A DNA stretch of 64,000 bases from Aureobasidium sp. EXF-3400. Taxonomy: Eukaryota > Ascomycota > Dothideomycetes > Dothideales > Saccotheciaceae. The translations under genes and the position numbers were made by a program. The stretch spans positions 36,123-100,122 of the forward strand of contig SWBL01000182.1 in assembly GCA_024195585.1 (NCBI GenBank). The letters are read 5' to 3'. Positions 1 to 64,000 of the stretch are shown here, piece after piece (position 1 is the first letter of the stretch; every line of letters begins with the position of its first letter). Below the pieces are notes generated by a model that searched no databases, was not told where the DNA came from, and saw only the letters and a program-made list of their open reading frames with translations.

Positions 1-2
1 CT

Positions 3-504
3 GCCCTCGCATACGCCGTCTACTTTGACTACAAGAGACGATCCGACCCTGCCTTCCGTCGCTCGCTCAAGCGTCAGCAGAAGCAAGTCTCCAAGGCTGC
101 AAAGGACGAGGCCGTTGCCGCTGAGAAGGGCCAGAAGGAAAAGGTCCGCCAGGTTGTCGACCAGGCCAACGACGAGGGATTCCCTTCGGACCCCGAGAAG
201 ACCGAGGAGTACTTCATGACCGAGGTTGCCCGCGGTGAGCAGATGTGCCAGGACGGCTCCGACCCCGTCGACGCTGCCCTCTGTTTCTACAAGGCTCTCA
301 AGGTCTACCCCCAGCCCAGAGAGCTCATCAACATCTACGACAAGACCGTCCCCAAGGTAAAATGCCCGCCATGTTTTTGTAGTTTGTCACTTGTGTACTG
401 ACACGCTACAGCCCATCCTTGACATCCTCGCCGAGATGATCGCCGTCGACAGCAGCATAAACGTCTCTGCCTCCGCCGTTCCCGAGTCTGAGCCCGTCGA
501 GTAG
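3..504 (+). CDS. tom20: Mitochondrial import receptor subunit Tom20 (5' partial)
   Basis: This is the C-terminal 148 residues or so of Tom20, the outer-membrane receptor that binds mitochondrial presequences and passes precursors to the TOM channel. The window edge removes the start and most of the N-terminal membrane anchor; the first visible residues are ALAYAVYFDYKRR, the end of the anchor and the basic cytosolic linker. Exons are 3-356 and 412-504, joined in phase 0 across a 55-nt intron (GTAAAA...ACAG). The single TPR-like domain is visible (YFMTEVARGEQM, then DPVDAALCFYKALKVYPQP), followed by a short acidic tail and a TAG stop. The 3' end faces the convergent clp1 gene, 225 bp away. The family match is clear; only the missing start is uncertain. 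Confidence 0.93.
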
Positions 505-729
505 ATCTCCCACTTCAAAATTCTCGATACGACACTTCCCTTTTCCCGTCCTCCTCCTCTTCATGCCTGTACCATCACCCCGTCTTGTACATATAGCTCA
601 CGTCTTGGGTCTCGAAATCTTGCCAATATTCTGTTCTTTTCTAAAGCTTTCTATGAATGCTAGTCCTTAAGGTAAAAATGCCTTCGTTCTCCCATAACGC
701 CACGCTCATGTGAAAACCGTAACCATTTT

Positions 730-2154
730 CTATGCAACCAAGTCACCGACGCCCTCCGGCCAATTGCCCCAAACCAATGCTCGATCGCCCCATCTGCTCG
801 GATGCGGTGCCAGGAAGCGTACTTTTCTCCTGGTTTCGTCCACTTCGGCCACGTACACGAATCCCATGACACAACTGTCGCGCACGTTGTCTAGAGACGA
901 GTTTCCAGAGCAGAACTTGACAGACAGGATTGCGTTGACCATCCCTTGACTCGCTGTCACCTTCTCTAGTGATGTTACATTTCCAGACCCCGGGTCGTCG
1001 TCGTAGTCCATGCCGGGTAAGAATGAAGATTGTGCGTGTGATGCTGTACTGTCCACCGCCTTGTAGATAGTCAAATCGCCAAAGTCCCACCATTGGCCGT
1101 GCGGGTTCAGTGACGTTCGACTGTCGCCGAAAAAGTAATTCTTGATCTGTTGCTGACGGGCTTGACGCATGAGACCCTCGTCCCGGGCTACGGCGCCGCC
1201 TGACTTTGATATGCGAAAGACGTGCACCACCTCATCGGAGCTCTTGGGGCTGGCAAACTTGCGTAAGAGGTCGTTGTACAGCCTCTCCGAGCCCAGTGTG
1301 AGAACGACGTTGATGCTGAATTCTGAAATGATGTGCATGAGAAGGTCGTAATTGCCTTTTGGTTGGTTGATGCTTCCGGGTGTGTCGATAATGATGCCAC
1401 TCTGCTTTGCCTCGTTGTCCTCCTCCAGTCTGCTGGTAACAGCCAGAGCAGCGCGTGTGACGAGAGGCTTGAACATGCGGGTGTTGTCTTCGGGAGATGC
1501 GAATGGGAAATGGTAGACCAATGGTGTCTTGACGGGCACTCCAGTAGGGCCAGAAACAGGACTGCTTCCCCAGCCATCTTCAACATCGAGCATGCTGTTC
1601 ATTGTAACTGCACTCAGACTGCCGGGTATGCTGAGTAGACCTTCGCGCGGATCCATGTTGACAACGGTCGGTGTTCGTCCCATCTTCAAGCTCCATGCCG
1701 TCAAGCACTTGAGCAGACTTGTCTTTCCGCTGTCATCAGGACCCACGATCAGCACGCGTGGGCCACCGTTACTGTCTCTGCCATTCCCAGCATCGTCACG
1801 CGCTGTCTCCAGCATGCCGTGGACGTTCAGCCACTCGACCATGGCCTCTGTCTCAGAGCCGACATATTCGCTGTCGACCTCGCCGTGCAGCTCCAGGGTA
1901 CATCCATGCCAGGTGAAAACAGCGCCTTTAGTGCCGCTGAAAGTGTAGGTGGTGCTAGGTGCGAGCTCGCTGCCAAATATTTCGGCTGTTCCTCGTATCA
2001 GGCGTATGCGGTATGATTTGTTGGATGCGACTTCGAAGCGCAGTTCTGAGCGCGCGGGCAGCTCTTCGGTTCGTGGTGGCGCATGCGATGCTGCATCCGG
2101 TTGTGGTGTTGCCGCTGATGGCGCAGAGAGAGATAGACCAGGCAGAAGCGACAT
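730..2154 (-). CDS. clp1: Clp1, mRNA cleavage and polyadenylation factor (polynucleotide-kinase-like)
   Basis: Clp1 is a subunit of cleavage factor IA, which cuts and polyadenylates pre-mRNA in the nucleus; it is related to RNA 5'-kinases. The single-exon reading frame gives 474 residues from an ATG at 2154 (MSLLPGLSLSAP, typical of fungal Clp1). An N-terminal beta domain (ELRFEVASNKSYRIRLI) precedes a P-loop GPDDSGKTS at residues 138-146 (Lys144), and then the kinase-like core with IIIDTPGSINQ and the C-terminal domain. The frame stays open upstream to an ATG at 2271, which would add 39 residues without family similarity. The 2154 start is therefore preferred. It runs tandem with the inositol kinase gene upstream. 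Whether it retains kinase activity cannot be told; yeast Clp1 binds ATP without phosphorylating RNA. Confidence 0.9.
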   Translation of the reverse strand: MSLLPGLSLSAPSAATPQPDAASHAPPRTEELPARSELRFEVASNKSYRIRLIRGTAEIFGSELAPSTTYTFSGTKGAVFTWHGCTLELHGEVDSEYVGSETEAMVEWLNVHGMLETARDDAGNGRDSNGGPRVLIVGPDDSGKTSLLKCLTAWSLKMGRTPTVVNMDPREGLLSIPGSLSAVTMNSMLDVEDGWGSSPVSGPTGVPVKTPLVYHFPFASPEDNTRMFKPLVTRAALAVTSRLEEDNEAKQSGIIIDTPGSINQPKGNYDLLMHIISEFSINVVLTLGSERLYNDLLRKFASPKSSDEVVHVFRISKSGGAVARDEGLMRQARQQQIKNYFFGDSRTSLNPHGQWWDFGDLTIYKAVDSTASHAQSSFLPGMDYDDDPGSGNVTSLEKVTASQGMVNAILSVKFCSGNSSLDNVRDSCVMGFVYVAEVDETRRKVRFLAPHPSRWGDRALVWGNWPEGVGDLVA

Positions 2155-2412
2155 CGAAAGCGGCGCAATGGGTGGTGTTGTGTTGATCCTGGCGGTATTG
2201 ATGCGACTTTGGATGGTGGGGCTTTCGAAGGTGGATGAGATGAATGTAGAATTCGCTGCACAATTTATCAATCAAAATCACAATATTGCTCAATATAATC
2301 GTTCGCATTCTTGACGCGGTCTACAAGTGAAATGGCTAACTAAGGTGCGTCTTTATGTACTCCGATGGATGGGCTACACAAATGATTCTCATTGCTCATG
2401 CTTTCACCCTGC

Positions 2413-3550
2413 TCACTTACGTCCGATCTCCTTCGTCAAGTCTCTCAGGACCTTGCGAACGCTGCGTATGCCCATCAACATATTCTTATCCGGCCCTTGC
2501 CCTGGTGTCCACTCTGCATGAGCAAAGTCAATCATTTTGATGTCGAATAGCTTTGGCTCAGCTTGCTCGTCGTCGTCTTCATCATCTTCTTCATATTCAT
2601 CGATATCCTCACCTCCTTTCCTGCCACCATCTGAGCTTCGCTGCTGTTCCATCTGTGCAACGGCAGAGTCAAGAGCCTCTTTACGCGCTTGTGGGTCTCC
2701 CTCGTAGACAAACAGTAAGCTCGCAGAGTACATTCTGCTCTCCTGCTCAGCAATGATTTGTTCTATAGCACCGACGGCCTCTTCAATGTTGCTGATGACA
2801 TCTTCGACTATTTCTGGAGTCTCCGTCTTCTGATCGACACAGAGGAAGGTGGAGAAAGCATCCTTTACATTGTCTGACGTTAAGGTTCGGCCGTAGAACT
2901 TGTCGAACACTTTGTACTCTCCCAAGCCTTCGGGATGCCATACCTTCATACCTGCTATTCTGAAGCCGAGCGAGCCACTAGTAGTCTGGGATGCGACATC
3001 GTCCAGCTTGGTACGTTTAGCAGGTGCTGCATCATCAGCCCACAGTCGTTTGCCCAGCTTTACATCGACGAAATTGGGCCTTTTGAAGCCAGCCAATACG
3101 TTCTCCAACACGATGGCAAGTCCTGTATCCAGTTTCTTTCCTCGTAGGGGATTGTTTGTCTCATCTACAGGTTTCGAGTCCTTTTCGGGGGTTTCGTCTT
3201 CGAGCGCGGCAGGTAAGACGATCGCTTCATTGCCAGTAGAGCTTGCAGCAGCGGTGGTGAGATGCCCCTGAAGTTCTTTGGATTGGCCACGTTGCAGACT
3301 GCCCATGAAGGTCGGCATAAGCTGGGCGAACTCTGGGTGCTCAGCATTGGAAACCTCGTAGAATTCCACCTCAGCAGCGACGCATGGTTTAATGATCAGA
3401 CTGCCAGATGCGTCTGACATGACGCCGTCACTATTGTTTCATTAGTTCCATAGTGCCGACATAATCGATGTAAGCATAGATAGCTTACTGGCCAGCCGCG
3501 ACATTGTCGAATGCGACGAGAGAATTCCAGTCCAGACCACTTTCCGTCAT
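2413..3550 (-). CDS. Inositol polyphosphate multikinase (Arg82/Ipk2 family)
   Basis: This kinase of the IPK family converts inositol trisphosphate to more phosphorylated species; in yeast the homologue Arg82/Ipk2 is nuclear and also affects arginine-responsive transcription. Exon 1 is 3550-3489 (ATG at 3550). A 58-nt intron (GTAAGC...AATAG) is followed by exon 2, 3430-2413, giving 359 residues. Splicing restores the conserved N terminus VAAGHDGVMSDASGSLIIKPC, which supports the upstream start over the ATG at 3420. The catalytic signature PxxxDxKLG is present as PNFVDVKLG. SLLFVYEGD and the metal-binding region IDFAH are also present. A long acidic stretch (DEYEEDDEDDDEQ) precedes IDFAH, as in fungal members. 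The gene is divergent from the La-Arb1 gene, with a 671-bp shared upstream region. Confidence 0.9.
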
Positions 3551-4221
3551 TGTTTATTTATCCGTTGTCGTGAGACTGACTGGGGGTAACCGCGAGCTCC
3601 AGATACAGTTCGGGTGGCGCTTTGCGGAGCGAGCGACACAAGCCACAGAAGTGGCGCAGTTGACATACTCTACATCGTAGATTATGTTTGTGCATCCTTC
3701 TGATCATTGACTATCCAAGCTCTTGCTTGTCTAGTAGCAGTACTGATGATAGGAACCATTGTATGAGTTCTGTAACAATGTTTCCAAACGAGCTGCTCGT
3801 CATGGCTCCCAACTTGGGTCTGACAGTCTATCTTCTATCGGTTCACTTCTTCAGATAACTCTCACAGAATATCAACATCCAATCTATATTGCTGCCGAGC
3901 TCTCAGTCTAAGATTCTAGGTCAGAAGATTGTGTGACCAAGTTGTGTGTTCTCCTCATGCGTCTACTGATCTTGTGACACGTTCGATCCAAGCCTGCATC
4001 TCCCCGACTTAGCCCTGCATCAATCAACCATTCATTGCTTCACATCAAGCAAAATTAAGTCCATCACTACCCGTTTGCGTATCACCAAACGCTTGAGTCT
4101 ACTCACCTTTAGTCTTCGCTATTTGCTCCGCATTCACCTTGCTCAATCTCTCTCTCAACTCCATTACTTTACCTGCTTCTCTGCCTTTTCTGCTGCACCA
4201 TCCAGCAGGATCAAGTTCCCC
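3551..4221. other. Divergent intergenic region (IPMK / La-Arb1)
   Basis: This gene-free stretch lies between two divergent start codons. A pyrimidine-rich tract at about 4135-4200 directly precedes the La-Arb1 ATG, as is common in fungal promoters. No other element can be supported. Confidence 0.5.
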
Positions 4222-6310
4222 ATGGAGCACATCGATACACCGCCCATCGACATCGCAAGACAGAGTACCGAAGACTCCAGCCCGTACGTACAGAGAGAGA
4301 TCCACCGAGATGATGATGACCTGACAGTTATCAATCCAGGCCCGGCAGCTCCGACAACACAACAAATGACACGGTCATCGAAGCCGGACCCAATGCTCAA
4401 GCCACAAGCAGTCTCCAACCACCGGAGTACGCAGAGCACCCCAAGGGCGATGAGATTGTGAGACAGGCCAGTCGCACCACCTCGCCTTCATGTCTGCGGC
4501 TTTTCAGCTCACTGTCAGCAGGTTGAGTATTACTTCTCCGACGAGAACCTTCCCAAGGACAAATACCTTCTCGACAAGACTGGCGGCAAGGAGAACAACC
4601 CCGTTGCTCTCAAATCGCTATGCCAATTCCCCAGGATGCGCAAGTACAAGCCCTTCAGATCTGTTGTGGAGTCTTTGAAGAGGAGCACAATGCTCGAGGT
4701 CATCGACAACAAGTACATCAAGCGCAGAATTCCGCTTGCCATAGAACCCACCGTGTCCCCTGAAGAGATCAAGGCAGCCATGGAGGAAGAGGAAAAGAGG
4801 AAGGGCAATAGGCCTCCAGCCGATCAGCCATGGATGACTAAGGGCATGGTAAGCTCCTTATAATTGTACACTGCAGAAACAGCACCTGACTCTGTGTGCA
4901 GATGAAGCCCACAGGTTTCGAAGAGTTCTTTGCGGACGCACCTGTTACTCCTGCAGCATTCGAGGAGGAGCAGTCAATCTACGACAGGTTCGTTTATTCT
5001 TCCGGTCAGTAAACGTTGACAGACTGCTGACTAGTCTACAGAGACATCTCGTTCGAAACGTGAGTTACAGAGTCACTCGACAGTGGACTCAAACGAATAC
5101 TAACCATGTCTCAGACGTATCGAGACGGCTATCCAGCGTTACCGCGCTCGACGCAAGTTCCATCAACAAACAGCTCAAGTTTTTAACAAGTTCATGAACT
5201 ATGGAGGCATCGAGTCTGGTCCCAAGATGTTTGGCGGCAGCGACAACAGAGACCTTGCTGAGATGGACGCTGCGCAAATCGCTGCCCAGACTGCCATACA
5301 TTTCGTCGCCGGGGATGTCATCTACTCCGACAGATGGGAGGTCGACTTTGCTGGCGTGGCAAAGGGTTTCCTGTAAGTTTTGACCATCAGTTTGACTTTG
5401 ACTGCAGCTGATTGCCTCTAGGTCCTGCCACATGATGACGGAGCTCGAGAGTAGTTCAGGACAGGCAGAGATTGCAAGAGCCACCAATGTCATGCGCAAC
5501 TTCTACAACTACTTGCTGCACCACAACGTCTGCCCAGAGTTCGAGAGCCAAATCCACGCCGCACGCAAAGTCTGCGACCTCGCAGATGTAGAGCTCTTCA
5601 ACGTGGTCGTCGCCAGTGAAAAGCTTCCGGGTCCGTTCAACACAGCCGTCTCAGCTACGCATGGTGGCACTCTCGCAGGCGTGTACAGCAGTGAGCAGCA
5701 GTGGGAAGACAGCGGAATCATAGGTCGTACTCTCCAAGATTGCAAGGACATTGTCAAGTTCGCCATCTCGGCTTACGGATCTCAACAGCAATACGAAGGG
5801 GTTGCCGACGTCGGTAAGTTCGAGACTGTCTATCAAGAACAAATCAGCCTGGAGGTGATTAAGATCGAGATGGCCGAGGAGACGACGCGCGCACTCTACG
5901 CTGCAGCTCGAGAGGAGAAGCCATTCCTCGCTACCCTTGGCAAGCTTCATTGTCGTCGCTGGACCTACCCACTCGCACCCAACTTCGACCATTCAGATGA
6001 GGCGCTGAGACGACAGCAAACCGAGCACACCATGACACTGTGGGTTGAAGAGGATATCCTGCAGTATTGTGCTGTGGGCACGAAGATCGAAGGCGAAGTG
6101 CGAGAGCTTGACATCGGAATCAAGTGGCTGGACAGCATTCGTGCCGTCGGTCCTTCGTTCTTCGAATGGCTGCCCAACGAGCTCTACAAGGAGGAGAAGG
6201 CTTTGAAGGCTGAGTTGGAAGCACAGCAACAGAACAACCAGGTTAATTCGGAGCTGGAGGAGATTGAAGGTCCCGCCGAAGTTGTTGACCCTCAGACAGA
6301 GGACTCTTGA
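4222..6310 (+). CDS. La-motif protein fused to an Arb1 (Argonaute siRNA chaperone complex) domain
   Basis: Seven exons are inferred: 4222-4283, 4340-4457, 4519-4848, 4902-4987, 5042-5059, 5115-5372 and 5422-6310. They give about 586 residues in one open frame. After a low-complexity N terminus, residues 61-134 are a La motif: QVEYYFSDENLPKDKYLL, then SLCQFPRMRKYK, SVVESLKRSTMLEV and IKRRIPLA. No RRM follows. From residue 171 the protein matches the Arb1 family (KPTGFEEFFADAPVTP, RIETAIQRYRARRKFH, GGIESGPKMFGG, IHAARKVCDLADVELF). In fission yeast, Arb1 with Arb2 and Ago1 forms the ARC complex, which holds duplex siRNA before strand release. The La motif normally binds RNA 3' ends, so an RNA-binding role next to Argonaute is inferred. 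The intron before the La motif is ambiguous: a GTGAGA donor at 4458, or a GC donor at 4467 that would add VR and give EIVRQVEYYF. Confidence 0.82.
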
Positions 6311-6603
6311 GAGGCCTGTTTCGGGCGAAAATTGACACAGATGGCTGGAGAAAAATGTATTTTAGATCCACAAGCCTTCAGATTGTGATGTACCAATGCA
6401 GTTGCCAATCACAAACCATGGCGTTATCAATGTATAATAAAATACCTTGACAGCTGGGAACGAGTGCGAGATGTGTGAATTTGCTGCAGAGATGACGCGA
6501 GCGGAAAACTGCCGCTGACAGCTCCCCCTCCCGATTGCGGGGCATCATTGTATTAGCCGCATTACAAATAGGGTGACGTGGATGCCTCAATTAACATCTC
6601 CAA

Positions 6604-7808
6604 ATGTCCGTCTTTTTGAAACACAGTGTTTCTTCCATACCAGTTCTAGCTTCACGTAGACTGACGGGATTATCTGGTCACTTCGTCCGCAGCATGGCTT
6701 CTCAATCACTTCCGAAGACAATGAAGGGTGTCATCATCGAGAAGACTGGTGGTACTGATGTTCTGCAATACAAGACAGATCTATCTGTGCCGGAGCCCAA
6801 GGAGGGTCAGGTTCTGGTCAAAAATGACTATATCGGAATTAACTACATTGATACGTATGCACACCCTCCCATGCAATAGCAGTCACGAACTCACAGAGTG
6901 ACAGTTACTTCCGCACTGGCTTGTATCCTGCTCCCAGCTACCCTTACATGCTTGGAAGAGAGGCAGAGGGTACAATCGTCGCGACCGGTCCTGACACACC
7001 ACACGGTCTCAAGACTGGCGACCGTGTCGTTTACTTGTCCGAGGCAACCTACGCCGAGTATACTGCAGCTCCCGCAGCCAAGGCCATCAAGATCCCTTCT
7101 GAGATTGAACCTACCATCGCTTCTGCCGCGCTTCTTCAAGGTCTCACTGCTTTGACCCTGATCCGAGAGGCTTATCATGTACAAAAAGGGGATTGGATCC
7201 TGGTTCATGCTGCCGCTGGAGGAGTCGGCTTGTGGCTCTGCCAGTTGCTCGCCGCTGTTGGTGCAAAGACCATTGCAACAGCGAGCACACCGGAGAAGCT
7301 GGAGTTGGCTAAGAAGGCCGGTGCCGAAGTCCTCATCAACTACAGCCACGAGGATGTCAAGGCAAAGGTCGACGAGGTAACCAACAAACAGGGTGTTGCA
7401 GCAGTCTTTGATGGTGTTGGCAAGTCGACGTTTGATTTGAGTCTGGATTGTCTGGCTCGCAAGGGAACCATGGCCAGCTTTGGCAATGCCAGTGGTGCCG
7501 TGCCGCCTTTTGCACTCGCGCGACTCGGGGCCAAGAATGCCAAAGTTCTTCGCCCAACGCTGTTCAACTACATCGCGACAAGGGAGGAATTTGAACAGTA
7601 TACCAATGAGCTCTTCGAATTCATCGTCAAGGATAAGATGGACGTCCGAATCCACAAGGTGTATGACCTTGAGAATGTCGCTACCGCACACGAGGTAAGT
7701 AGAAGACACCGAGCTGGAGGCTTCTGTAACGTGATCATGGCAGTACTGACCAGAATCTAGGATATCGAAGGTCGTAAAACCACGGGCAAGCTGCTATTGA
7801 AGCCTTAA
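6604..7808 (+). CDS. Zeta-crystallin-type NADPH:quinone oxidoreductase
   Basis: This medium-chain dehydrogenase/reductase resembles yeast Zta1 and reduces quinones with NADPH. Exons 6604-6854, 6905-7694 and 7761-7808 give 362 residues. The fold signatures are PAPSYPYMLGREAEGTIVA in the catalytic domain and AAAGGVGLWLCQLLAAVGAK, the nucleotide-binding glycine-rich loop. A C-terminal YDLENVATAHE-D follows, completed by the last exon (IEGRKTTGKLLLKP). No structural zinc cysteines are seen, as expected for this subfamily. The first 30 residues are basic and hydroxylated with few acids (MSVFLKHSVSSIPVLASRR), like a mitochondrial presequence. A second in-frame ATG at 6694 (MASQSLPK) would give the usual cytosolic length. 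Both starts are plausible. Confidence 0.9.
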
Positions 7809-8460
7809 AATTAGGGGAGTATACTTTTCGGGGCTCAAACATGCCGGTGTTATGGAGCCGCTGGATCGTCAGTGGCTTTGTTTACTTCAAATTTGTTATC
7901 CGAATTGTCATATGTACAAAGTCCTTGGCCCCAAGAATTGACGACGAATACACGATTGTCCAAGAATATAGGCATGAGGCGCAGCAGATGTGTTTCGGAA
8001 ACTGTGGGGTCGGATGTGTTTCTCCAACCTGCGTGAGCACCAACTACGGATCACACGTCCTGTCACTTTTCGCATGACAATCTCACATTCACCACGACAC
8101 TTTCAGCAGATAAAGATGTTCAGAGCGTGTTGTAGAAGATCCGAAGATACTGACATCACCATCCGGCTCTGGCTTGGATCAACGTTCTCATGAGGCTGGT
8201 TCTTGAGCGGAACGGTCTGCCAAGTATACGGGTCTTGCCCAGCAGCCAAGAAAGTGCAAACAACAACACCCAAGGCGCCGAGTAGGGGATGCCGCGGATG
8301 GTTGAGGATGTAAGTTGGGAGCAGTCGCATAAATCCAGCGGCGTTCCTCGTAGATGTCGTGGTAGGATATCCTGCTCTCTCGTACTGTCATTCGTTCTAC
8401 TATACTCGTCTTCCTTCGTCATTTCACTGTTTTCTTTCGTACAATCAGGACTTATCAACT
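7809..8460. other. Intergenic region upstream of the GH72 gene
   Basis: These 652 bp hold no supported gene. The last 80 bp are rich in C and T (for example tcttccttcgtcatttcactgttttc), like a fungal core promoter. Short open frames here lack a consistent start or family similarity. Confidence 0.5.
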
Positions 8461-10032
8461 ATGCGCTACTCAATTGCAGGCCTTGCCTTGCTGGCTGGCT
8501 TGACAGCTGCCGTCGATCCTGTCGAGGTACGCGGACAAGACTTTGTCAACTCGGTCACAGGTGACAGATTCGTCGTCATTGGTGTCGACTATCAACCAGG
8601 TGGTCAAGGAGCCATCTCGGCGAACAACGATCGAGACGTTCTCAGTGATCCCGAAGCTTGCACTCGCGATGCAGCTCTGATGCAGAGTCTTGGTGTCAAC
8701 ACTATCCGAAGCTACAACGTGGACCCTGTAAGTCGATCTCTGTGGTCTCAATATACTCTTTGCTGACCCTTTCTCAGACTCTCAACCACGACGAATGCAT
8801 GTCGATCTTTAATGGTGTAGGAATATATGTCATACTCGACGTCAATACCCCTCTGTATGGACAGCACATCGATCGCAGCAACCCTGGAAGCACGTACACT
8901 CGCGACTACATGGAACACGTGTTCACAGTCATCGAAGCCTTCAAAGGTTATCCCAATCTGTTGGGCTTCTTTGGAGGCAACGAGATCATCAACGACTTGG
9001 AGACAGCCGACGACAACCCTCCCTACATGAGAGCAGTCCAACGCGATATGAAGGATTATATCGCTTCCCGCGCGGATAGACCCATTCCTGTCGGCTACTC
9101 AGCTGCTGATGTCAGAGAATTCACAGAGGATACATACCACTATCTGGCATGTGACAATGGGGACTCGAGTGCGTCCGACTTCTTCGGACTGAACTCTTAC
9201 TCATGGTGAGTTTCAAGATACATGATTTTCATCTATGGCATACTGATATGCGATGATAGGTGTGGCTCCGAGTCTAGCTTTGAGACTGCCGAGTACGATG
9301 TTTTGGTCGAGATGTTCTCCAACGCCTCGATTCCGGTGTTCTTCTCCGAGTATGGCTGCAATGATCCCAGTCCTCGTGTCTTTGATGAAGTCGAAGCGTT
9401 GTACTCTCCACAAATGACCGTGATGTCTGGAGGTCTGGTCTATGAGTAAGTACAACACATCGAAGAGAAAGTCAAGAGTCAAACTAATTGGCAATAGATG
9501 GTCGCAGGAGGACAACAACTATGGTCTTGTCGACATCTTCTCCAACGGATCTGCCCAGTTGCGCTCAGACTACAATAGTCTTCAAGAGCAGTACAGCCGC
9601 ATCAACGTCACACTCCTCGAAGCCAGCAACGACACTGCAACCAGCATCACCGCTCCTCGTTGTTCCTCCGACTTGATTGCAGCAGACGACTTTAGCGATG
9701 AGTTCGACATTCCTTCTCGCCCCAGCGGTGTCGACGCTTTGATCTCCTCTGGTATTTCCAGCGCACCCACCGGTTCTCTCGTCTCCGTTACTGCAACTGC
9801 AGTTGCCCTTCCAGTCTACGGTGTTGATGGCGCGTCCATGAGCAACCTTGCCATTACCGTGACTAGTGAAGCAAACCGTCCTGTTGGCACTGCAAGCAGA
9901 ACCTCGAGCAGATCTGGCTCTGCCTCAGGCTCCTCGACGGCTTCTGGGGCTTCTGCTACCGAGACTGGTGCTGCAAACCGTCTGTCTGGCGCCGTTGCCC
10001 TTGCTCTTGGTGCTGCTGCCTTTGCTTTGTAG
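8461..10032 (+). CDS. GPI-anchored 1,3-beta-glucanosyltransferase (GH72, Gel/Gas family)
   Basis: This enzyme elongates and remodels 1,3-beta-glucan at the plasma membrane and cell wall. Exons 8461-8727, 8778-9205, 9260-9445 and 9498-10032 give 471 residues. There is a signal peptide ([17 protein letters not shown]), then the GH72 barrel. Both catalytic glutamates are visible: the acid/base Glu158 in FGGNEIIN and the nucleophile Glu262 in FFSEYGCN. The protein then has a Ser/Thr-rich linker ([19 protein letters not shown]) and a hydrophobic C terminus ([16 protein letters not shown]) preceded by small residues, a GPI-attachment signal. There is no cysteine-rich X8/CBM43 module, so it belongs to the subfamily without that domain. 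It converges on the wall-protein gene, with 503 bp between. Confidence 0.94.
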
Positions 10033-10535
10033 AATATTTCATTTGTTGCATATTAGATTTTTGTTGTATTTCTGTATTTCTAAGCTTTCTCGACGAGATT
10101 TGTCGTCTTTTGTATATCAAATTTTTTTCGCATGATGTTGTCACAGCTCGGTGGAATCAGCCAACAGAGAGCATCTCGTCGCAGCACCGAATGAGACTTG
10201 TCGGTCATCCAGTACCAAAAAGAAATATCCTCTGAGCATGCTTGCACCGAGTTCCAGTTGTATCAAGCCCAACATGATCCCAAGAGCAAGGATGGTCTTC
10301 AACATGGAACAGAGCCACAGTCGACAAAATCAGACGATCATATCATGAAGCTTTATTATTGTGACTAGGCTACTCCCAGTAGTAATATTTACTTTTTTCC
10401 GTAATCAAACGCAACCCTATCAGTGTTATACATTAATGCAACCGATATTAGACAGGGGAAATCCACAAACACAACAACTGTTTTTCTAAAGAATGTATAA
10501 GCAACATTGTCACTGTCGGTAGTTTTACAGGAAGC
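10033..10535. other. Convergent 3' intergenic region
   Basis: This stretch lies between the 3' ends of the GH72 gene and the repeat-rich wall-protein gene. It is AT-richer than its surroundings (for example a T run near 10120) and should hold both poly(A) regions. No gene is seen. Confidence 0.5.
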
Positions 10536-12855
10536 TTAGAGCAACATCATGACAGCAGCCAAAACGATGGGTGCTGCCACGGTGAGCATGGAGGTCTTAG
10601 CGTTCTGGACGGATCCCGATGCCATGTTAGTGTTAGTAGGGGGTGACATGCTTGGCTCTGTGAAGCTTGTCAATGAAATATTCTCGATTGCATGGAAGAA
10701 TGGGCTTACTTGTGGCAGTACCGTTAGAGCTGGTACCAGTGCGCTGAGGGGGAGTGCTGGATTGAGGAGAGTTGACCGAGGGAGAAGAGTTGGATCCCGG
10801 AGAAGAGCTGCCTTGAGAAGATTGGTTGGATTGAGAAGGCGAGCTGGGATGTGTAGCAGGACCGCTCTGAGGAGGAGCACTACCTTGGGGTGGTATGTTG
10901 CTCGCAGAGGCAGAGTCGGGTCCAGCGGGAGCACTTGACTGAGGCGGCGTGTTGTTGCCAGAAGGAGCGCTAGGCTGAGCGGGTGGGCCGCTCTGAGGAG
11001 GCGCGCTGTTCTGAGCTGGAGGTGCACTGTTCTGAGCAGGTGGACCACTTTGAGGAGGCGCACTGTTCTGAGCTGGAGGCGCACTGTTCTGAGCTGGAGG
11101 CGAGCTGTTCTGAGCTGGAGGTGCGCTGTTCTGAGCAGGAGGTGCGCTGTTTTGAGGGGGTGAGCTCTGTTGAGGAGGCGAACTGTTTTGGGGAGGCACG
11201 CCCGCAGCTGTCGATGGTGCACCAGAAGGCGTCTGTGCTGGAGGAGAGCCGGCACCCGAGGAGTTAGGAGCAACTGGCGAGGACGCTGGCGTCGTGGGGC
11301 CACCAGTAGCGGGCGATGACGGGGCATTGGGAGGTGCTGACGATGACACGCCGTTCGAGGCCGGAGGAGCGGCCGGAGACGATGCAGTAGATGCCGGTGG
11401 CTGTGCTGCAGTCAAATCGCACGTCGGGCACACAGTGAGGGTCTGGTAGACAGGAACCGTGACAGTTGACTGTGTGTCGACTGGAGCAGAGGGCGAGACC
11501 ACGACTGCCGTGCTGACAGATGGAACATCCATGTTGCGAGAAGGTGTCCCGGCCGATTGGACACTGCCCACACTTGTCCCGCGGGACGCAGTCACTACAA
11601 CAGAGCTTTCCTTGACCACCTTTGATGTGGATGTCACTGTCAGAGTGCTTGTCTGCTGGCCCTTCGAAACCTCAATAGTTGAGGTGAGAACAACATTGGA
11701 AGTACTGGGCTGCACGGAAGGAACACTGCCTGATCCAGATGGAACGAGGCTGGGTGGTATGCCATTTTGAGAAGTCAAGACGGGGCCAACAAGTGAACTC
11801 ATTTGAACGACACTAGTGTTTGGTGTGGCCGGAACACTAGACAATGGGCCAGAGCTAGTGGAAGTGACGGGGACCAAAGTGACTGTACTACCACCCACGC
11901 AGGAAGCACAGCTGGCCGTCACCACTTGCACTCGTGTAGCTACCACAGTGGTGAATGTATATGTCTGTGAGGTCATGTCGCTCTGCTGGCAGGTGCCGTA
12001 AGGCTTAGTAGAGATCGGGCATCCCACTGTGATCACGGAACTGACAATGGAAGTCAAAGTTGTCCAGGGGCTGGGTGATGGAATGGAGACGCTCGCATAA
12101 ATAGTTGTAGATGGTTGGAAGGGCGATGCAGTCGAACCACTAGGGTAAATAGTCGTCTTTGCTGAGAATGCCGATGAGCAAGGGCTCGAGCTGGATTGCG
12201 ACGATGACGTCGACGGGCATGGACTTGACGAAGACGAAGTCGAACATGGAGTACTCGACGAAGACGAAGAAGTCGAACATGGAGTACTAGACGAAGAGGA
12301 GGAGGTCGAGCATGGAGTGCTCGACGAGGAAGATGAAGTTGTGCACGGAGTGCTAGACGAAGAGGTCGAGCAGCTAGTGCTTGAAGAGGAGGAAGTTGAG
12401 CACGGAGTGCTGGATGAAGAGGTCGAGCAACTAATGCTTGACGAAGATGTCGAGCATGGAGTTGTCGACGAAGAAGATGTCGAGCACGAAGTCGTCGATG
12501 AGGAAGTCGAACACGGAGTGGTTGATGACGTCGAGTTCAAAGAAAGGACAGTGCAAGAGGTAGAGAATCGAGGCGTTGAAGAGGTCGAGCAGCTAGCCGA
12601 GCTCGATGTGGTACGTGTGTTGATGTAGTCCGTTTTGGTTGTGCAGTTAGACGATTTGGTGTTGATATAGTAAGTCTGCGTGGTGCAGGAACCACCACTA
12701 TAGTTGTATGCAGACTTGCCATTGCATGTCACATTGGTGGCAACAGTTGAGGGCGGCGTAGAAGTCGCTGCCGAAGTCTGGCGAAGCTTCAGTCCGCGAC
12801 CTTCAGCATGGTAGGACAGCGTTAGTGCTATGATTAACGAAAGGAAAGCCCTCAT
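10536..12855 (-). CDS. Repeat-rich, Ser/Thr/Pro-rich GPI-anchored cell-wall mannoprotein
   Basis: No enzyme domain is recognised. Exon 1 (12855-10710) and exon 2 (10657-10536), joined across a 52-nt intron (GTAAGC...CACAG), give 755 residues. The protein starts with a signal peptide (MRAFLSLIIALTLSYHAEG). About residues 85-225 are a tandem (S/T)CSTSSSS array with a Cys every 7-12 residues. A middle region holds scattered Cys (VTASCASC, VCPTC), and residues 500-710 are Pro-rich with PPAQNSA and PPQSGPP units. Exon 2 encodes a hydrophobic tail (SMLTVAAPIVLAAVMMLL), which is a GPI signal. Heavy O-mannosylation and wall linkage are inferred. If the intron is retained, the reading frame stops at 10633 and the anchor is lost. 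It could be an adhesin or a wall sensor-like stalk; nothing distinguishes these. Confidence 0.82.
10975..11180 (-). repeat. Tandem PPAQNSA/PPQSGPP coding repeats
   Basis: Roughly 21-nt units (tgagctggaggtgcactgttc and variants) recur here. On the minus strand they encode PPAQNSAPPAQNSSPPAQNS, interspersed with PPQSGPPAQNS. Units differ mostly at third positions, which suggests ongoing expansion and contraction. This is a probable source of length variation between strains. Confidence 0.8.
12174..12600 (-). repeat. Tandem Cys-Ser-Thr coding repeats
   Basis: This is a degenerate array of 21-36 nt units (gaagtcgaacatggagtactcgacg and variants). On the minus strand it encodes repeated PCSTSSSS / SCSTSSSST blocks in the wall protein. 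The regularly spaced cysteines within a serine tract are its most striking feature. Confidence 0.8.
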
Positions 12856-14150
12856 GGTGGCTGATGGCTAATGAAATTCGGGGGCCCTGCAAAACGATTG
12901 ATGAAGGTGAGGAGAGAAGAGGAGTACGGACTGGAAACGCCATTAAGTACCTTGCAGAAGTTCATTGCGGTGAGTGGTCTTACGATACTCAACTGCTGTG
13001 CCCGGCGAGGGTTTAGCTAAGCTGAAGTGGAAACCAGGGGATTGAGCCAATCGTGATTTCCAAAGTTCGATGAAACTCATTGCTTGTAAACACTAGAACT
13101 GAATGTCTCCACACAGATCCACATACTTTCCATAGATACTTCGGTTGGGCACACATCCAGTTTGAAGCTGCGATAGTTGGTGACTATTGGCCACGGTTGA
13201 GGAGTCCATCCCACCTCTTATCGCCAGCAGCACAACATAATAACTGATTTGGATATCATTCCTGGTTCCTGAAAGCTGACTGACTCAAGAGCTCAAGTAC
13301 TTGATAGGTCGTGTATATGTGAGCGAAGATATGTGATAGAGTTTTTGTGGAGTGGAGTGTAGAGCGAATTGTGAAGCTTCCTTTGCGACTAGTGTTCATG
13401 AGCTGCGCAAGACCAAGACGGCTCCATAAAGTCAATTGAACATGGCATGAGTCGAGTGTAGCTGAGAATGTGTACGCTGGTCAGTATACTACAGTCCAAG
13501 AAATTAACGCAAAACACTGCTTCAATAGCCGCTCAACAGAACTGTATGCTCGTGAACAAGGAAGCCAATTGACAAAGCTTGTAGTCGTAACGCGCTGTCG
13601 ATCTATCCTTGATGAGAGACGATAGCAAGAGGGGCATGCTGCACGCCTTGGAGAGTGAAATATGGTCAGAAGTATGGCTCTTGGGAAACCACAACTACCC
13701 GTAGGGATTGAACCTCTGGGTGATGTTCTGATGATTTGTTGGTGGTCCATTATCTCTGGTCATGATTTTGACATTGATGGCTCTTTGCATTGCTGGGTGA
13801 ATGATACTTCATGCTGCATTGGAGCAAGAGAGGAACCATGGATGGTACGATGTCGAAGTGAGCGTCGCGTGCTAGATCCCGTCGGTAGCCATAGGATTCC
13901 AATCAGATATCGACGAATCTGAACAGCGATGACAACTGATGGTAAGCAGAAAAGATGAAGGCAACGAAGGCAACTGCGCATGCCAAGAATTCACTTGGCC
14001 AAAGCGCATCATCCTTCTGCAAAGTTTGTCTCTCCGGGCGCATCGCGGGGCCAACGCGACGACGACGGACGAGGTCAAGCAACACGGTGGAGACTATCGC
14101 GACCATAACGTTTCAGAAATCTACGCAAACGCAGTGACTACCAAGGCATC
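12856..14150. other. Divergent intergenic region (wall protein / esa1), 1.3 kb
   Basis: This is one of the two largest gene-free stretches in the window. Open frames in it are short, lack introns that would extend them and resemble nothing recognised. It probably holds two promoters. A small unrecognised gene or non-coding transcript cannot be excluded. Confidence 0.45.
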
Positions 14151-15955
<1,805 letters not shown>

Positions 15956-16165
15956 CACGCAGCACGGTGTATTGTTGGAAGGAAGAGATGAATTACGAAA
16001 GGATGAATGCAGGGATTATGTTTTGATCGTTTTCTTTTTCATCATGCTTAGATACCCCCAATGCAATCGAAAGACGACAGTCAACACACGGACCGTTTTC
16101 TCTACGAGGAGCTGCCAGAAAGCATAAGTGTACAATCTATCAGCCACAGAGGCACCCGTCGTCAT

Positions 16166-17328
16166 CTAGAGGAAGTAGTCGGGAGTGCGACGAGACACCA
16201 TGGGCTCGCCGGCGCGTGGGCAAGGATCGAATTGAAGGCTAAATAACTGGTCAGCAAGGTCTGATTTGGATGTATGGATGGGAAAGACGCACAAGGTGTA
16301 TTTCAGATGTTCATCAATCTCCATGATTGCGGCTTGGTTGCCGCAGCGGTAACAGTAATTGGGAGCCGAGAATATCGTGACGACGTTTCTGTCTTGACTC
16401 CAGTTGTAACCTTCCATGACCAGCTGATGGGCGCGGGCAACCAGTGTCAAACCGTTGTTGTGGTTGAAAGCCTCACTGATGTCCTGGCCGAAAGTGTAAC
16501 CGGCACCTCTGGGGCTTATTCCCCAACCACATCTGTCGTCGGGATCACTCCAAAGCAGATCGCACATGGGACCCTCGTGGGGCACCTCTTGGATTCTGTC
16601 GAGCGCACGAATGTTGTCCAGTGTATCGATGCTCGGTGATAGACCACCGTGAAGACAGAAGATTTGGTTGTCGATCAAGGCGGTAAGGGGTAGGTAGTCG
16701 AAGAGATCGGTGAAGTACTTCCAGACGTTTGCGTTACCATACTTGCGCAGACACTCGTCATAGAAGCCGTAGACTTGGGTGATCTGACGGGACTCGTGGT
16801 TACCACGGAGGATGGTGATGCGTTGTGGGTAGCGAATCTTCAGGGCGACGAGCAATGTCACGGTTTCTACGGAGAAATAACCGCGGTCGACGTAATCGCC
16901 TGATGGAGCACGTGTCAGTAAAAAGCGGCCATGGGCAGAGAGCAAGGAGTCGAGGCGCACCCATGAAGAGGTAGTTGGTGTCGGGGTTGGGGCCTCCGAT
17001 CTTGAAGAGCTCCATCAGATCGTGGAACTGGCCGTGAATATCTCCGCAGACAGTGACGGGACATTTCTGTGCAGCAGCAGTGTCAGCTCGAGTGCATGGC
17101 TGAGCAGCGACACAGGTAAGATGGACATACGACAGGCTGGACGTTGGACTCGTCCTGGAGGACCTCTCTTGCCTTTTCGCACAGTCTCTGGACATCGGCT
17201 TCGGACAGCTGCTTGCAGGCCATCAAGCTCTCGATCCAGCCGTCGAGGGTGGGGATTGCTGGGGGGTCAGAGGGCGCCGTCATGGGGAGTTCTGGCTTTG
17301 CGCCAACATCTTCCATGTTGGTGTCCAT
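16166..17328 (-). CDS. Serine/threonine protein phosphatase 2A catalytic subunit
   Basis: This is the catalytic C subunit of PP2A. Exons 17328-17131, 17066-16961, 16899-16293 and 16238-16166 give 327 residues, the usual filamentous-fungal length. Metal ligands and the catalytic residue are in place: Asp75 and His77 (GDIHGQ), Asp103 (GDYVDRG), Asn135 and His136 (LRGNHE). [12 protein letters not shown] and [11 protein letters not shown] follow. The last exon restores [13 protein letters not shown] and the terminal TPDYFL, whose leucine is carboxymethylated in this family. The extended N terminus, [15 protein letters not shown], is fungal-typical. Within a long open frame, 54 nt must be spliced near 16265 to obtain the conserved C terminus. 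Confidence 0.95.
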
Positions 17329-17769
17329 TGTGTATGAGACCGAGTGGTTGCGACGAGGTGGTGAGAGCTGTCGTCAATGCAAGGCCGGGAGCGAGTGCGG
17401 GCCCGATGAGCGCAGATGCGAGGATGGGCGTCGACGTGTGCGGGACGTGTGTTCGGGGGCGACGGAGAGCTGGCCAAGACCTAGGGCGGGGTGGTAGCAG
17501 GGGTGGTGGTGGGTCAATCGATGTGCAGACACACAACAGGACAGGAGATGCGATAGATGCTATGTCGATGATGAGTTGCACCCCAGTGTTGTCGAATTGC
17601 AATTGCTCCCCTCGCTCCTAACTCTACGCACGGACCCGCTTTCAAGCCACTGCAATAATGCCTTGGCGTTTCCAACTCCACACCTCAAACATCACCAAAT
17701 GTTATTTATTCTCCTACGATTGGTGCACGCATCTCTAAAGACACAGCTTCGATAATGTTTACTAGATAA
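17329..17769. other. Intergenic region upstream of the PP2A gene
   Basis: These 441 bp lie between the PP2A start codon and the MFS transporter stop codon. The PP2A-proximal half is GC-rich. Nothing else can be supported. Confidence 0.5.
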
Positions 17770-19239
17770 CTAAGACTGACCTCCTCGAAGCATCTTTGGT
17801 TTACCTCCAATGTAGAAGAAAGACAATGCTGCTGTGAGGCCGCAGATGACTGCAAGCACGATATTCATGTTGCCAAAACCAATCACCTGCTTGAGTTCGC
17901 CAGCAATCTCCGGCCCAATCGCCAAACCTGCACAGAACGCAACTGATGACATAGCATACAGACTCGCAAATGGCCCATTTTCTCCGAAAAAGTCGGGATT
18001 TACATCGTAGTACTTCTGTACGATGTTGCCTGCCTCGACGATCGATGGAGCCCCGATGGCTGCAAGACCAACTCCGCAAAGTGCCAGGAGCGCTGCAAAG
18101 AGTATGATCTGATCCTTACCTCCGGCATGCGGAAGACGGAGCAAGACAAGGCAAGGAACCAGGAAGGTATAACCGCCTACTGCGGCCACCTTGGTGCCAT
18201 ACTTGTCGACAACCCAGCCGAAAACAGGACCAAGGAGGAAGTCGAAGACGCCCAGAGGAAGGAACAATGTGCCCGCTTTCAACGAGTCAAAGTCGAAATA
18301 TTCCTGACCGATGGTGGGGATGGTGGCATCGAAAGCGCCGAGCAACAGTGCCTGGACAAAAGCTACCACCAGCGCTGCGATCAGGCGGGGGTTCTTGAGA
18401 CATGGCAGAATCGGGACCTTGCGAACGATGGCCGGCTGATCTTTCGAGATTACATAGTAGTCGTCCTCTGCTTTGCTTCCAAGCAAAGGCTGTTCTTCGT
18501 CGTTGGCTGCTTCTTCGTCATTGGGATGGGATGCATCGCTCTCGTTGCTGTCTTCCTGAGAGATGATGTTGTACCGGCGAGCAACCTTCTTTTCGATTAC
18601 CAACAATCGCATGATGAAATCGATGGTTAAGACAGCAAAGCCGATGCCAAACACGCCAGCATAGCCAGCTTTCTTGTAGAGAACACCGCCTAGCAAAGGC
18701 GCGACGAGGTTTCCGACCGAGATGAAGCTAAAGATACTCCCGATGGTCTTTCCAAGATTGTCCTTGCCCACAGTCTCGACGCACAGTGCCAGACCAATGG
18801 TCCAAACAAATGCGGCAGAGCAGCCTTGGAGGAGTCTAGCGACAACTAGCGTAGGAATGTTGTTTCCCATGAACAGCAGCACTGTAGCGAGTAACAAGGC
18901 TGTGAGTCCGAGGAGAAAGGGTCCTTGTCTTGTAGTTGTCTTGTCCGCAAGAATTCCAGCAATAGGTGAGAAGATGACGGAGGCTCCAGCATAGGCGGCC
19001 AGCAGTCCATCCACATGTGATTGAATTTGATCTTGTGGCAGACCAACTCGGTCCTGCAACATATATGGAAGTATAGGTACTACCAGCCCGTACAAGAATA
19101 GATCAGTGAATAGACCGACAGCGACTGTCGAGACGATGAAGAAAGTGTTGCTTCTCCATCTGATACCAGCCGGAGTGACACTATAATCATGACTGATCTG
19201 GAGTGTGGTTTTTATCTTTTGCCAGGAAAAGGGAGCCAT
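17770..19239 (-). CDS. MFS transporter, DHA1/vesicular-amine-transporter-like
   Basis: This is a major-facilitator membrane transporter, probably a proton antiporter; the substrate is unknown. From the ATG at 19239 (MAPFSWQKIKTTLQ) there are 489 residues in one exon. About 12 hydrophobic segments are visible. They start with FFIVSTVAVGLFTDLFLYGLV, and the loop 2-3 region has GILADKTTTRQGPFLLG, the motif-A-like DHA1 signature. LLQGCSAAFVWTIGLALCVETV is motif-C-like. A long charged central loop (SNESDASHPNDEEAANDEEQ) separates the two halves. The frame remains open to an ATG at 19353, adding 38 residues of no clear similarity. The gene is divergent from the U1A-like gene, with 244 bp between starts. 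Drug or polyamine efflux is possible but not shown. Confidence 0.82.
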   Translation of the reverse strand: MAPFSWQKIKTTLQISHDYSVTPAGIRWRSNTFFIVSTVAVGLFTDLFLYGLVVPILPYMLQDRVGLPQDQIQSHVDGLLAAYAGASVIFSPIAGILADKTTTRQGPFLLGLTALLLATVLLFMGNNIPTLVVARLLQGCSAAFVWTIGLALCVETVGKDNLGKTIGSIFSFISVGNLVAPLLGGVLYKKAGYAGVFGIGFAVLTIDFIMRLLVIEKKVARRYNIISQEDSNESDASHPNDEEAANDEEQPLLGSKAEDDYYVISKDQPAIVRKVPILPCLKNPRLIAALVVAFVQALLLGAFDATIPTIGQEYFDFDSLKAGTLFLPLGVFDFLLGPVFGWVVDKYGTKVAAVGGYTFLVPCLVLLRLPHAGGKDQIILFAALLALCGVGLAAIGAPSIVEAGNIVQKYYDVNPDFFGENGPFASLYAMSSVAFCAGLAIGPEIAGELKQVIGFGNMNIVLAVICGLTAALSFFYIGGKPKMLRGGQS

Positions 19240-19483
19240 TACAGCATGTGATGATTGTGCTATGAAGTCTTGCAAGGTGCAAAGTGATCCAGGAAGAAAT
19301 ATGTCTAGCGCTGCGGCACTGCCTTTGGAAATGATGATGAATTGGTTACCCAATCTGGTTAGCGTCGGATATAGCGGCTTCTACTCGCTAGTCCTGCGCA
19401 TCCGCGCATTGCTCGTTCGAGACCTTCCATTGCGACTCCAATCCATTGAACAACATTTCTTGCTATCGCGCAAATAACAAAAG

Positions 19484-20417
19484 ATGGCGACCGTAGATGA
19501 GGGAACCATGCCAAGCGCAACGTTCGTACATTGCACTCCGTACGAACAAGCGTAAGAGCGTCTACTAACCAGTGAACAGTATCTATGTATGTGATGGACC
19601 TGGGAGCTACCAAGGTCGTAGACCACCGAGACTGACTGTGACGACTTCAAGGCCAGGAACTTGTCTGAACGCATCAAGATCCCACAGCTTATTGAAGCAC
19701 TGCGCGAGATCTTCGAAGAATATGGAACTATTGTCGACATTGTCGCCAAGTCAAGCTTGAAGCGCAAGGGACAGGCTTTCATCGTCTTCGACAGCGTCCA
19801 GTCGGCCGAGAATGCTATTGACGAAGTCAACGGATTCGAGTTGTTCGGCCAGTCTATGTCTCTGGATTTCGCCCGCACCAGGAGCGACGCGACAGTACAG
19901 AGAGAAGGAACTTCGGAAGAATTCGAACAGCACAAGCGTCACCGCAAGGCTGAGAAAGGTGAGTCTGTGGATCGTATAGGGCGCTGGTACTGAATACTGA
20001 CAAGCCCGAACAGAGCGCAAGCAAGCCCTCGAAGCAGCCGAAGCAGCCAAGAACCTCAAACGACCAGCACCAGGTGCCCCCGAGCCAGAGGCCGCTGCTC
20101 AACGCGCACCCAAGACAGCACGTGGAGCCGGACTCAAGGGAACATCAGGCGCAGGCGCTGGTGTTGTACCGGACGAATACCTACCACCCAACAAGATTCT
20201 GTTCATCAGACAGGTGCCCGAGGACTATGGAGTCGATGCCCTCACAGCCATCTTCTCGCGCTTTGCTGGCTTCAAGGAGGTCCGTACTGTGCCTGGACGC
20301 AAGGGCATTGCTTTCGTCGAGTACGAAGCCGAGGACGGAGCTATCAGCGCCAAAGAGGCCACAGCAGGCATGTCGCTGGGTGATAACACCATCAGAGTCA
20401 CGTTCCAGCGTCAATAG
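19484..20417 (+). CDS. U1A/U2B''-type spliceosomal snRNP RRM protein
   Basis: This two-RRM protein is of the U1A/U2B'' family, which binds stem-loops of U1 or U2 snRNA in the spliceosome. Four exons are inferred: 19484-19521, a 7-nt exon 19580-19586 (TATCTAT), 19652-19958 and 20014-20417, giving 251 residues. RRM1 carries RNP2 as TIYARNL (residues 13-19), then ERIKIPQLIEALREIFEEYG and RNP1 as KGQAFIVF. A charged linker (HKRHRKAEKERKQALEAAEAAK) joins RRM2 (ILFIRQVPEDYGVDALTAIF, then KGIAFVEYE). RNP2 forms only if the micro-exon is used: the first intron has a perfect TACTAACC branch site, and the second begins GTATGT and ends TTCAAG. The stop lies only 86 bp from the convergent V-ATPase gene. 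U1A and U2B'' cannot be told apart. Confidence 0.86.
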
Positions 20418-20503
20418 AGGCATGCTCGTGTTGGCCATATGTACATTGGCTTGGTAATTACGGGAACGGCAAAGGATATCTCAAAGTAGCAACACCGAAT
20501 CAA

Positions 20504-21389
20504 TCAGAAAATGACATCTTCATCATCCTCTCCTCCTCCTAGGATGTCCTGGGGCCCATCGTCGGCCTGCGGATCGACGCCCTTTTCTTCAGCGACCTTC
20601 TTCTTCTTTTGACGTTCTGCCTCTTCTGCCTGAGCGTCTCTTTCCTTCTTGCCTGACACCTTCTTCAATCTGAAGAACTCTTCTCTGTCCAGCTCGTCCA
20701 ATTCTGAGTTGATGTATTTGATTGTGTTCTCTGTGCGGGGGATAATAACGTGCTCACTGCAGGAAAGGTTAGCCGACGTGGTTATGGTTTGGAAGCTGGT
20801 AGATGGTAGGCGTACATGGCGTTGACTCTGCGGTTCACGACCTTGATAACATCGTCCAGAATGACAAAGGCTGTCTGCAAACTGGCAAGCTCGACCAGAG
20901 TCTCGACTGCTCTGACATATGTCTCCCTACAACGCTGGACCTGCTGACCTCCTTTGCCCAGACCAGTCAGGCCAAAGTCGCTGCTGCCCTCGGTCTGGAA
21001 ACTCTCGAACTGAGGCAAGAAGACACCACTGACGTTCTCCTGGCGGGTGCGGACACGGAACTTTGCCGAGCGGACGGACTCCTGGATCTGGTAGCCAATT
21101 CCAGCGCCTCCAATGGCGTAGCTGACCTCGGCGAGGGAGAAGGCAGCAATCTGCATGACTCTGCCCATCTTGCGCTTTGCATCGTCGATACGGCGGGTGA
21201 TGTCTCGGAAACGTTTGGTCAGAGCCTCACTCTTGCGCTTGAGCAAATCGTGGCCAGTCTGAGCACCCTTCAGTTTATTCTTCATCAGACCCAGCGACTG
21301 CCGGGTAGGGAACACGGCCTCTCTCTAGATAGTCTTGGTTAGCTGGGAGCTGGGTACAAGACATAGAGACGTACTCCTGCAGCAGACAT
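20504..21389 (-). CDS. vma8: V-type proton ATPase subunit D (Vma8)
   Basis: This is the central-stalk rotor subunit of the V1 sector, which couples ATP hydrolysis to proton pumping into vacuoles. Exons 21389-21375 (only 15 nt, MSAAG), 21324-20816 and 20756-20504 give 258 residues. Splicing yields REAVFPTRQSLGLMKNKLKGA at the N terminus and RRVNAIEHVIIPRTENTIKY across the second junction, both hallmarks of subunit D. Long helices (HDLLKRKSEALTKRFRDI; QVQRCRETYVRAVETLVELA) form the rotor coiled coil. The C terminus is Lys/Glu-rich and acidic (GGGEDDEDVIF). Its start is 337 bp from the divergent syf1 start. Confidence 0.95.
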
Positions 21390-21726
21390 GTTGTCGACCG
21401 CTTAGAATATCAGTATAAGGAAGGGGTGTTGTTGATTTACTAGAAAGCAGCCACAGATAGCGGTATGCTGCTATGCCCGCTGGGGGCATGACGTTCGCCG
21501 TTGCTCGGGGAAAGCGCCAAGACGCGCCGCGAGTTTGGGCAGATGGTCACTTGAAAGTCCAAAAGTTGAAAGCGACGAATTGAAGGTAGCTCGCAGCAGT
21601 TGGCTGTCTGTCTCGACTCTCGCCATTCTCGACTGCGCTGTTGTCGCATCCTTCTCCTCGCCAATCCCCTCGCTACTACCGCCGTCGTCAGTAGGCCCGC
21701 TACGACGTGTGTGTATCTTCACCGAC
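21390..21726. other. Divergent promoter region (vma8 / syf1)
   Basis: These 337 bp lie between two divergent start codons. The reading frame of syf1 stays open through part of it, to an ATG at 21535, but without family similarity. No specific element is recognised. Confidence 0.5.
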
Positions 21727-24230
21727 ATGTCGACAGCTTCGCATCTGTATCTTGTCACCGACAATCATGTCATCTACGAACAGGACATTCTGCGCAATCC
21801 CGCCAACATCCGCGCCTGGCTCGACTATGCCTCTTTCAAGCGCCAGACTGGCTCCCTGCTCGACCAGGCCTTTGTCCTCGAACGTGCCTGTAATGCGCTC
21901 CCGCGAAGCTACAAGCTATGGAAATTATACCTGGAGCTGCGCGTGAGCCATATCCGCAAACGCAATCCCGCCCGCTATGCCGCAGAATATCAAAAGGTGA
22001 ATGCCTTGTTCGAAAGAGCCCTGGTTCTCCTCAATAAGATGCCGCGCATCTGGGAAATGTACCTGTCCTTCCTCTGCAAACAGCCCAGGATCACCCAGAC
22101 CCGTCGCACCTTCGACCGCGCCTTGCGAGCCCTTCCCATCACTCAGCACAACCGTATCTGGGCTCTCTACCGTCCATTCGCTACCTCTGCCTCTGGAGAA
22201 ACTGCCATCAAGGTCTGGCGACGCTATATGCAGATCCACCCCGAGCATGCCGAAGACTTTATCGACATTCTCGTAGACCAAAAACAATATACCGACGCCG
22301 TCGTCAAGTACATGGACATTCTCAACAACCCACGCTTCCGCAGTAAGGAGGCCAAGGGTCCCTTTCAGTTCTGGACAGACATGTTGGAGCTCATCATCGA
22401 CCACGCTCGCCAAGTCCAAACAGGCGAAGATACTGGCATAGATGTGGACCGCATAGTCAGAAGTGGTATACAACGCTTTCCGGACCAAAGAGGTATCTTA
22501 TGGGTAGGCCTCGCTCGATACTGGATCAACAAGGGCGACTATGAGCGCGCAAGAGATGTTTTCGAAGAGGGCATTACCACCGTCATGACTGTTCGTGATT
22601 TCTCAATTGTCTTTGACACATACGCAGAGGCAGAGGAAGCCTTGATTGGTATCAAGATGGATGAGGCTCAGGCTCGCTCCGAAAAGAGCACGCCCGATGA
22701 GAACGCCGATCTTGAACTCGACATCCGCATGATGCGTTTTGAGCAACTCATGGACCGCCGACCGTTCCTCCTGAATGATGTTCTACTTCGACAAAATCCC
22801 AACAGTGTCAACGAATGGGAGAAAAGGGTCGCGCTCTGGGGCGATAACAAGGCCGAGGTTGTCAACACCTATACTAACGCCATCGCTGCGGTAAATCCAA
22901 AGAAAGCTATTGGTAGATACCATACTCTTTGGACCAACTACGCAAAGTTCTATGAGGAACGTGGCGACCTACGCAATGCCAGAGTCATTATGGAAAAGGC
23001 TGTCAAGGTACCTTTTAGGTCGGTCAACGAACTCGCTGAGATGTGGGTTGAATGGGCGGAAATGGAGCTACGCAACGAGAACTTCGATCGCGCTGTCGAT
23101 ATCATGGCGAAGGCCACCCAAGCGCCCAAACGAAGCACAGTCGATTACTTTGACGAAACCCTCAGCCCCCAACAACGAGTACACAAAAGCTGGAAGTTGT
23201 GGTCATTCTACGTCGATCTTGTCGAGTCCGTTAGCACCTTGGATGAGACTCGCAAGGTTTACGAGCGCATCTTCGAATTGCGCATCGCCACTCCTCAGAC
23301 TGTTGTCAACTACGCCAATTTGCTTGAAGAAAACAAATACTTCGAAGAGTCGTTCAAGGTGTATGAACGTGGCCTGGATCTTTTCTCATACCCGGTGGCG
23401 TTCGAACTCTGGAACCTATACCTTCAGAAGGCAGTCGACCGAAAGATCAGCATCGAGAGGTTGCGAGACCTTTTCGAGCAGGCCGTCGAAGGATGTCCTC
23501 CAAAGTTCGCCAAGGTGCTATACCTTATGTATGGTCAGCTCGAGGAAGAACGTGGATTGGCCCGACACGCTATGCGTATCTACGAGCGAGCGACACGTGC
23601 TGTATCGGACGAGGACCGCTTGGACATGTTCAACTTCTACATTACCAAGTCGGCTTCGAACTTTGGCCTCACTTCCACTCGCTCGATATACGAACGAGCT
23701 ATTGCTGCACTACCAGACAGCGAAGCAAAGGATATGTGTCTCAAGTTTGCTGAGATGGAAAGACGGTTGGGAGAGATTGATCGTGCCAGAGCAATTTATG
23801 GACATGCCAGTCAGTTTTGTGACCCAAGGAGGGAACCTGGCTTCTGGCAGAAGTGGGAAAGCTTCGAGGTGCAGCATGGAAACGAAGACACATTCAAGGA
23901 CATGCTTCGCATCAAGCGCAGCGTCCAAGCACAGTACAAGTACGTATTGCACATGCTAAGATTTGTATCAATTACTAACCAGCTGCTAGTACCGATGTCA
24001 GCTTTATCGCTTCTCAGGCCATCGCACGCAGTCAACAACCTCCGGCTGGAGATGGGGATCTTGACGAGACTACGCAGAAGACAGATGCCATGGCGACCTT
24101 GGAGCGCCAGGCTCGCGCGCCCACTGGTTTCGTTGCAGCTAGCACTGGAGTGGAAGGAGGTAACAGAGCGGCAGATGTCGCGCAACCAGCAGCCAATCCG
24201 GATGCCATCGACGTCGACGATGACATATGA
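21727..24230 (+). CDS. syf1: Syf1, pre-mRNA splicing factor (HAT/TPR repeats, NTC complex)
   Basis: Syf1 is a scaffold of the Prp19-associated (NTC) complex that stabilises the activated spliceosome. Exon 1 (21727-23939) and exon 2 (23990-24230), with a 50-nt intron (GTACGT...CTAAC...CTAG), give 817 residues. The protein is almost entirely HAT repeats, with recurring W-x-x-Y/L patterns: IRAWLDYASFKRQTG, YKLWKLYLELR, RIWEMYLSFL, ELWNLYLQKAVDR. The conserved end LRIKRSVQAQYNTDVSFIASQ is created by splicing. The tail ends IDVDDDI. The ATG at 21727 (MSTASHLYLVTDNHVIYEQD) fits family N termini; an in-frame ATG 64 codons upstream is not favoured. Confidence 0.95.
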
Positions 24231-24688
24231 GAGTTCCCTCGGAGTGGCGGGTAGGAGAGTCGGCTTATATTCACACATTTGTGCATTGCTATCTTTTTTT
24301 CTTTTGTCCAAATATACCAACACCAGCGCCGCTTTTTTCTCTTTTGTATATTGAAAGGTGCCTTTCATGGAGGCAAACCCGAAGGCAGAATGCTCTAAGC
24401 AGAGACATGAAATCTAGTGAGAGCATATCAAGTGATGGTCTTTTGTCTTTGATCAGTGTCGTGAAAGTGTGATGGTACTTTTGAGTGCTTCTCCACAGTG
24501 TGACGGAAGAGGCAGGCGGAGGCTGGAGTGACCTCAGTCGATTTGCCCCTCACCACGCGGACTTGAATTGTTCGACGACTTCTACCAAACACAACGACAA
24601 GCTCCAAGGCCGCCCAAAACTCGACCGACTGAACCGCTATTGCTGGCTCGGTCATCACCTCTACCTCATTCTCTCCCACAACAGTTTT
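24231..24688. other. Intergenic region between syf1 and the F-box gene
   Basis: This is a tandem gap with a T-rich stretch after syf1 (24288-24300), a likely poly(A) region. The downstream part is the promoter of the F-box gene, whose frame is open from 24485. Confidence 0.45.
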
Positions 24689-27600
24689 ATGCACGCACAG
24701 TCCCCCACCTCTGTCCAACAGCCACACACCGAATCCACGAACCCCGCCGAGTCCACTTCCGACAGCCACCATGGAGAGCAGCACGGCGCGAGTCCAGTCG
24801 ATGGCGGTGGAGGTGTCAGCCTTGCCGACCATGTGCCTGATATGGCCACGCCTGGACGGCTGAGTCCCTCATACAAGGCCTCTCCGGCTTCGCGCAATCG
24901 CATCGCCGAATATGAAAACGCCTCAGCGGCCTCGCCTTCCAGGAAGAAGATGGAGGGTCCGGCCTTCGCCGTCGTCAAGAAACCAAGGAAGCCTGGTGAC
25001 AAGCATTCGCCCATTGCCGACTTGCCCAACGAGATCCTGACTCATGCCCTTGCACACCTCTCTCCTCAGGACCTGTCTGCTGTTTCTCTCGTCTCCCGCC
25101 GCTTCCACGACCTAGTCACCACTCCTCACGCCTGGAGGACTGCCTTTTCGCGTTATTTCCCCGGCCCAGACTCTCTCGACCCCAATGCCTACCATGAAGA
25201 GGACGAACAGGACGATCGCCTTCGCGTTGAACGTCGCGCCTTCACTCGCGTTACCGCTCTTGCTTCGTGGCGTAGCGAGTATATCCTCCGCACCCGTTTG
25301 CTACGCTCCCTTGCTCGTGGCAAGCCCGTCGAGCTGCCCGCTTCCCCTGCTCAGGCCCGACTTGGCCAGCCTCCAGTCGCATTACCTATCATCAACTATC
25401 CTTCGCAAATGATCACAACCGTCAATCACCTACATGCTACCTTTGGTGGACCTGCTCTCAACAAGCGACCTCCTCGCTTCGTTCACGGCGCTGACGACGT
25501 CGGTACTGCCGGGAGCAGCGACCCAAGTCTTCAAAAGACCGATTCGTGGGGTTTAGGCGATCCAAATACTTTCCTTCAGTTCTCTGAACGCTTCCCTGGT
25601 GATGCCTTGTATGGACTCGGCCCTGGAAACGTTTTGGGTGTGCCAAACTCTATGGATATCAGTCAGCCATATGGTATGGTTCATGGCGAGGGCTCGCCTG
25701 GTGGCTTTGTCTACTATCGATATACCGAGGAGATGCGTGGTCACTTTTTGAAACCCTCGAGCGGCATCTCCGTACCTACACTGGGCATCCCACAGCTGTT
25801 GCCTGTCCAAGAAGCTTTTTGCAGTGTCTGGATTGCCAAGTCTTCGACCATTCCTTCTCTTACCGACGGTCTTGTAGGACTCATCTCTGGCTCTTCCCTT
25901 GGTGTTCTCACAGCATATAGTCTTGGACCTCTCGGGACCCGAGACCAGCGTTATGGTCGAGGCGAGGTCACAGCGCGTTGGGTGATCAGCCCCGGAGTAC
26001 CTATAGTCGGAATCGCCGTCGACGAACATTACTCGGTGAAGCGTCAAGGAGAGAACCGGGCATGGGCAGTTGTGCTCAACGCTCTCGGTGAGGTATTTTA
26101 CTTGACCAAGTTCCCCAAACGTGGTGTCGACGACAAGCTTGCCGGACCTCACGACGAAGTTAACGAGCGCCTTGCCTGGTCGACTGGACGATCTGTTTAT
26201 TGGACTCTTGTCGAGCCGAGTCGACGTGCTGCTCGTCCCAATCCTTACAGCAATTCTCATGTAGACGGCAGTTATTCACCTCGGACCTCATGGAATGGCA
26301 TGCACCTGGGCGAAGAGCAAATCAAAGCCGAGACATACGAGGTCGAAGACTACATTAAGCGCAAGCCCAAGGATTTCCAGAGAAGCTGTCTGGGATGGAA
26401 TATGCGTAGAAAACTGGAGGTCGACTTCGCGGGAGATGACGGTAACTCGGCTGGAGAAGCCGTCTTCGTATTTGAAACTGGTCTCGACGAGGACTCTGCC
26501 GCTTCCGCTAAACGATATGTCCGATTCAAGATCGCCGACACAAACAACTCAGAGACCGGAACGAATGAGTCTACATCGACTCCGACTCCGACACCTCCTG
26601 AACCGGTCTCTTCCCTTTTTGGTGGGCCGGCTTCTCCTCCTCTATCGCCATCCAAGGGCGATATAGATTACGGCCTGTCCCTGTCAGCAGTCCAGAATCT
26701 TGAAACCAACAAAAGGACTGAGCGTTCGACAGAGGAATGGAGACTTTCTGATCTGTCATTCGGTGGACTGAAGTCGGTACAGATCTCAGCTCACGCTCTG
26801 GATGGCTCAACCTTTGCGACTCTGACATCCTCAGAAGACCCACTGACGAACTTTTCTGGGCAATCGACAGTTTCTTCCCCTAGTATGACGCCTCTATACA
26901 AACCTAACGCCTCAGCTTCGCCTGCGGATGTCCCGGGTCAGCGAGCCCGTTTCATAGCCGTGGGTACGATGATGGGCAGCGTTTTGGTCTGGGATGCAAG
27001 AGCATCACTCCCTATTTCTGCTGAAGCTGTCAACACACTGGAACCTGTACGCATCATCCATACAGAATCGCCGGAGATCTCCTGCGTCGCTCTGTCGTCT
27101 TTGTACCTTGTGCACGGAGGAAATGATGGTCTCGTGCAAGCTTGGGATGTTCTGGCTTCCAGTCTGAGCCCGATACGCACACTGAACTCACGCTTCGCAT
27201 CTCGAGCAAGACGTAGATTAGTGCAGGCTCAAGCATCTATCCAAGGTGTCGGTATCAACCTGTATGCAGCGGGTGCCATCTGCCTCGATCCTGATCCGAC
27301 GGTTCTGCGCGGTATGGTCTCGATTGGAACGCTCTTGCGCTATTGGAGCTTCAGCTCCTCTGCAGCGGATCAGTACAAATCACACAAGCGTCGTCTTAGG
27401 AGAGCTGATCGAGGTACTAACGTATCCAATGATCGGTTCGCCAATGTCGGTAGAGGCAACATCAAGGGTTTCATTGCCAATGAACAGCATGAACTTGAAC
27501 GAGAGAGCGCCCAGGATGCAAGACAAGCAGAACACCTGGCTGGAAGATTTGGCACGGAGCTACTGGGTAGTGATGCCAGTGAAGAAGAGATCCTCGCATA

Positions 27601-27994
27601 CGCCAAGATTCTGAGCGAGGAAGCACTTGCTAAGGACCAAGAGAAGAAGATTAGCGAACCTACGACCAATGGCAAGACAGCTACGGTCATGCCGATAGAG
27701 GACGCGGAGATGGATCCCGAGATCGCCGAGGCCATCCGTCTCAGCCTTGCAGAAGAAGAAGCACAACGCTTGCGGGATCTAGAAGAGGCAGAGTTTGAAA
27801 TGCTTCAACAACAAGAAGCTGCAGAGGGCAGCAACGACAGAGAGCTGACAGACTTGGAGTTTGCTCTGCAGCTCAGTTTGGCCGAAGAGCAAAGTAGAAT
27901 GGAAGCTGAGGTAGAAGCACGTGAAGAGTTCCCGGCTCTGTCGATGCGATCGGGCAAGGGTAAGGGGAAACAACGTAGACTTAGTAGAACTTAG
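24689..27994 (+). CDS. Ufo1-like F-box protein with beta-propeller region and C-terminal UIMs
   Basis: This looks like a substrate receptor of an SCF ubiquitin ligase. It is a single exon of 1101 residues from the ATG at 24689; a frame-compatible ATG at 24485 would add 68. Residues 108-155 are an F-box (DLPNEILTHALAHLSPQDLSAV, then SRRFHDLVTTPHAWR). The middle holds degenerate WD-type blades (FIAVGTMMGSVLVWDA; CVALSSLYLVHGGNDGLVQAWDV). The C terminus has two ubiquitin-interacting motifs, DPEIAEAIRLSLAEEEAQ near residue 1009 and ELTDLEFALQLSLAEEQ near 1052. This order, F-box then WD then UIMs, is that of yeast Ufo1, where the UIMs drive turnover of the SCF complex and the targets include Ho endonuclease. 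Naming by architecture is good; the substrate is unknown. Confidence 0.85.
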   Translation: MHAQSPTSVQQPHTESTNPAESTSDSHHGEQHGASPVDGGGGVSLADHVPDMATPGRLSPSYKASPASRNRIAEYENASAASPSRKKMEGPAFAVVKKPRKPGDKHSPIADLPNEILTHALAHLSPQDLSAVSLVSRRFHDLVTTPHAWRTAFSRYFPGPDSLDPNAYHEEDEQDDRLRVERRAFTRVTALASWRSEYILRTRLLRSLARGKPVELPASPAQARLGQPPVALPIINYPSQMITTVNHLHATFGGPALNKRPPRFVHGADDVGTAGSSDPSLQKTDSWGLGDPNTFLQFSERFPGDALYGLGPGNVLGVPNSMDISQPYGMVHGEGSPGGFVYYRYTEEMRGHFLKPSSGISVPTLGIPQLLPVQEAFCSVWIAKSSTIPSLTDGLVGLISGSSLGVLTAYSLGPLGTRDQRYGRGEVTARWVISPGVPIVGIAVDEHYSVKRQGENRAWAVVLNALGEVFYLTKFPKRGVDDKLAGPHDEVNERLAWSTGRSVYWTLVEPSRRAARPNPYSNSHVDGSYSPRTSWNGMHLGEEQIKAETYEVEDYIKRKPKDFQRSCLGWNMRRKLEVDFAGDDGNSAGEAVFVFETGLDEDSAASAKRYVRFKIADTNNSETGTNESTSTPTPTPPEPVSSLFGGPASPPLSPSKGDIDYGLSLSAVQNLETNKRTERSTEEWRLSDLSFGGLKSVQISAHALDGSTFATLTSSEDPLTNFSGQSTVSSPSMTPLYKPNASASPADVPGQRARFIAVGTMMGSVLVWDARASLPISAEAVNTLEPVRIIHTESPEISCVALSSLYLVHGGNDGLVQAWDVLASSLSPIRTLNSRFASRARRRLVQAQASIQGVGINLYAAGAICLDPDPTVLRGMVSIGTLLRYWSFSSSAADQYKSHKRRLRRADRGTNVSNDRFANVGRGNIKGFIANEQHELERESAQDARQAEHLAGRFGTELLGSDASEEEILAYAKILSEEALAKDQEKKISEPTTNGKTATVMPIEDAEMDPEIAEAIRLSLAEEEAQRLRDLEEAEFEMLQQQEAAEGSNDRELTDLEFALQLSLAEEQSRMEAEVEAREEFPALSMRSGKGKGKQRRLSRT

Positions 27995-28638
27995 ACCATA
28001 GTGCCATCGCAAAGATGCTCGTTTACCACCATACCGCGGACAAAGCTCTCCCTACAGTACGAGGTGCTCGCCACAATGGTTTCGCTCCCATTGTCGCTGC
28101 CCTTAGGTCGCTCTTTTGGGCAGGGTCACCTAGAATACTCGTCTGAAACAATATGGCCGTGATCAAAATGTGTCTGCATACGCGAACGTTTCTTCTTCTG
28201 TTGAGTTAGATCAGACTTCCGGACTCTCTGTGAATAATTGTTCGGACTCCCGCATGCCGATTATTCGCTAAGGGAAAATATGACTTGAATTGGTCTGATG
28301 ATTTGGTGAGTTTCCAGATCGATTGTGGTTGTTTGGCTATTGTTGAAGCTTCAGTGAGCTCACATATCGTTTATCTTACACCCAAGCGCCGATTTCCTCC
28401 GCACAACCCATAGGATAGTATCAATAGTATCTGACTAGCCAGAGAAACTTCATTTCACCCAGTAAGTCGTAAAGCAGTGCGTGGTAGGCTAGAAAACACA
28501 TTTTGGTGCAAGAAGATTTTGGGTGTTGGTACGACCCTGACCAGAATGCAGCGTCGCGTCAAAAACCACCATCGGCGGCGCGAACTTTCATGTGTTGGTT
28601 GTTCGGCAGATGGATCATAACGACTCATAAACTCTGCT
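27995..28638. other. Convergent 3' intergenic region
   Basis: These 644 bp lie between the 3' ends of the F-box gene and the DUF4385 gene. No coding or RNA gene could be supported on either strand. Confidence 0.5.
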
Positions 28639-29154
28639 TTAAGTATTCTTTGCGACCTGCTTCAGGTGATCCTTGAGCTCTGCTTGAAAGTGATCCTTCA
28701 TTCGCAAGTATCTCACGTCTTTCTTGATCTCTTCCAGTATAGTCTTGAATATGCGGCTGGCCTCTTCCTTATCCGCCTTGTCGGAATGATCCTCGCTATT
28801 GGGAAGCACCTCATGGTCTTTGTCGTACTTCTTTCCGCCTTTGTGGTTGGCGTACCGTTTGGCGCGTGTGAAACCCATCTGAATGAACTTGCGCGCCATG
28901 TCCATTCCCACAAAGTCTCTCTCTTCTCCAAATTTCTCGAACTCGGTTCGTAGCAGGGCTGAGGATTGTCGTGCGATCTCTGGGGTTCGGAAGCGCCATA
29001 GAGGCAGCAAGTAGGATTTGTAGGGCTCGAAAGTCAGGACGCCTTGCTCTCCTCTTCCTATGCGGTACTCCATCTTTTCTGCATGGGTCGTTCGAGGCCG
29101 TGGAACTGTCGGAGGTTCCAGCTTGGTTGCTACTATAGGTGCTCGGCGCGGCAT
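28639..29154 (-). CDS. DUF4385-family protein
   Basis: This is a short single-exon protein of 171 residues from the ATG at 29154 (MPRRAPIVATKLEPP). It matches the DUF4385 family of unknown function: YRIGRGEQGVLTFEPYKSYL, LPLWRFRTPEIARQSS, DFVGMDMARKFIQMGFTRAK, RYANHKGGKKYD. It has no signal peptide or membrane segment and is probably cytosolic. The reading frame continues upstream without a stop for another 229 codons, but that part runs through a tRNA gene and shows no similarity, so it is not taken as coding. The family occurs in bacteria as well as fungi; its biochemical role is unknown to me. Confidence 0.85.
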   Translation of the reverse strand: MPRRAPIVATKLEPPTVPRPRTTHAEKMEYRIGRGEQGVLTFEPYKSYLLPLWRFRTPEIARQSSALLRTEFEKFGEERDFVGMDMARKFIQMGFTRAKRYANHKGGKKYDKDHEVLPNSEDHSDKADKEEASRIFKTILEEIKKDVRYLRMKDHFQAELKDHLKQVAKNT

Positions 29155-29362
29155 TGTGAATTGGTCTGTTGGAGGTGATTGGACAGTGGTGATATGGATT
29201 GAGTTGTGAGGGTTGTTGACGACGAGCTTCACAAACAAGCACGCGTCACCGGACAGACAGTACGCATGTTGCTCCAACGGCAAAGCAAAACAGCCATCCT
29301 TACATCCAAGTGTCTGTCCGTTGTGACGACAAGCAAAACAGATCAACGCTTGACAAAAGTGC

Positions 29363-29367
29363 AAAAA
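29363..29367 (-). terminator. RNA polymerase III oligo-T terminator of tRNA-Gln
   Basis: Five T residues on the minus strand lie 17 nt beyond the discriminator base of the tRNA gene, where a Pol III terminator is expected. No T run of four or more occurs in the 53-nt insert. Confidence 0.7.
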
Positions 29368-29407
29368 GTAATTGACACTGAGAAGGTCGTACTGGGGCTC
29401 GAACCCA

Positions 29408-29460
29408 CTAAGAGGTGTTAGAATGGGTGTTTGGTTGTGAGGACACAAGGTCGAACTTAC
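29408..29460 (-). other. 53-nt spliceosomal-intron-like insert inside the tRNA-Gln T stem
   Basis: On the minus strand the insert starts GTAAGT, carries the branch-like CTAAC 10 nt before its end, and ends CTCTTAG. Length, donor, branch site and acceptor equal those of the mRNA introns in neighbouring genes, which are mostly 47-65 nt. It has no pairing that would resemble a tRNA-endonuclease bulge-helix-bulge site. It includes a 17-nt word also found at 29627-29643. Confidence 0.75.
29438..29454. repeat. 17-bp direct repeat, copy 1 (within the tRNA insert)
   Basis: TGAGGACACAAGGTCGA on the plus strand is identical to 29627-29643. The spacing is 189 bp. One copy lies inside the tRNA insert, the other upstream of the tRNA. 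Confidence 0.85.
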
Positions 29461-29519
29461 GGACTCGAGAAGATTTGAGTTATCAAAATCTCGCGTGCTA
29501 ACCGCTACACTATACAACC

Positions 29520-30290
29520 AAGTTGTTGTTGCAAAAGCCGCTTCATCAGTACAAGTACTATCAGATATGTGGCATCCTTGAAGGGCTATCCCATCTCTGG
29601 TTCGCGCTGTCATCATGAGAACAGAATGAGGACACAAGGTCGACGGCTTTAGCTCATCACTCATCAATCCCACTTCTACACCAATGATCCCTGCCTTCCT
29701 TTCATCACATCCCATCTCGCGTGCGACAATTCCTGGCCTTGTTATCTCGCCCACTATGAATCCCAGCTCAACGGAATGGCGTTCTGGACCGCGAATCAGG
29801 AGTTTTGCTCCGAGCGCGATCGAGCGCAATCTGAGTAACACTTTGCAAGCTTTCCCACTTTGGTGGGGCTTTCAAAGCTTCCATATTTGCGATCACGATA
29901 CGACTTGATCTCACAGAGACTTGCAATGAATCGATGCCATGGAAACGAGTATTCAAAAGACAAGTTGTTGTCGCTCAAGCTCGCAAGCATGGTGGATGCA
30001 TGGGAGACATCGTCTTTCCCATCACTCGGATTGTTCTGGCTATGAGCGCGATCCAGAGACGTTCCATCTCCTGCGCTAAAGGCGCTCCGCAACGTCATTG
30101 ACATGCTCTAAAAGGTAAAGTCATAACATACCCAAGCCGATTCCACATCGCAACCGGTAGCAAGCGGTCTTTGAATCGCTCCGGTGTCCGACTCAAATAC
30201 TGAGGTAGGTCACTGCGCCGTTCTGCTCTTCAAACCCCTCAGACCAAGATCATTCTACATTGTTACTTGCGCGTGCCTGACCTGCAAATC
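29520..30290. other. Divergent intergenic region (tRNA-Gln / CFA-synthase-like gene)
   Basis: These 771 bp hold no supported gene. They include the second copy of the 17-bp repeat (29627-29643). The right part should contain the promoter of the methyltransferase gene. Confidence 0.5.
29627..29643. repeat. 17-bp direct repeat, copy 2
   Basis: This is identical to the word at 29438-29454 inside the tRNA insert and lies in the same orientation. Confidence 0.85.
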
Positions 30291-31834
30291 ATGGTCAATT
30301 CAACACAGACTTCTGGCCCATTGCAGGCATTGAGCGGTTACGTCTCATCGTACGGCTGGGGTCCTCTTTTGTCCGTTTCGCGAACCACTGTACTCTCGCT
30401 TTTGTCGCGCATTCAGATTGGACATCTTAGAGTAGCAGACGTAGACGGGAAAGTCTCGACCTATGGTCAGAAACAAGTCGTCGATGGAAAGCAGGAAAAG
30501 AGCGTATACTCTCTGCCTGATGTGGAGTTGACTGTGCACAAGGATGTGTTCTGGGTGCGCATGCTGCTCTTTGCGGATATGGTAATCTTCATGGAACTGT
30601 CAATTGAGGTCCTCAAGCTGATTGAAGGGTAGGGTTTCGCAGAGAGCTACATGCTTGGAGAAGTCTCCTGCTCCGACTTGACAGATTTCTTCCGGGTTCG
30701 AATCGAGTCCGCAAGCCTCTAAAGTACCTACTAACATGACCAGCTGTTCATTGTAAATCGCAATTACCTTTCGAATGGATCCACGCTCACGTCGAACCTC
30801 TCCGCCAAGCTCTCGTACCTGCTTCGCAAAACGAACACGCTCACAACCGCTCGTCTCAACATCGCCGCGCATTATGACATCTCCAATGACATGTTCGCCG
30901 CATTCCTGTCCCCAGATATGACCTACTCCTGCCCAATCTGGTTGCCGAAGTCAGATCCTCGCTCTTCCGAAGAGACACTAGAGCAAGCTCAGATGCGCAA
31001 ATTGAGACGCTTCATCACCAATGCAAAGATTAAGAAGGACGACCATGTCTTGGAGATCGGCACTGGTTGGGGCAGTTTTGCAATTCTGGCAGTAAGAGAG
31101 ACCGGATGCCGCGTCACGAGTTTGACTTTGTCAATTGAGCAGAAAGCTCTGGCTGAGGAAAGAATTGCGGAGGCCGGCTTCACAGACCGTATCGAGGTGC
31201 TTCTGTGCGACTACCGCGCTTTGCCAGCACCAAGAGATGGAAAGCTATACGATAAAGTTGTCAGCATTGAGATGCTGGAAGCAGTGGGCAAGGAATACCT
31301 CAACACCTATTTTCAATGTGTTGACAAGCTCCTGAAGCCTGAAGGAGGTGTTGCAGTCTTCCAATGCATCACGATGCCCGAAAGCGTAAGCCCAACCCTT
31401 TGCCGCGACACAATTGATCGTTCACTAACTGCTTGAAGCGCTACGAGGCATACAGCAACTCGGATGATTTCATTCGGCGATACATCTTCCCCGGTGGCCA
31501 TCTCCCGACCATCACACAACTGCTTGACTCTGTCCGAGCTGGCTCCTCTTGCAGGCTAATTCCGGAATCAGTGGAAAACATTGGCCCGCACTACGCAAAG
31601 ACATTGCGACTGTGGCGCGAAGAGTTTATGCAGAACTTCGACCAAAAGATCAAGCCATCGCTGTTGGAGGAACATGAAGGCATGACCGAAAAAGACGTGG
31701 ATTTGTTCCGCAGAAAGTGGGAGTATTACTTTGCTTACTGCGAGGCTGGCTTCGTCACCAAGACCCTGGGCGATGTCATCTTTACGATCGGAAGAGAAGG
31801 CTCAGTAGAAATGATGGAAGATGTGCCTGTCTAG
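30291..31834 (+). CDS. Cyclopropane-fatty-acyl-phospholipid synthase-like methyltransferase
   Basis: This SAM-dependent enzyme of the CFA synthase family adds a methylene group across a lipid double bond, or methylates it. Exons 30291-30581, 30633-30695, 30744-31385 and 31439-31834 give 463 residues. The N-terminal domain contains DVFWVRMLLFADMGFAESYM. The core has the family motif AAHYDISNDMFAAFL, the SAM loop LEIGTGWGSFAIL, SLTLSIEQKALAEERI and SIEMLEAVGKEY. The C terminus YYFAYCEAGFVTKTLGDVIF is typical. There is no N-terminal double membrane anchor as in fungal sphingolipid C9-methyltransferases, so the bacterial-type CFA group fits better. Intron 2 has a weak donor (GTTCGA) but a strong CTACTAACA branch site. 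Bacterial ancestry is suggested by family distribution, not shown here. Confidence 0.88.
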
Positions 31835-32186
31835 CTGCACAGCAGTAGAGGCTGTTCGGTGTTCGATTAATGTGGAGGATTGGAAAACGCCAAGGAGGTA
31901 TAGAAGCGGTTGGAGATACCCCGATTGTGCCACATAGAATATGCCAATCAATGCTTGAAGACATGTTTGAGGTAATCATTATTGAAGAGGCACTATCAAA
32001 ATAATTACTACCAGTGATGAGAATTGAGTTGTCTACAGTGTTAATCATTGTTGTAGCAAAAAGGGAAGATCGCTCTAGACTAGTCTAGTGGCGTCGCAAA
32101 CCTGTGCGCTTTCCAAATTTGTTCCCGACTCCCTTTTGTTGTACAAAACGACAGTATCAAGGGCATCATCTGAGAGGCCAGTAGAT
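31835..32186. other. Intergenic region between CFA-like and TRPY-channel genes
   Basis: This is a tandem gap of 352 bp holding the poly(A) region of one gene and the promoter of the next. Nothing further is recognised. Confidence 0.5.
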
Positions 32187-34513
32187 ATGGACTCGTTTCC
32201 AGTAAAGATGAACCTACCGGTTGCGCTTCCACGAATTGGTAAAAACGACCCATTCAATGAGCTGATCACCAAGCTTGCAAGGTAGATTCACGGTGCTGGT
32301 CTTAACCAACAGCAATTACTCACAAACTTGCCAGATACCTTACGGATCTCGTGGGAAAACCCATTACGTTCGAAGAGTTTCGTACTACTCAAGACCATCT
32401 GCTCACTCCGTTGTGTCGGCATCTGTTACATGACGTGCATCACCCTGCATTGGTTGCAGCACTACTGTAAGATGAACGTTATCAGAAATCATATCAAGCT
32501 GACACTGTATCCTGATAGCGTTCTCAAAGGCCATTTCGTCACCCTTGAGGCTGATGACGAGCAGGGTATCCACGCTGCAAGAGGGTTCGCTTGCGAAGCT
32601 GTCGCTACACGATTCATCAGCGGTCTGGCCGACAGGGAGATAATTGACTCGCTTCTATACGAGCTCGAGCTCCCTGATAGTTCGGAGGCTACCAATCCAC
32701 CCGTGGAAAGTCAGCCAGAAGCCCTGTCGCCAGTCACCGAACAGTCTCCACTGCTGTCACGATCGAGTGTACGTTCTCGTGGAAGCTACAGAGGAAGGCT
32801 CACCGTCCCGGAATCATATGATGGCGTTGCTGAGGATCCATCTGTCGATACTGATAGCGAATTGGCCGAACAATTTGATGGCCTAAACGCTCTGGAGATT
32901 GCAGCTGTATCAGGAGCCAAGAAGTTCCTTTGCCAGAAGCCGGTCCAAAGGATCATCAACGCAATCTGGACCGGAGATATCATGTTCTGGAACAAACTCA
33001 GTGCCGATGCTCAGAAAAAAGCACAAATCTACCAGCGCAAGAATTTGGATCCTTTCTGTCGTCTGCGTGTTCCGATTTATCTCAAGGCCTTCGAGGTTTT
33101 GTTCTTTGTGGCCTTTCTGGCGTTCTACTACGCTGTTCTCATGCAGCGTTCGTTCTACTCGGTTACCACAGCTGAGGTATTTCTCTATATCTGGATCGCA
33201 TCATTTGCTCACAACGGTACTTGCTTGGATCTGACTGGCACTATTGCATATAGGTACTAACTCGGCTACAGAAATCGGAGAGTTTTGGGATGCAGGTTCT
33301 ACAACATTCTATCTTGCCGACTTCTGGTCCCTTTGGGATCTGTTCGTAATCGGCATTGGCGTCGCATTTTTCATCACTAGTAAGTCTTGTGCTCCACAGT
33401 CAAGCTAAGCATAAGCTGATGTTTTTAGGAATGATTGGACTTCATCAAGGAAACGACAAGATTATCGACACATCATTTGATATCCTCGCTCTTGAGGCAT
33501 TGTTCCTTATCCCGAGAATCTGCTCTCCTCTGCTTTCTTTAAATCCTTATTTCGGAACCCTGCTTCCCTGTCTTACTGCTATGACAAAGGTATGTCAAGA
33601 TATGATTTCTCATGTTTCGATCATGGCTAATAGCGTTGAAGGACTTCCTAAAGTTTCTTTCGCTTGTGGCAATCTTGTACTGTGGATTCTTGTCAACATT
33701 CTGCCTACTCGGCAGAGGCCAATTTACTTCGCGACAGATGGCACTTATCCTGACCAAGGTCTTCTTCGGAAGCTCGTATCTGGGCTTCGATATCAGCGAC
33801 AAGATCTCTCCATACCTTGGACTGCCACTTATGCTGGTATTCATTACGTGAGTAACTTCCATCGCCTTACCACTGTAGAATCATCTGCTAACCATGAGCT
33901 CGCTCACTACAGGTTGACACAAATTCTTCTGGTTACATCTCTCATCTCCATCTTGTCCAACAGTCTTTCTTTGGTTCTCTCGCATGCTAGAGAGGAGTAC
34001 CTCTATGTCTACTCGGTATTTGTGCTCGAGGCATCAACATCGAACAGGCTCACGTACTTTATCCCTCCGCTAAATCTGTTCTCACTGGCTCTCAGACCTC
34101 TGAGACTGTTCCTATCTTCTGAACAGTTGCGTTACAGTCGAATTGCCGTTCTCAAGATGACACATTTGCCTCATGTACTCCTCATAAACCTATACGAGAA
34201 GGTGCAATCCGTTCGTAGGAAGAACACCACCGGATTTGGCCTAGGATCACCCCGAGGTATCGAAAAGCCACCCGGCTGGAGACGATCTGTGTTGAACAGG
34301 AGAATTTCATCTCGATACCCGCTGTCGGCGCCAAACTCAAGACCCGATACAGCCGTAGACCAATCGCAGGCCTCGCCAGGTTCACAGCCTGCGGTCTCCG
34401 CAGCTGCCATCAACGACATAAAGGCCGTGCTCGATCAGCTCACTTCGCAGATAGGACAGCTCCAAGGCGTTATCGAGGCGCAAGAGCGTCAGCTCCAAGC
34501 GAACAACGACTAA
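32187..34513 (+). CDS. TRP-like (Yvc1/TRPY-type) non-selective cation channel
   Basis: This is a membrane cation channel related to the yeast vacuolar channel Yvc1, which releases vacuolar calcium on osmotic or mechanical stimulus. Exons 32187-32281, 32335-32466, 32519-33216, 33272-33379, 33429-33589, 33642-33847 and 33913-34513 give 666 residues. A cytosolic N-terminal domain (PRIGKNDPFNELITKLARYL) contains an acidic, phosphorylatable stretch. The transmembrane part starts near IYLKAFEVLFFVAFLAFYYAV and continues through FYLADFWSLWDLFVIGIGV. The likely pore loop is VFFGSSYLGFDISDKISPYLG, followed by LMLVFITLTQILLVTSLISI. The C terminus ends in a predicted coiled coil (IKAVLDQLTSQIGQLQGVIE). 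The start could also be the in-frame Met at 32208. The gating signal is unknown. Confidence 0.85.
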
Positions 34514-35210
34514 ATTCGCACACGGTACCCGCGCGGTACCGTGGTTGCAACACTTGTACAAGAAGCGCTTCAACAGGGCAGTGAAGAACCGAGCGCCAGT
34601 TTAGCTTGCGTGTTTGCTCCAACTTCAGGGTCGGGAAGCGCGTCTTGTTGGTTTGGTGGGGCTCAGAGCACTGTGCAAGTGTTTATCAAGAACTGAGCCC
34701 GAGACGGACGAGACACGGGTGAAATAATGGGTGGTTGATTTGGACCCAGACAGTCGGGTCGATAGAGACGCTACTCGGCAGCCGGCATCCGCAGCCGAGC
34801 ATCGAGAACTGCAAGTATTGACGGCATACAAAAAAGCATCAACGAAATAATAACAATTTGAGCTATCAACACTATCAGCGCGAAGTTATGGAGTTCCAGG
34901 CGTTCGTAGAGAAATGTCAGGTGCATATCGCTGATGCCCGGAGCTTGGCAGGTACCCTACCGTCGGGTCTGTTGTCTTCAGGTGGTGGTCTATATGCGGG
35001 ATTTGAATCAGAGTACTTTTTCCATTTAGTTGTAGGTTGCACCTCAGTTGTTCTTCAAGCACATAACCGCTCTTGCCTCTTGAGTTGCTTTTTGCACCGC
35101 CCTGCTGTCAAAAATAGTACGTCAAGACCTATCTGGGTTCCGCATCCAGCGAATATAACTAACCACCAAGTACGTATTACAGAAGGCTCTTCCCCAATAG
35201 CTCTCTCATC
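34514..35210. other. Intergenic region upstream of the C2H2 gene
   Basis: This gap of 697 bp begins with a strong inverted repeat (34521-34543). A 5' exon of the zinc-finger gene could lie here, but none could be supported. Confidence 0.45.
34521..34543. repeat. Perfect 9-bp inverted repeat with 5-nt loop
   Basis: CACGGTACC - CGCGC - GGTACCGTG lies 8 bp after the stop codon of the channel gene. The transcript would form a very stable hairpin in the 3' UTR. Confidence 0.85.
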
Positions 35211-36202
35211 ATGCAACATCAGTCTCACTGGAGTACGGGCTCCGAACTCTATTACCATCCAGGATATCAACTACAAAGCCATCGAGAATTTGATGCTGGC
35301 CATTGGCAGAGTCCCGTAGAGCCCGAGAAACCATTCTGGACAGAGTTACCACCACCTGTATATGGAGCTTCCACCTATCCCGAACTCCCTGGTCCTGTAT
35401 TATTGAGTTCTGGTTCACCAAGCTTTAGTCCAGCGAGCGTCAAACAGGAATACGACTCTCATCCAGACTGCAAATGGTCAAATTGGTCGCCAACCTTGAC
35501 GAATTCGAGTCTCACGTCGAACACGCCATCCCTGCCTACACTACGTTCGATGCCCCTGACAGAAGATAGTGCTGTGCGGGTAGACAGTATGGAGAGTCCA
35601 ACTCACTGGCTTGCATCTGACCAGTTCCACTACCCGACCGTTCCTTCTAGTCAAGATCCCTCACGCCGTTGGCACAACACTCAAGCCGAGATCAGAGAGG
35701 ACATGCACAATCCGCAAAGCAGACGAGCCGAGCAACGGCCCAGGCATAGCCAAAACCCCGAGGCTGAAGTACAAGCATTGCTGAACAGGCCGCGCAGAGT
35801 CAAAACGACAGCAGAGAATGCCAAATTTTATTGCAACGAATGCGATAAAAGATTCCAACGTGTGTACAATCTCCGCAGTCACATGCTCAAGCACGAAGCA
35901 ACAAGGGACAAGATTCCATGCCCCCATGCCGGATGCAGCAAGAGCTTTGACAGGAAAACCGATCTCGGACGCCATGAGTGCAGTGTGCACTTGCACCTGC
36001 GAGAACACAAGTGCGTTCTGTGCGGCTCTTTCTTTGCAAGGAAGGATACACTCGTCAGGTACGCCAATTCTGCCATTTTGCCTCTGTATAGCGTGCTGAC
36101 CAGAATGGGCAATGCAGGCACATCGAGGGCAGCTGCTCGAAACGAACGGGAGTGGATCGCAAGCGACTCAAAGATTCGTTGGCCCCAGCACTCATGGACT
36201 GA
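35211..36202 (+). CDS. C2H2 zinc-finger protein, putative transcription factor
   Basis: Exons 35211-36058 and 36118-36202 give 310 residues. The N-terminal two-thirds are Ser/Pro-rich and disordered, which fits an activation region. Three zinc fingers follow: CNECDKRFQRVYNLRSHMLKH; CPHAGCSKSFDRKTDLGRH, completed by an H-x4-H-like VHLH; and CVLCGSFFARKDTLVRHIEGSC. The second exon supplies RHIEGSC, so the last finger uses H-x4-C and is complete only after splicing. A short basic tail (SKRTGVDRKRLK) may be a nuclear signal. No specific orthologue is recognised. The start is the first ATG of the open frame; additional upstream exons are possible. Confidence 0.75.
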
Positions 36203-37515
36203 GCTGCCGACATATGCTGATCACAACTGCTCGTGAGGTTGAGGAATGAATGATCGATATCACTGTACCGTTCAAGTCGTGGTTACCTGTTCGGCCCACG
36301 CTTAGCTCGGTAGCTGCAGGCGCTTAAGCGCGGTTGTGTGTATGCACTGGTGATGAGGAGTCCAACAAACGCCGATCTCGACTCTTGTATATATTGCGTT
36401 GATGATTGGATGTGGATGTCCCTTTGATGAGCCGGTACGTTCGAGCGAATTAGCGTCCCCATAGGCGGGGTCATTGTGTGGACATACATGTTTTGGGCGT
36501 ATTGTTGAGATGAAGGTCGTGCACATATATTGGGGACACGTATAGCAGAGCAAGCAGCAGACCCGGTTTTAGTGAACGTTTCGATCTCCCTCTCGTACGT
36601 GCGAGCTGTGAAAGACCAGCAGATCGTGGACCGAGAGTGGGCTAATAGGCAGAGCAGAGCAAGACTGTAGTTTCATGATATGCAGCAATCGTCTAGAGCC
36701 GTAGAGTAACAGGGTCTAAAGTGTGGATGGACCCTGACTAGTTCCCTCCGACGTTGAGTGCTCGGCTTCGTCAAAAGCACCGAGGAATTGACTTTCTGAC
36801 TAGGCGGGGGAGGAACCTCGCTGGTGTAAATTCTATTACTCTATTCACACTACAAGTCCATAGTCGTAAGTTGTATACGTACAACACACAGACATGGTTC
36901 TTGGAGAAGAGATGAACAGACCAGAGAAGCACGCGGTCTAGTTCCGTTGCGACCTTCTAGTTGTGGACACGGGGGCTTGCGCCGATGTGGATCCGTCATC
37001 CATCGTGTCGTTCCACATTCAAAACCTGGGTTTTGTGATGCAGGCTGAAGTTGTACACGGTTCAGATAGGGTAATCAAGGTGCACAGCTGGGACCAGTGG
37101 GCTACTGTGGCTCCGTTGCTTCTTTCCCCCACTTGGCTTAAAGACAATCTCATGATCGTGCATTGCAGCTCAATCACGGCACGCGGGATGGTCACCCAAG
37201 ATTTTTCCTATTATCGCTATTGCATATGTCGGCACCCAATAGCACCTGCTTATAGCGCACGTGAGTCGAGCGTTCTGCGTACAGAGGAATTTGTCATCGA
37301 CTTATTGATAACAAAATTGATATGTTTGGCTCAGAAGGGCTCGACCAAGCCTAGATGACCAAAACAGAGGGACTCATGAAAGCGGAGCATGTGACGAACG
37401 TTGAACGGACAAACCTCGATACTGTTATGGTACAAACAAGCAACCTGAGGCATGGAAAAGTTTGGGTATTTGAGAGACAAGGAAGAAGCGAATTGTGTAA
37501 GAGGGCTTCCTAATT
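36203..37515. other. Gene-free region of 1.3 kb
   Basis: This region lies between the C2H2 gene and the 3' end of the PI31 gene, so no promoter is required here except for unrecognised transcripts. One 131-codon frame (36963-37358) lacks an ATG and any similarity. No transposon or RNA gene was recognised. Confidence 0.45.
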
Positions 37516-38523
37516 TTACATGAAGTCGCCGCTGCCAAAGTTGTTGAATGGATTAGGTGGACCACCGAAGCCCGATGGACCTCGAGGACCGACTGGATCG
37601 AATCGACTCCCTGGAGGTGCTTGAGGGTTGTAGCCACGACCCCTTGGATCGTCGAACCCGGGTAAAGTTGGGTGCATGCCGCCGCCGCCGAATCCAGGAT
37701 TGCCAAAAGGATCTCTTGGACCGAGGCCCTGAGGATAGAGGTCTCTTTCGCCGATATTGCCGAAGTCCGAATGAGGACCGCCCATGGGGCGTAGTGGTCT
37801 GTTCAAGTCGTAAGGGTCTTCGAAGCCTGGAGGAGCCAGTTCTCCATGGGGAAAATGAGGTCGAGGCTGAGCGAGAGGATCGTGGAAGGGGTGAGGGCGA
37901 GCAGGTGGTTGGCGATCGTCACGCAGAGGGTCTTCACGAGCAGGGGCAGGCTCTCTGGCAGGCTGTCGGGCAGATGTAGCAGCGAACTCTTGGTATCCTT
38001 CCTTCTGAAGCGAAGGCACGAGCTTTTGAATGATGTTGAGGCGCATCAGAGAGCCGTAGTCAGAGAGGCGACCATTTGATATGAAGAGGTTGAAGAGGTT
38101 TGTGGTGTGTGGTTGTGACAGAGTGAAAGGCATGGAGCCTTGGGAGGTGTAGTCTGCGGCCTTGACATCCAGGGTGGCTGTCTTGTCATCGCCGAGGCCC
38201 ATTGCCAGAACGACGGCCTTGTTGCCCATGCGGTTGATCTTCAATAGGTACTCCATGGACGATTGGGTGTGGGCGTAACGGAAGGCATAGTTGGGAGCAT
38301 TTGCTGACCAGGCAGCAGGCAGACGAGGAGGGTTGTCGACTGTGATACGGTCGTCGTCGCCGAGGCCTACCAAACGGAAACCGACGGCGAGCATAGAGGC
38401 ATGACTGGCCAGAGCGATGGCATCGAAAGGAGTGTTGATGTGGGGAGTGCTGTCTTCAGGCAGCGTGGACGCCATGATGCCGGCCAGCGAGTTCGCCGAG
38501 AGGACGTTGCCTATTGCGGTCAT
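37516..38523 (-). CDS. PI31-like proteasome regulator (Fub1 family)
   Basis: This is a proteasome-binding protein of the PI31/Fub1 family, which inhibits or chaperones the 20S core. It is a single exon of 335 residues from the ATG at 38523 (MTAIGNVLSANSLAG). The N-terminal FP domain covers about residues 15-165 (FDAIALASHASMLAVGFRLVG; YAFRYAHTQSSMEYLLKINRM). A proline-rich disordered C terminus follows, with DPFGNPGFGGGGMHPT and DPRGRGYNPQAPPGSRFDPV, the conserved C-terminal motif. It ends FNNFGSGDFM. It is divergent from the RING gene, sharing 460 bp. Confidence 0.88.
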   Translation of the reverse strand: MTAIGNVLSANSLAGIMASTLPEDSTPHINTPFDAIALASHASMLAVGFRLVGLGDDDRITVDNPPRLPAAWSANAPNYAFRYAHTQSSMEYLLKINRMGNKAVVLAMGLGDDKTATLDVKAADYTSQGSMPFTLSQPHTTNLFNLFISNGRLSDYGSLMRLNIIQKLVPSLQKEGYQEFAATSARQPAREPAPAREDPLRDDRQPPARPHPFHDPLAQPRPHFPHGELAPPGFEDPYDLNRPLRPMGGPHSDFGNIGERDLYPQGLGPRDPFGNPGFGGGGMHPTLPGFDDPRGRGYNPQAPPGSRFDPVGPRGPSGFGGPPNPFNNFGSGDFM

Positions 38524-38983
38524 GATGAGTGGTGTGATGCAGACAGTTGTGACTGTGTAGCTGGTGGTGAGGGTGATTGGATTCAGGTGGTAAAGTTGTG
38601 ATGGTCGATGAAGGATCTGCGAGACGTAGGATTGTAGATGATGGAGGTGCAAGATGCGGGATTGTCGACGATGGACATGCAAGATGCAGAACAGCAGGCA
38701 GCTGCGATGGAGGAGCCCAAACGATGACGACGATCTGCGGCGGCGGGAGCATCCGTTGCACTAGGCAGGCGGCTCCGGAGGCCTCGGCTTGTCTCGCGCT
38801 TGTGGTGTGGTGTGCACGTGCTTGGATGCGGACAGAGAGTCAGCGTGACGAAGGAGCACAAGTCTTTGGACAACCAACACGTCCATGTCTCTCGAGCACA
38901 ATCACACGACACATGTCGGCTCGGCGCTACCTTGATGGCTGACTGAAATTCTCGACACTCGAAACTCGACGACCCAAAGCGGA
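38524..38983. other. Divergent promoter region (PI31 / RING protein)
   Basis: This 460-bp region holds a short run of imperfect repeats at about 38620-38695 (gatggaggtgcaagatgcgggattgtcgac and variants, three units). Otherwise nothing is recognised. Confidence 0.5.
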
Positions 38984-41758
38984 ATGGCGACCAACTCATC
39001 CCTGGTGCCGTCGTCGTCGGACCTGCTGCTCCTCGTGCCCCGCCTGGCGCGCAACATGGCCGACCTGGCCATGCGCTGGATGCCCGCAGACACCATGACC
39101 GCCCCGATCGCCAATGCTTCCTCCGAGCACCTGCTCAACTCGACCGCTACTCTCGTCCACCAAGCCGCTTCCTCGACTGTCGCTCCCGCTGCCTTACCTT
39201 CATCCACTGGCTATTTGTCCTTCCTCACTCTCCCCTTCTCGGCCGACGCAATCAAAGGCTTCGGCGGGATGTTCGCATACATTGGCTCGCGCTGGGCTTT
39301 GGCCACCTTTGCCATCTCCATCTTCCTCAACCGCACCCACTTCTACGCCTCGTCGCGCCAGAGCCTAAATCCGCGTTGGCACACTCGTCTACTCCTCTAC
39401 TCGGGCCCCATTCTGCTCCTCTCCTACCACGTCTTGTCTATTCTGCAAGCCTTCAAGTGTCAGACATCTCTCGACTATCCTCTGTTACGGTATGGCGACC
39501 CCAACAAGAATCTAGCCATCAACTTTGGCGGTGAAGGTGGCTTTGTACACGACTTCAGCTCCAAGCTTCTTTTCTGGAAGTCGGATGCCGAATGCTGTCG
39601 CGCAATGAACATGTCCCTTGAGGACGACAAGTTCCTCGATGTCATGGGGTCCTTCTCGCTCCTCTGGCCTCTTTTCCTGACCCTCTGCTTCAGCCAGTTC
39701 ATCGAAACCCTGAACTGTGCTCTTCAAGGAAGACAGCCCTTGCCCGAGACTGGCATGACTACATTCGAACACTCGCTGGCTTTTGCCGAATCAGAAGCCA
39801 TGCTTACCAACGCCATCGGTCTGAGTATCTTTGGTCCGGCCGACTCCACTTCCCGCTCTCGACCAACCCCCGACTCGTCAGACCCTTCGGACCTCTCCAA
39901 TATACTCCTGACAAAGTCCATGGTTCTTCAACGACTTAACGTTCCTTCAGAGGTCTTGCTCATTGCACTCATCTCTTGTTTGAGCCACATTAGTAGCGCA
40001 GTACTTGCTATCACCGGCCGAAGACACCAAGTGCGTCTGGTCAATACGGGCATCTGGGCTGTGTGCTACATGGCTGCTTTCTGTTGGAGCTTCGTCAACG
40101 CTCTCTCTAGCCCTCTCGGTTCAGATATCAGCATCCTCCGCTTCCCTACTGTCTGCATCATCGGCTTCATTCCTCACATGCTCATCATTCTAGGCATTCT
40201 GGTTTGCTCGTGCATCTATGCTATAGCTTTGTTGCTCAACGCACTATCGCTTCCGCCTGGTGCACCTCCGAATCCATCCATCAAAGAGCGCTTTTCTATT
40301 GCTTTCAACAACATGCAAGCCAACGTTCAGTTCTCGTCGGTCTCAGCCATGAGGCTGAGTTGGACCGAAGATTTTTACACCGTTCTTCTAAAGATAGGCT
40401 TCAACGTCCTTACAGCCGCAAGCGAGTCCGTCTTTCTGAACGAAGGGAGCAAGATCCAGATCCGTGCCATGACCTGGCTGGAAGAAGAGCGAATGCAGGA
40501 GTTCACTTCAATGTTGGAGGATCGCCGCCGCGCAAGCGTAGTTCCCTCTGACTTGCTCGAAGAACGTATCGCCAAGGGTCTGAGCTTCACCGACCACAGA
40601 ACAATGCCCTCAGCGTCAGGTTTTGCTGTTGAGAGAAAGTCCAAATCTGCCGCTGAGGCTGCCAGTCACAGAACCGTGAATAACGACAACGGACTTGGAA
40701 TTGCAGAACGTCGTGGTAGATGGGAGCTTAGCTTCAAATTCCTCAAGAGTCTGCTGTGGTTGCTTATTCGTATTAACAGCCGTCTCGCCTTGAATTGTCT
40801 TTCGAGGTTGGGCATCGAGCGTGCACCCAACTGGCTGACCAGAGCTGCCGACTACAGACAACCGACTGGTTCTTCTCCGTCCAAACAACGATTTAGTCAA
40901 CGAGCATCAACGCCTGACTTCTGGCTGGTCTCGGAAAGAGGCGTGATGTCTTTGCCACAGAACGGTGACGTTGATGTTGAGGTCGAGATGCGCAGAAGAC
41001 TGCAAGCATCTTCCGGCAGCGCTGCAGGCGAAGATGCTGTCGATGCCGATTTGTATAATTGGTGGAAGCGTGGTGGATGGTGGGGAGATCTGGACAACAG
41101 TGGCAACTACGAAGCTCGAGAGCAGGACGACGATACAACTAGCATGATCTCCATGTCCACCAACGCAACCAGCGAAGCCGACTCGGACGACGATAGCGGC
41201 AGAAGGACACCAACGCAAGAAGACTTTACTCGAAGTCGAGAACAAACACCCTCAGCAGAGTTCGAAGTGGCAGACCTAGCTCGACTGCTGGATCCACAAA
41301 CAGCATCCGACAGAGAAGAAGCACAGATGCTTGCCCGTCACCTTCAAAGCGAAAAGCCAATGACACGCTCCCAGTATCGTCAGCGGGTGAACCGTGAAAA
41401 AGCACGAGTGCTGAACGTTCCCTATCTCGAGCCCGCCTTCAGCGAGAAAACAGAAGGGGTCTCGAATTCGACGACCGAGGTGGACAACCTGGAACGATTC
41501 CTCCTTGAAAGGCGTCTGGCGAAACGTCAAGAGCCGGAGGGAGCGGCTGGTTCTTGGGATTCGGGCGCCGATGGTATGGGATCTAGCGGACCGCAGTGTG
41601 TCGTCTGCCAGAGTAGCCCTCGAGTCATTGTTGCATGGCCCTGCGGCTGTCTCTGCGTGTGTGATGAATGCAGGTTGGGAGTTGCTGTCAGGTCGTTCAC
41701 GAAGTGCATGTGTTGCAGGACCAAAGTCGCGGCATACTCGAGGCTCTACGTCCCTTGA
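38984..41758 (+). CDS. Membrane RING-finger ubiquitin ligase, Asi1/Asi3-like
   Basis: This is a single exon of 924 residues. Six or more hydrophobic segments lie in the first 420 residues (for example WALATFAISIFLNR; LLLYSGPILLLSYHVLSIL; LWPLFLTLCFSQFI; CIIGFIPHMLIILGILVCSC). A long charged region follows (TSMISMSTNATSEADSDDDS). From residue 872 the end is a C-terminal RING: CVVCQSSPRVIVAWPCGC, LCVCDECR and CMCCRTKV. Multi-pass N terminus plus extreme C-terminal RING is the layout of yeast Asi1 and Asi3, which act in the inner nuclear membrane to degrade mislocalised proteins and latent transcription factors. The functional assignment is by architecture; other membrane RING ligases are possible. 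Confidence 0.82.
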   Translation: MATNSSLVPSSSDLLLLVPRLARNMADLAMRWMPADTMTAPIANASSEHLLNSTATLVHQAASSTVAPAALPSSTGYLSFLTLPFSADAIKGFGGMFAYIGSRWALATFAISIFLNRTHFYASSRQSLNPRWHTRLLLYSGPILLLSYHVLSILQAFKCQTSLDYPLLRYGDPNKNLAINFGGEGGFVHDFSSKLLFWKSDAECCRAMNMSLEDDKFLDVMGSFSLLWPLFLTLCFSQFIETLNCALQGRQPLPETGMTTFEHSLAFAESEAMLTNAIGLSIFGPADSTSRSRPTPDSSDPSDLSNILLTKSMVLQRLNVPSEVLLIALISCLSHISSAVLAITGRRHQVRLVNTGIWAVCYMAAFCWSFVNALSSPLGSDISILRFPTVCIIGFIPHMLIILGILVCSCIYAIALLLNALSLPPGAPPNPSIKERFSIAFNNMQANVQFSSVSAMRLSWTEDFYTVLLKIGFNVLTAASESVFLNEGSKIQIRAMTWLEEERMQEFTSMLEDRRRASVVPSDLLEERIAKGLSFTDHRTMPSASGFAVERKSKSAAEAASHRTVNNDNGLGIAERRGRWELSFKFLKSLLWLLIRINSRLALNCLSRLGIERAPNWLTRAADYRQPTGSSPSKQRFSQRASTPDFWLVSERGVMSLPQNGDVDVEVEMRRRLQASSGSAAGEDAVDADLYNWWKRGGWWGDLDNSGNYEAREQDDDTTSMISMSTNATSEADSDDDSGRRTPTQEDFTRSREQTPSAEFEVADLARLLDPQTASDREEAQMLARHLQSEKPMTRSQYRQRVNREKARVLNVPYLEPAFSEKTEGVSNSTTEVDNLERFLLERRLAKRQEPEGAAGSWDSGADGMGSSGPQCVVCQSSPRVIVAWPCGCLCVCDECRLGVAVRSFTKCMCCRTKVAAYSRLYVP

Positions 41759-42474
41759 GACACTATCCTCTCTTCTACTGTAAATATTGATGAATTTTCG
41801 GTGAAGCCACCCAAACAGTCGTGATCCCCGCGTAAACACATCTCCAATGCCACGATCCTGAAGTGACCTGTGAAACGTCCTCCCCATGTGCAAAAGTAAT
41901 GTGTAGCCGCAAGAACGCACGGCGGTTTCGATAAATAAGAAGATATCCATTGAAACGCTATGTAAAGCCCTCCTGCTCGAGGTTGTATGCCCCGTAGAGT
42001 GCTTCCCAATGGTGAAGTTCGGTCACATACGAATTTTTATGAGCAGTTCCGTCCTAGGAAATCTTACGCCCTCGTCACATGCGACTCTCAAAGCGATGAT
42101 ACACACGAGACGAAGGTCAAGCATCCTTAGATACTCCTCTTGTCTGTTGCCTTGTACACAGAGTGATCGATAGCTTGATACTGCTGCTCCGAAAATAATT
42201 AAGCGAGGCAGGCACGACCATGGCAGGTGACTTTTCATGAGCACTAACCCGATGTGGCTATCTGCGCGTAACTTCTTGCTGACCTCTCGTACGCTGCAGC
42301 AATCACATTAGACACGAAAGACCCAAATTGCTCAAATGAAAACCAAAGCAAAACATCACTTGATCGAGTCACCAAAAATTGCAATTCTCTACGCAGCGCA
42401 GGACTCTGCTGCAATTCGCCCTACAGACATCTCTATTGTCGTTTCATAAACAGCATCGACCAATGCGTGCCAAT
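41759..42474. other. Convergent 3' intergenic region
   Basis: These 716 bp lie between the 3' ends of the RING gene and the Arf-GEF gene. No gene was supported on either strand. Confidence 0.5.
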
Positions 42475-45400
42475 CTACGCGACCTCCGGACTCTTCTCCT
42501 CGGCAGTAGGCACAGGTGTGCTTGCCTCGACTCTATCAGGGGCTGCTTCTGCCTTGATTTCTGTTCCCTTCTCTTCTCTCACCTCTGGCTCCGGGAAGAG
42601 CTCTTCCATCAAGCCTGGCAAGAACTTTTGCAGCCTGTTCGATGTGTCGTTCCACAGTCGTTTTTGCTGGTCCGTCTGTGCACCGCTGTCGTCTGGCCGC
42701 TTTAGATAGCCGCCACTGGACATGACGAGCAATATGTTCTTGAGAGACTCCGATACAGCTTCCGTCTAGAGATGACATGTCAGCCTCATGAGCACGAACT
42801 AGAGATACCAGGAAACTTACCAATGTGTCACCTTGACCACTCTTCACCAAGCGGTCCATAAGGTCCAAGATCTGCATCCACAAATCGTGCATACCATCCC
42901 ACGCGCTGAGCATCACGAGATAATGCAAGAAGATCTTGCACAGAAGCTGTGCCGTTTGTACACGCATCTCGCCCATACCCAAAGGATCTGTCTGATACAC
43001 CTCAGGCTTGAGCAACTGCTGAACCAGGGGGAACACGACCTGACCGAAGATATTCGTCCACTCCTTGTGCTCTGGCGATGCGAGATCGTTGGACAACAAG
43101 CACCGTTGCAGAGATGCGAATGACTGCTGGCGAATTTCTCGAGAAGGACTAACACATTGCATGATGAAGCATCTGAAAATGGGAAGCCAATATGCCTGCC
43201 AGGCCTCATCAGGTTCCAGATGAGATTGCTCGATGAAGGCCGGTACTCGGCCAGTCATTTGCGATACGATGGCCATCGCTCTGACACCGCGAAGGGTGGC
43301 CTCATCGGGTGCTGGTCGCTTCTCGGGTGCTGCTGGTTTACCCCGTCTTGCATTCGGATCCTTCCGTTGTTCACGAACAGCACTGACCGTGGCGAAGGTA
43401 TTCAACAAACCGATGGCCGACTCGTAATTATCAGCAGTAATTGCCTGAGGTGATCCTGTAGCAATGTCTTCGGTGATGTGGAAGGCCAATGGAGCAGCTT
43501 CAGGATTTGGTTGAAGAGCGTGAAGTACCGACCAGAAGTCCGGCGATGTTGCCATCTCTTTCCGGAGGCTTGCAGAGCCCTTGATGCATCCCGACATTCC
43601 CTTGAGTATTGTTGGACCGCATCGTTGGAGAAGATCCTGATTGAAAGAAGAGATTGTATGCAACACAACTGGTGCGCGAACATAATCGTGATCCTGCTTG
43701 TGGTCAGAAACAGATGCGTGGCCATCCTGAAGAGTACTAACGTCGCTAGCTTTGAGCAGATTCAAGAGGTAGTAAGCAGCCCGGCCGACCGTCACCGGAT
43801 GTAGGTTGTCTGCATCATGGATCACAGACTTCAGTGATTGAGCAACGTCTTTGCCGAACGATGAGACCGAATCTTGATCACGCGTTGCGAGGACGGTGGC
43901 AAGCTCAAGGACGCAAACAAGGGCCGGATCGTAGTCTGGAGTGGTGGGCTGCGGCTTTTGGCCATTAGGACGTATAGGAGTTGGAGAAGCGATTGGTGGC
44001 TTCACAACGATGACTTTGGGCGAATTCTCCACGTCGTCTGGTGGCAGGTATGAGAGGAGCGACTGCGTGAAAGCCCCGAGAGATTCGCTCGGCATGTTGC
44101 TAATGAAGTACATATCAGCGTAGGTTCATGAGAGGTTGAACAGTGTTTTGCTTACCCAATGTTGGCAATGACTTCGTCCATTCGACAGGCACTGATACAG
44201 TCCACAGTGCAAAGAGTTGCCTCTATCTCTTGATCGTTTGGCTCCGGCGGCTCGTCGTTCATCACGCTTGACACATAGGATGTGAAAGCAGAGAACAACC
44301 CGATATCAGTCGATTTGTCGTTGCGTTCTACGACTTGAGCGGGGCTCTGAAGAGGAATAGGTGGAAGATCAAGTTTTGATGTCAATGTAGACAGGGTCGT
44401 GGGAATGAGCGAGTTTATGAAGAGGTTGAGGATGATGCGAATGATCTGTTTCCGAAGGGTCAGCACAATACGGATACCAATCTTGGTATTCAACTTACAT
44501 GACTCCAGCCATCTCGGATCGTGGCTTCGTGGCCGTTGATTATTCGGAATAGCACAAGTGTAGCAAGCTGTGCCTTGTTTTCTCGGCCAAAGTCGACGGC
44601 GAATTTGCTCACCATGATACTCTTACCATTTGCTTGCACTTCAGTATTGAGGGCAGTGCTGGCTGGTGTCTCCGTAGCCAGTGTGCTGATTTGTGCGAGA
44701 GAAGCTATGATGTGGTCAAGACAGTCATGAAGCCCATGCTTGGCTGCGATTTGAGCGCACTGATCGAAGCCAGAGATGACTCTCTGGAAGACAGTATCAT
44801 CAGTGGCAGACATGAAGACGTAATTAAGGGTTGCAACAACAGGTCTCCATGTGGCTGCAAACATGTCTGCATCGTAGATATTAGTGTCGCACAGTACCAG
44901 ATCTTGCGCGGTCTGAGTCTTAATCAGGAGTTCCTTCCAGGCATGTTCGAAAGCGTGCTTGTTGTCATGTTCCTCTGGCAGAATAATCTCTCGGGTCCTG
45001 ATCGAATCATAAATCCCTTGTAGATACTCTGGCTCAAAGTCTTTGCCTCCATTGACACCCCGCAAGTTGCGAGCAAAGTCGGTCACTGCCATTCGCGCTT
45101 GCTTCATATTTGGGTTGTGCTGATCGGTGTTAAGCATAATAATTGCATATGTCAGAACATAGACGGCGTCCTTGTCCGCAATGCCCTCAGGGTCGGTCTT
45201 ATCGCAGTACTTCTCCGCAAAGACTGTAACAATCCTCTCAATAAGCTGCGATTCACCTGGAAGACGGAATGAGTTGAGAATCTGGCGCAAAGCCTCGTCA
45301 ACACGTTGTCCAGTGAAATCGAACAGATCGATGAAGGCATCAAGGATAGCCTCGTTCGACCTCTTTGAAATGAATTCTCCCAAGACCTTCTTGTCGACTC

Positions 45401-47440
45401 GAGATGTTCCTTTAAGGAAACGTGTGATGGACATGAAATCGTCTTTGTTCTCGATGATTCCTTCAGAAGCCAGATAAGCAAGACCGACCTTGGGGTTCTC
45501 GTTGAATTTGGTGGCGCCGCGGATGATGATCTGTTTACGAATTCTCTGTTCGCGGAGTGCTTCCAAACGAGGCAACCCTTCGGTCACAGGCTCATCGTCG
45601 AGTCTATCGGCGATGAATTGCACATATCCAAGCAGCGAGTCCAGGCAGAGCGGTGGCACATTTGTGGTACTCCAGGTGGCCGAATCCGGGAATGCGTTAC
45701 GCGAGAGGAGGCCAACCATGTCCAGACACAAGTCACTTCGGTCAATCTCACAATCGTAGTTCACGAAGAGCTCGGCCATAAAGCTGGGAATTCTGACCAA
45801 AGCTCCAACGCTTTCCACCATGGCTTCTCTTGCGTCGGGCTTTCGCGAGCCACCTTCCATACCCAGTTTTTGTCTGTCCTTGACCGGCACCGGAGTCGAC
45901 CGACCACTTTGCGTAGCAGATGCAGCTGGCTTGACAAGTCTTGGGGCCTGAGGTACACCTTCGTATAGAGTAGGATTGATGGTTGGTTCATCAGGAATTG
46001 GAACGCGAGGATGCAGGCAAGCAACAATATATGAGAGGTATAGCTCTTGCTGGAGTCGTAACACGCTACGACAGGTCGCGAGCAAGGTCCCAGCGACGCG
46101 TAATGACTCGTGAAGGAGGGCGATGTTTTCAGAACGCACGAGTTGGAACAAGTTCCGACATAGAGTATCCTTAGCCAGCGAAGCTAATGATGGATGGTAG
46201 GCTATTGAGGGACCGGCAACCTCGAGCGCCACATTTACGATGCGCAAAGCCATGACTCGCATGGTATCGGTGTACTGTCTGTCGTGGGGATCAAGAAGTT
46301 CAGCTAGCGTGCGGAATAGCTCTCTGATCGAAGGCAAGCCATATGGCTTGATATCGGGAATGTCAGTGGTCTCGGTTGCTTTGGTCAAGTCGACTTGGCT
46401 AGCATTGAATTCTGCAGATGGTCTCTCACCACCGGTCACACGAGGCACATCAAGGCTTCCAGACGGAGGAGTATCCTGAGCGGGTGTCGAACCAATCTGG
46501 GTAGTGCTAGAGTCAATCTTGAAGTTGTCTTGGTGGCTCGGGTTGTCATGTTCGGGCAACGACTCGAGATGGGTCAATCTCTGGAAGATGGTCTGGCACA
46601 TGGTGACCATGGTAATCTCGGCCGAACGACGGAGTACCTCACTCATACGCAGTGCACAGCATATCGAAATACCACATTCCATCATGGCGCAGACACTCTG
46701 ATCTCCGAGGACTTCGCCCGAAGGACCTGTGATGATAATCTCCATGAGCTTGAGGATACGAAGAAAGACGACATCATCTGATGCAGTGTTGTCACCCTCG
46801 AAGCGGCAGTTTGTTACACTCGAAGACAAGAGCATCATGGCGTAAGGAAAGTTGGGCATGCCCGGACTGATGATGTTGTACGAGAGCATCTTTGTGATTG
46901 CGATCAGGGCCAGCGAAGTGATAGGGGCGGTTGTAGACGATGAACGGATGACCTGCAAGAAAGGCTGGAGGATCGAGGGAGTGTCGACGGTGCGAATGTC
47001 TGTCGGATAAAGGTGTCAATCGTACTGTTGGACATACGGCCTGAGAGGGGACATGGCATACCTCTGCATCCCTTAAGCTGGCTGCGCAGACGCGCAAAGG
47101 CAGACAGGAGCGGGTTGTCCTGGATGCTCTTCCCCTTCTTGCCGCGGAGCCCCCATCGTGTAGCCAGTTGTCCACCGTCGGCATCGTCGCCGACGGCTAG
47201 AGAAGCGAGAGAGGACGGTGGACGTCTAGCAGCACCGCCGCCGAGGATTGCTGATACCGAAGACTGGGCCCAGCGCGCATGCTTGCGCATGGCGGATGTG
47301 ACGGTGATACATTCTGTAATGATCAGGGCCACGGGGTCGATGGCTACGCTGACGGCACGCGTCGCTGTCGGGTTGTCGGCTGCCGTCGTCAAACTCGACC
47401 TACTGCTGTGGACATCGTCTGCGCCCATGCCATTGCTCAT
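42475..47440 (-). CDS. Arf guanine nucleotide exchange factor, Gea1/2-GBF1 type (Sec7 domain)
   Basis: This protein activates Arf1 at the early Golgi to start COPI coat assembly. Exons 47440-47062, 46999-44499, 44445-44156, 44099-42821 and 42765-42475 give 1579 residues, the usual length. An N-terminal DCB/HUS region precedes the Sec7 domain at about 620-800 (FNENPKVGLAYLASEGII; RQILNSFRLPGESQLIERIV, whose Glu is the catalytic finger). The stretch VYVLTYAIIMLNTDQHNP has Tyr and Asp at the positions associated with brefeldin A sensitivity. Conserved HDS-type helices follow. The C terminus is Glu-rich and low-complexity. All four junctions are phase-consistent and restore conserved sequence. 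It is divergent from the mannosyltransferase gene only in the sense of tandem spacing: both are on the minus strand, 321 bp apart. Confidence 0.94.
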
Positions 47441-47761
47441 TGTGCTCGTTGGATTGCTGCCGTGTACATTGACCTGCTACTCGGAAAATCACCTAAATGT
47501 CGTCGACGTATCCATCAAGGCCGTCAAAGCTTCATGCACCGACTCGCCCCGGATTCTCGCGTCAACTCACCCCCGAGCCTCGCCGCATCCACTGCAATCA
47601 GACACACCCTGGACAAGCACAAGCAGGAAGCCAATTCGTCATGCTCTTTCTCTAATGCGCTAGCTTTTTGCAAATACATATACCGACATGTTTAGACCTT
47701 CGTGTTCGTTTATAATAACTCATGCACAACTCCTGATTTCCCTTTAGACATTGCCGTTCTC
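47441..47761. other. Intergenic region upstream of the Arf-GEF gene
   Basis: These 321 bp lie between two minus-strand genes and contain the Arf-GEF promoter. No element is recognised. Confidence 0.5.
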
Positions 47762-49503
47762 CTATGCTACCGCCCCCTTGTCTTTCACAACTGCCTCAGC
47801 TGCCTTCTCGGCCTTGTCGGCTAGCCTGTCCAAAAAAGTTAGCCAGCACATTCTAACAAGCGTTTCCATGCACACTCACCCCTTGGCACTATCTTTGACG
47901 CCCTCGGCTGCCTCCTTTGCTGCTGCTTTGGCTCCTCCAGCCACCTCCTTGGCCGCTTCTTTGGCATTTCCAGCAGCATTCTTGACACCATCGACCACAT
48001 CCTTTGCGGCGTCTGCAGCTTTCTGCGCATCGACAATCTCCGACTTGTCCTTCTCCCATTCGCTGGCTGTGTCATCGAATTGGGACTGGATCTTGTCCAT
48101 GGTTGCCTTCTTCTTGTTCTCCTCTTCCTCGCGTGCTTTCCTCTCCTTTTCCATCTCTTCCATATGCCTGATGTCGTCCAAGCTGGGCTCGTAAAGATGC
48201 CAGATGGTGTAGTGAGGAAGTCCGACCACTGAGTATTGCATACGCTTCGCCATCTACAAACTTGATTAGTCCCCATCTTGATGAGTTTGCTTGTGTCATA
48301 ACATACCTTGCCGAATCCCTCGGTCTCCGCGTGCTTCTCGAAACTGAAGGCAGGGAAATGGACGCCGGAACGGAAAACCTTTGCCTTGGCCAAGATACTG
48401 ACACCACCAACACCGTCAATCTCCATCTCCATGTCCGGGTCACCGTAGGGGTCACGCAAGTAGGCCAAATGAGGACGCCAAGTGGCGTATTCTGCATAAC
48501 CCTCTACGATAACAGCGTCTTCGTCGAGTGTGTCGGCTAGAGCCAAAGCAGTTTCGGACTCTTGCCATGAGTTGAGATCGTAAGGTTGTTCACCACCAAG
48601 CCAATCAGGCAGAGGTCTCCAGACGTCTGTCACGTGTGTCAGTATAGCAAGCTGCATTTGCAGAGAGAAAGATTCTTACTTGGTACAATGACATCCTTGT
48701 TGTGTCTCATCAAGTCCTCCAGAATCGTGAATGGCGCCGTCTCGACATCGACATCTCTCCAGTAGACCCAGCTATGTGTGGGGCGCAGAGCTGCACTCAG
48801 AAGCCAGTTACGTGCTTGGGCCATGCTCTTTCTTCTGCTAGCTTGGGCAGCAAAACCGTGTCTACTCTCGACGTCCTGGTTGACCTTTTGTCCAAAGTCC
48901 TTCTCGATGACCGAGACCTCACCGAAAGGCATACCGTCCTTTTCGCTAGCCTGCAATTGGGCCAGAAGATCAGAAAGCAAGGTGAGGGTGTTGTCCTTGG
49001 AATCACCAACGAGGAAGGCCAGGTCGATGAGGTGGTGAGGATAGGTCAAGTTGCGCAGGTGAGAAAAGAACATGGGCAAATGGGGAGAAGCATCTCTAAG
49101 AGGAGCGCAGAGGAGAATTCTCTCTTCACGCTCCCAGCCTCTTGCGGTACCCTGAACATTGGCAAGGTCGTAATATCGGACAGTCTCAAGCTGAAGCTGC
49201 TGGCTTCCGGAGAACAGGCCGAGTGAAAGGGCGGGTAGTACAGCCTGGCGGGTCGAAGGGAAGAAGAGGAAGACGGCGGCCAAAACGAGGGAGCCGATCA
49301 GGGCCAGCCGTAGCATGAGCTGACGACGTCGTCGCATGGCGGGCTGTGAGCGGGGAGCGAATCTGGATGTCGAGACATGTCAGCGCCATGGACAGAAAGA
49401 ACAGGCTCTGGAGAGGAAGCGCATACTTGTGAGGTTCGATGGAAAAGTTGGAGCGCCCGCCCAGCGGATATGCGCCAGAATTGGAGTAGCCATGTCTGTT
49501 CAT
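47762..49503 (-). CDS. Anp1/Van1/Mnn9-family mannosyltransferase (mannan polymerase II subunit)
   Basis: This Golgi alpha-1,6-mannosyltransferase family member extends N-glycan mannan. Exons 49503-49427, 49362-48680, 48626-48307, 48253-47880 and 47825-47762 give 505 residues. It is a type II membrane protein: a short cytosolic N terminus, then LMLRLALIGSLVLAAVFLFF. The catalytic domain has ILLCAPLRDASPHLPMFFSH, DLAFLVGDSKDNTL, WVYWRDVDVETAPFTILEDL (the DVD metal-binding motif) and NVWRPLPDWLGGEQPYDLNS. The conserved fold ends near YTIWHLYEPSLDDIRHMEEM. The last 90 residues are an Ala/Lys/Glu-rich repeat-like helix (AAKDVVDGVKNAAGNAKEAA) resembling LEA or apolipoprotein tails and not part of the enzyme fold. 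Confidence 0.88.
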
Positions 49504-50509
49504 TGTTGCTCGCTGAGTTGAGGAGGCATGTACGGGAAGCATGCACGACGAATGGTGGCCTAGACACGAGGGCCGACGTCTGGGAGGGCCGCAGAAATGA
49601 TATGGAAAGTCTCCAGAAACGAGAGGTTGAGCAAATTGACCAGACTGATGTTAGCAACTATCTCACGGAGGAGAAGCGGAAGCGTTTAGCTTTGGCCGAC
49701 AGGGCCCCCTTTCTCGCGTTCAGGGTTACGTGGTGATCCCCACGCCTAACATCTGTGACGACGTGGTGGTACATGGCGACTGGCAGGCAGATTCACGGAG
49801 AAAGCTAGGCTAGCAAAGAAGCATATGCTGCATTCGAGATTGGAATATATTAAGAGGTATATGGAAGGGAGCTCGAATTTGGGTCGGCTCGAGTGGCTAG
49901 CCGGCCGCATGTTAGACGGTTCCTCGAGATATGTCTCCTTTCTGACAAGGCAGAGCATTCAAAAGCATGACGGCAAATAGCACCATGTCGAGATACAGCT
50001 AGGTGAGAGGTCCGACTCGGGTCAAATGTTCAACAGGAGAGTGTCCGGGTCATGCACGGTATCGATACTCAACACCGGACATTAAGGAAACCGGGTCGGA
50101 GCATGTCGCGAGTGAGCCAAGATTCGGGCCGTGGTTGTGGTAGAGAACGCTCAGGGTTTTGCAATGGAGCTTGTAAGAAGCTCTAATCAAAACTGCAGAT
50201 TGTAGAATAATCGCCAGATGGACGGAATTGGTGTCTGTTTGACCCAGAAATCAATCAGATATGAACTTGACATTGTCCGGACATGAGTTACAGCGTGAGA
50301 TGTGTCTTCATAGCAGCAGAAAGACCAGAAAAGAGGAAGCAGCTGCTTGGCGGGCCGTTGGCTAAGAAAGTGGACAGCTGCTCCTACCGTTCAAGATTTC
50401 CGAGACGGACTTTGTTGAGCAGACCAGCCTCTGAAAGCACTCTCACACCTCCGACCTCTATACCCCTCGCCCTCACTCCTTCTTCGTTTCGCAAAGAAGA
50501 GCATTCGCC
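49504..50509. other. Divergent intergenic region (Anp1 family / PDH E1 beta), 1.0 kb
   Basis: The hexamer CGGGTC occurs three times within 80 bp (50018, 50046, 50092). A CT-rich tract at about 50440-50500 precedes the PDH start codon, typical of highly expressed fungal genes. No gene was supported. Confidence 0.5.
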
Positions 50510-51847
50510 ATGGCCGCCTCCAGAATGTTCCGTCCCACCTCGCGCCTGGTGTCAGCATCCATTGCCCGTCCCGCTCTTCGTTTCCGCCCCGTCGCTGTCT
50601 CGAGACACTATGCTACCCAGGGCGGTGTCAAGGAGATGACCGTCAGAGAGGCCCTGAACGAGGCCATGGCCGAGGAGATGGAGAGAAACGACAAGGTCTT
50701 CGTCCTGGGTGAGGAGGTCGCTCAGTACAACGGAGCGTGAGTCCAAGTGCCTGATGCTACCACGAGCACCAGCTAACCCGCCGCTCGCAGCTACAAGGTC
50801 ACCAAGGGCCTGCTCGACCGCTTCGGCGAGAAGAGAGTTATCGACTCTCCCATCACCGAGTCTGGTTTCACCGGTCTTACCGTCGGTGCTGCCCTCGCCG
50901 GTCTCCACCCTGTCGTAAGCACCGAGCCCACCGTAACACCACATCAGCGCCCTGATTACTGACACGCGCCCAGTGCGAGTTCATGACCTTCAACTTCGCC
51001 ATGCAGGCTATCGACCAAATCATCAACTCGGCCGCAAAGACCCACTACATGTCCGGTGGTATCCAGCCCTGCAACATCACCTTCCGTGGTCCCAATGGTT
51101 TCGCTTCCGGTGTTGCTGCCCAGCACTCGCAAGATTACTCGGCCTGGTACGGCTCCATCCCCGGTCTTAAGGTTGTCACTCCTTACAGCGCCGAGGACGC
51201 CAAGGGTCTCATGAAGGCCGCCATCAGAGACCCCAACCCCGTTGTTGTTCTCGAGAACGAGTGAGTCCGCGCTCCTCTTGCGCCAGGAATTACATATGCT
51301 GATTCATCTTTTTCCAGGCTTCTCTACGGTCTCTCTTTCCCCATGAGCGAGGAGGCCCAGAAGGATGACTTTGTCATTCCTGTAAGTCTACAATCTCCTC
51401 CTGCAAACCATTCTACACCCTGCTTACTCGAATCCACAGTTCGGCAAGGCCAAGATCGAGCGTCCCGGAAAGGACCTTACCATCGTCACCCTCTCTCGCT
51501 GCGTCGGTCAGTCGCTGGTCGCCGCCGAGCAGCTCAAGCAGAAGTACGGCATCGAGGCCGAGGTTATCAACCTCCGTTCCATCAAGCCCCTTGATGTTGA
51601 GGCCATCGTCAAGTCAGTCAAGAAGACCGGTCACATGATGGCCGTCGAGTCTGGCTTCCCCAGCTTCGGTGTTGGTGCTGAGCTTTTGGCTCTCACTGCC
51701 GAGTACGCCTGGGACTACCTCCAGGCTCCCCCCGTCAGAGTCACCGGTGCCGAGGTTCCCACTCCCTACGCCGCCGAGCTCGAGAAGATGTCTTTCCCTA
51801 CTGAGGAGCTGATCGTCAACTACGCCGCCAAGCTCATGCGCGTATAG
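50510..51847 (+). CDS. pdb1: Pyruvate dehydrogenase E1 component beta subunit, mitochondrial
   Basis: This is the beta subunit of the thiamine-diphosphate E1 enzyme that decarboxylates pyruvate in the mitochondrial matrix. Exons 50510-50736, 50791-50914, 50974-51260, 51318-51381 and 51440-51847 give 369 residues. An Arg/Ser-rich presequence ([20 protein letters not shown]) precedes the mature start near [20 protein letters not shown]. The conserved [60 protein letters not shown] and [20 protein letters not shown] are all present. The C-terminal transketolase-like domain runs from [20 protein letters not shown] to NYAAKLMRV. Codon usage is strongly C-ending, which fits high expression. Confidence 0.96.
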
Positions 51848-52166
51848 AGCGGAAAAGCCATACCGGAGTTATAAAGGGTTCTGACTAGGAGACTGGCTGG
51901 TGTATTTTTTTTGATATCAACTCACTTGTTCCGTTTTTTTCTTTCTTTTTCATCAAGCAGCATTTCGAATGGGGGCCTTTAGATGCCCATGTTCTCTTGA
52001 GGTTAATACTGTATTCCCGGTGCGAGCATTGGCGTCTTGTTTCTGCAAGTCTAACCCGTCCGTTCCAATTCCATCAATGTGTCAGACAGAATCACGATGC
52101 ATCTTTGTTTGTCATGACTGAAACTGCTGTACTTGTAATATATCTCCTCTCCAGAGTTTGCATCAA
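51848..52166. other. Convergent 3' intergenic region
   Basis: These 319 bp lie between pdb1 and the PCD gene. T-rich stretches at 51905-51950 are likely 3' UTR of pdb1. Confidence 0.5.
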
Positions 52167-52750
52167 TCAAGACTTGAAGTCACCGCATCCACATCCATCA
52201 TCATCCACCACATCAGCCAATTCACTGTGGCGAGTTCCTGCCTCGTCACAGAACTTTGCCATGAGGACGTCTTTGGACGACAGACCAAGAGGTTTGTGTG
52301 TGGTCCAACGGACATGGGTCTTGTTGAAGACGTTTGTCCATTCAGGATGATGTTTTTGCACCTTGCACTCCGCCGCCACTGTGTTCATGAATTCCTGATG
52401 AGTTAATCAGCGACCGATCTAACAAATGCTAAACGAAGAGGTCAAGAGGCATGAACCATCCGCGTGTGTGACCGATGCATTCATTGTCATCGAAAGAACG
52501 AATGTTGACATACCCAGGTAGCCTTGAAGGTCTTGAAACGAAAGGTTCGCTCGAGCCCTCTGTTGTCGTTTGTTGCTTTCCATCTGCCGCCGCCTTCTGT
52601 GGTGAGAGCAGTGGCATCACGACCCAGTTGTTCTTCATTCTCTCCCGCGGAATATTCAAAGCGGCTGGTGGACCTGGGTACTGAAGACGACATGGCTCTG
52701 ACAACTGATCTAGACACAGGCTGTGGACCCGTTCGTCGCAAGAGGAACAT
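52167..52750 (-). CDS. Pterin-4a-carbinolamine dehydratase
   Basis: This small enzyme dehydrates the 4a-carbinolamine of tetrahydropterins so that aromatic amino-acid hydroxylases can reuse the cofactor. Exons 52750-52514 and 52394-52167 give 154 residues. The 119-nt intron (GTATGT...CATCAG) is longer than most here. The spliced core reads ERTFRFKTFKATWEFMNTVA then KVQKHHPEWTNVFNKTHVRW, TTHKPLGLSSKDVLMAKFCD. The HHPEW motif and the downstream THKPLGLS carry the active-site histidines. The N terminus (MFLLRRTGPQPVSRSVVRAM) is basic and may direct the protein to mitochondria; a start at the internal Met, MSSSVPRST, is possible. It is found in many fungi without an obvious hydroxylase partner. 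Confidence 0.9.
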
Positions 52751-53079
52751 GATTATTGTTGACGGATGAGGTGACGGACGTCTACATAGTCGATTGGAGG
52801 ACAAGGGTGGTAAATCTTGGCAAGGTACCATTTTAAGCTTGAGCTTTTCATGACATGCAACAGCAACAAGACACACAAACACATGTAACAAGGAAACAAC
52901 AAAATGCATAAAAAGTGGTATCATGAGGGGCAACTAAAGACTTTTTTGGTTCTCTTCCTGCCGACAGAAGTTCTATCAAAAGGTAATGCCCATGTTTCGC
53001 CCGGGATCCTTGACGCAGCAAAGCAGCCGTCATAGCAAACCCATCAACGCCGACGACCTTCACATCAAAGTGAAATCGC
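52751..53079. other. Intergenic region between PCD and eL13 genes
   Basis: These 329 bp lie between two minus-strand genes and hold the eL13 3' UTR and the PCD promoter. Nothing specific is recognised. Confidence 0.5.
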
Positions 53080-54144
53080 TTATTTCTTAGCGTTGGCAGC
53101 CTCCTCAGCCTTGGCCTTGGCACGCTTCTCGCGGGTACCGGCGAGACGAGCCTCGCTGCGGACGTCACGGAGCTTGCGGTAGGCGTTCTCCTCACCGGGG
53201 TAGTCGGAAAGCTTGCCCTCGACAACCTTGGCCTTGTTCTCGATGGGGAAGGTGGCGGCGGCCTGCTTAACGAAGTTCTCCTTGGCAGACTTGACCTCCT
53301 CAGCAGAGGCGTCACCCTTCTTGGGGGCCTTGCTGTTGCGGGGGAAGAGGATAACGCGGCTGCGGTAGGCCTTCAGGCGCTCGACGTTGGCGGCAAGAGA
53401 CTCCTCGGAGAGGTTCTGGCGGCGGGGGTCGACCGAGATACCGATGGTGGGTGCAAGCTTGCGGGGGATACCAGCAGCCTTGGGAGATGGTCAGTCGCGA
53501 TAGACGGCAATGGAACAATCTACGGGATACACACCTTCAACTCAGCAAGGGAGAAACCACGGCCAGCGCGAACGCGGCGGTTGTACTTGAGGGTAGGGCA
53601 GCGGACAATGGGGCGGAGCTTGTCGACGGGGCGAGGAGCGACGGTGGCAGCCTTGGCGGCGCGAGCGTTGCGGCGAGCCTTCTTCTTGCCGGCCTAGGAT
53701 TGATCTTGTCAGGAACATGTCGCTGACCACAGGCGCCTGCACTCTCATGAAGAGAGGGGAATTACCTGGTCGAAGTGCACGCGCACGCGGCGCTGCCAAT
53801 CCTTGCGGAAATGGTTGTGCGGGATCTGCTGGTTGTGCTTGATGGCCTGTTGTTGTGTTAGTCCATCTGTCTCCTAATTCTCTTTCTTGGCCGGCATCAT
53901 GGATGGGTGGAGGCAGGCTTGTTGCGGTTGTCTTGGTAGAGGCGAGGGCGAGAGCATAATGCGTGCGTTCTTGCGAATGTTGCTAATCGCTGAACGACTG
54001 CGTGTGTTGCCATCAAATTCGAAATGCTCATGGCGGTCGTCGGGTTGGCGAAGAATAGCGTAGCACCTCGAGGGTCGACCAAAGACAGCGCAACAAGCGT
54101 GTTCCAATTCCATGACGGACAGTGGCCGTGGCTCAACTAACCAT
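53080..54144 (-). CDS. rpl13: 60S ribosomal protein eL13 (L13e)
   Basis: This is a large-subunit ribosomal protein. The ATG (54144-54142) is alone in the first coding exon. A 295-nt intron (GTTAGT...CAACAG) follows, then exons 53846-53766, 53693-53535 and 53478-53080, giving 213 residues. The product reads [20 protein letters not shown], then [35 protein letters not shown] and [20 protein letters not shown], and ends [14 protein letters not shown] long first intron directly after the start codon is typical of ribosomal-protein genes and may aid expression. I looked for box C/D snoRNA motifs in that intron and found none. Confidence 0.95.
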
Positions 54145-54652
54145 TGTGTCGGTGGGCGATAGATGATCCTGTTGTCGAAGGTCGCGTCGTCGTCGTCAAA
54201 GGAGAAAAGATCGAAGCACCCGCCTTGCAAAACTTCGATTTGTCGCTTAGCCCGTGGTGTGCCAAGTCCGCGCACGTGCCATGTTTTTCAACGTCTGTCT
54301 CGACTCCTGACCCTCACTCTCCATCACTTGCCTAATTGTCTTCCTCACTCGAGTCTTGCTCCGTATTAGAATCCAGCCATGTTGCTCTCGTCTATCATTC
54401 CGTCAAATACAACGCACAGAAAGTAGATCACGCTCCACAAGTTTACACCAATGCTCGAGCCACGACACAGACACAGATTCAAATAGTCAGTGAGAATAAT
54501 GAATAAGGAATAATGTATAGTGAATACGAAAGACTGTCGCTCAGTCGTAAAAATGTCTTCGCCTCGCGTCGCACGTTTCGCTGGTTTGACTTGACCCCAA
54601 TGACCTTCTGCCAGCAGATAATGTCAAGCAACCTTTCAACTTTTACCACTTT
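54145..54652. other. Intergenic region upstream of eL13
   Basis: These 508 bp contain the eL13 promoter and 5' UTR and the 3' UTR of the leucine-rich-repeat gene. No further feature was supported. Confidence 0.5.
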
Positions 54653-57600
54653 CTAGAAAGTCTCATCGTCCTGCGGCATCTTGTCCTTTAGCCATAGCAT
54701 CGTAGCTTCCGTTCCCTTTTCGAGAACTCGATGTGATGGGACTCTGAAGGCGTTGCCGCCGACAGAGAGCCCCTTGAGACCTTGGTCCCACAAAAGTCCT
54801 ATCTCCGGAGGTAGGTAACCGATGTTGTTATTTGCGAGATCGACTGACTGCAATCCTGCCAGAGCCTCATCCGAGACTGCATCGATTCTGTTGCTTCCAG
54901 CATGTAGAACCTTCAGCTCAGGGAAAGACTTTCTGACTTTGGGTACCGACCCGATCAGTCTGTTATTGGACACGTCCAGATATGAAAGGCGCGGTGCGTG
55001 TAGCAGATTCAAAAGTGGCTCCCAGCTTGAGATCTTGTTGCTGCCCAAGAACAGCTCTTGGAGAGCCGTCAAGGTCACGACTTCATTCAGGTACTTGTCT
55101 CCCAGAGAGCAGTTCGACAAGTCCAAGATCCTAAGATTCTGAGCCAAAGAAATCTCGAAAGGGATTGTGACAAAGTTGTTGCGTGCCAATTTGAGCTCGC
55201 GGACATCTTCTGTGCTGAAGATGGATCGAAGCACATCGGCATCATCATCGACAAGACTTTTGTCCCGGAGGTCAAGGGTACCAGAGACAACTCCCCACTG
55301 TGAACCAGAATCGTGAGGTGACTGGATATCGATTCCCTCGTCTTCAAACTCGTCGCCTGCAACTCCTTGACCCGATGTCCTTAGGCGTTGAGCTAAGCTA
55401 CGTTTGAGCTCTTCCGTCGACATGTTCAAGAGTTTACGTTCCCGGAGTGGATTAGCGGCCACTTTCATAACATCCAGTGAGTCCATAAGACCAATGTTGT
55501 CGTGCAGTTTGGTCAGCTCGTTTCCAGTCAAGTCGGCCTGTTTGAGGTACTTCAAACTAGTGAAACCTTGAGGGAGCATGGAGATTTTGTTATCGGCAGC
55601 AGCCAGCGATACCAAGTCTTTCCAGCCAGACATATCTGGCAGTGCGACTATCCTGTTACTTGCCATGTTGATCGACCTGATGGCCGGTAATGACAAGTTC
55701 TCGGAAAAGGCAAGCGAGGCCAGTGAGTTGTTCGCAACATCTAGATGCTCGAGCTTAGAAAGCCCGGAGACGCTGAAAGGGAACAATGCGCCCACCATAG
55801 CGTTGTTCGAGGCGTTGAGATCAACGATAGGCAAGGTTTCCAAAACATCCATCGGAAGACCGGTAAGCTGATTTCCAGCAACATTGAGAACCTGCAAATT
55901 GACGAGTGCGCGCAGACCATCGGGAAGACTGAGAAGCTTGTTGTGCTGCAGTTCCAAAGTCCTTAGATTGTGTAAGCGACCTATGGATTGAGGGAGATAG
56001 CCGGACAGGTTGTTGTTGCCCAGTTTCAGTTCTCGCAATGACTCGAGCTGGCCAATGGTGTCAAATATGGCGTTGCCCAGCTTGTTGTGAGACTTTGGAA
56101 ATGTAAGTAGTCGCACTTGTGAGATCGTAGATCATAGAACTTACCAAGTTCAGCGTTGTTAGTCTTTCCAGCCAGCGCAGACCAGCAGGAACTGCCTGGA
56201 GATTGTTTCCATGCAAATCAAGCATCTCCACACCGCGGAACTGTAGCCCCTTGAATTCATCCTGATTATCCACAGCTACTTCGGTAGCAACATCCGGGAA
56301 TATGTCATCAGAAATCGTGTCGAGATCGTTGTCCGCTGCTACAAAGCGAACAAGATCTGTCATCTGACTCCAGTTCATGCTGCTGTCTTCTCGTTGATCA
56401 TACATGCTCAAGACTTCATCCGGGATACTCTTGAGGCCCATTCCTGCAATGTTAAGACGTCCATCACCACGAGCTGCCTCGATTCTCTTGCGCATAAGAC
56501 CACTGGAGCCTTTGGGTTTAGTGTTGAACGGGTCTGCAAAAGGATCGTGTGCGAAGTCGTCGTTTTGACTACTTGATTGGTGTCCTTTGGGGACTGGTGC
56601 TCTCTTTGCAGCTTTGGCTTTCGCAATCTGTTCTCTAAGCGCCGTGGAAGAACTAGACGCTTTCTCGGGAGACGCTTGCGTTTCTTTCTGAGACGCACCT
56701 TTCACAGCTGTTGCAGGAGTTGGTCTCGTTTTGATCGCCGGAGTTGAAATGCTAGTGGTCGGCCTGGGTCTAGGAGTCGCGGCTATGCCTGCGCCGGGCT
56801 GACGAAGACTACTCGTCCGTTGAAGTGGCTTCATTGTGGACACTTTGGGGGTGCTGATCGTTGTAGATGGTTTACCCGCCACCGAGGCGGGGCGACCAAG
56901 TCTAGACGGTGCCAGACCAATCGAGGAAGGCGCTCTTGGAGCAGGAAGCTTTGCAGGCGTCTTGCTTGTTGGTGGAGCCATTACAGATGATCTTTTGGTC
57001 GGTGAAGCCAACTTTCCGACAGTTCTGGGACGTGGTAACTCTCTCGTTTCGTCAATACTCATAGCAGAGGCCGGGCGTGATTGTTGACCCATGGGGCTTT
57101 GCGGCGCAAAAAAACTGGATCGCCGTCTGTCGGTCCCTGGAGTCTCAGGAAGTCGCGAAAGGCTTTCCACAGTGCGATCCGATAATGAGAGCCGAGACGC
57201 CCTCTTTGCGCTTGGAGTTTGCGGCTCGTCGATGAAATCAGAAGGTGAAGTATCATCGTAATCGCCTTGCCTTGAAGCAGCTCGCGAAGCACTGCGGAAG
57301 CCATCAAGAGAGCCTAATTGATCATTCAGATCTTCTCGCTGGGCAGTGGTGACAATGCTAGAAACAGGTCTCCGAGATTGCGCAATGTACGATACTGGAC
57401 GTGAAGCAGGCTTCCTAGCGGCAGGCGCAGGTTTTTCCGAAACAGAATAAGTAGGACGATGCGATGAGGTCCTGGGTGGAAGGATGCCGGACGAAGGTCC
57501 AGAAATACTCGATCTAAATCCAGCGCTGGACGAAGGCGGCCTGGGAAGCGCCTTCTTGGCGGGAGATGGCTTCACCAAAGCAGAAGGCTTAGTAGGGGAA

Positions 57601-57722
57601 GGTAGCGCAATTTTGTGGTCATTGTTAGGAGCAGGCAGTCTGGAAGCCGAAGGTCTTGCGATAGAAGAGAACTTTGGAATTCCCGTAGACTTCATTGGGG
57701 TGGCGGAGGTTGAGGGATCCAT
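54653..57722 (-). CDS. Leucine-rich-repeat protein (LRRC40-like)
   Basis: Exons 57722-56145 and 56092-54653 (52-nt intron, GTAAGT...CCAAAG) give 1005 residues. The first 430 residues are Ser/Pro/Arg-rich and disordered, full of S/T-P sites (SALVKPSPAKKALPRPP; MAPPTSKTPAKLPAPRAPSS). From about residue 430 the protein is a long LRR solenoid: GVEMLDLHGNNLQAVPAGLR, SLRELKLGNNNLSGYLPQSI, NLRTLELQHNKLLSLPDGLR and many more, about 18 repeats. An interruption near the middle (SGQGVAGDEFEDEGIDIQSP) splits them into two blocks. It ends MLWLKDKMPQDDETF, a C-terminal motif shared with LRRC40-type proteins. The role is probably scaffolding; no enzyme domain is present. Confidence 0.83.
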
Positions 57723-58077
57723 TATAGCCAGCTACGCCCAAGGCGGATATGGGTAGCCGGAGATTCGGGGAGAAGGGAATGACCAATGATGGAAAATGGT
57801 TCGGAGGAGAAAGGGTCTATGTCTATTGTACTTGGGTTCATTCCATCTCGGCACTTTGTTTGCATCCAAAGCCCCTGGATAATGAATGGAAGTCGGAGTG
57901 CCTAATAACGTTGTGGATGCCCCGCCAACCTGGACCCTTGGTTGGCGCGTTTACCAACGCGTGGCGCGCGTCCCTCGAAATACACAAAGATTGCATTCAC
58001 ATCTCTTGTTCTTTTGCATTGCACAGCATAGCAACTGACATTCACACCGACCAAACATATATATCGTCTATCACATT
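57723..58077. other. Divergent promoter region (LRR protein / coiled-coil protein)
   Basis: This 355-bp region contains GGTTGGCGCGTTTACCAACGCG at about 57941-57962, a GC-rich imperfect palindrome around an ACGCG box like an MBF cell-cycle site. The functional reading is inference. Confidence 0.45.
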
Positions 58078-59286
58078 ATGGACACGACAGGACCTCCGAC
58101 CCCGAGCTCAGGACATAATCAACCCTCTTCTCCTGCGGGGGAGATCACACCTCCTCAATCCTCGAACCTTGAGATAGCAGGTCGCGTCGCAGGACAGTCT
58201 TCATCTGCGTCCCCTCCCGCCGACGAATCAGTCGCATGGTCTGAAGACTATGTTCAACAGGCACAGCCTGATGAGCTCCGTAACATTATAGCCAGCCTTG
58301 TGCCTCTTTTGCAAGAAGCTCGCACCGATGCTGCGCACCACAAGCTGCAGTATCGCATGCTTGCGATCGAGACCACCGAGGTTATGGAGCGTATCCAAGT
58401 CGAAATGGATATGAACCAACGCGAGACAGATCTTTTGAAGATCAATGACCCTGTCGAGCGACGCATCGTTCGTGCTGATCAGGAGTCTGATCCGAGCATC
58501 CGTCGTGTACACGTTGACATCTGGAACTCGATGGTCGGCGAAACACAAACTCTCAAGTCTCAAAATGCTCAACTCGACCAACTTGTCTCACAGCACAAAC
58601 GCATGATCGTGCAGCAGGAGAGTGAGATCGCAACCCTGAATGATCGCATCACTCTCTATCGCGAGCGTCTTCGCGAGAATCGCTCTCACCTCAATCGTTA
58701 TCGTCGTGCCGCTGGATTTCCAGAGTCGCCACGAAGGCCTCATTCTGCTCAATCTTCTCCCTGGACCACCCGCGAGCGCGACCAGCCACCTTTTGCAGCT
58801 CTGTTGCATGCATCCGATTTGATGAGCGGAAGGGGCCCATCGTCCCCTCAAACCCCAACGCGTAGGAGACGAGCCGCATCGATAACTCCAATGCCCTATG
58901 AGACCCCTCAGACGCTGCAGTCCACGCGCTATCTGCAGGTCCCGCAGACTGCACCACCTTTGCGCAACCTCCAACTCCAGCCATTTGATCCTGAACGACT
59001 CGCTTCGACCAAGCATCAAACGACAGTTCTCAACCAGATGTTGGTAGCGGAAGAAAGCGAGGTCGAGACCGATGATCCTGATGAAGATGCAGGAGCGCCT
59101 AGCACTCCTACACGTGAACATAAGAAGAGCACTTCTAGGCCCGGGGCTTCCAACGCCGTTCAACAGAGATTGTTTGGCCAAGTCAGAAAAGCAGGCGATC
59201 AGCGAGTCCCACGTGAAGCAAAGGCCAAGACATCTGTTCTGGAACAGACACGACAATCGAGCGGCAGCGACATGAAACGAGCATGA
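58078..59286 (+). CDS. Conserved coiled-coil protein of unknown function
   Basis: This is a single exon of 402 residues, not recognised as a named family. Residues 1-55 are Ser/Pro-rich and disordered. Residues 60-115 (DELRNIIASLVPLLQEARTD, YRMLAIETTEVMERIQVEMD) and 150-205 (NSMVGETQTLKSQNAQLDQL, MIVQQESEIATLNDRITLYR) are heptad-rich helices, predicted coiled coil. The rest is basic and proline-rich, with S/T-P sites (SPQTPTRRRRAASITPMPYE) and an acidic patch (SEVETDDPDEDAG). These traits fit a cytoskeletal, spindle or septum-associated scaffold that is regulated by cyclin-dependent kinase, but this is inference. Its stop codon is 103 bp from the convergent pop1 gene. Confidence 0.75.
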   Translation: MDTTGPPTPSSGHNQPSSPAGEITPPQSSNLEIAGRVAGQSSSASPPADESVAWSEDYVQQAQPDELRNIIASLVPLLQEARTDAAHHKLQYRMLAIETTEVMERIQVEMDMNQRETDLLKINDPVERRIVRADQESDPSIRRVHVDIWNSMVGETQTLKSQNAQLDQLVSQHKRMIVQQESEIATLNDRITLYRERLRENRSHLNRYRRAAGFPESPRRPHSAQSSPWTTRERDQPPFAALLHASDLMSGRGPSSPQTPTRRRRAASITPMPYETPQTLQSTRYLQVPQTAPPLRNLQLQPFDPERLASTKHQTTVLNQMLVAEESEVETDDPDEDAGAPSTPTREHKKSTSRPGASNAVQQRLFGQVRKAGDQRVPREAKAKTSVLEQTRQSSGSDMKRA

Positions 59287-59389
59287 TTTTGACCGGAGAG
59301 TTGTAGCAGCGTGGTTAGACTTAGATAGATACCCCAAACCACAGAAGCCGAGCAAGTTCTCGTGTACAAGCTCAAGACCTTGACGTTCG

Positions 59390-61932
59390 TCAAACAAACT
59401 CCAGCCTTCCCAACCTGCCTACTGTTTCTCCAGCATTCCTGACAATGCACATGTGTGGTCCCTTTTCGTTGGCATTGGCGGTTGCCATCAGTCTTTGAAC
59501 AAGGACGCTGCCGATAGCAACACCTCTACCTTGCGTCAAGCTGAATTCACCCTTTGTGACAAACCCAATAAGGTCTTCTCTGCCAGGAAGCGGTGGGCAG
59601 TCATCGTTGGTGTCTGACTGTGGAGTTTCCAGCAAGTCGGCAGCCAACTGTTGCTGTACATCGGCTGGAGAAGTGGACTTCAGTACAGACGACGGCAGAG
59701 TTCGCTGGCGCTTCTTCTTCTGAGCGCTGGACTCTTCACGAGCCGGGTCGATAGCAAGCCATTGGTCGCGCAAGGACACCTTTGCTGGGCCATGTGCGGT
59801 AGGTAGACGATATACTCGTGCGCAAGGGTCAGGAGTGCCGCGTCCGAGCAATGTGATGCGAACAGTCGAAACAGCGTGAGCCAGATGTTCAGTAGACGCA
59901 ACCTGACCAGCGCCTAGGCTTCGGGCGAGACTAGGAGTAATGTGATGAATTGCTGAGGATGGTGTTATGTCCTGTTTCGCCTCTCCTGTACTGTCGTCTA
60001 AGCAGTAGGCCCAATCGCAGGCCCAGCCGTCACCATCTTCACCTTTTCTGCCAGGACCTAAAGTGACACTGTCCCATTCAACTCTCTTGCCTTTGGGCTT
60101 TGCTTCCCATTGCGCTTTCCTTTTGGCGCTCTCCAAAGTCTCCCAGAGGTCTCCCGCCTTCGTACCTGGGAAATCGCCAGGGAACCAAGCTACCCCTGTC
60201 TCAAAAGCAACCTGGCGCTGCTCATCCAAGCCTCCCATTCTGACTTGCCCGCCAGTCGAGATGGGGTAATACATAAGACTTTGCCAAACGGCTGGTACAG
60301 TTTTCCAGGGTAGAAGGACAACCCACGAGCAAGAAGTGCGTTCTTTACTTCCTGGTCTCGAGTTTGGCTGGGCAGATGATGGGAATGCCATGACTGGAAT
60401 GCGAGGATCTTGAGCCAAAGGCTCAGGATACGTACCGGGCGTGGCAGTAAATTTACGACGGTTGATACTCTTCTGACTCTGTAGCGCGCGGCAAGATGCT
60501 TGTCTTCTTGCACGGTCGAAAATGCCTGGCGTTGTTCGGGCAATATCGAAGGGCCATTCTGTCAGCAGTTTGAGAAGTTGATGTTGATCTCCGGTGGCGC
60601 CAGGTGCGGTTCGTGGTGGATGATGCAGCCGCGGATCGGATATATCGAAGGCCAGCAGGGCATTTGCGGGCAAAGCCGAGGGATTCTGGACGCCTGCTAA
60701 TAGTGGCCAAGTACTTTCAGTAGACGATTCGTCTTTAGAGCCGGCAGCGTGAAGAGCGCTCGTCAGGGCTTCAGTCGAAGCGGGACCTACGACCTCGATA
60801 CTTCCGATCTCAAAACGCAAATCTTCGATTGTCAATTGAGGCTTCTGAATCTTGGCCAGTCGGGTGAGCTGGTCCCAGAGCTGAGAAAACGCTGACGGGT
60901 GAAGGCGAATGAAGACTTGACGAGACTGTTTCGCAGGGGGATCCGATTCTGCTCGCCAAACGACTGTGGCAGGAGCGATGGGATGATTTGGATACATGTC
61001 ACGCTCATAGAGCCAACCTTGCCATATGCGAGAACCCTGTCGCCATTTCTGACCTCTTGGTGTCCAGGCAGAGTCGGACTTGCCAAGGCCCAAGGCACGA
61101 AGCAGGGACTCTATACTCTGCTGGTTACCGTGTATGGAGAGGGTGGACATGTAACTTGTGTCCCAAGCGACAGCTCCTCGGTCTTTACTCGCACGATGGG
61201 TGGGACGATAGCTTTTGACAGTTGATGTCAGAGGCAGGGCAAAGCGCCAGAGAGGTTGACTTGGCGGAGTCATGTGGGCTCGTTTTGCATGAAACATGTG
61301 TGTAGGCAACCAGGTCTTGTGGATTTGACGTTTCCGATACTTTGCCTTGGGCACAGGAGGGGACGCGAGTTTGTTCTTCTTGGGCCGGGGCGATCTAGCG
61401 ACGACTCCCTGGTCGAGTGACTGCTTGTTCTTGCGGCCCAGGGCTCGTAGACGGTTGACAGTGTCGGTGCGAAGGCGCATATGGCCGCTTGGTTTTCGAC
61501 GACGTGACGTGACAGTCGGTGTCTTGTCCTCGGCCATCTGTTTCGTGTTAGCGTGGTCGCGACCATGGTCAATCGTGGACCGACCTCTCGCGCAGCCTGA
61601 CGGCGCAGTCTTTTGGGCACCCTCTTCGCATTGTGACTGGCCGTCCTGCGTCTCAGATCCTTGGGCACTTGTTGGAAAGCTCGCTGTGTGAGGCCCTTCC
61701 TGGCTCGCGCCATGCCCTCTTCGAGTGCTCGGATCTCATATTCGCGGGCCTTGACGAAGGCGCCTACGTCGAGCTCTCCATTCTTGAAGGCCTTGGAGCT
61801 TGTCTGCACTGCCAGCGTGCGGGCATCGCGTTGTGTCTTTTGCCGCTTGTTGCGCCAGCCTCCGTTGTCTGTCGAGTTTCCCTTGCGCTTTTGGCCCGTT
61901 TGCTGTCCTCCTGATTCTGGCTTTGGTGCCAT
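59390..61932 (-). CDS. pop1: Pop1, ribonuclease P/MRP protein subunit
   Basis: Pop1 is the largest protein of RNase P and RNase MRP, needed for tRNA 5' maturation and rRNA cleavage. Exons 61932-61585 and 61537-59390 give 831 residues. The 47-nt intron has a weak donor (GTCGGT) but a good CTAAC branch site. Splicing joins RTASHNAKRVPKRLRRQAARE to MAEDKTPTVTSRRRKPSGHM, which spans the conserved POP1 N-terminal signature. Further conserved parts are YRKRQIHKTWLPTHMFHAKR, the POPLD domain with SWVVLLPWKTVPAVWQSLMY, VAWFPGDFPGTKAGDLW, and the C terminus LIGFVTKGEFSLTQGRGVAI. The frame also opens at an ATG at 61989. Confidence 0.94.
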
Positions 61933-62430
61933 TCTACTCGTGTCGTCGGTGTAAGCGCAAATGGGTGGGTTTGCTTGACTGGGCGTCAAGCTTGCGACTC
62001 TTCCGACGTCGCGTCTCGAGTCAAAATCTGAAACTCCAAACTCAGCACGTCACACTTAGACTTCAAGCACAATCACCTCTCGACCTCCTGCTCGTCTTGT
62101 TTGATACAATGGTTTATGCCGGTAGGCTCAACTACCTAGCTGTCTAACATCCAGTGCCTCACCACTGCATACTTGTCCCCATCCATGTACAGACTTGCTG
62201 CCTCGAACCTTCAACGTCTTGCGTCGCCGTGTTCGCCCTCTTCTTCAAATGTATCACAACTCCGTATCAATGTAAGCGCCACCGTCCCAAGCCCAAACCA
62301 AGATGAAATAAAAAGCACAAAAACAATTGTCGTATCTTCCGATAGGACACCAGAGAAACAAAGAAGAGAACGCAAAGAGTTTTGTAAGAACAGAAGAACA
62401 TAGGAAAGTGCCACTCCCAGCATTGCGGCT
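61933..62430. other. Intergenic region between pop1 and the FlbC-like gene
   Basis: This holds the pop1 promoter and the 3' UTR of the C2H2 gene, both on the minus strand. No gene was supported. Confidence 0.5.
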
Positions 62431-63514
62431 TCAAGCCATAATATTGGATGATCCTACGTGACAGCCTCTCTCATGGCGTTTCATGTTACTCCGGACACTG
62501 AACGCCTTTCCACAACCCAGCTGTGTGCACTTGAAAGGCTTCTCTCCAGTATGGCTGTAGTTGTGAATCTTGAGACTGCTCGGCCGCGAGAACGCCTTGT
62601 TGCATGTCGGGCAGACATAACGATCCTGTGATTGCGGATATGATGCCTGGCTGGAAGGCGCAATATAGTGGTGATGCTCCCACATATTCGGCGCCGGAAT
62701 GCTGGCTGCTGCAATCACAGCGCCTGGCATGACTGGAGGGAAGTTGGAAGGCAGTGGTCGCTGTTGGTAGACGCCGTTCATTCCATAAACACCGTCGGCT
62801 GAGTAGTAAGAGCTAGTCGACATCGCGCTAGGCGATGAGTTGTAGGCAGCCATCGTGTAAGGCGAGGTTGTGTACATGCCACCACTTGGCATGGGCACAG
62901 AATGACGCTTCACAGGCATCGCCCTCTGTTGATGAGGCTCTACATTGTTCAAAGACGACCCGAGGAAGTAGGATTGCCCGACCATTGAAGTGGGACTGTG
63001 GGTTGTCTCGACCACTGAGTCTGAGCGCATCGGTGGTGGTGAGGGAGGCAGTGGGCCTCTAGTCGAAGTCATCGGTTCCGCTACCGTCACATAGCCTTGA
63101 CTAAACGCAGAATCTGCTGGAGCCGATGAGTAGTAAGCTTGCGGTTGTTGTGAAGGGCTGCCTGTGTGGAAGTTAGTAGCTAGTCCTCAGGAAATTTTGC
63201 TCTGCCTTACCATTCTCTTGGCTGGGGAGTGAAGCCCTGTCCCCATCTGCTATGCCCAGCAGGTTCGAGATTGATGGAAGTGAAGGCTTGCTCATATCAT
63301 CCTGTAATGTTGACGCGGCGCTAGCAGCAGAGCTCTGTTGGGGCGCCTGACGCTGACCTGCGCGTCTGACATCTTGATATTGGTTTGCCATGGCAGGGTG
63401 AACCGAGATCGGGTGAGAGGTTTGACCTCGAGACTCGTGGTATTGGCTATAGTGCGGGTTAAAGTCCGGCTGAAACGTGTGCTGGCGGTAAGGTGCGTAT
63501 GCTGCGACTTCCAT
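62431..63514 (-). CDS. C2H2 transcription factor, FlbC-like
   Basis: Exons 63514-63211 and 63161-62431 (49-nt intron, GTAAGG...CACAG) give 344 residues. The N-terminal 270 residues are disordered, rich in Gln, Ser, Pro and Tyr. Two classical C2H2 fingers sit at the C terminus: YVCPTCNKAFSRPSSLKIHN, and PFKCTQLGCGKAFSVRSNMK followed by RHERGCH. They are linked by YSHTGEKP. This twin-finger C terminus with the SVRSNMKRHERGCH end is that of FlbC, a developmental regulator that promotes conidiation in Aspergillus. A short motif, SLPSISNLLGI, near the end of exon 1 is a likely conserved regulatory element. The assignment rests mainly on the fingers. Confidence 0.78.
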
Positions 63515-64000
63515 GGTTCTTGTTGGAGTGGATGATGTTCCGAGATGTTGTTTATAGACAAGAGAGATCTGCGCCAGTCGAAATCTTGGACTTGCTTGAT
63601 GAGGGGGAGTCGGCAGGACAGACTGAGCAACCAAGCCTTTGAGGTTTGAAGATAGTCTCGACCAGGAGAGAAAGTGATATATACACAGAAAAGATAGCAG
63701 GTGGTTATAGAGGATGTATGGGAAAGAAGAAGGATGGCAAGTTGGTCAGAGATGTCGAGACACGGATATGGACCAAGACAATGCACTGACAGGGCACGAA
63801 ATGATGCTGCTCGCTGGGTATGGGGCTAAGGAGCAGCAAGGTTAGCGCACAGAAGGTGATCAAGAGAGCATGGTCTTTCTGGGGAGCGGGCAACAGAGAC
63901 AAGGGCAAGGCAAGATCCGGGCGGAAGCACAGAGGCAACGCAAATCTCGTGCGTGCTGGTCAGTGGTTTTAGGCGGGCAGACGTGCAGGTTGATCCCTGC
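63515..64000. other. Upstream region of the FlbC-like gene
   Basis: These 486 bp run to the window edge and should contain the promoter and 5' leader of the FlbC-like gene. The frame stays open to an ATG at 63634, adding 40 residues without similarity; the nearer ATG is preferred. Confidence 0.5.

Follow-up and report, generated by a model that had tools for sequence, protein, structure and literature searches.

Most genes for an essential glutamine tRNA of Aureobasidium appear to carry an mRNA-type intron in the T stem in addition to the usual tRNA intron

The introns of tRNAs and those of mRNAs are taught as being served by two separate machines. U6 is a Pol III transcript, and spliceosomal introns in Pol III RNA genes are already known; a tRNA is the host in which they were not expected. 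One study describes U3 and U6 as so far the only small structured RNAs in which introns are known to be frequent (PMC5832005). The fungal U6 (S. pombe and others) and U3 introns resemble the case described here in that a small structured RNA hosts a short mRNA-type intron with GT, a branch site and AG. In Aureobasidium, however, it is a tRNA that is interrupted, in the T stem beside the B box, and the 37/38 intron would call for another, unrelated splicing system. The other close comparison is with the ectopic tRNA introns of C. merolae, archaea and the Guillardia nucleomorph, where a tRNA gene holds at least two introns, including one in the T arm. Those of C. merolae have bulge-helix-bulge motifs, and their D and T introns are presumed to be removed ahead of the one in the anticodon (PMC9602550); many of those in Guillardia have no defined motif (PMC3978253), and noncanonical introns in archaea are handled in tRNAscan-SE 2.0 by bulge-helix-bulge models (PMC8450103). 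Unlike these, the T-stem insert of Aureobasidium has conserved spliceosomal signals and no conserved bulge-helix-bulge. It is also separate from the canonical eukaryotic intron at position 37/38. No report of a spliceosomal intron in a tRNA was found in the accessible parts of the open-access literature; since most subscription journals lie outside that scope, priority cannot be claimed.

The window, a stretch of 64,000 nucleotides that was analysed as a whole, lies on contig C182 of a 53.4-Mb, 717-contig Aureobasidium assembly, probably of the diploid strain EXF-3400. The features of its tRNA-Gln(UUG) gene are listed in Table 1. The preliminary description had delimited the exons, the 11-nt intron and the 53-nt insert, and had proposed that removal of both pieces leaves a complete cloverleaf. 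Read on the minus strand, all of these coordinates were borne out, and the gene without its two inserts was a 72-nt tRNA-Gln(UUG), called Gln(ttg) by ARAGORN with a cloverleaf drawn. When the whole window was submitted as it stands, ARAGORN detected no tRNA and Rfam gave no match above its gathering score. The internal promoter elements were called by eye against the A-box and B-box consensus sequences.

Table 1. Positions in the window of the interrupted tRNA-Gln(UUG) gene and its parts
Feature	Position	Strand	Basis
tRNA-Gln(UUG) gene, 136 bp, two introns	29384..29519	minus	genome matches and ARAGORN
Exon 1, 37 nt (nt 1-37: acceptor 5' strand, D arm, anticodon TTG)	29483..29519	minus	alignment of copies
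A-box region, internal Pol III promoter	29501..29512	minus	by eye
Canonical 37/38 tRNA intron, 11 nt	29472..29482	minus	pairs with anticodon in predicted fold
Exon 2, 11 nt (nt 38-49)	29461..29471	minus	alignment of copies
Spliceosomal-type intron, 53 nt, between nt 49 and 50 (T stem)	29408..29460	minus	alignment, ARAGORN, intron-minus C106
5' splice site GTAAGT	29455..29460	minus	invariant in 5/5 copies
Branch site CTAAC	29417..29421	minus	invariant in 5/5 copies; nine bases to intron end in 5/5
3' splice site TAG	29408..29410	minus	YAG in 5/5 copies
Exon 3, 24 nt (nt 50-73: rest of T arm, acceptor 3' strand, U73)	29384..29407	minus	identical in 6/6 copies
B box GGTTCGAGCCC	29395..29405	minus	by eye
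T5 run, Pol III terminator-like	29363..29367	minus	scan downstream of gene

Six tRNA-Gln(UUG) genes were recovered from the genome with the whole gene as query: the one in the window and one each on contigs C180, C256, C534, C201 and C106, the last matched in two pieces. Patterns of 27 nt from the 5' exon and 23 nt from the 3' exon, with up to three mismatches allowed in either, returned these six loci and no others (reversed control, 0). They were also recovered with the C106 gene as query, a search that more diverged Gln(UUG) genes could escape, as it did not recover the related Gln(CUG) genes either. All six possess a 37/38 intron, of 11-16 nt, which pairs with the anticodon loop in the predicted fold. 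The T-stem insert was present in five, exactly between nucleotides 49 and 50 in each (window, 53 nt; C180, 51 nt; C256, 55 nt; C534, 53 nt; C201, 56 nt). C106 lacks it and has the same bases directly joined at the junction (CC/TGGG). As position and signals repeat at five loci while a sixth has the uninterrupted junction, the insert in the window is more than a chance occurrence. The preliminary description had called for a count of other tRNA-Gln(UUG) loci and held that several intact copies, combined with a lack of mature RNA from this locus, would speak against its reading. The count gave five further loci, and instead of several intact copies a single uninterrupted gene was found among the six. 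Twelve related genes with a different D loop were all uninterrupted (12/12, 72 nt each by coordinates), and the five of them that were read are tRNA-Gln(CUG). Upstream of the tRNA-Gln genes a short motif recurred: CAAC lies within about six bases 5' of exon 1 at all six tRNA-Gln(UUG) genes (positions 29520-29530 in the window), with the longer form CAACAA at four of them and at three of the five tRNA-Gln(CUG) genes read. It possibly lies at the transcription start.

The interrupted form was poorly recognised by tRNA finders. With anticodon-loop introns allowed, ARAGORN called none of the five interrupted genes, and it called all five as tRNA-Gln(ttg) once the T-stem insert was left out. Run without introns on forms lacking only that insert, it returned varying names (???, His, Ser); with both introns left out, Gln(ttg) was called for 6/6. 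Rfam gave the uninterrupted C106 gene 54.1 bits, and C180 (33.9) and C534 (31.1) also scored above the gathering score of 29. Partial matches below that score were obtained for the window (24.8) and C201 (24.3), and none at E<=1 for C256. If the genes are what they seem, tRNA finders miss them, ARAGORN in five of five cases and Rfam at gathering score in three of five. The C106 gene (L006:1501-1588) is an annotation trap of its own, being tRNA-Ser(tga) to ARAGORN without introns and Gln(ttg) with them. Group I and group II self-splicing introns, which also reside in tRNA genes, were considered and rejected: apart from tRNA, no Rfam family matched the six loci at E<=1, and the inserts differ in size, 51-56 nt being too short for either group.

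In the alignment, GTAAGTT at the start, CTAACA and a terminal YAG are common to all five inserts. The preliminary description had placed CTAAC 10 nt before the 3' end; the motif was confirmed, but nine bases follow it in every copy, and it is the branch-type A that lies ten from the 3' end. All 13 columns of the signals (GTAAGT, CTAAC, AG) were invariant, whereas invariance held in 7 of the 36 remaining gap-free columns (Fisher p = 3e-7, best taken as descriptive, since the five inserts are related by descent and the test overstates their independence). Across the inserts, 65-80% of aligned bases were identical, a range inflated by the alignment and with gaps left out; the bodies have drifted far beyond the exons. 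The inserts thus combine a GTAAGT-like 5' site, a CTRAC branch at suitable distance, a 3' YAG and a typical length (51-56 nt), as in U2-type introns.

The window itself offers mRNA introns for comparison. A gene for the PP2A catalytic subunit (16169-17328, minus strand) contains three short introns of 64, 61 and 54 nt, the first two bounded by tblastn and the third by a homologue without those residues. They start with GTATGT, GTGCGC and GTGCGT, and each has CTGAC and YAG. In the A. pullulans protein P0125 the last of them seems to have been translated as coding sequence, probably an annotation error. As the PP2A introns have 15, 14 and 11 bases after CTGAC and the tRNA inserts nine after CTAAC, the inserts stand at the short end for this spacing. 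A scan of the window for such introns yielded 19 matches, which should include the tRNA insert, against 6.5 +/- 3.3 in resampled sequence. Their median length was 54 nt and the median distance after the branch motif 11 nt (10th percentile, 9.8), with CTAAC in 32% and GTAAGT in 37%. A median intron of 57 bp is given for A. pullulans varieties in PMC4227064. The likeness to local mRNA introns noted in the preliminary description holds for length and for the types of signal, with the branch-to-end spacing at the short end.

Could the insert instead be an ectopic tRNA intron, cut at 49/50 by the tRNA splicing endonuclease through a bulge-helix-bulge as in C. merolae or archaea? Introns of that kind exist, also in the T arm of a eukaryote (PMC9602550). 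At 49/50 the motif could be drawn in part, with three of the four outer-helix pairs in 5/5 copies and a 4-bp central helix in one of 16 registers in 2/5. The strict geometry asks for 3-nt bulges at the cut sites and a 4-bp central helix formed by the end of the preceding exon and the 3' end of the intron. Here the central helix had only 3, 2, 2, 2 and 2 of its four pairs and was complete in 0/5 copies, although this strict test is not very sensitive, as the 37/38 site passes it in only 1/6. With registers left free, the 37/38 site reached 4/4 pairs in at least one register in 6/6 copies. A bulge-helix-bulge at the T stem is thus not conserved, and what is conserved at 49/50 are spliceosomal signals. 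The tRNA splicing endonuclease is not known to need such signals. We regard an endonuclease-cut T-stem intron as highly improbable.

The six genes fall into three pairs by their flanks. The window and C180 loci were 75% identical over 2.4 kb, gene included; C256 and C534 were 77% and 67% identical in two long blocks and 73% in a short one; C201 and C106 were 81.5% identical upstream and 81.4% downstream. The sequences fit allelic or homeologous pairs in a diploid of two diverged haploid sets. EXF-3400 is listed among diploid strains related to A. subglaciale, itself of about 26 Mb (PMC9430960). Within pairs, the exons differ at 3 (window/C180), 0 (C256/C534) and 2 (C201/C106) of 72 positions, a conservation with p = 3e-6, 1e-8 and 6e-5 against the long-alignment identities of 75.2, 77.4 and 81.5%. 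Two of the interrupted genes, C180 and C201, show a change on both sides of pair 28-42, which is A-U in them and G-C in their partners. Besides A28-U42, U16 of C180 is an allele seen exclusively among interrupted genes. A T5 run starts 13-25 nt downstream of 6/6 genes and none occurs inside any of them. A cloverleaf without the inserts, A and B boxes (by eye) and a terminator-like run, the marks of a functional Pol III tRNA gene, were all found in the sequence. Given the constrained exons, the two-sided change of pair 28-42 and the T5 runs, the interrupted copies have the look of working genes, though part of the exon likeness could stem from gene conversion between copies.

These observations bear on whether the interrupted genes are broken or decaying, a neutral insertion having been duplicated with the gene so that only C106 works. 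One uninterrupted gene does exist. Nevertheless, the exons of the interrupted copies are conserved far beyond their flanks and pair 28-42 changed on both sides, their promoter boxes and terminator-like runs are intact, and the 13 splice-signal columns were kept while the rest drifted. Decay would furthermore leave one haploid set without a gene for CAA, as follows from the distribution of the copies. All four members of the other two pairs are interrupted, so that the haploid set of C201 has all three of its tRNA-Gln(UUG) genes interrupted in any phase, assuming that the pairs are split between haploid sets, that the assembly is complete and that no copies were lost. As the anticodon CUG does not read CAA, the C201 lineage would have needed to splice its tRNA-Gln(UUG) genes. 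In the present diploid, C106 may share or carry, even alone, the supply of this tRNA. Decay of the interrupted copies is, in our view, very unlikely. An intron of a Pol II transcript crossing the locus, to which the tRNA gene would be incidental, is barely credible. There is a same-strand reading frame downstream, with an ATG at about 29154, but the insert occupies the same position at five loci, and the 3-kb loci of different pairs align only around the tRNA.

Alignment z-scores for the inserts were 3.4-5.5 in seven of the ten pairwise comparisons and 0.9-1.7 in the other three, window/C180 included, a pattern that supports common descent of the inserts and not clustering within pairs. The C201/C106 pair has one member with the insert and one without. 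C106 may represent a precise intron loss, in which case it looks like a copy of a spliceosome-processed intermediate. Alternatively, it may retain the ancestral state, or C201 may have gained its intron by conversion.

Very probably, the tRNA-Gln(UUG) gene is a working Pol III gene and its 53-nt insert a functional spliceosomal intron of the U2 type. This reading, proposed in the preliminary description, drew support from recurrence, signals, constraint and the intron-minus allele. We favour it over a broken gene because the insert has one position in five copies, its signals are fixed while the bodies drift, the exons are constrained, pair 28-42 changed on both sides, one allele is precisely intron-minus, and no bulge-helix-bulge is conserved. 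From the anatomy, recurrence, constraint and intron-minus allele observed, we infer transcription, splicing, the machine and the order of steps as follows. Directed by its internal A and B boxes, the 136-nt gene would be transcribed by Pol III as far as the T5 run. By way of GTAAGT, CTAAC and YAG, the nuclear spliceosome would then excise the insert, restoring the T stem (49-53/61-65). Once foldable, the precursor would proceed through ordinary tRNA processing, in which tRNA endonuclease and ligase take out the 37/38 intron. The spliceosome is placed first because the later steps need a folded T arm, because of the order in C. merolae, and because C106, if it arose by loss, resembles the intermediate.

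It is likely, judging from these sequences, that both splicing systems are required for an essential tRNA, the one reading CAA. In one parental haploid lineage or more, every such gene would then be sent through the spliceosome, coupling CAA decoding to spliceosome activity, and C106, with its 37/38 intron retained, may be the trace of a precise loss in which a precursor already processed by the spliceosome, but not yet cut by the endonuclease, was reverse transcribed. If a tRNA needs both machines, the spliceosome can serve tRNA genes. This would raise the questions of how U1 and U2 are recruited to a short Pol III transcript that lacks a cap, how splicing is ordered relative to La, end trimming and the tRNA endonuclease, and how introns enter Pol III genes.

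No further tRNA with such a T-stem intron was found among the pattern matches examined, in a non-exhaustive search. The genome contains 14 matches to CTRAC-AG placed immediately 5' of the B box (reversed control, 10), the Gln(UUG) genes accounting for five. ARAGORN called none of the nine other loci. Rfam was applied to six of the nine. In L056 a tRNA coincided with the match, its insert lying in the anticodon loop, and in L055 a tRNA was detected away from the match. Widening the pattern raised the number of matches to 35 (control, 18), again including the five Gln(UUG) genes. Among eight of the 30 other loci submitted to Rfam, L072, L075 and L089 were ordinary tRNA genes, L074 and L095 had inserts in the anticodon arm, and L058, L076 and L077 had no tRNA; many of the remaining matches share their matched strings with the three ordinary genes. 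GTAAGT within 30 nt of a D-arm motif matched once, a spacing outside which the five Gln genes fall. The genome search with RF00005 scored 63 of 1936 candidates. Other Pol III genes were judged by match length. Both U6 matches, unlike U6 of S. pombe, and both SRP RNA matches had full model length and no insert, as had 14 of 20 5S matches spanning the whole model (117-120 nt; the other six were shorter). Spliceosomal-type introns are thus not scattered through the Pol III genes tested. Neither viral nor prokaryote contigs matched the insert-plus-T-arm pattern, which is in keeping with a fungal gene.

Two of the loci with anticodon-arm inserts were unusual in other respects. L095 (contig C197) contains two tRNA-like genes 250 nt apart (1422-1556 and 1807-1950), whose anticodon arms are longer by about 62 and 71 bases. 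In the first gene the insert extends the anticodon stem to a 10-bp helix, and neither insert starts with GTAAGT. They are possibly tRNA-derived repeats or unusual tRNA introns; such repeats are known from some fungi (PMC8450103). L074 (1490-1592, contig C7) is a tRNA-Glu-like gene whose anticodon loop is enlarged by about 31 bases; these include a self-complementary hairpin and CTAAC...TAG, with no GTAAGT start.
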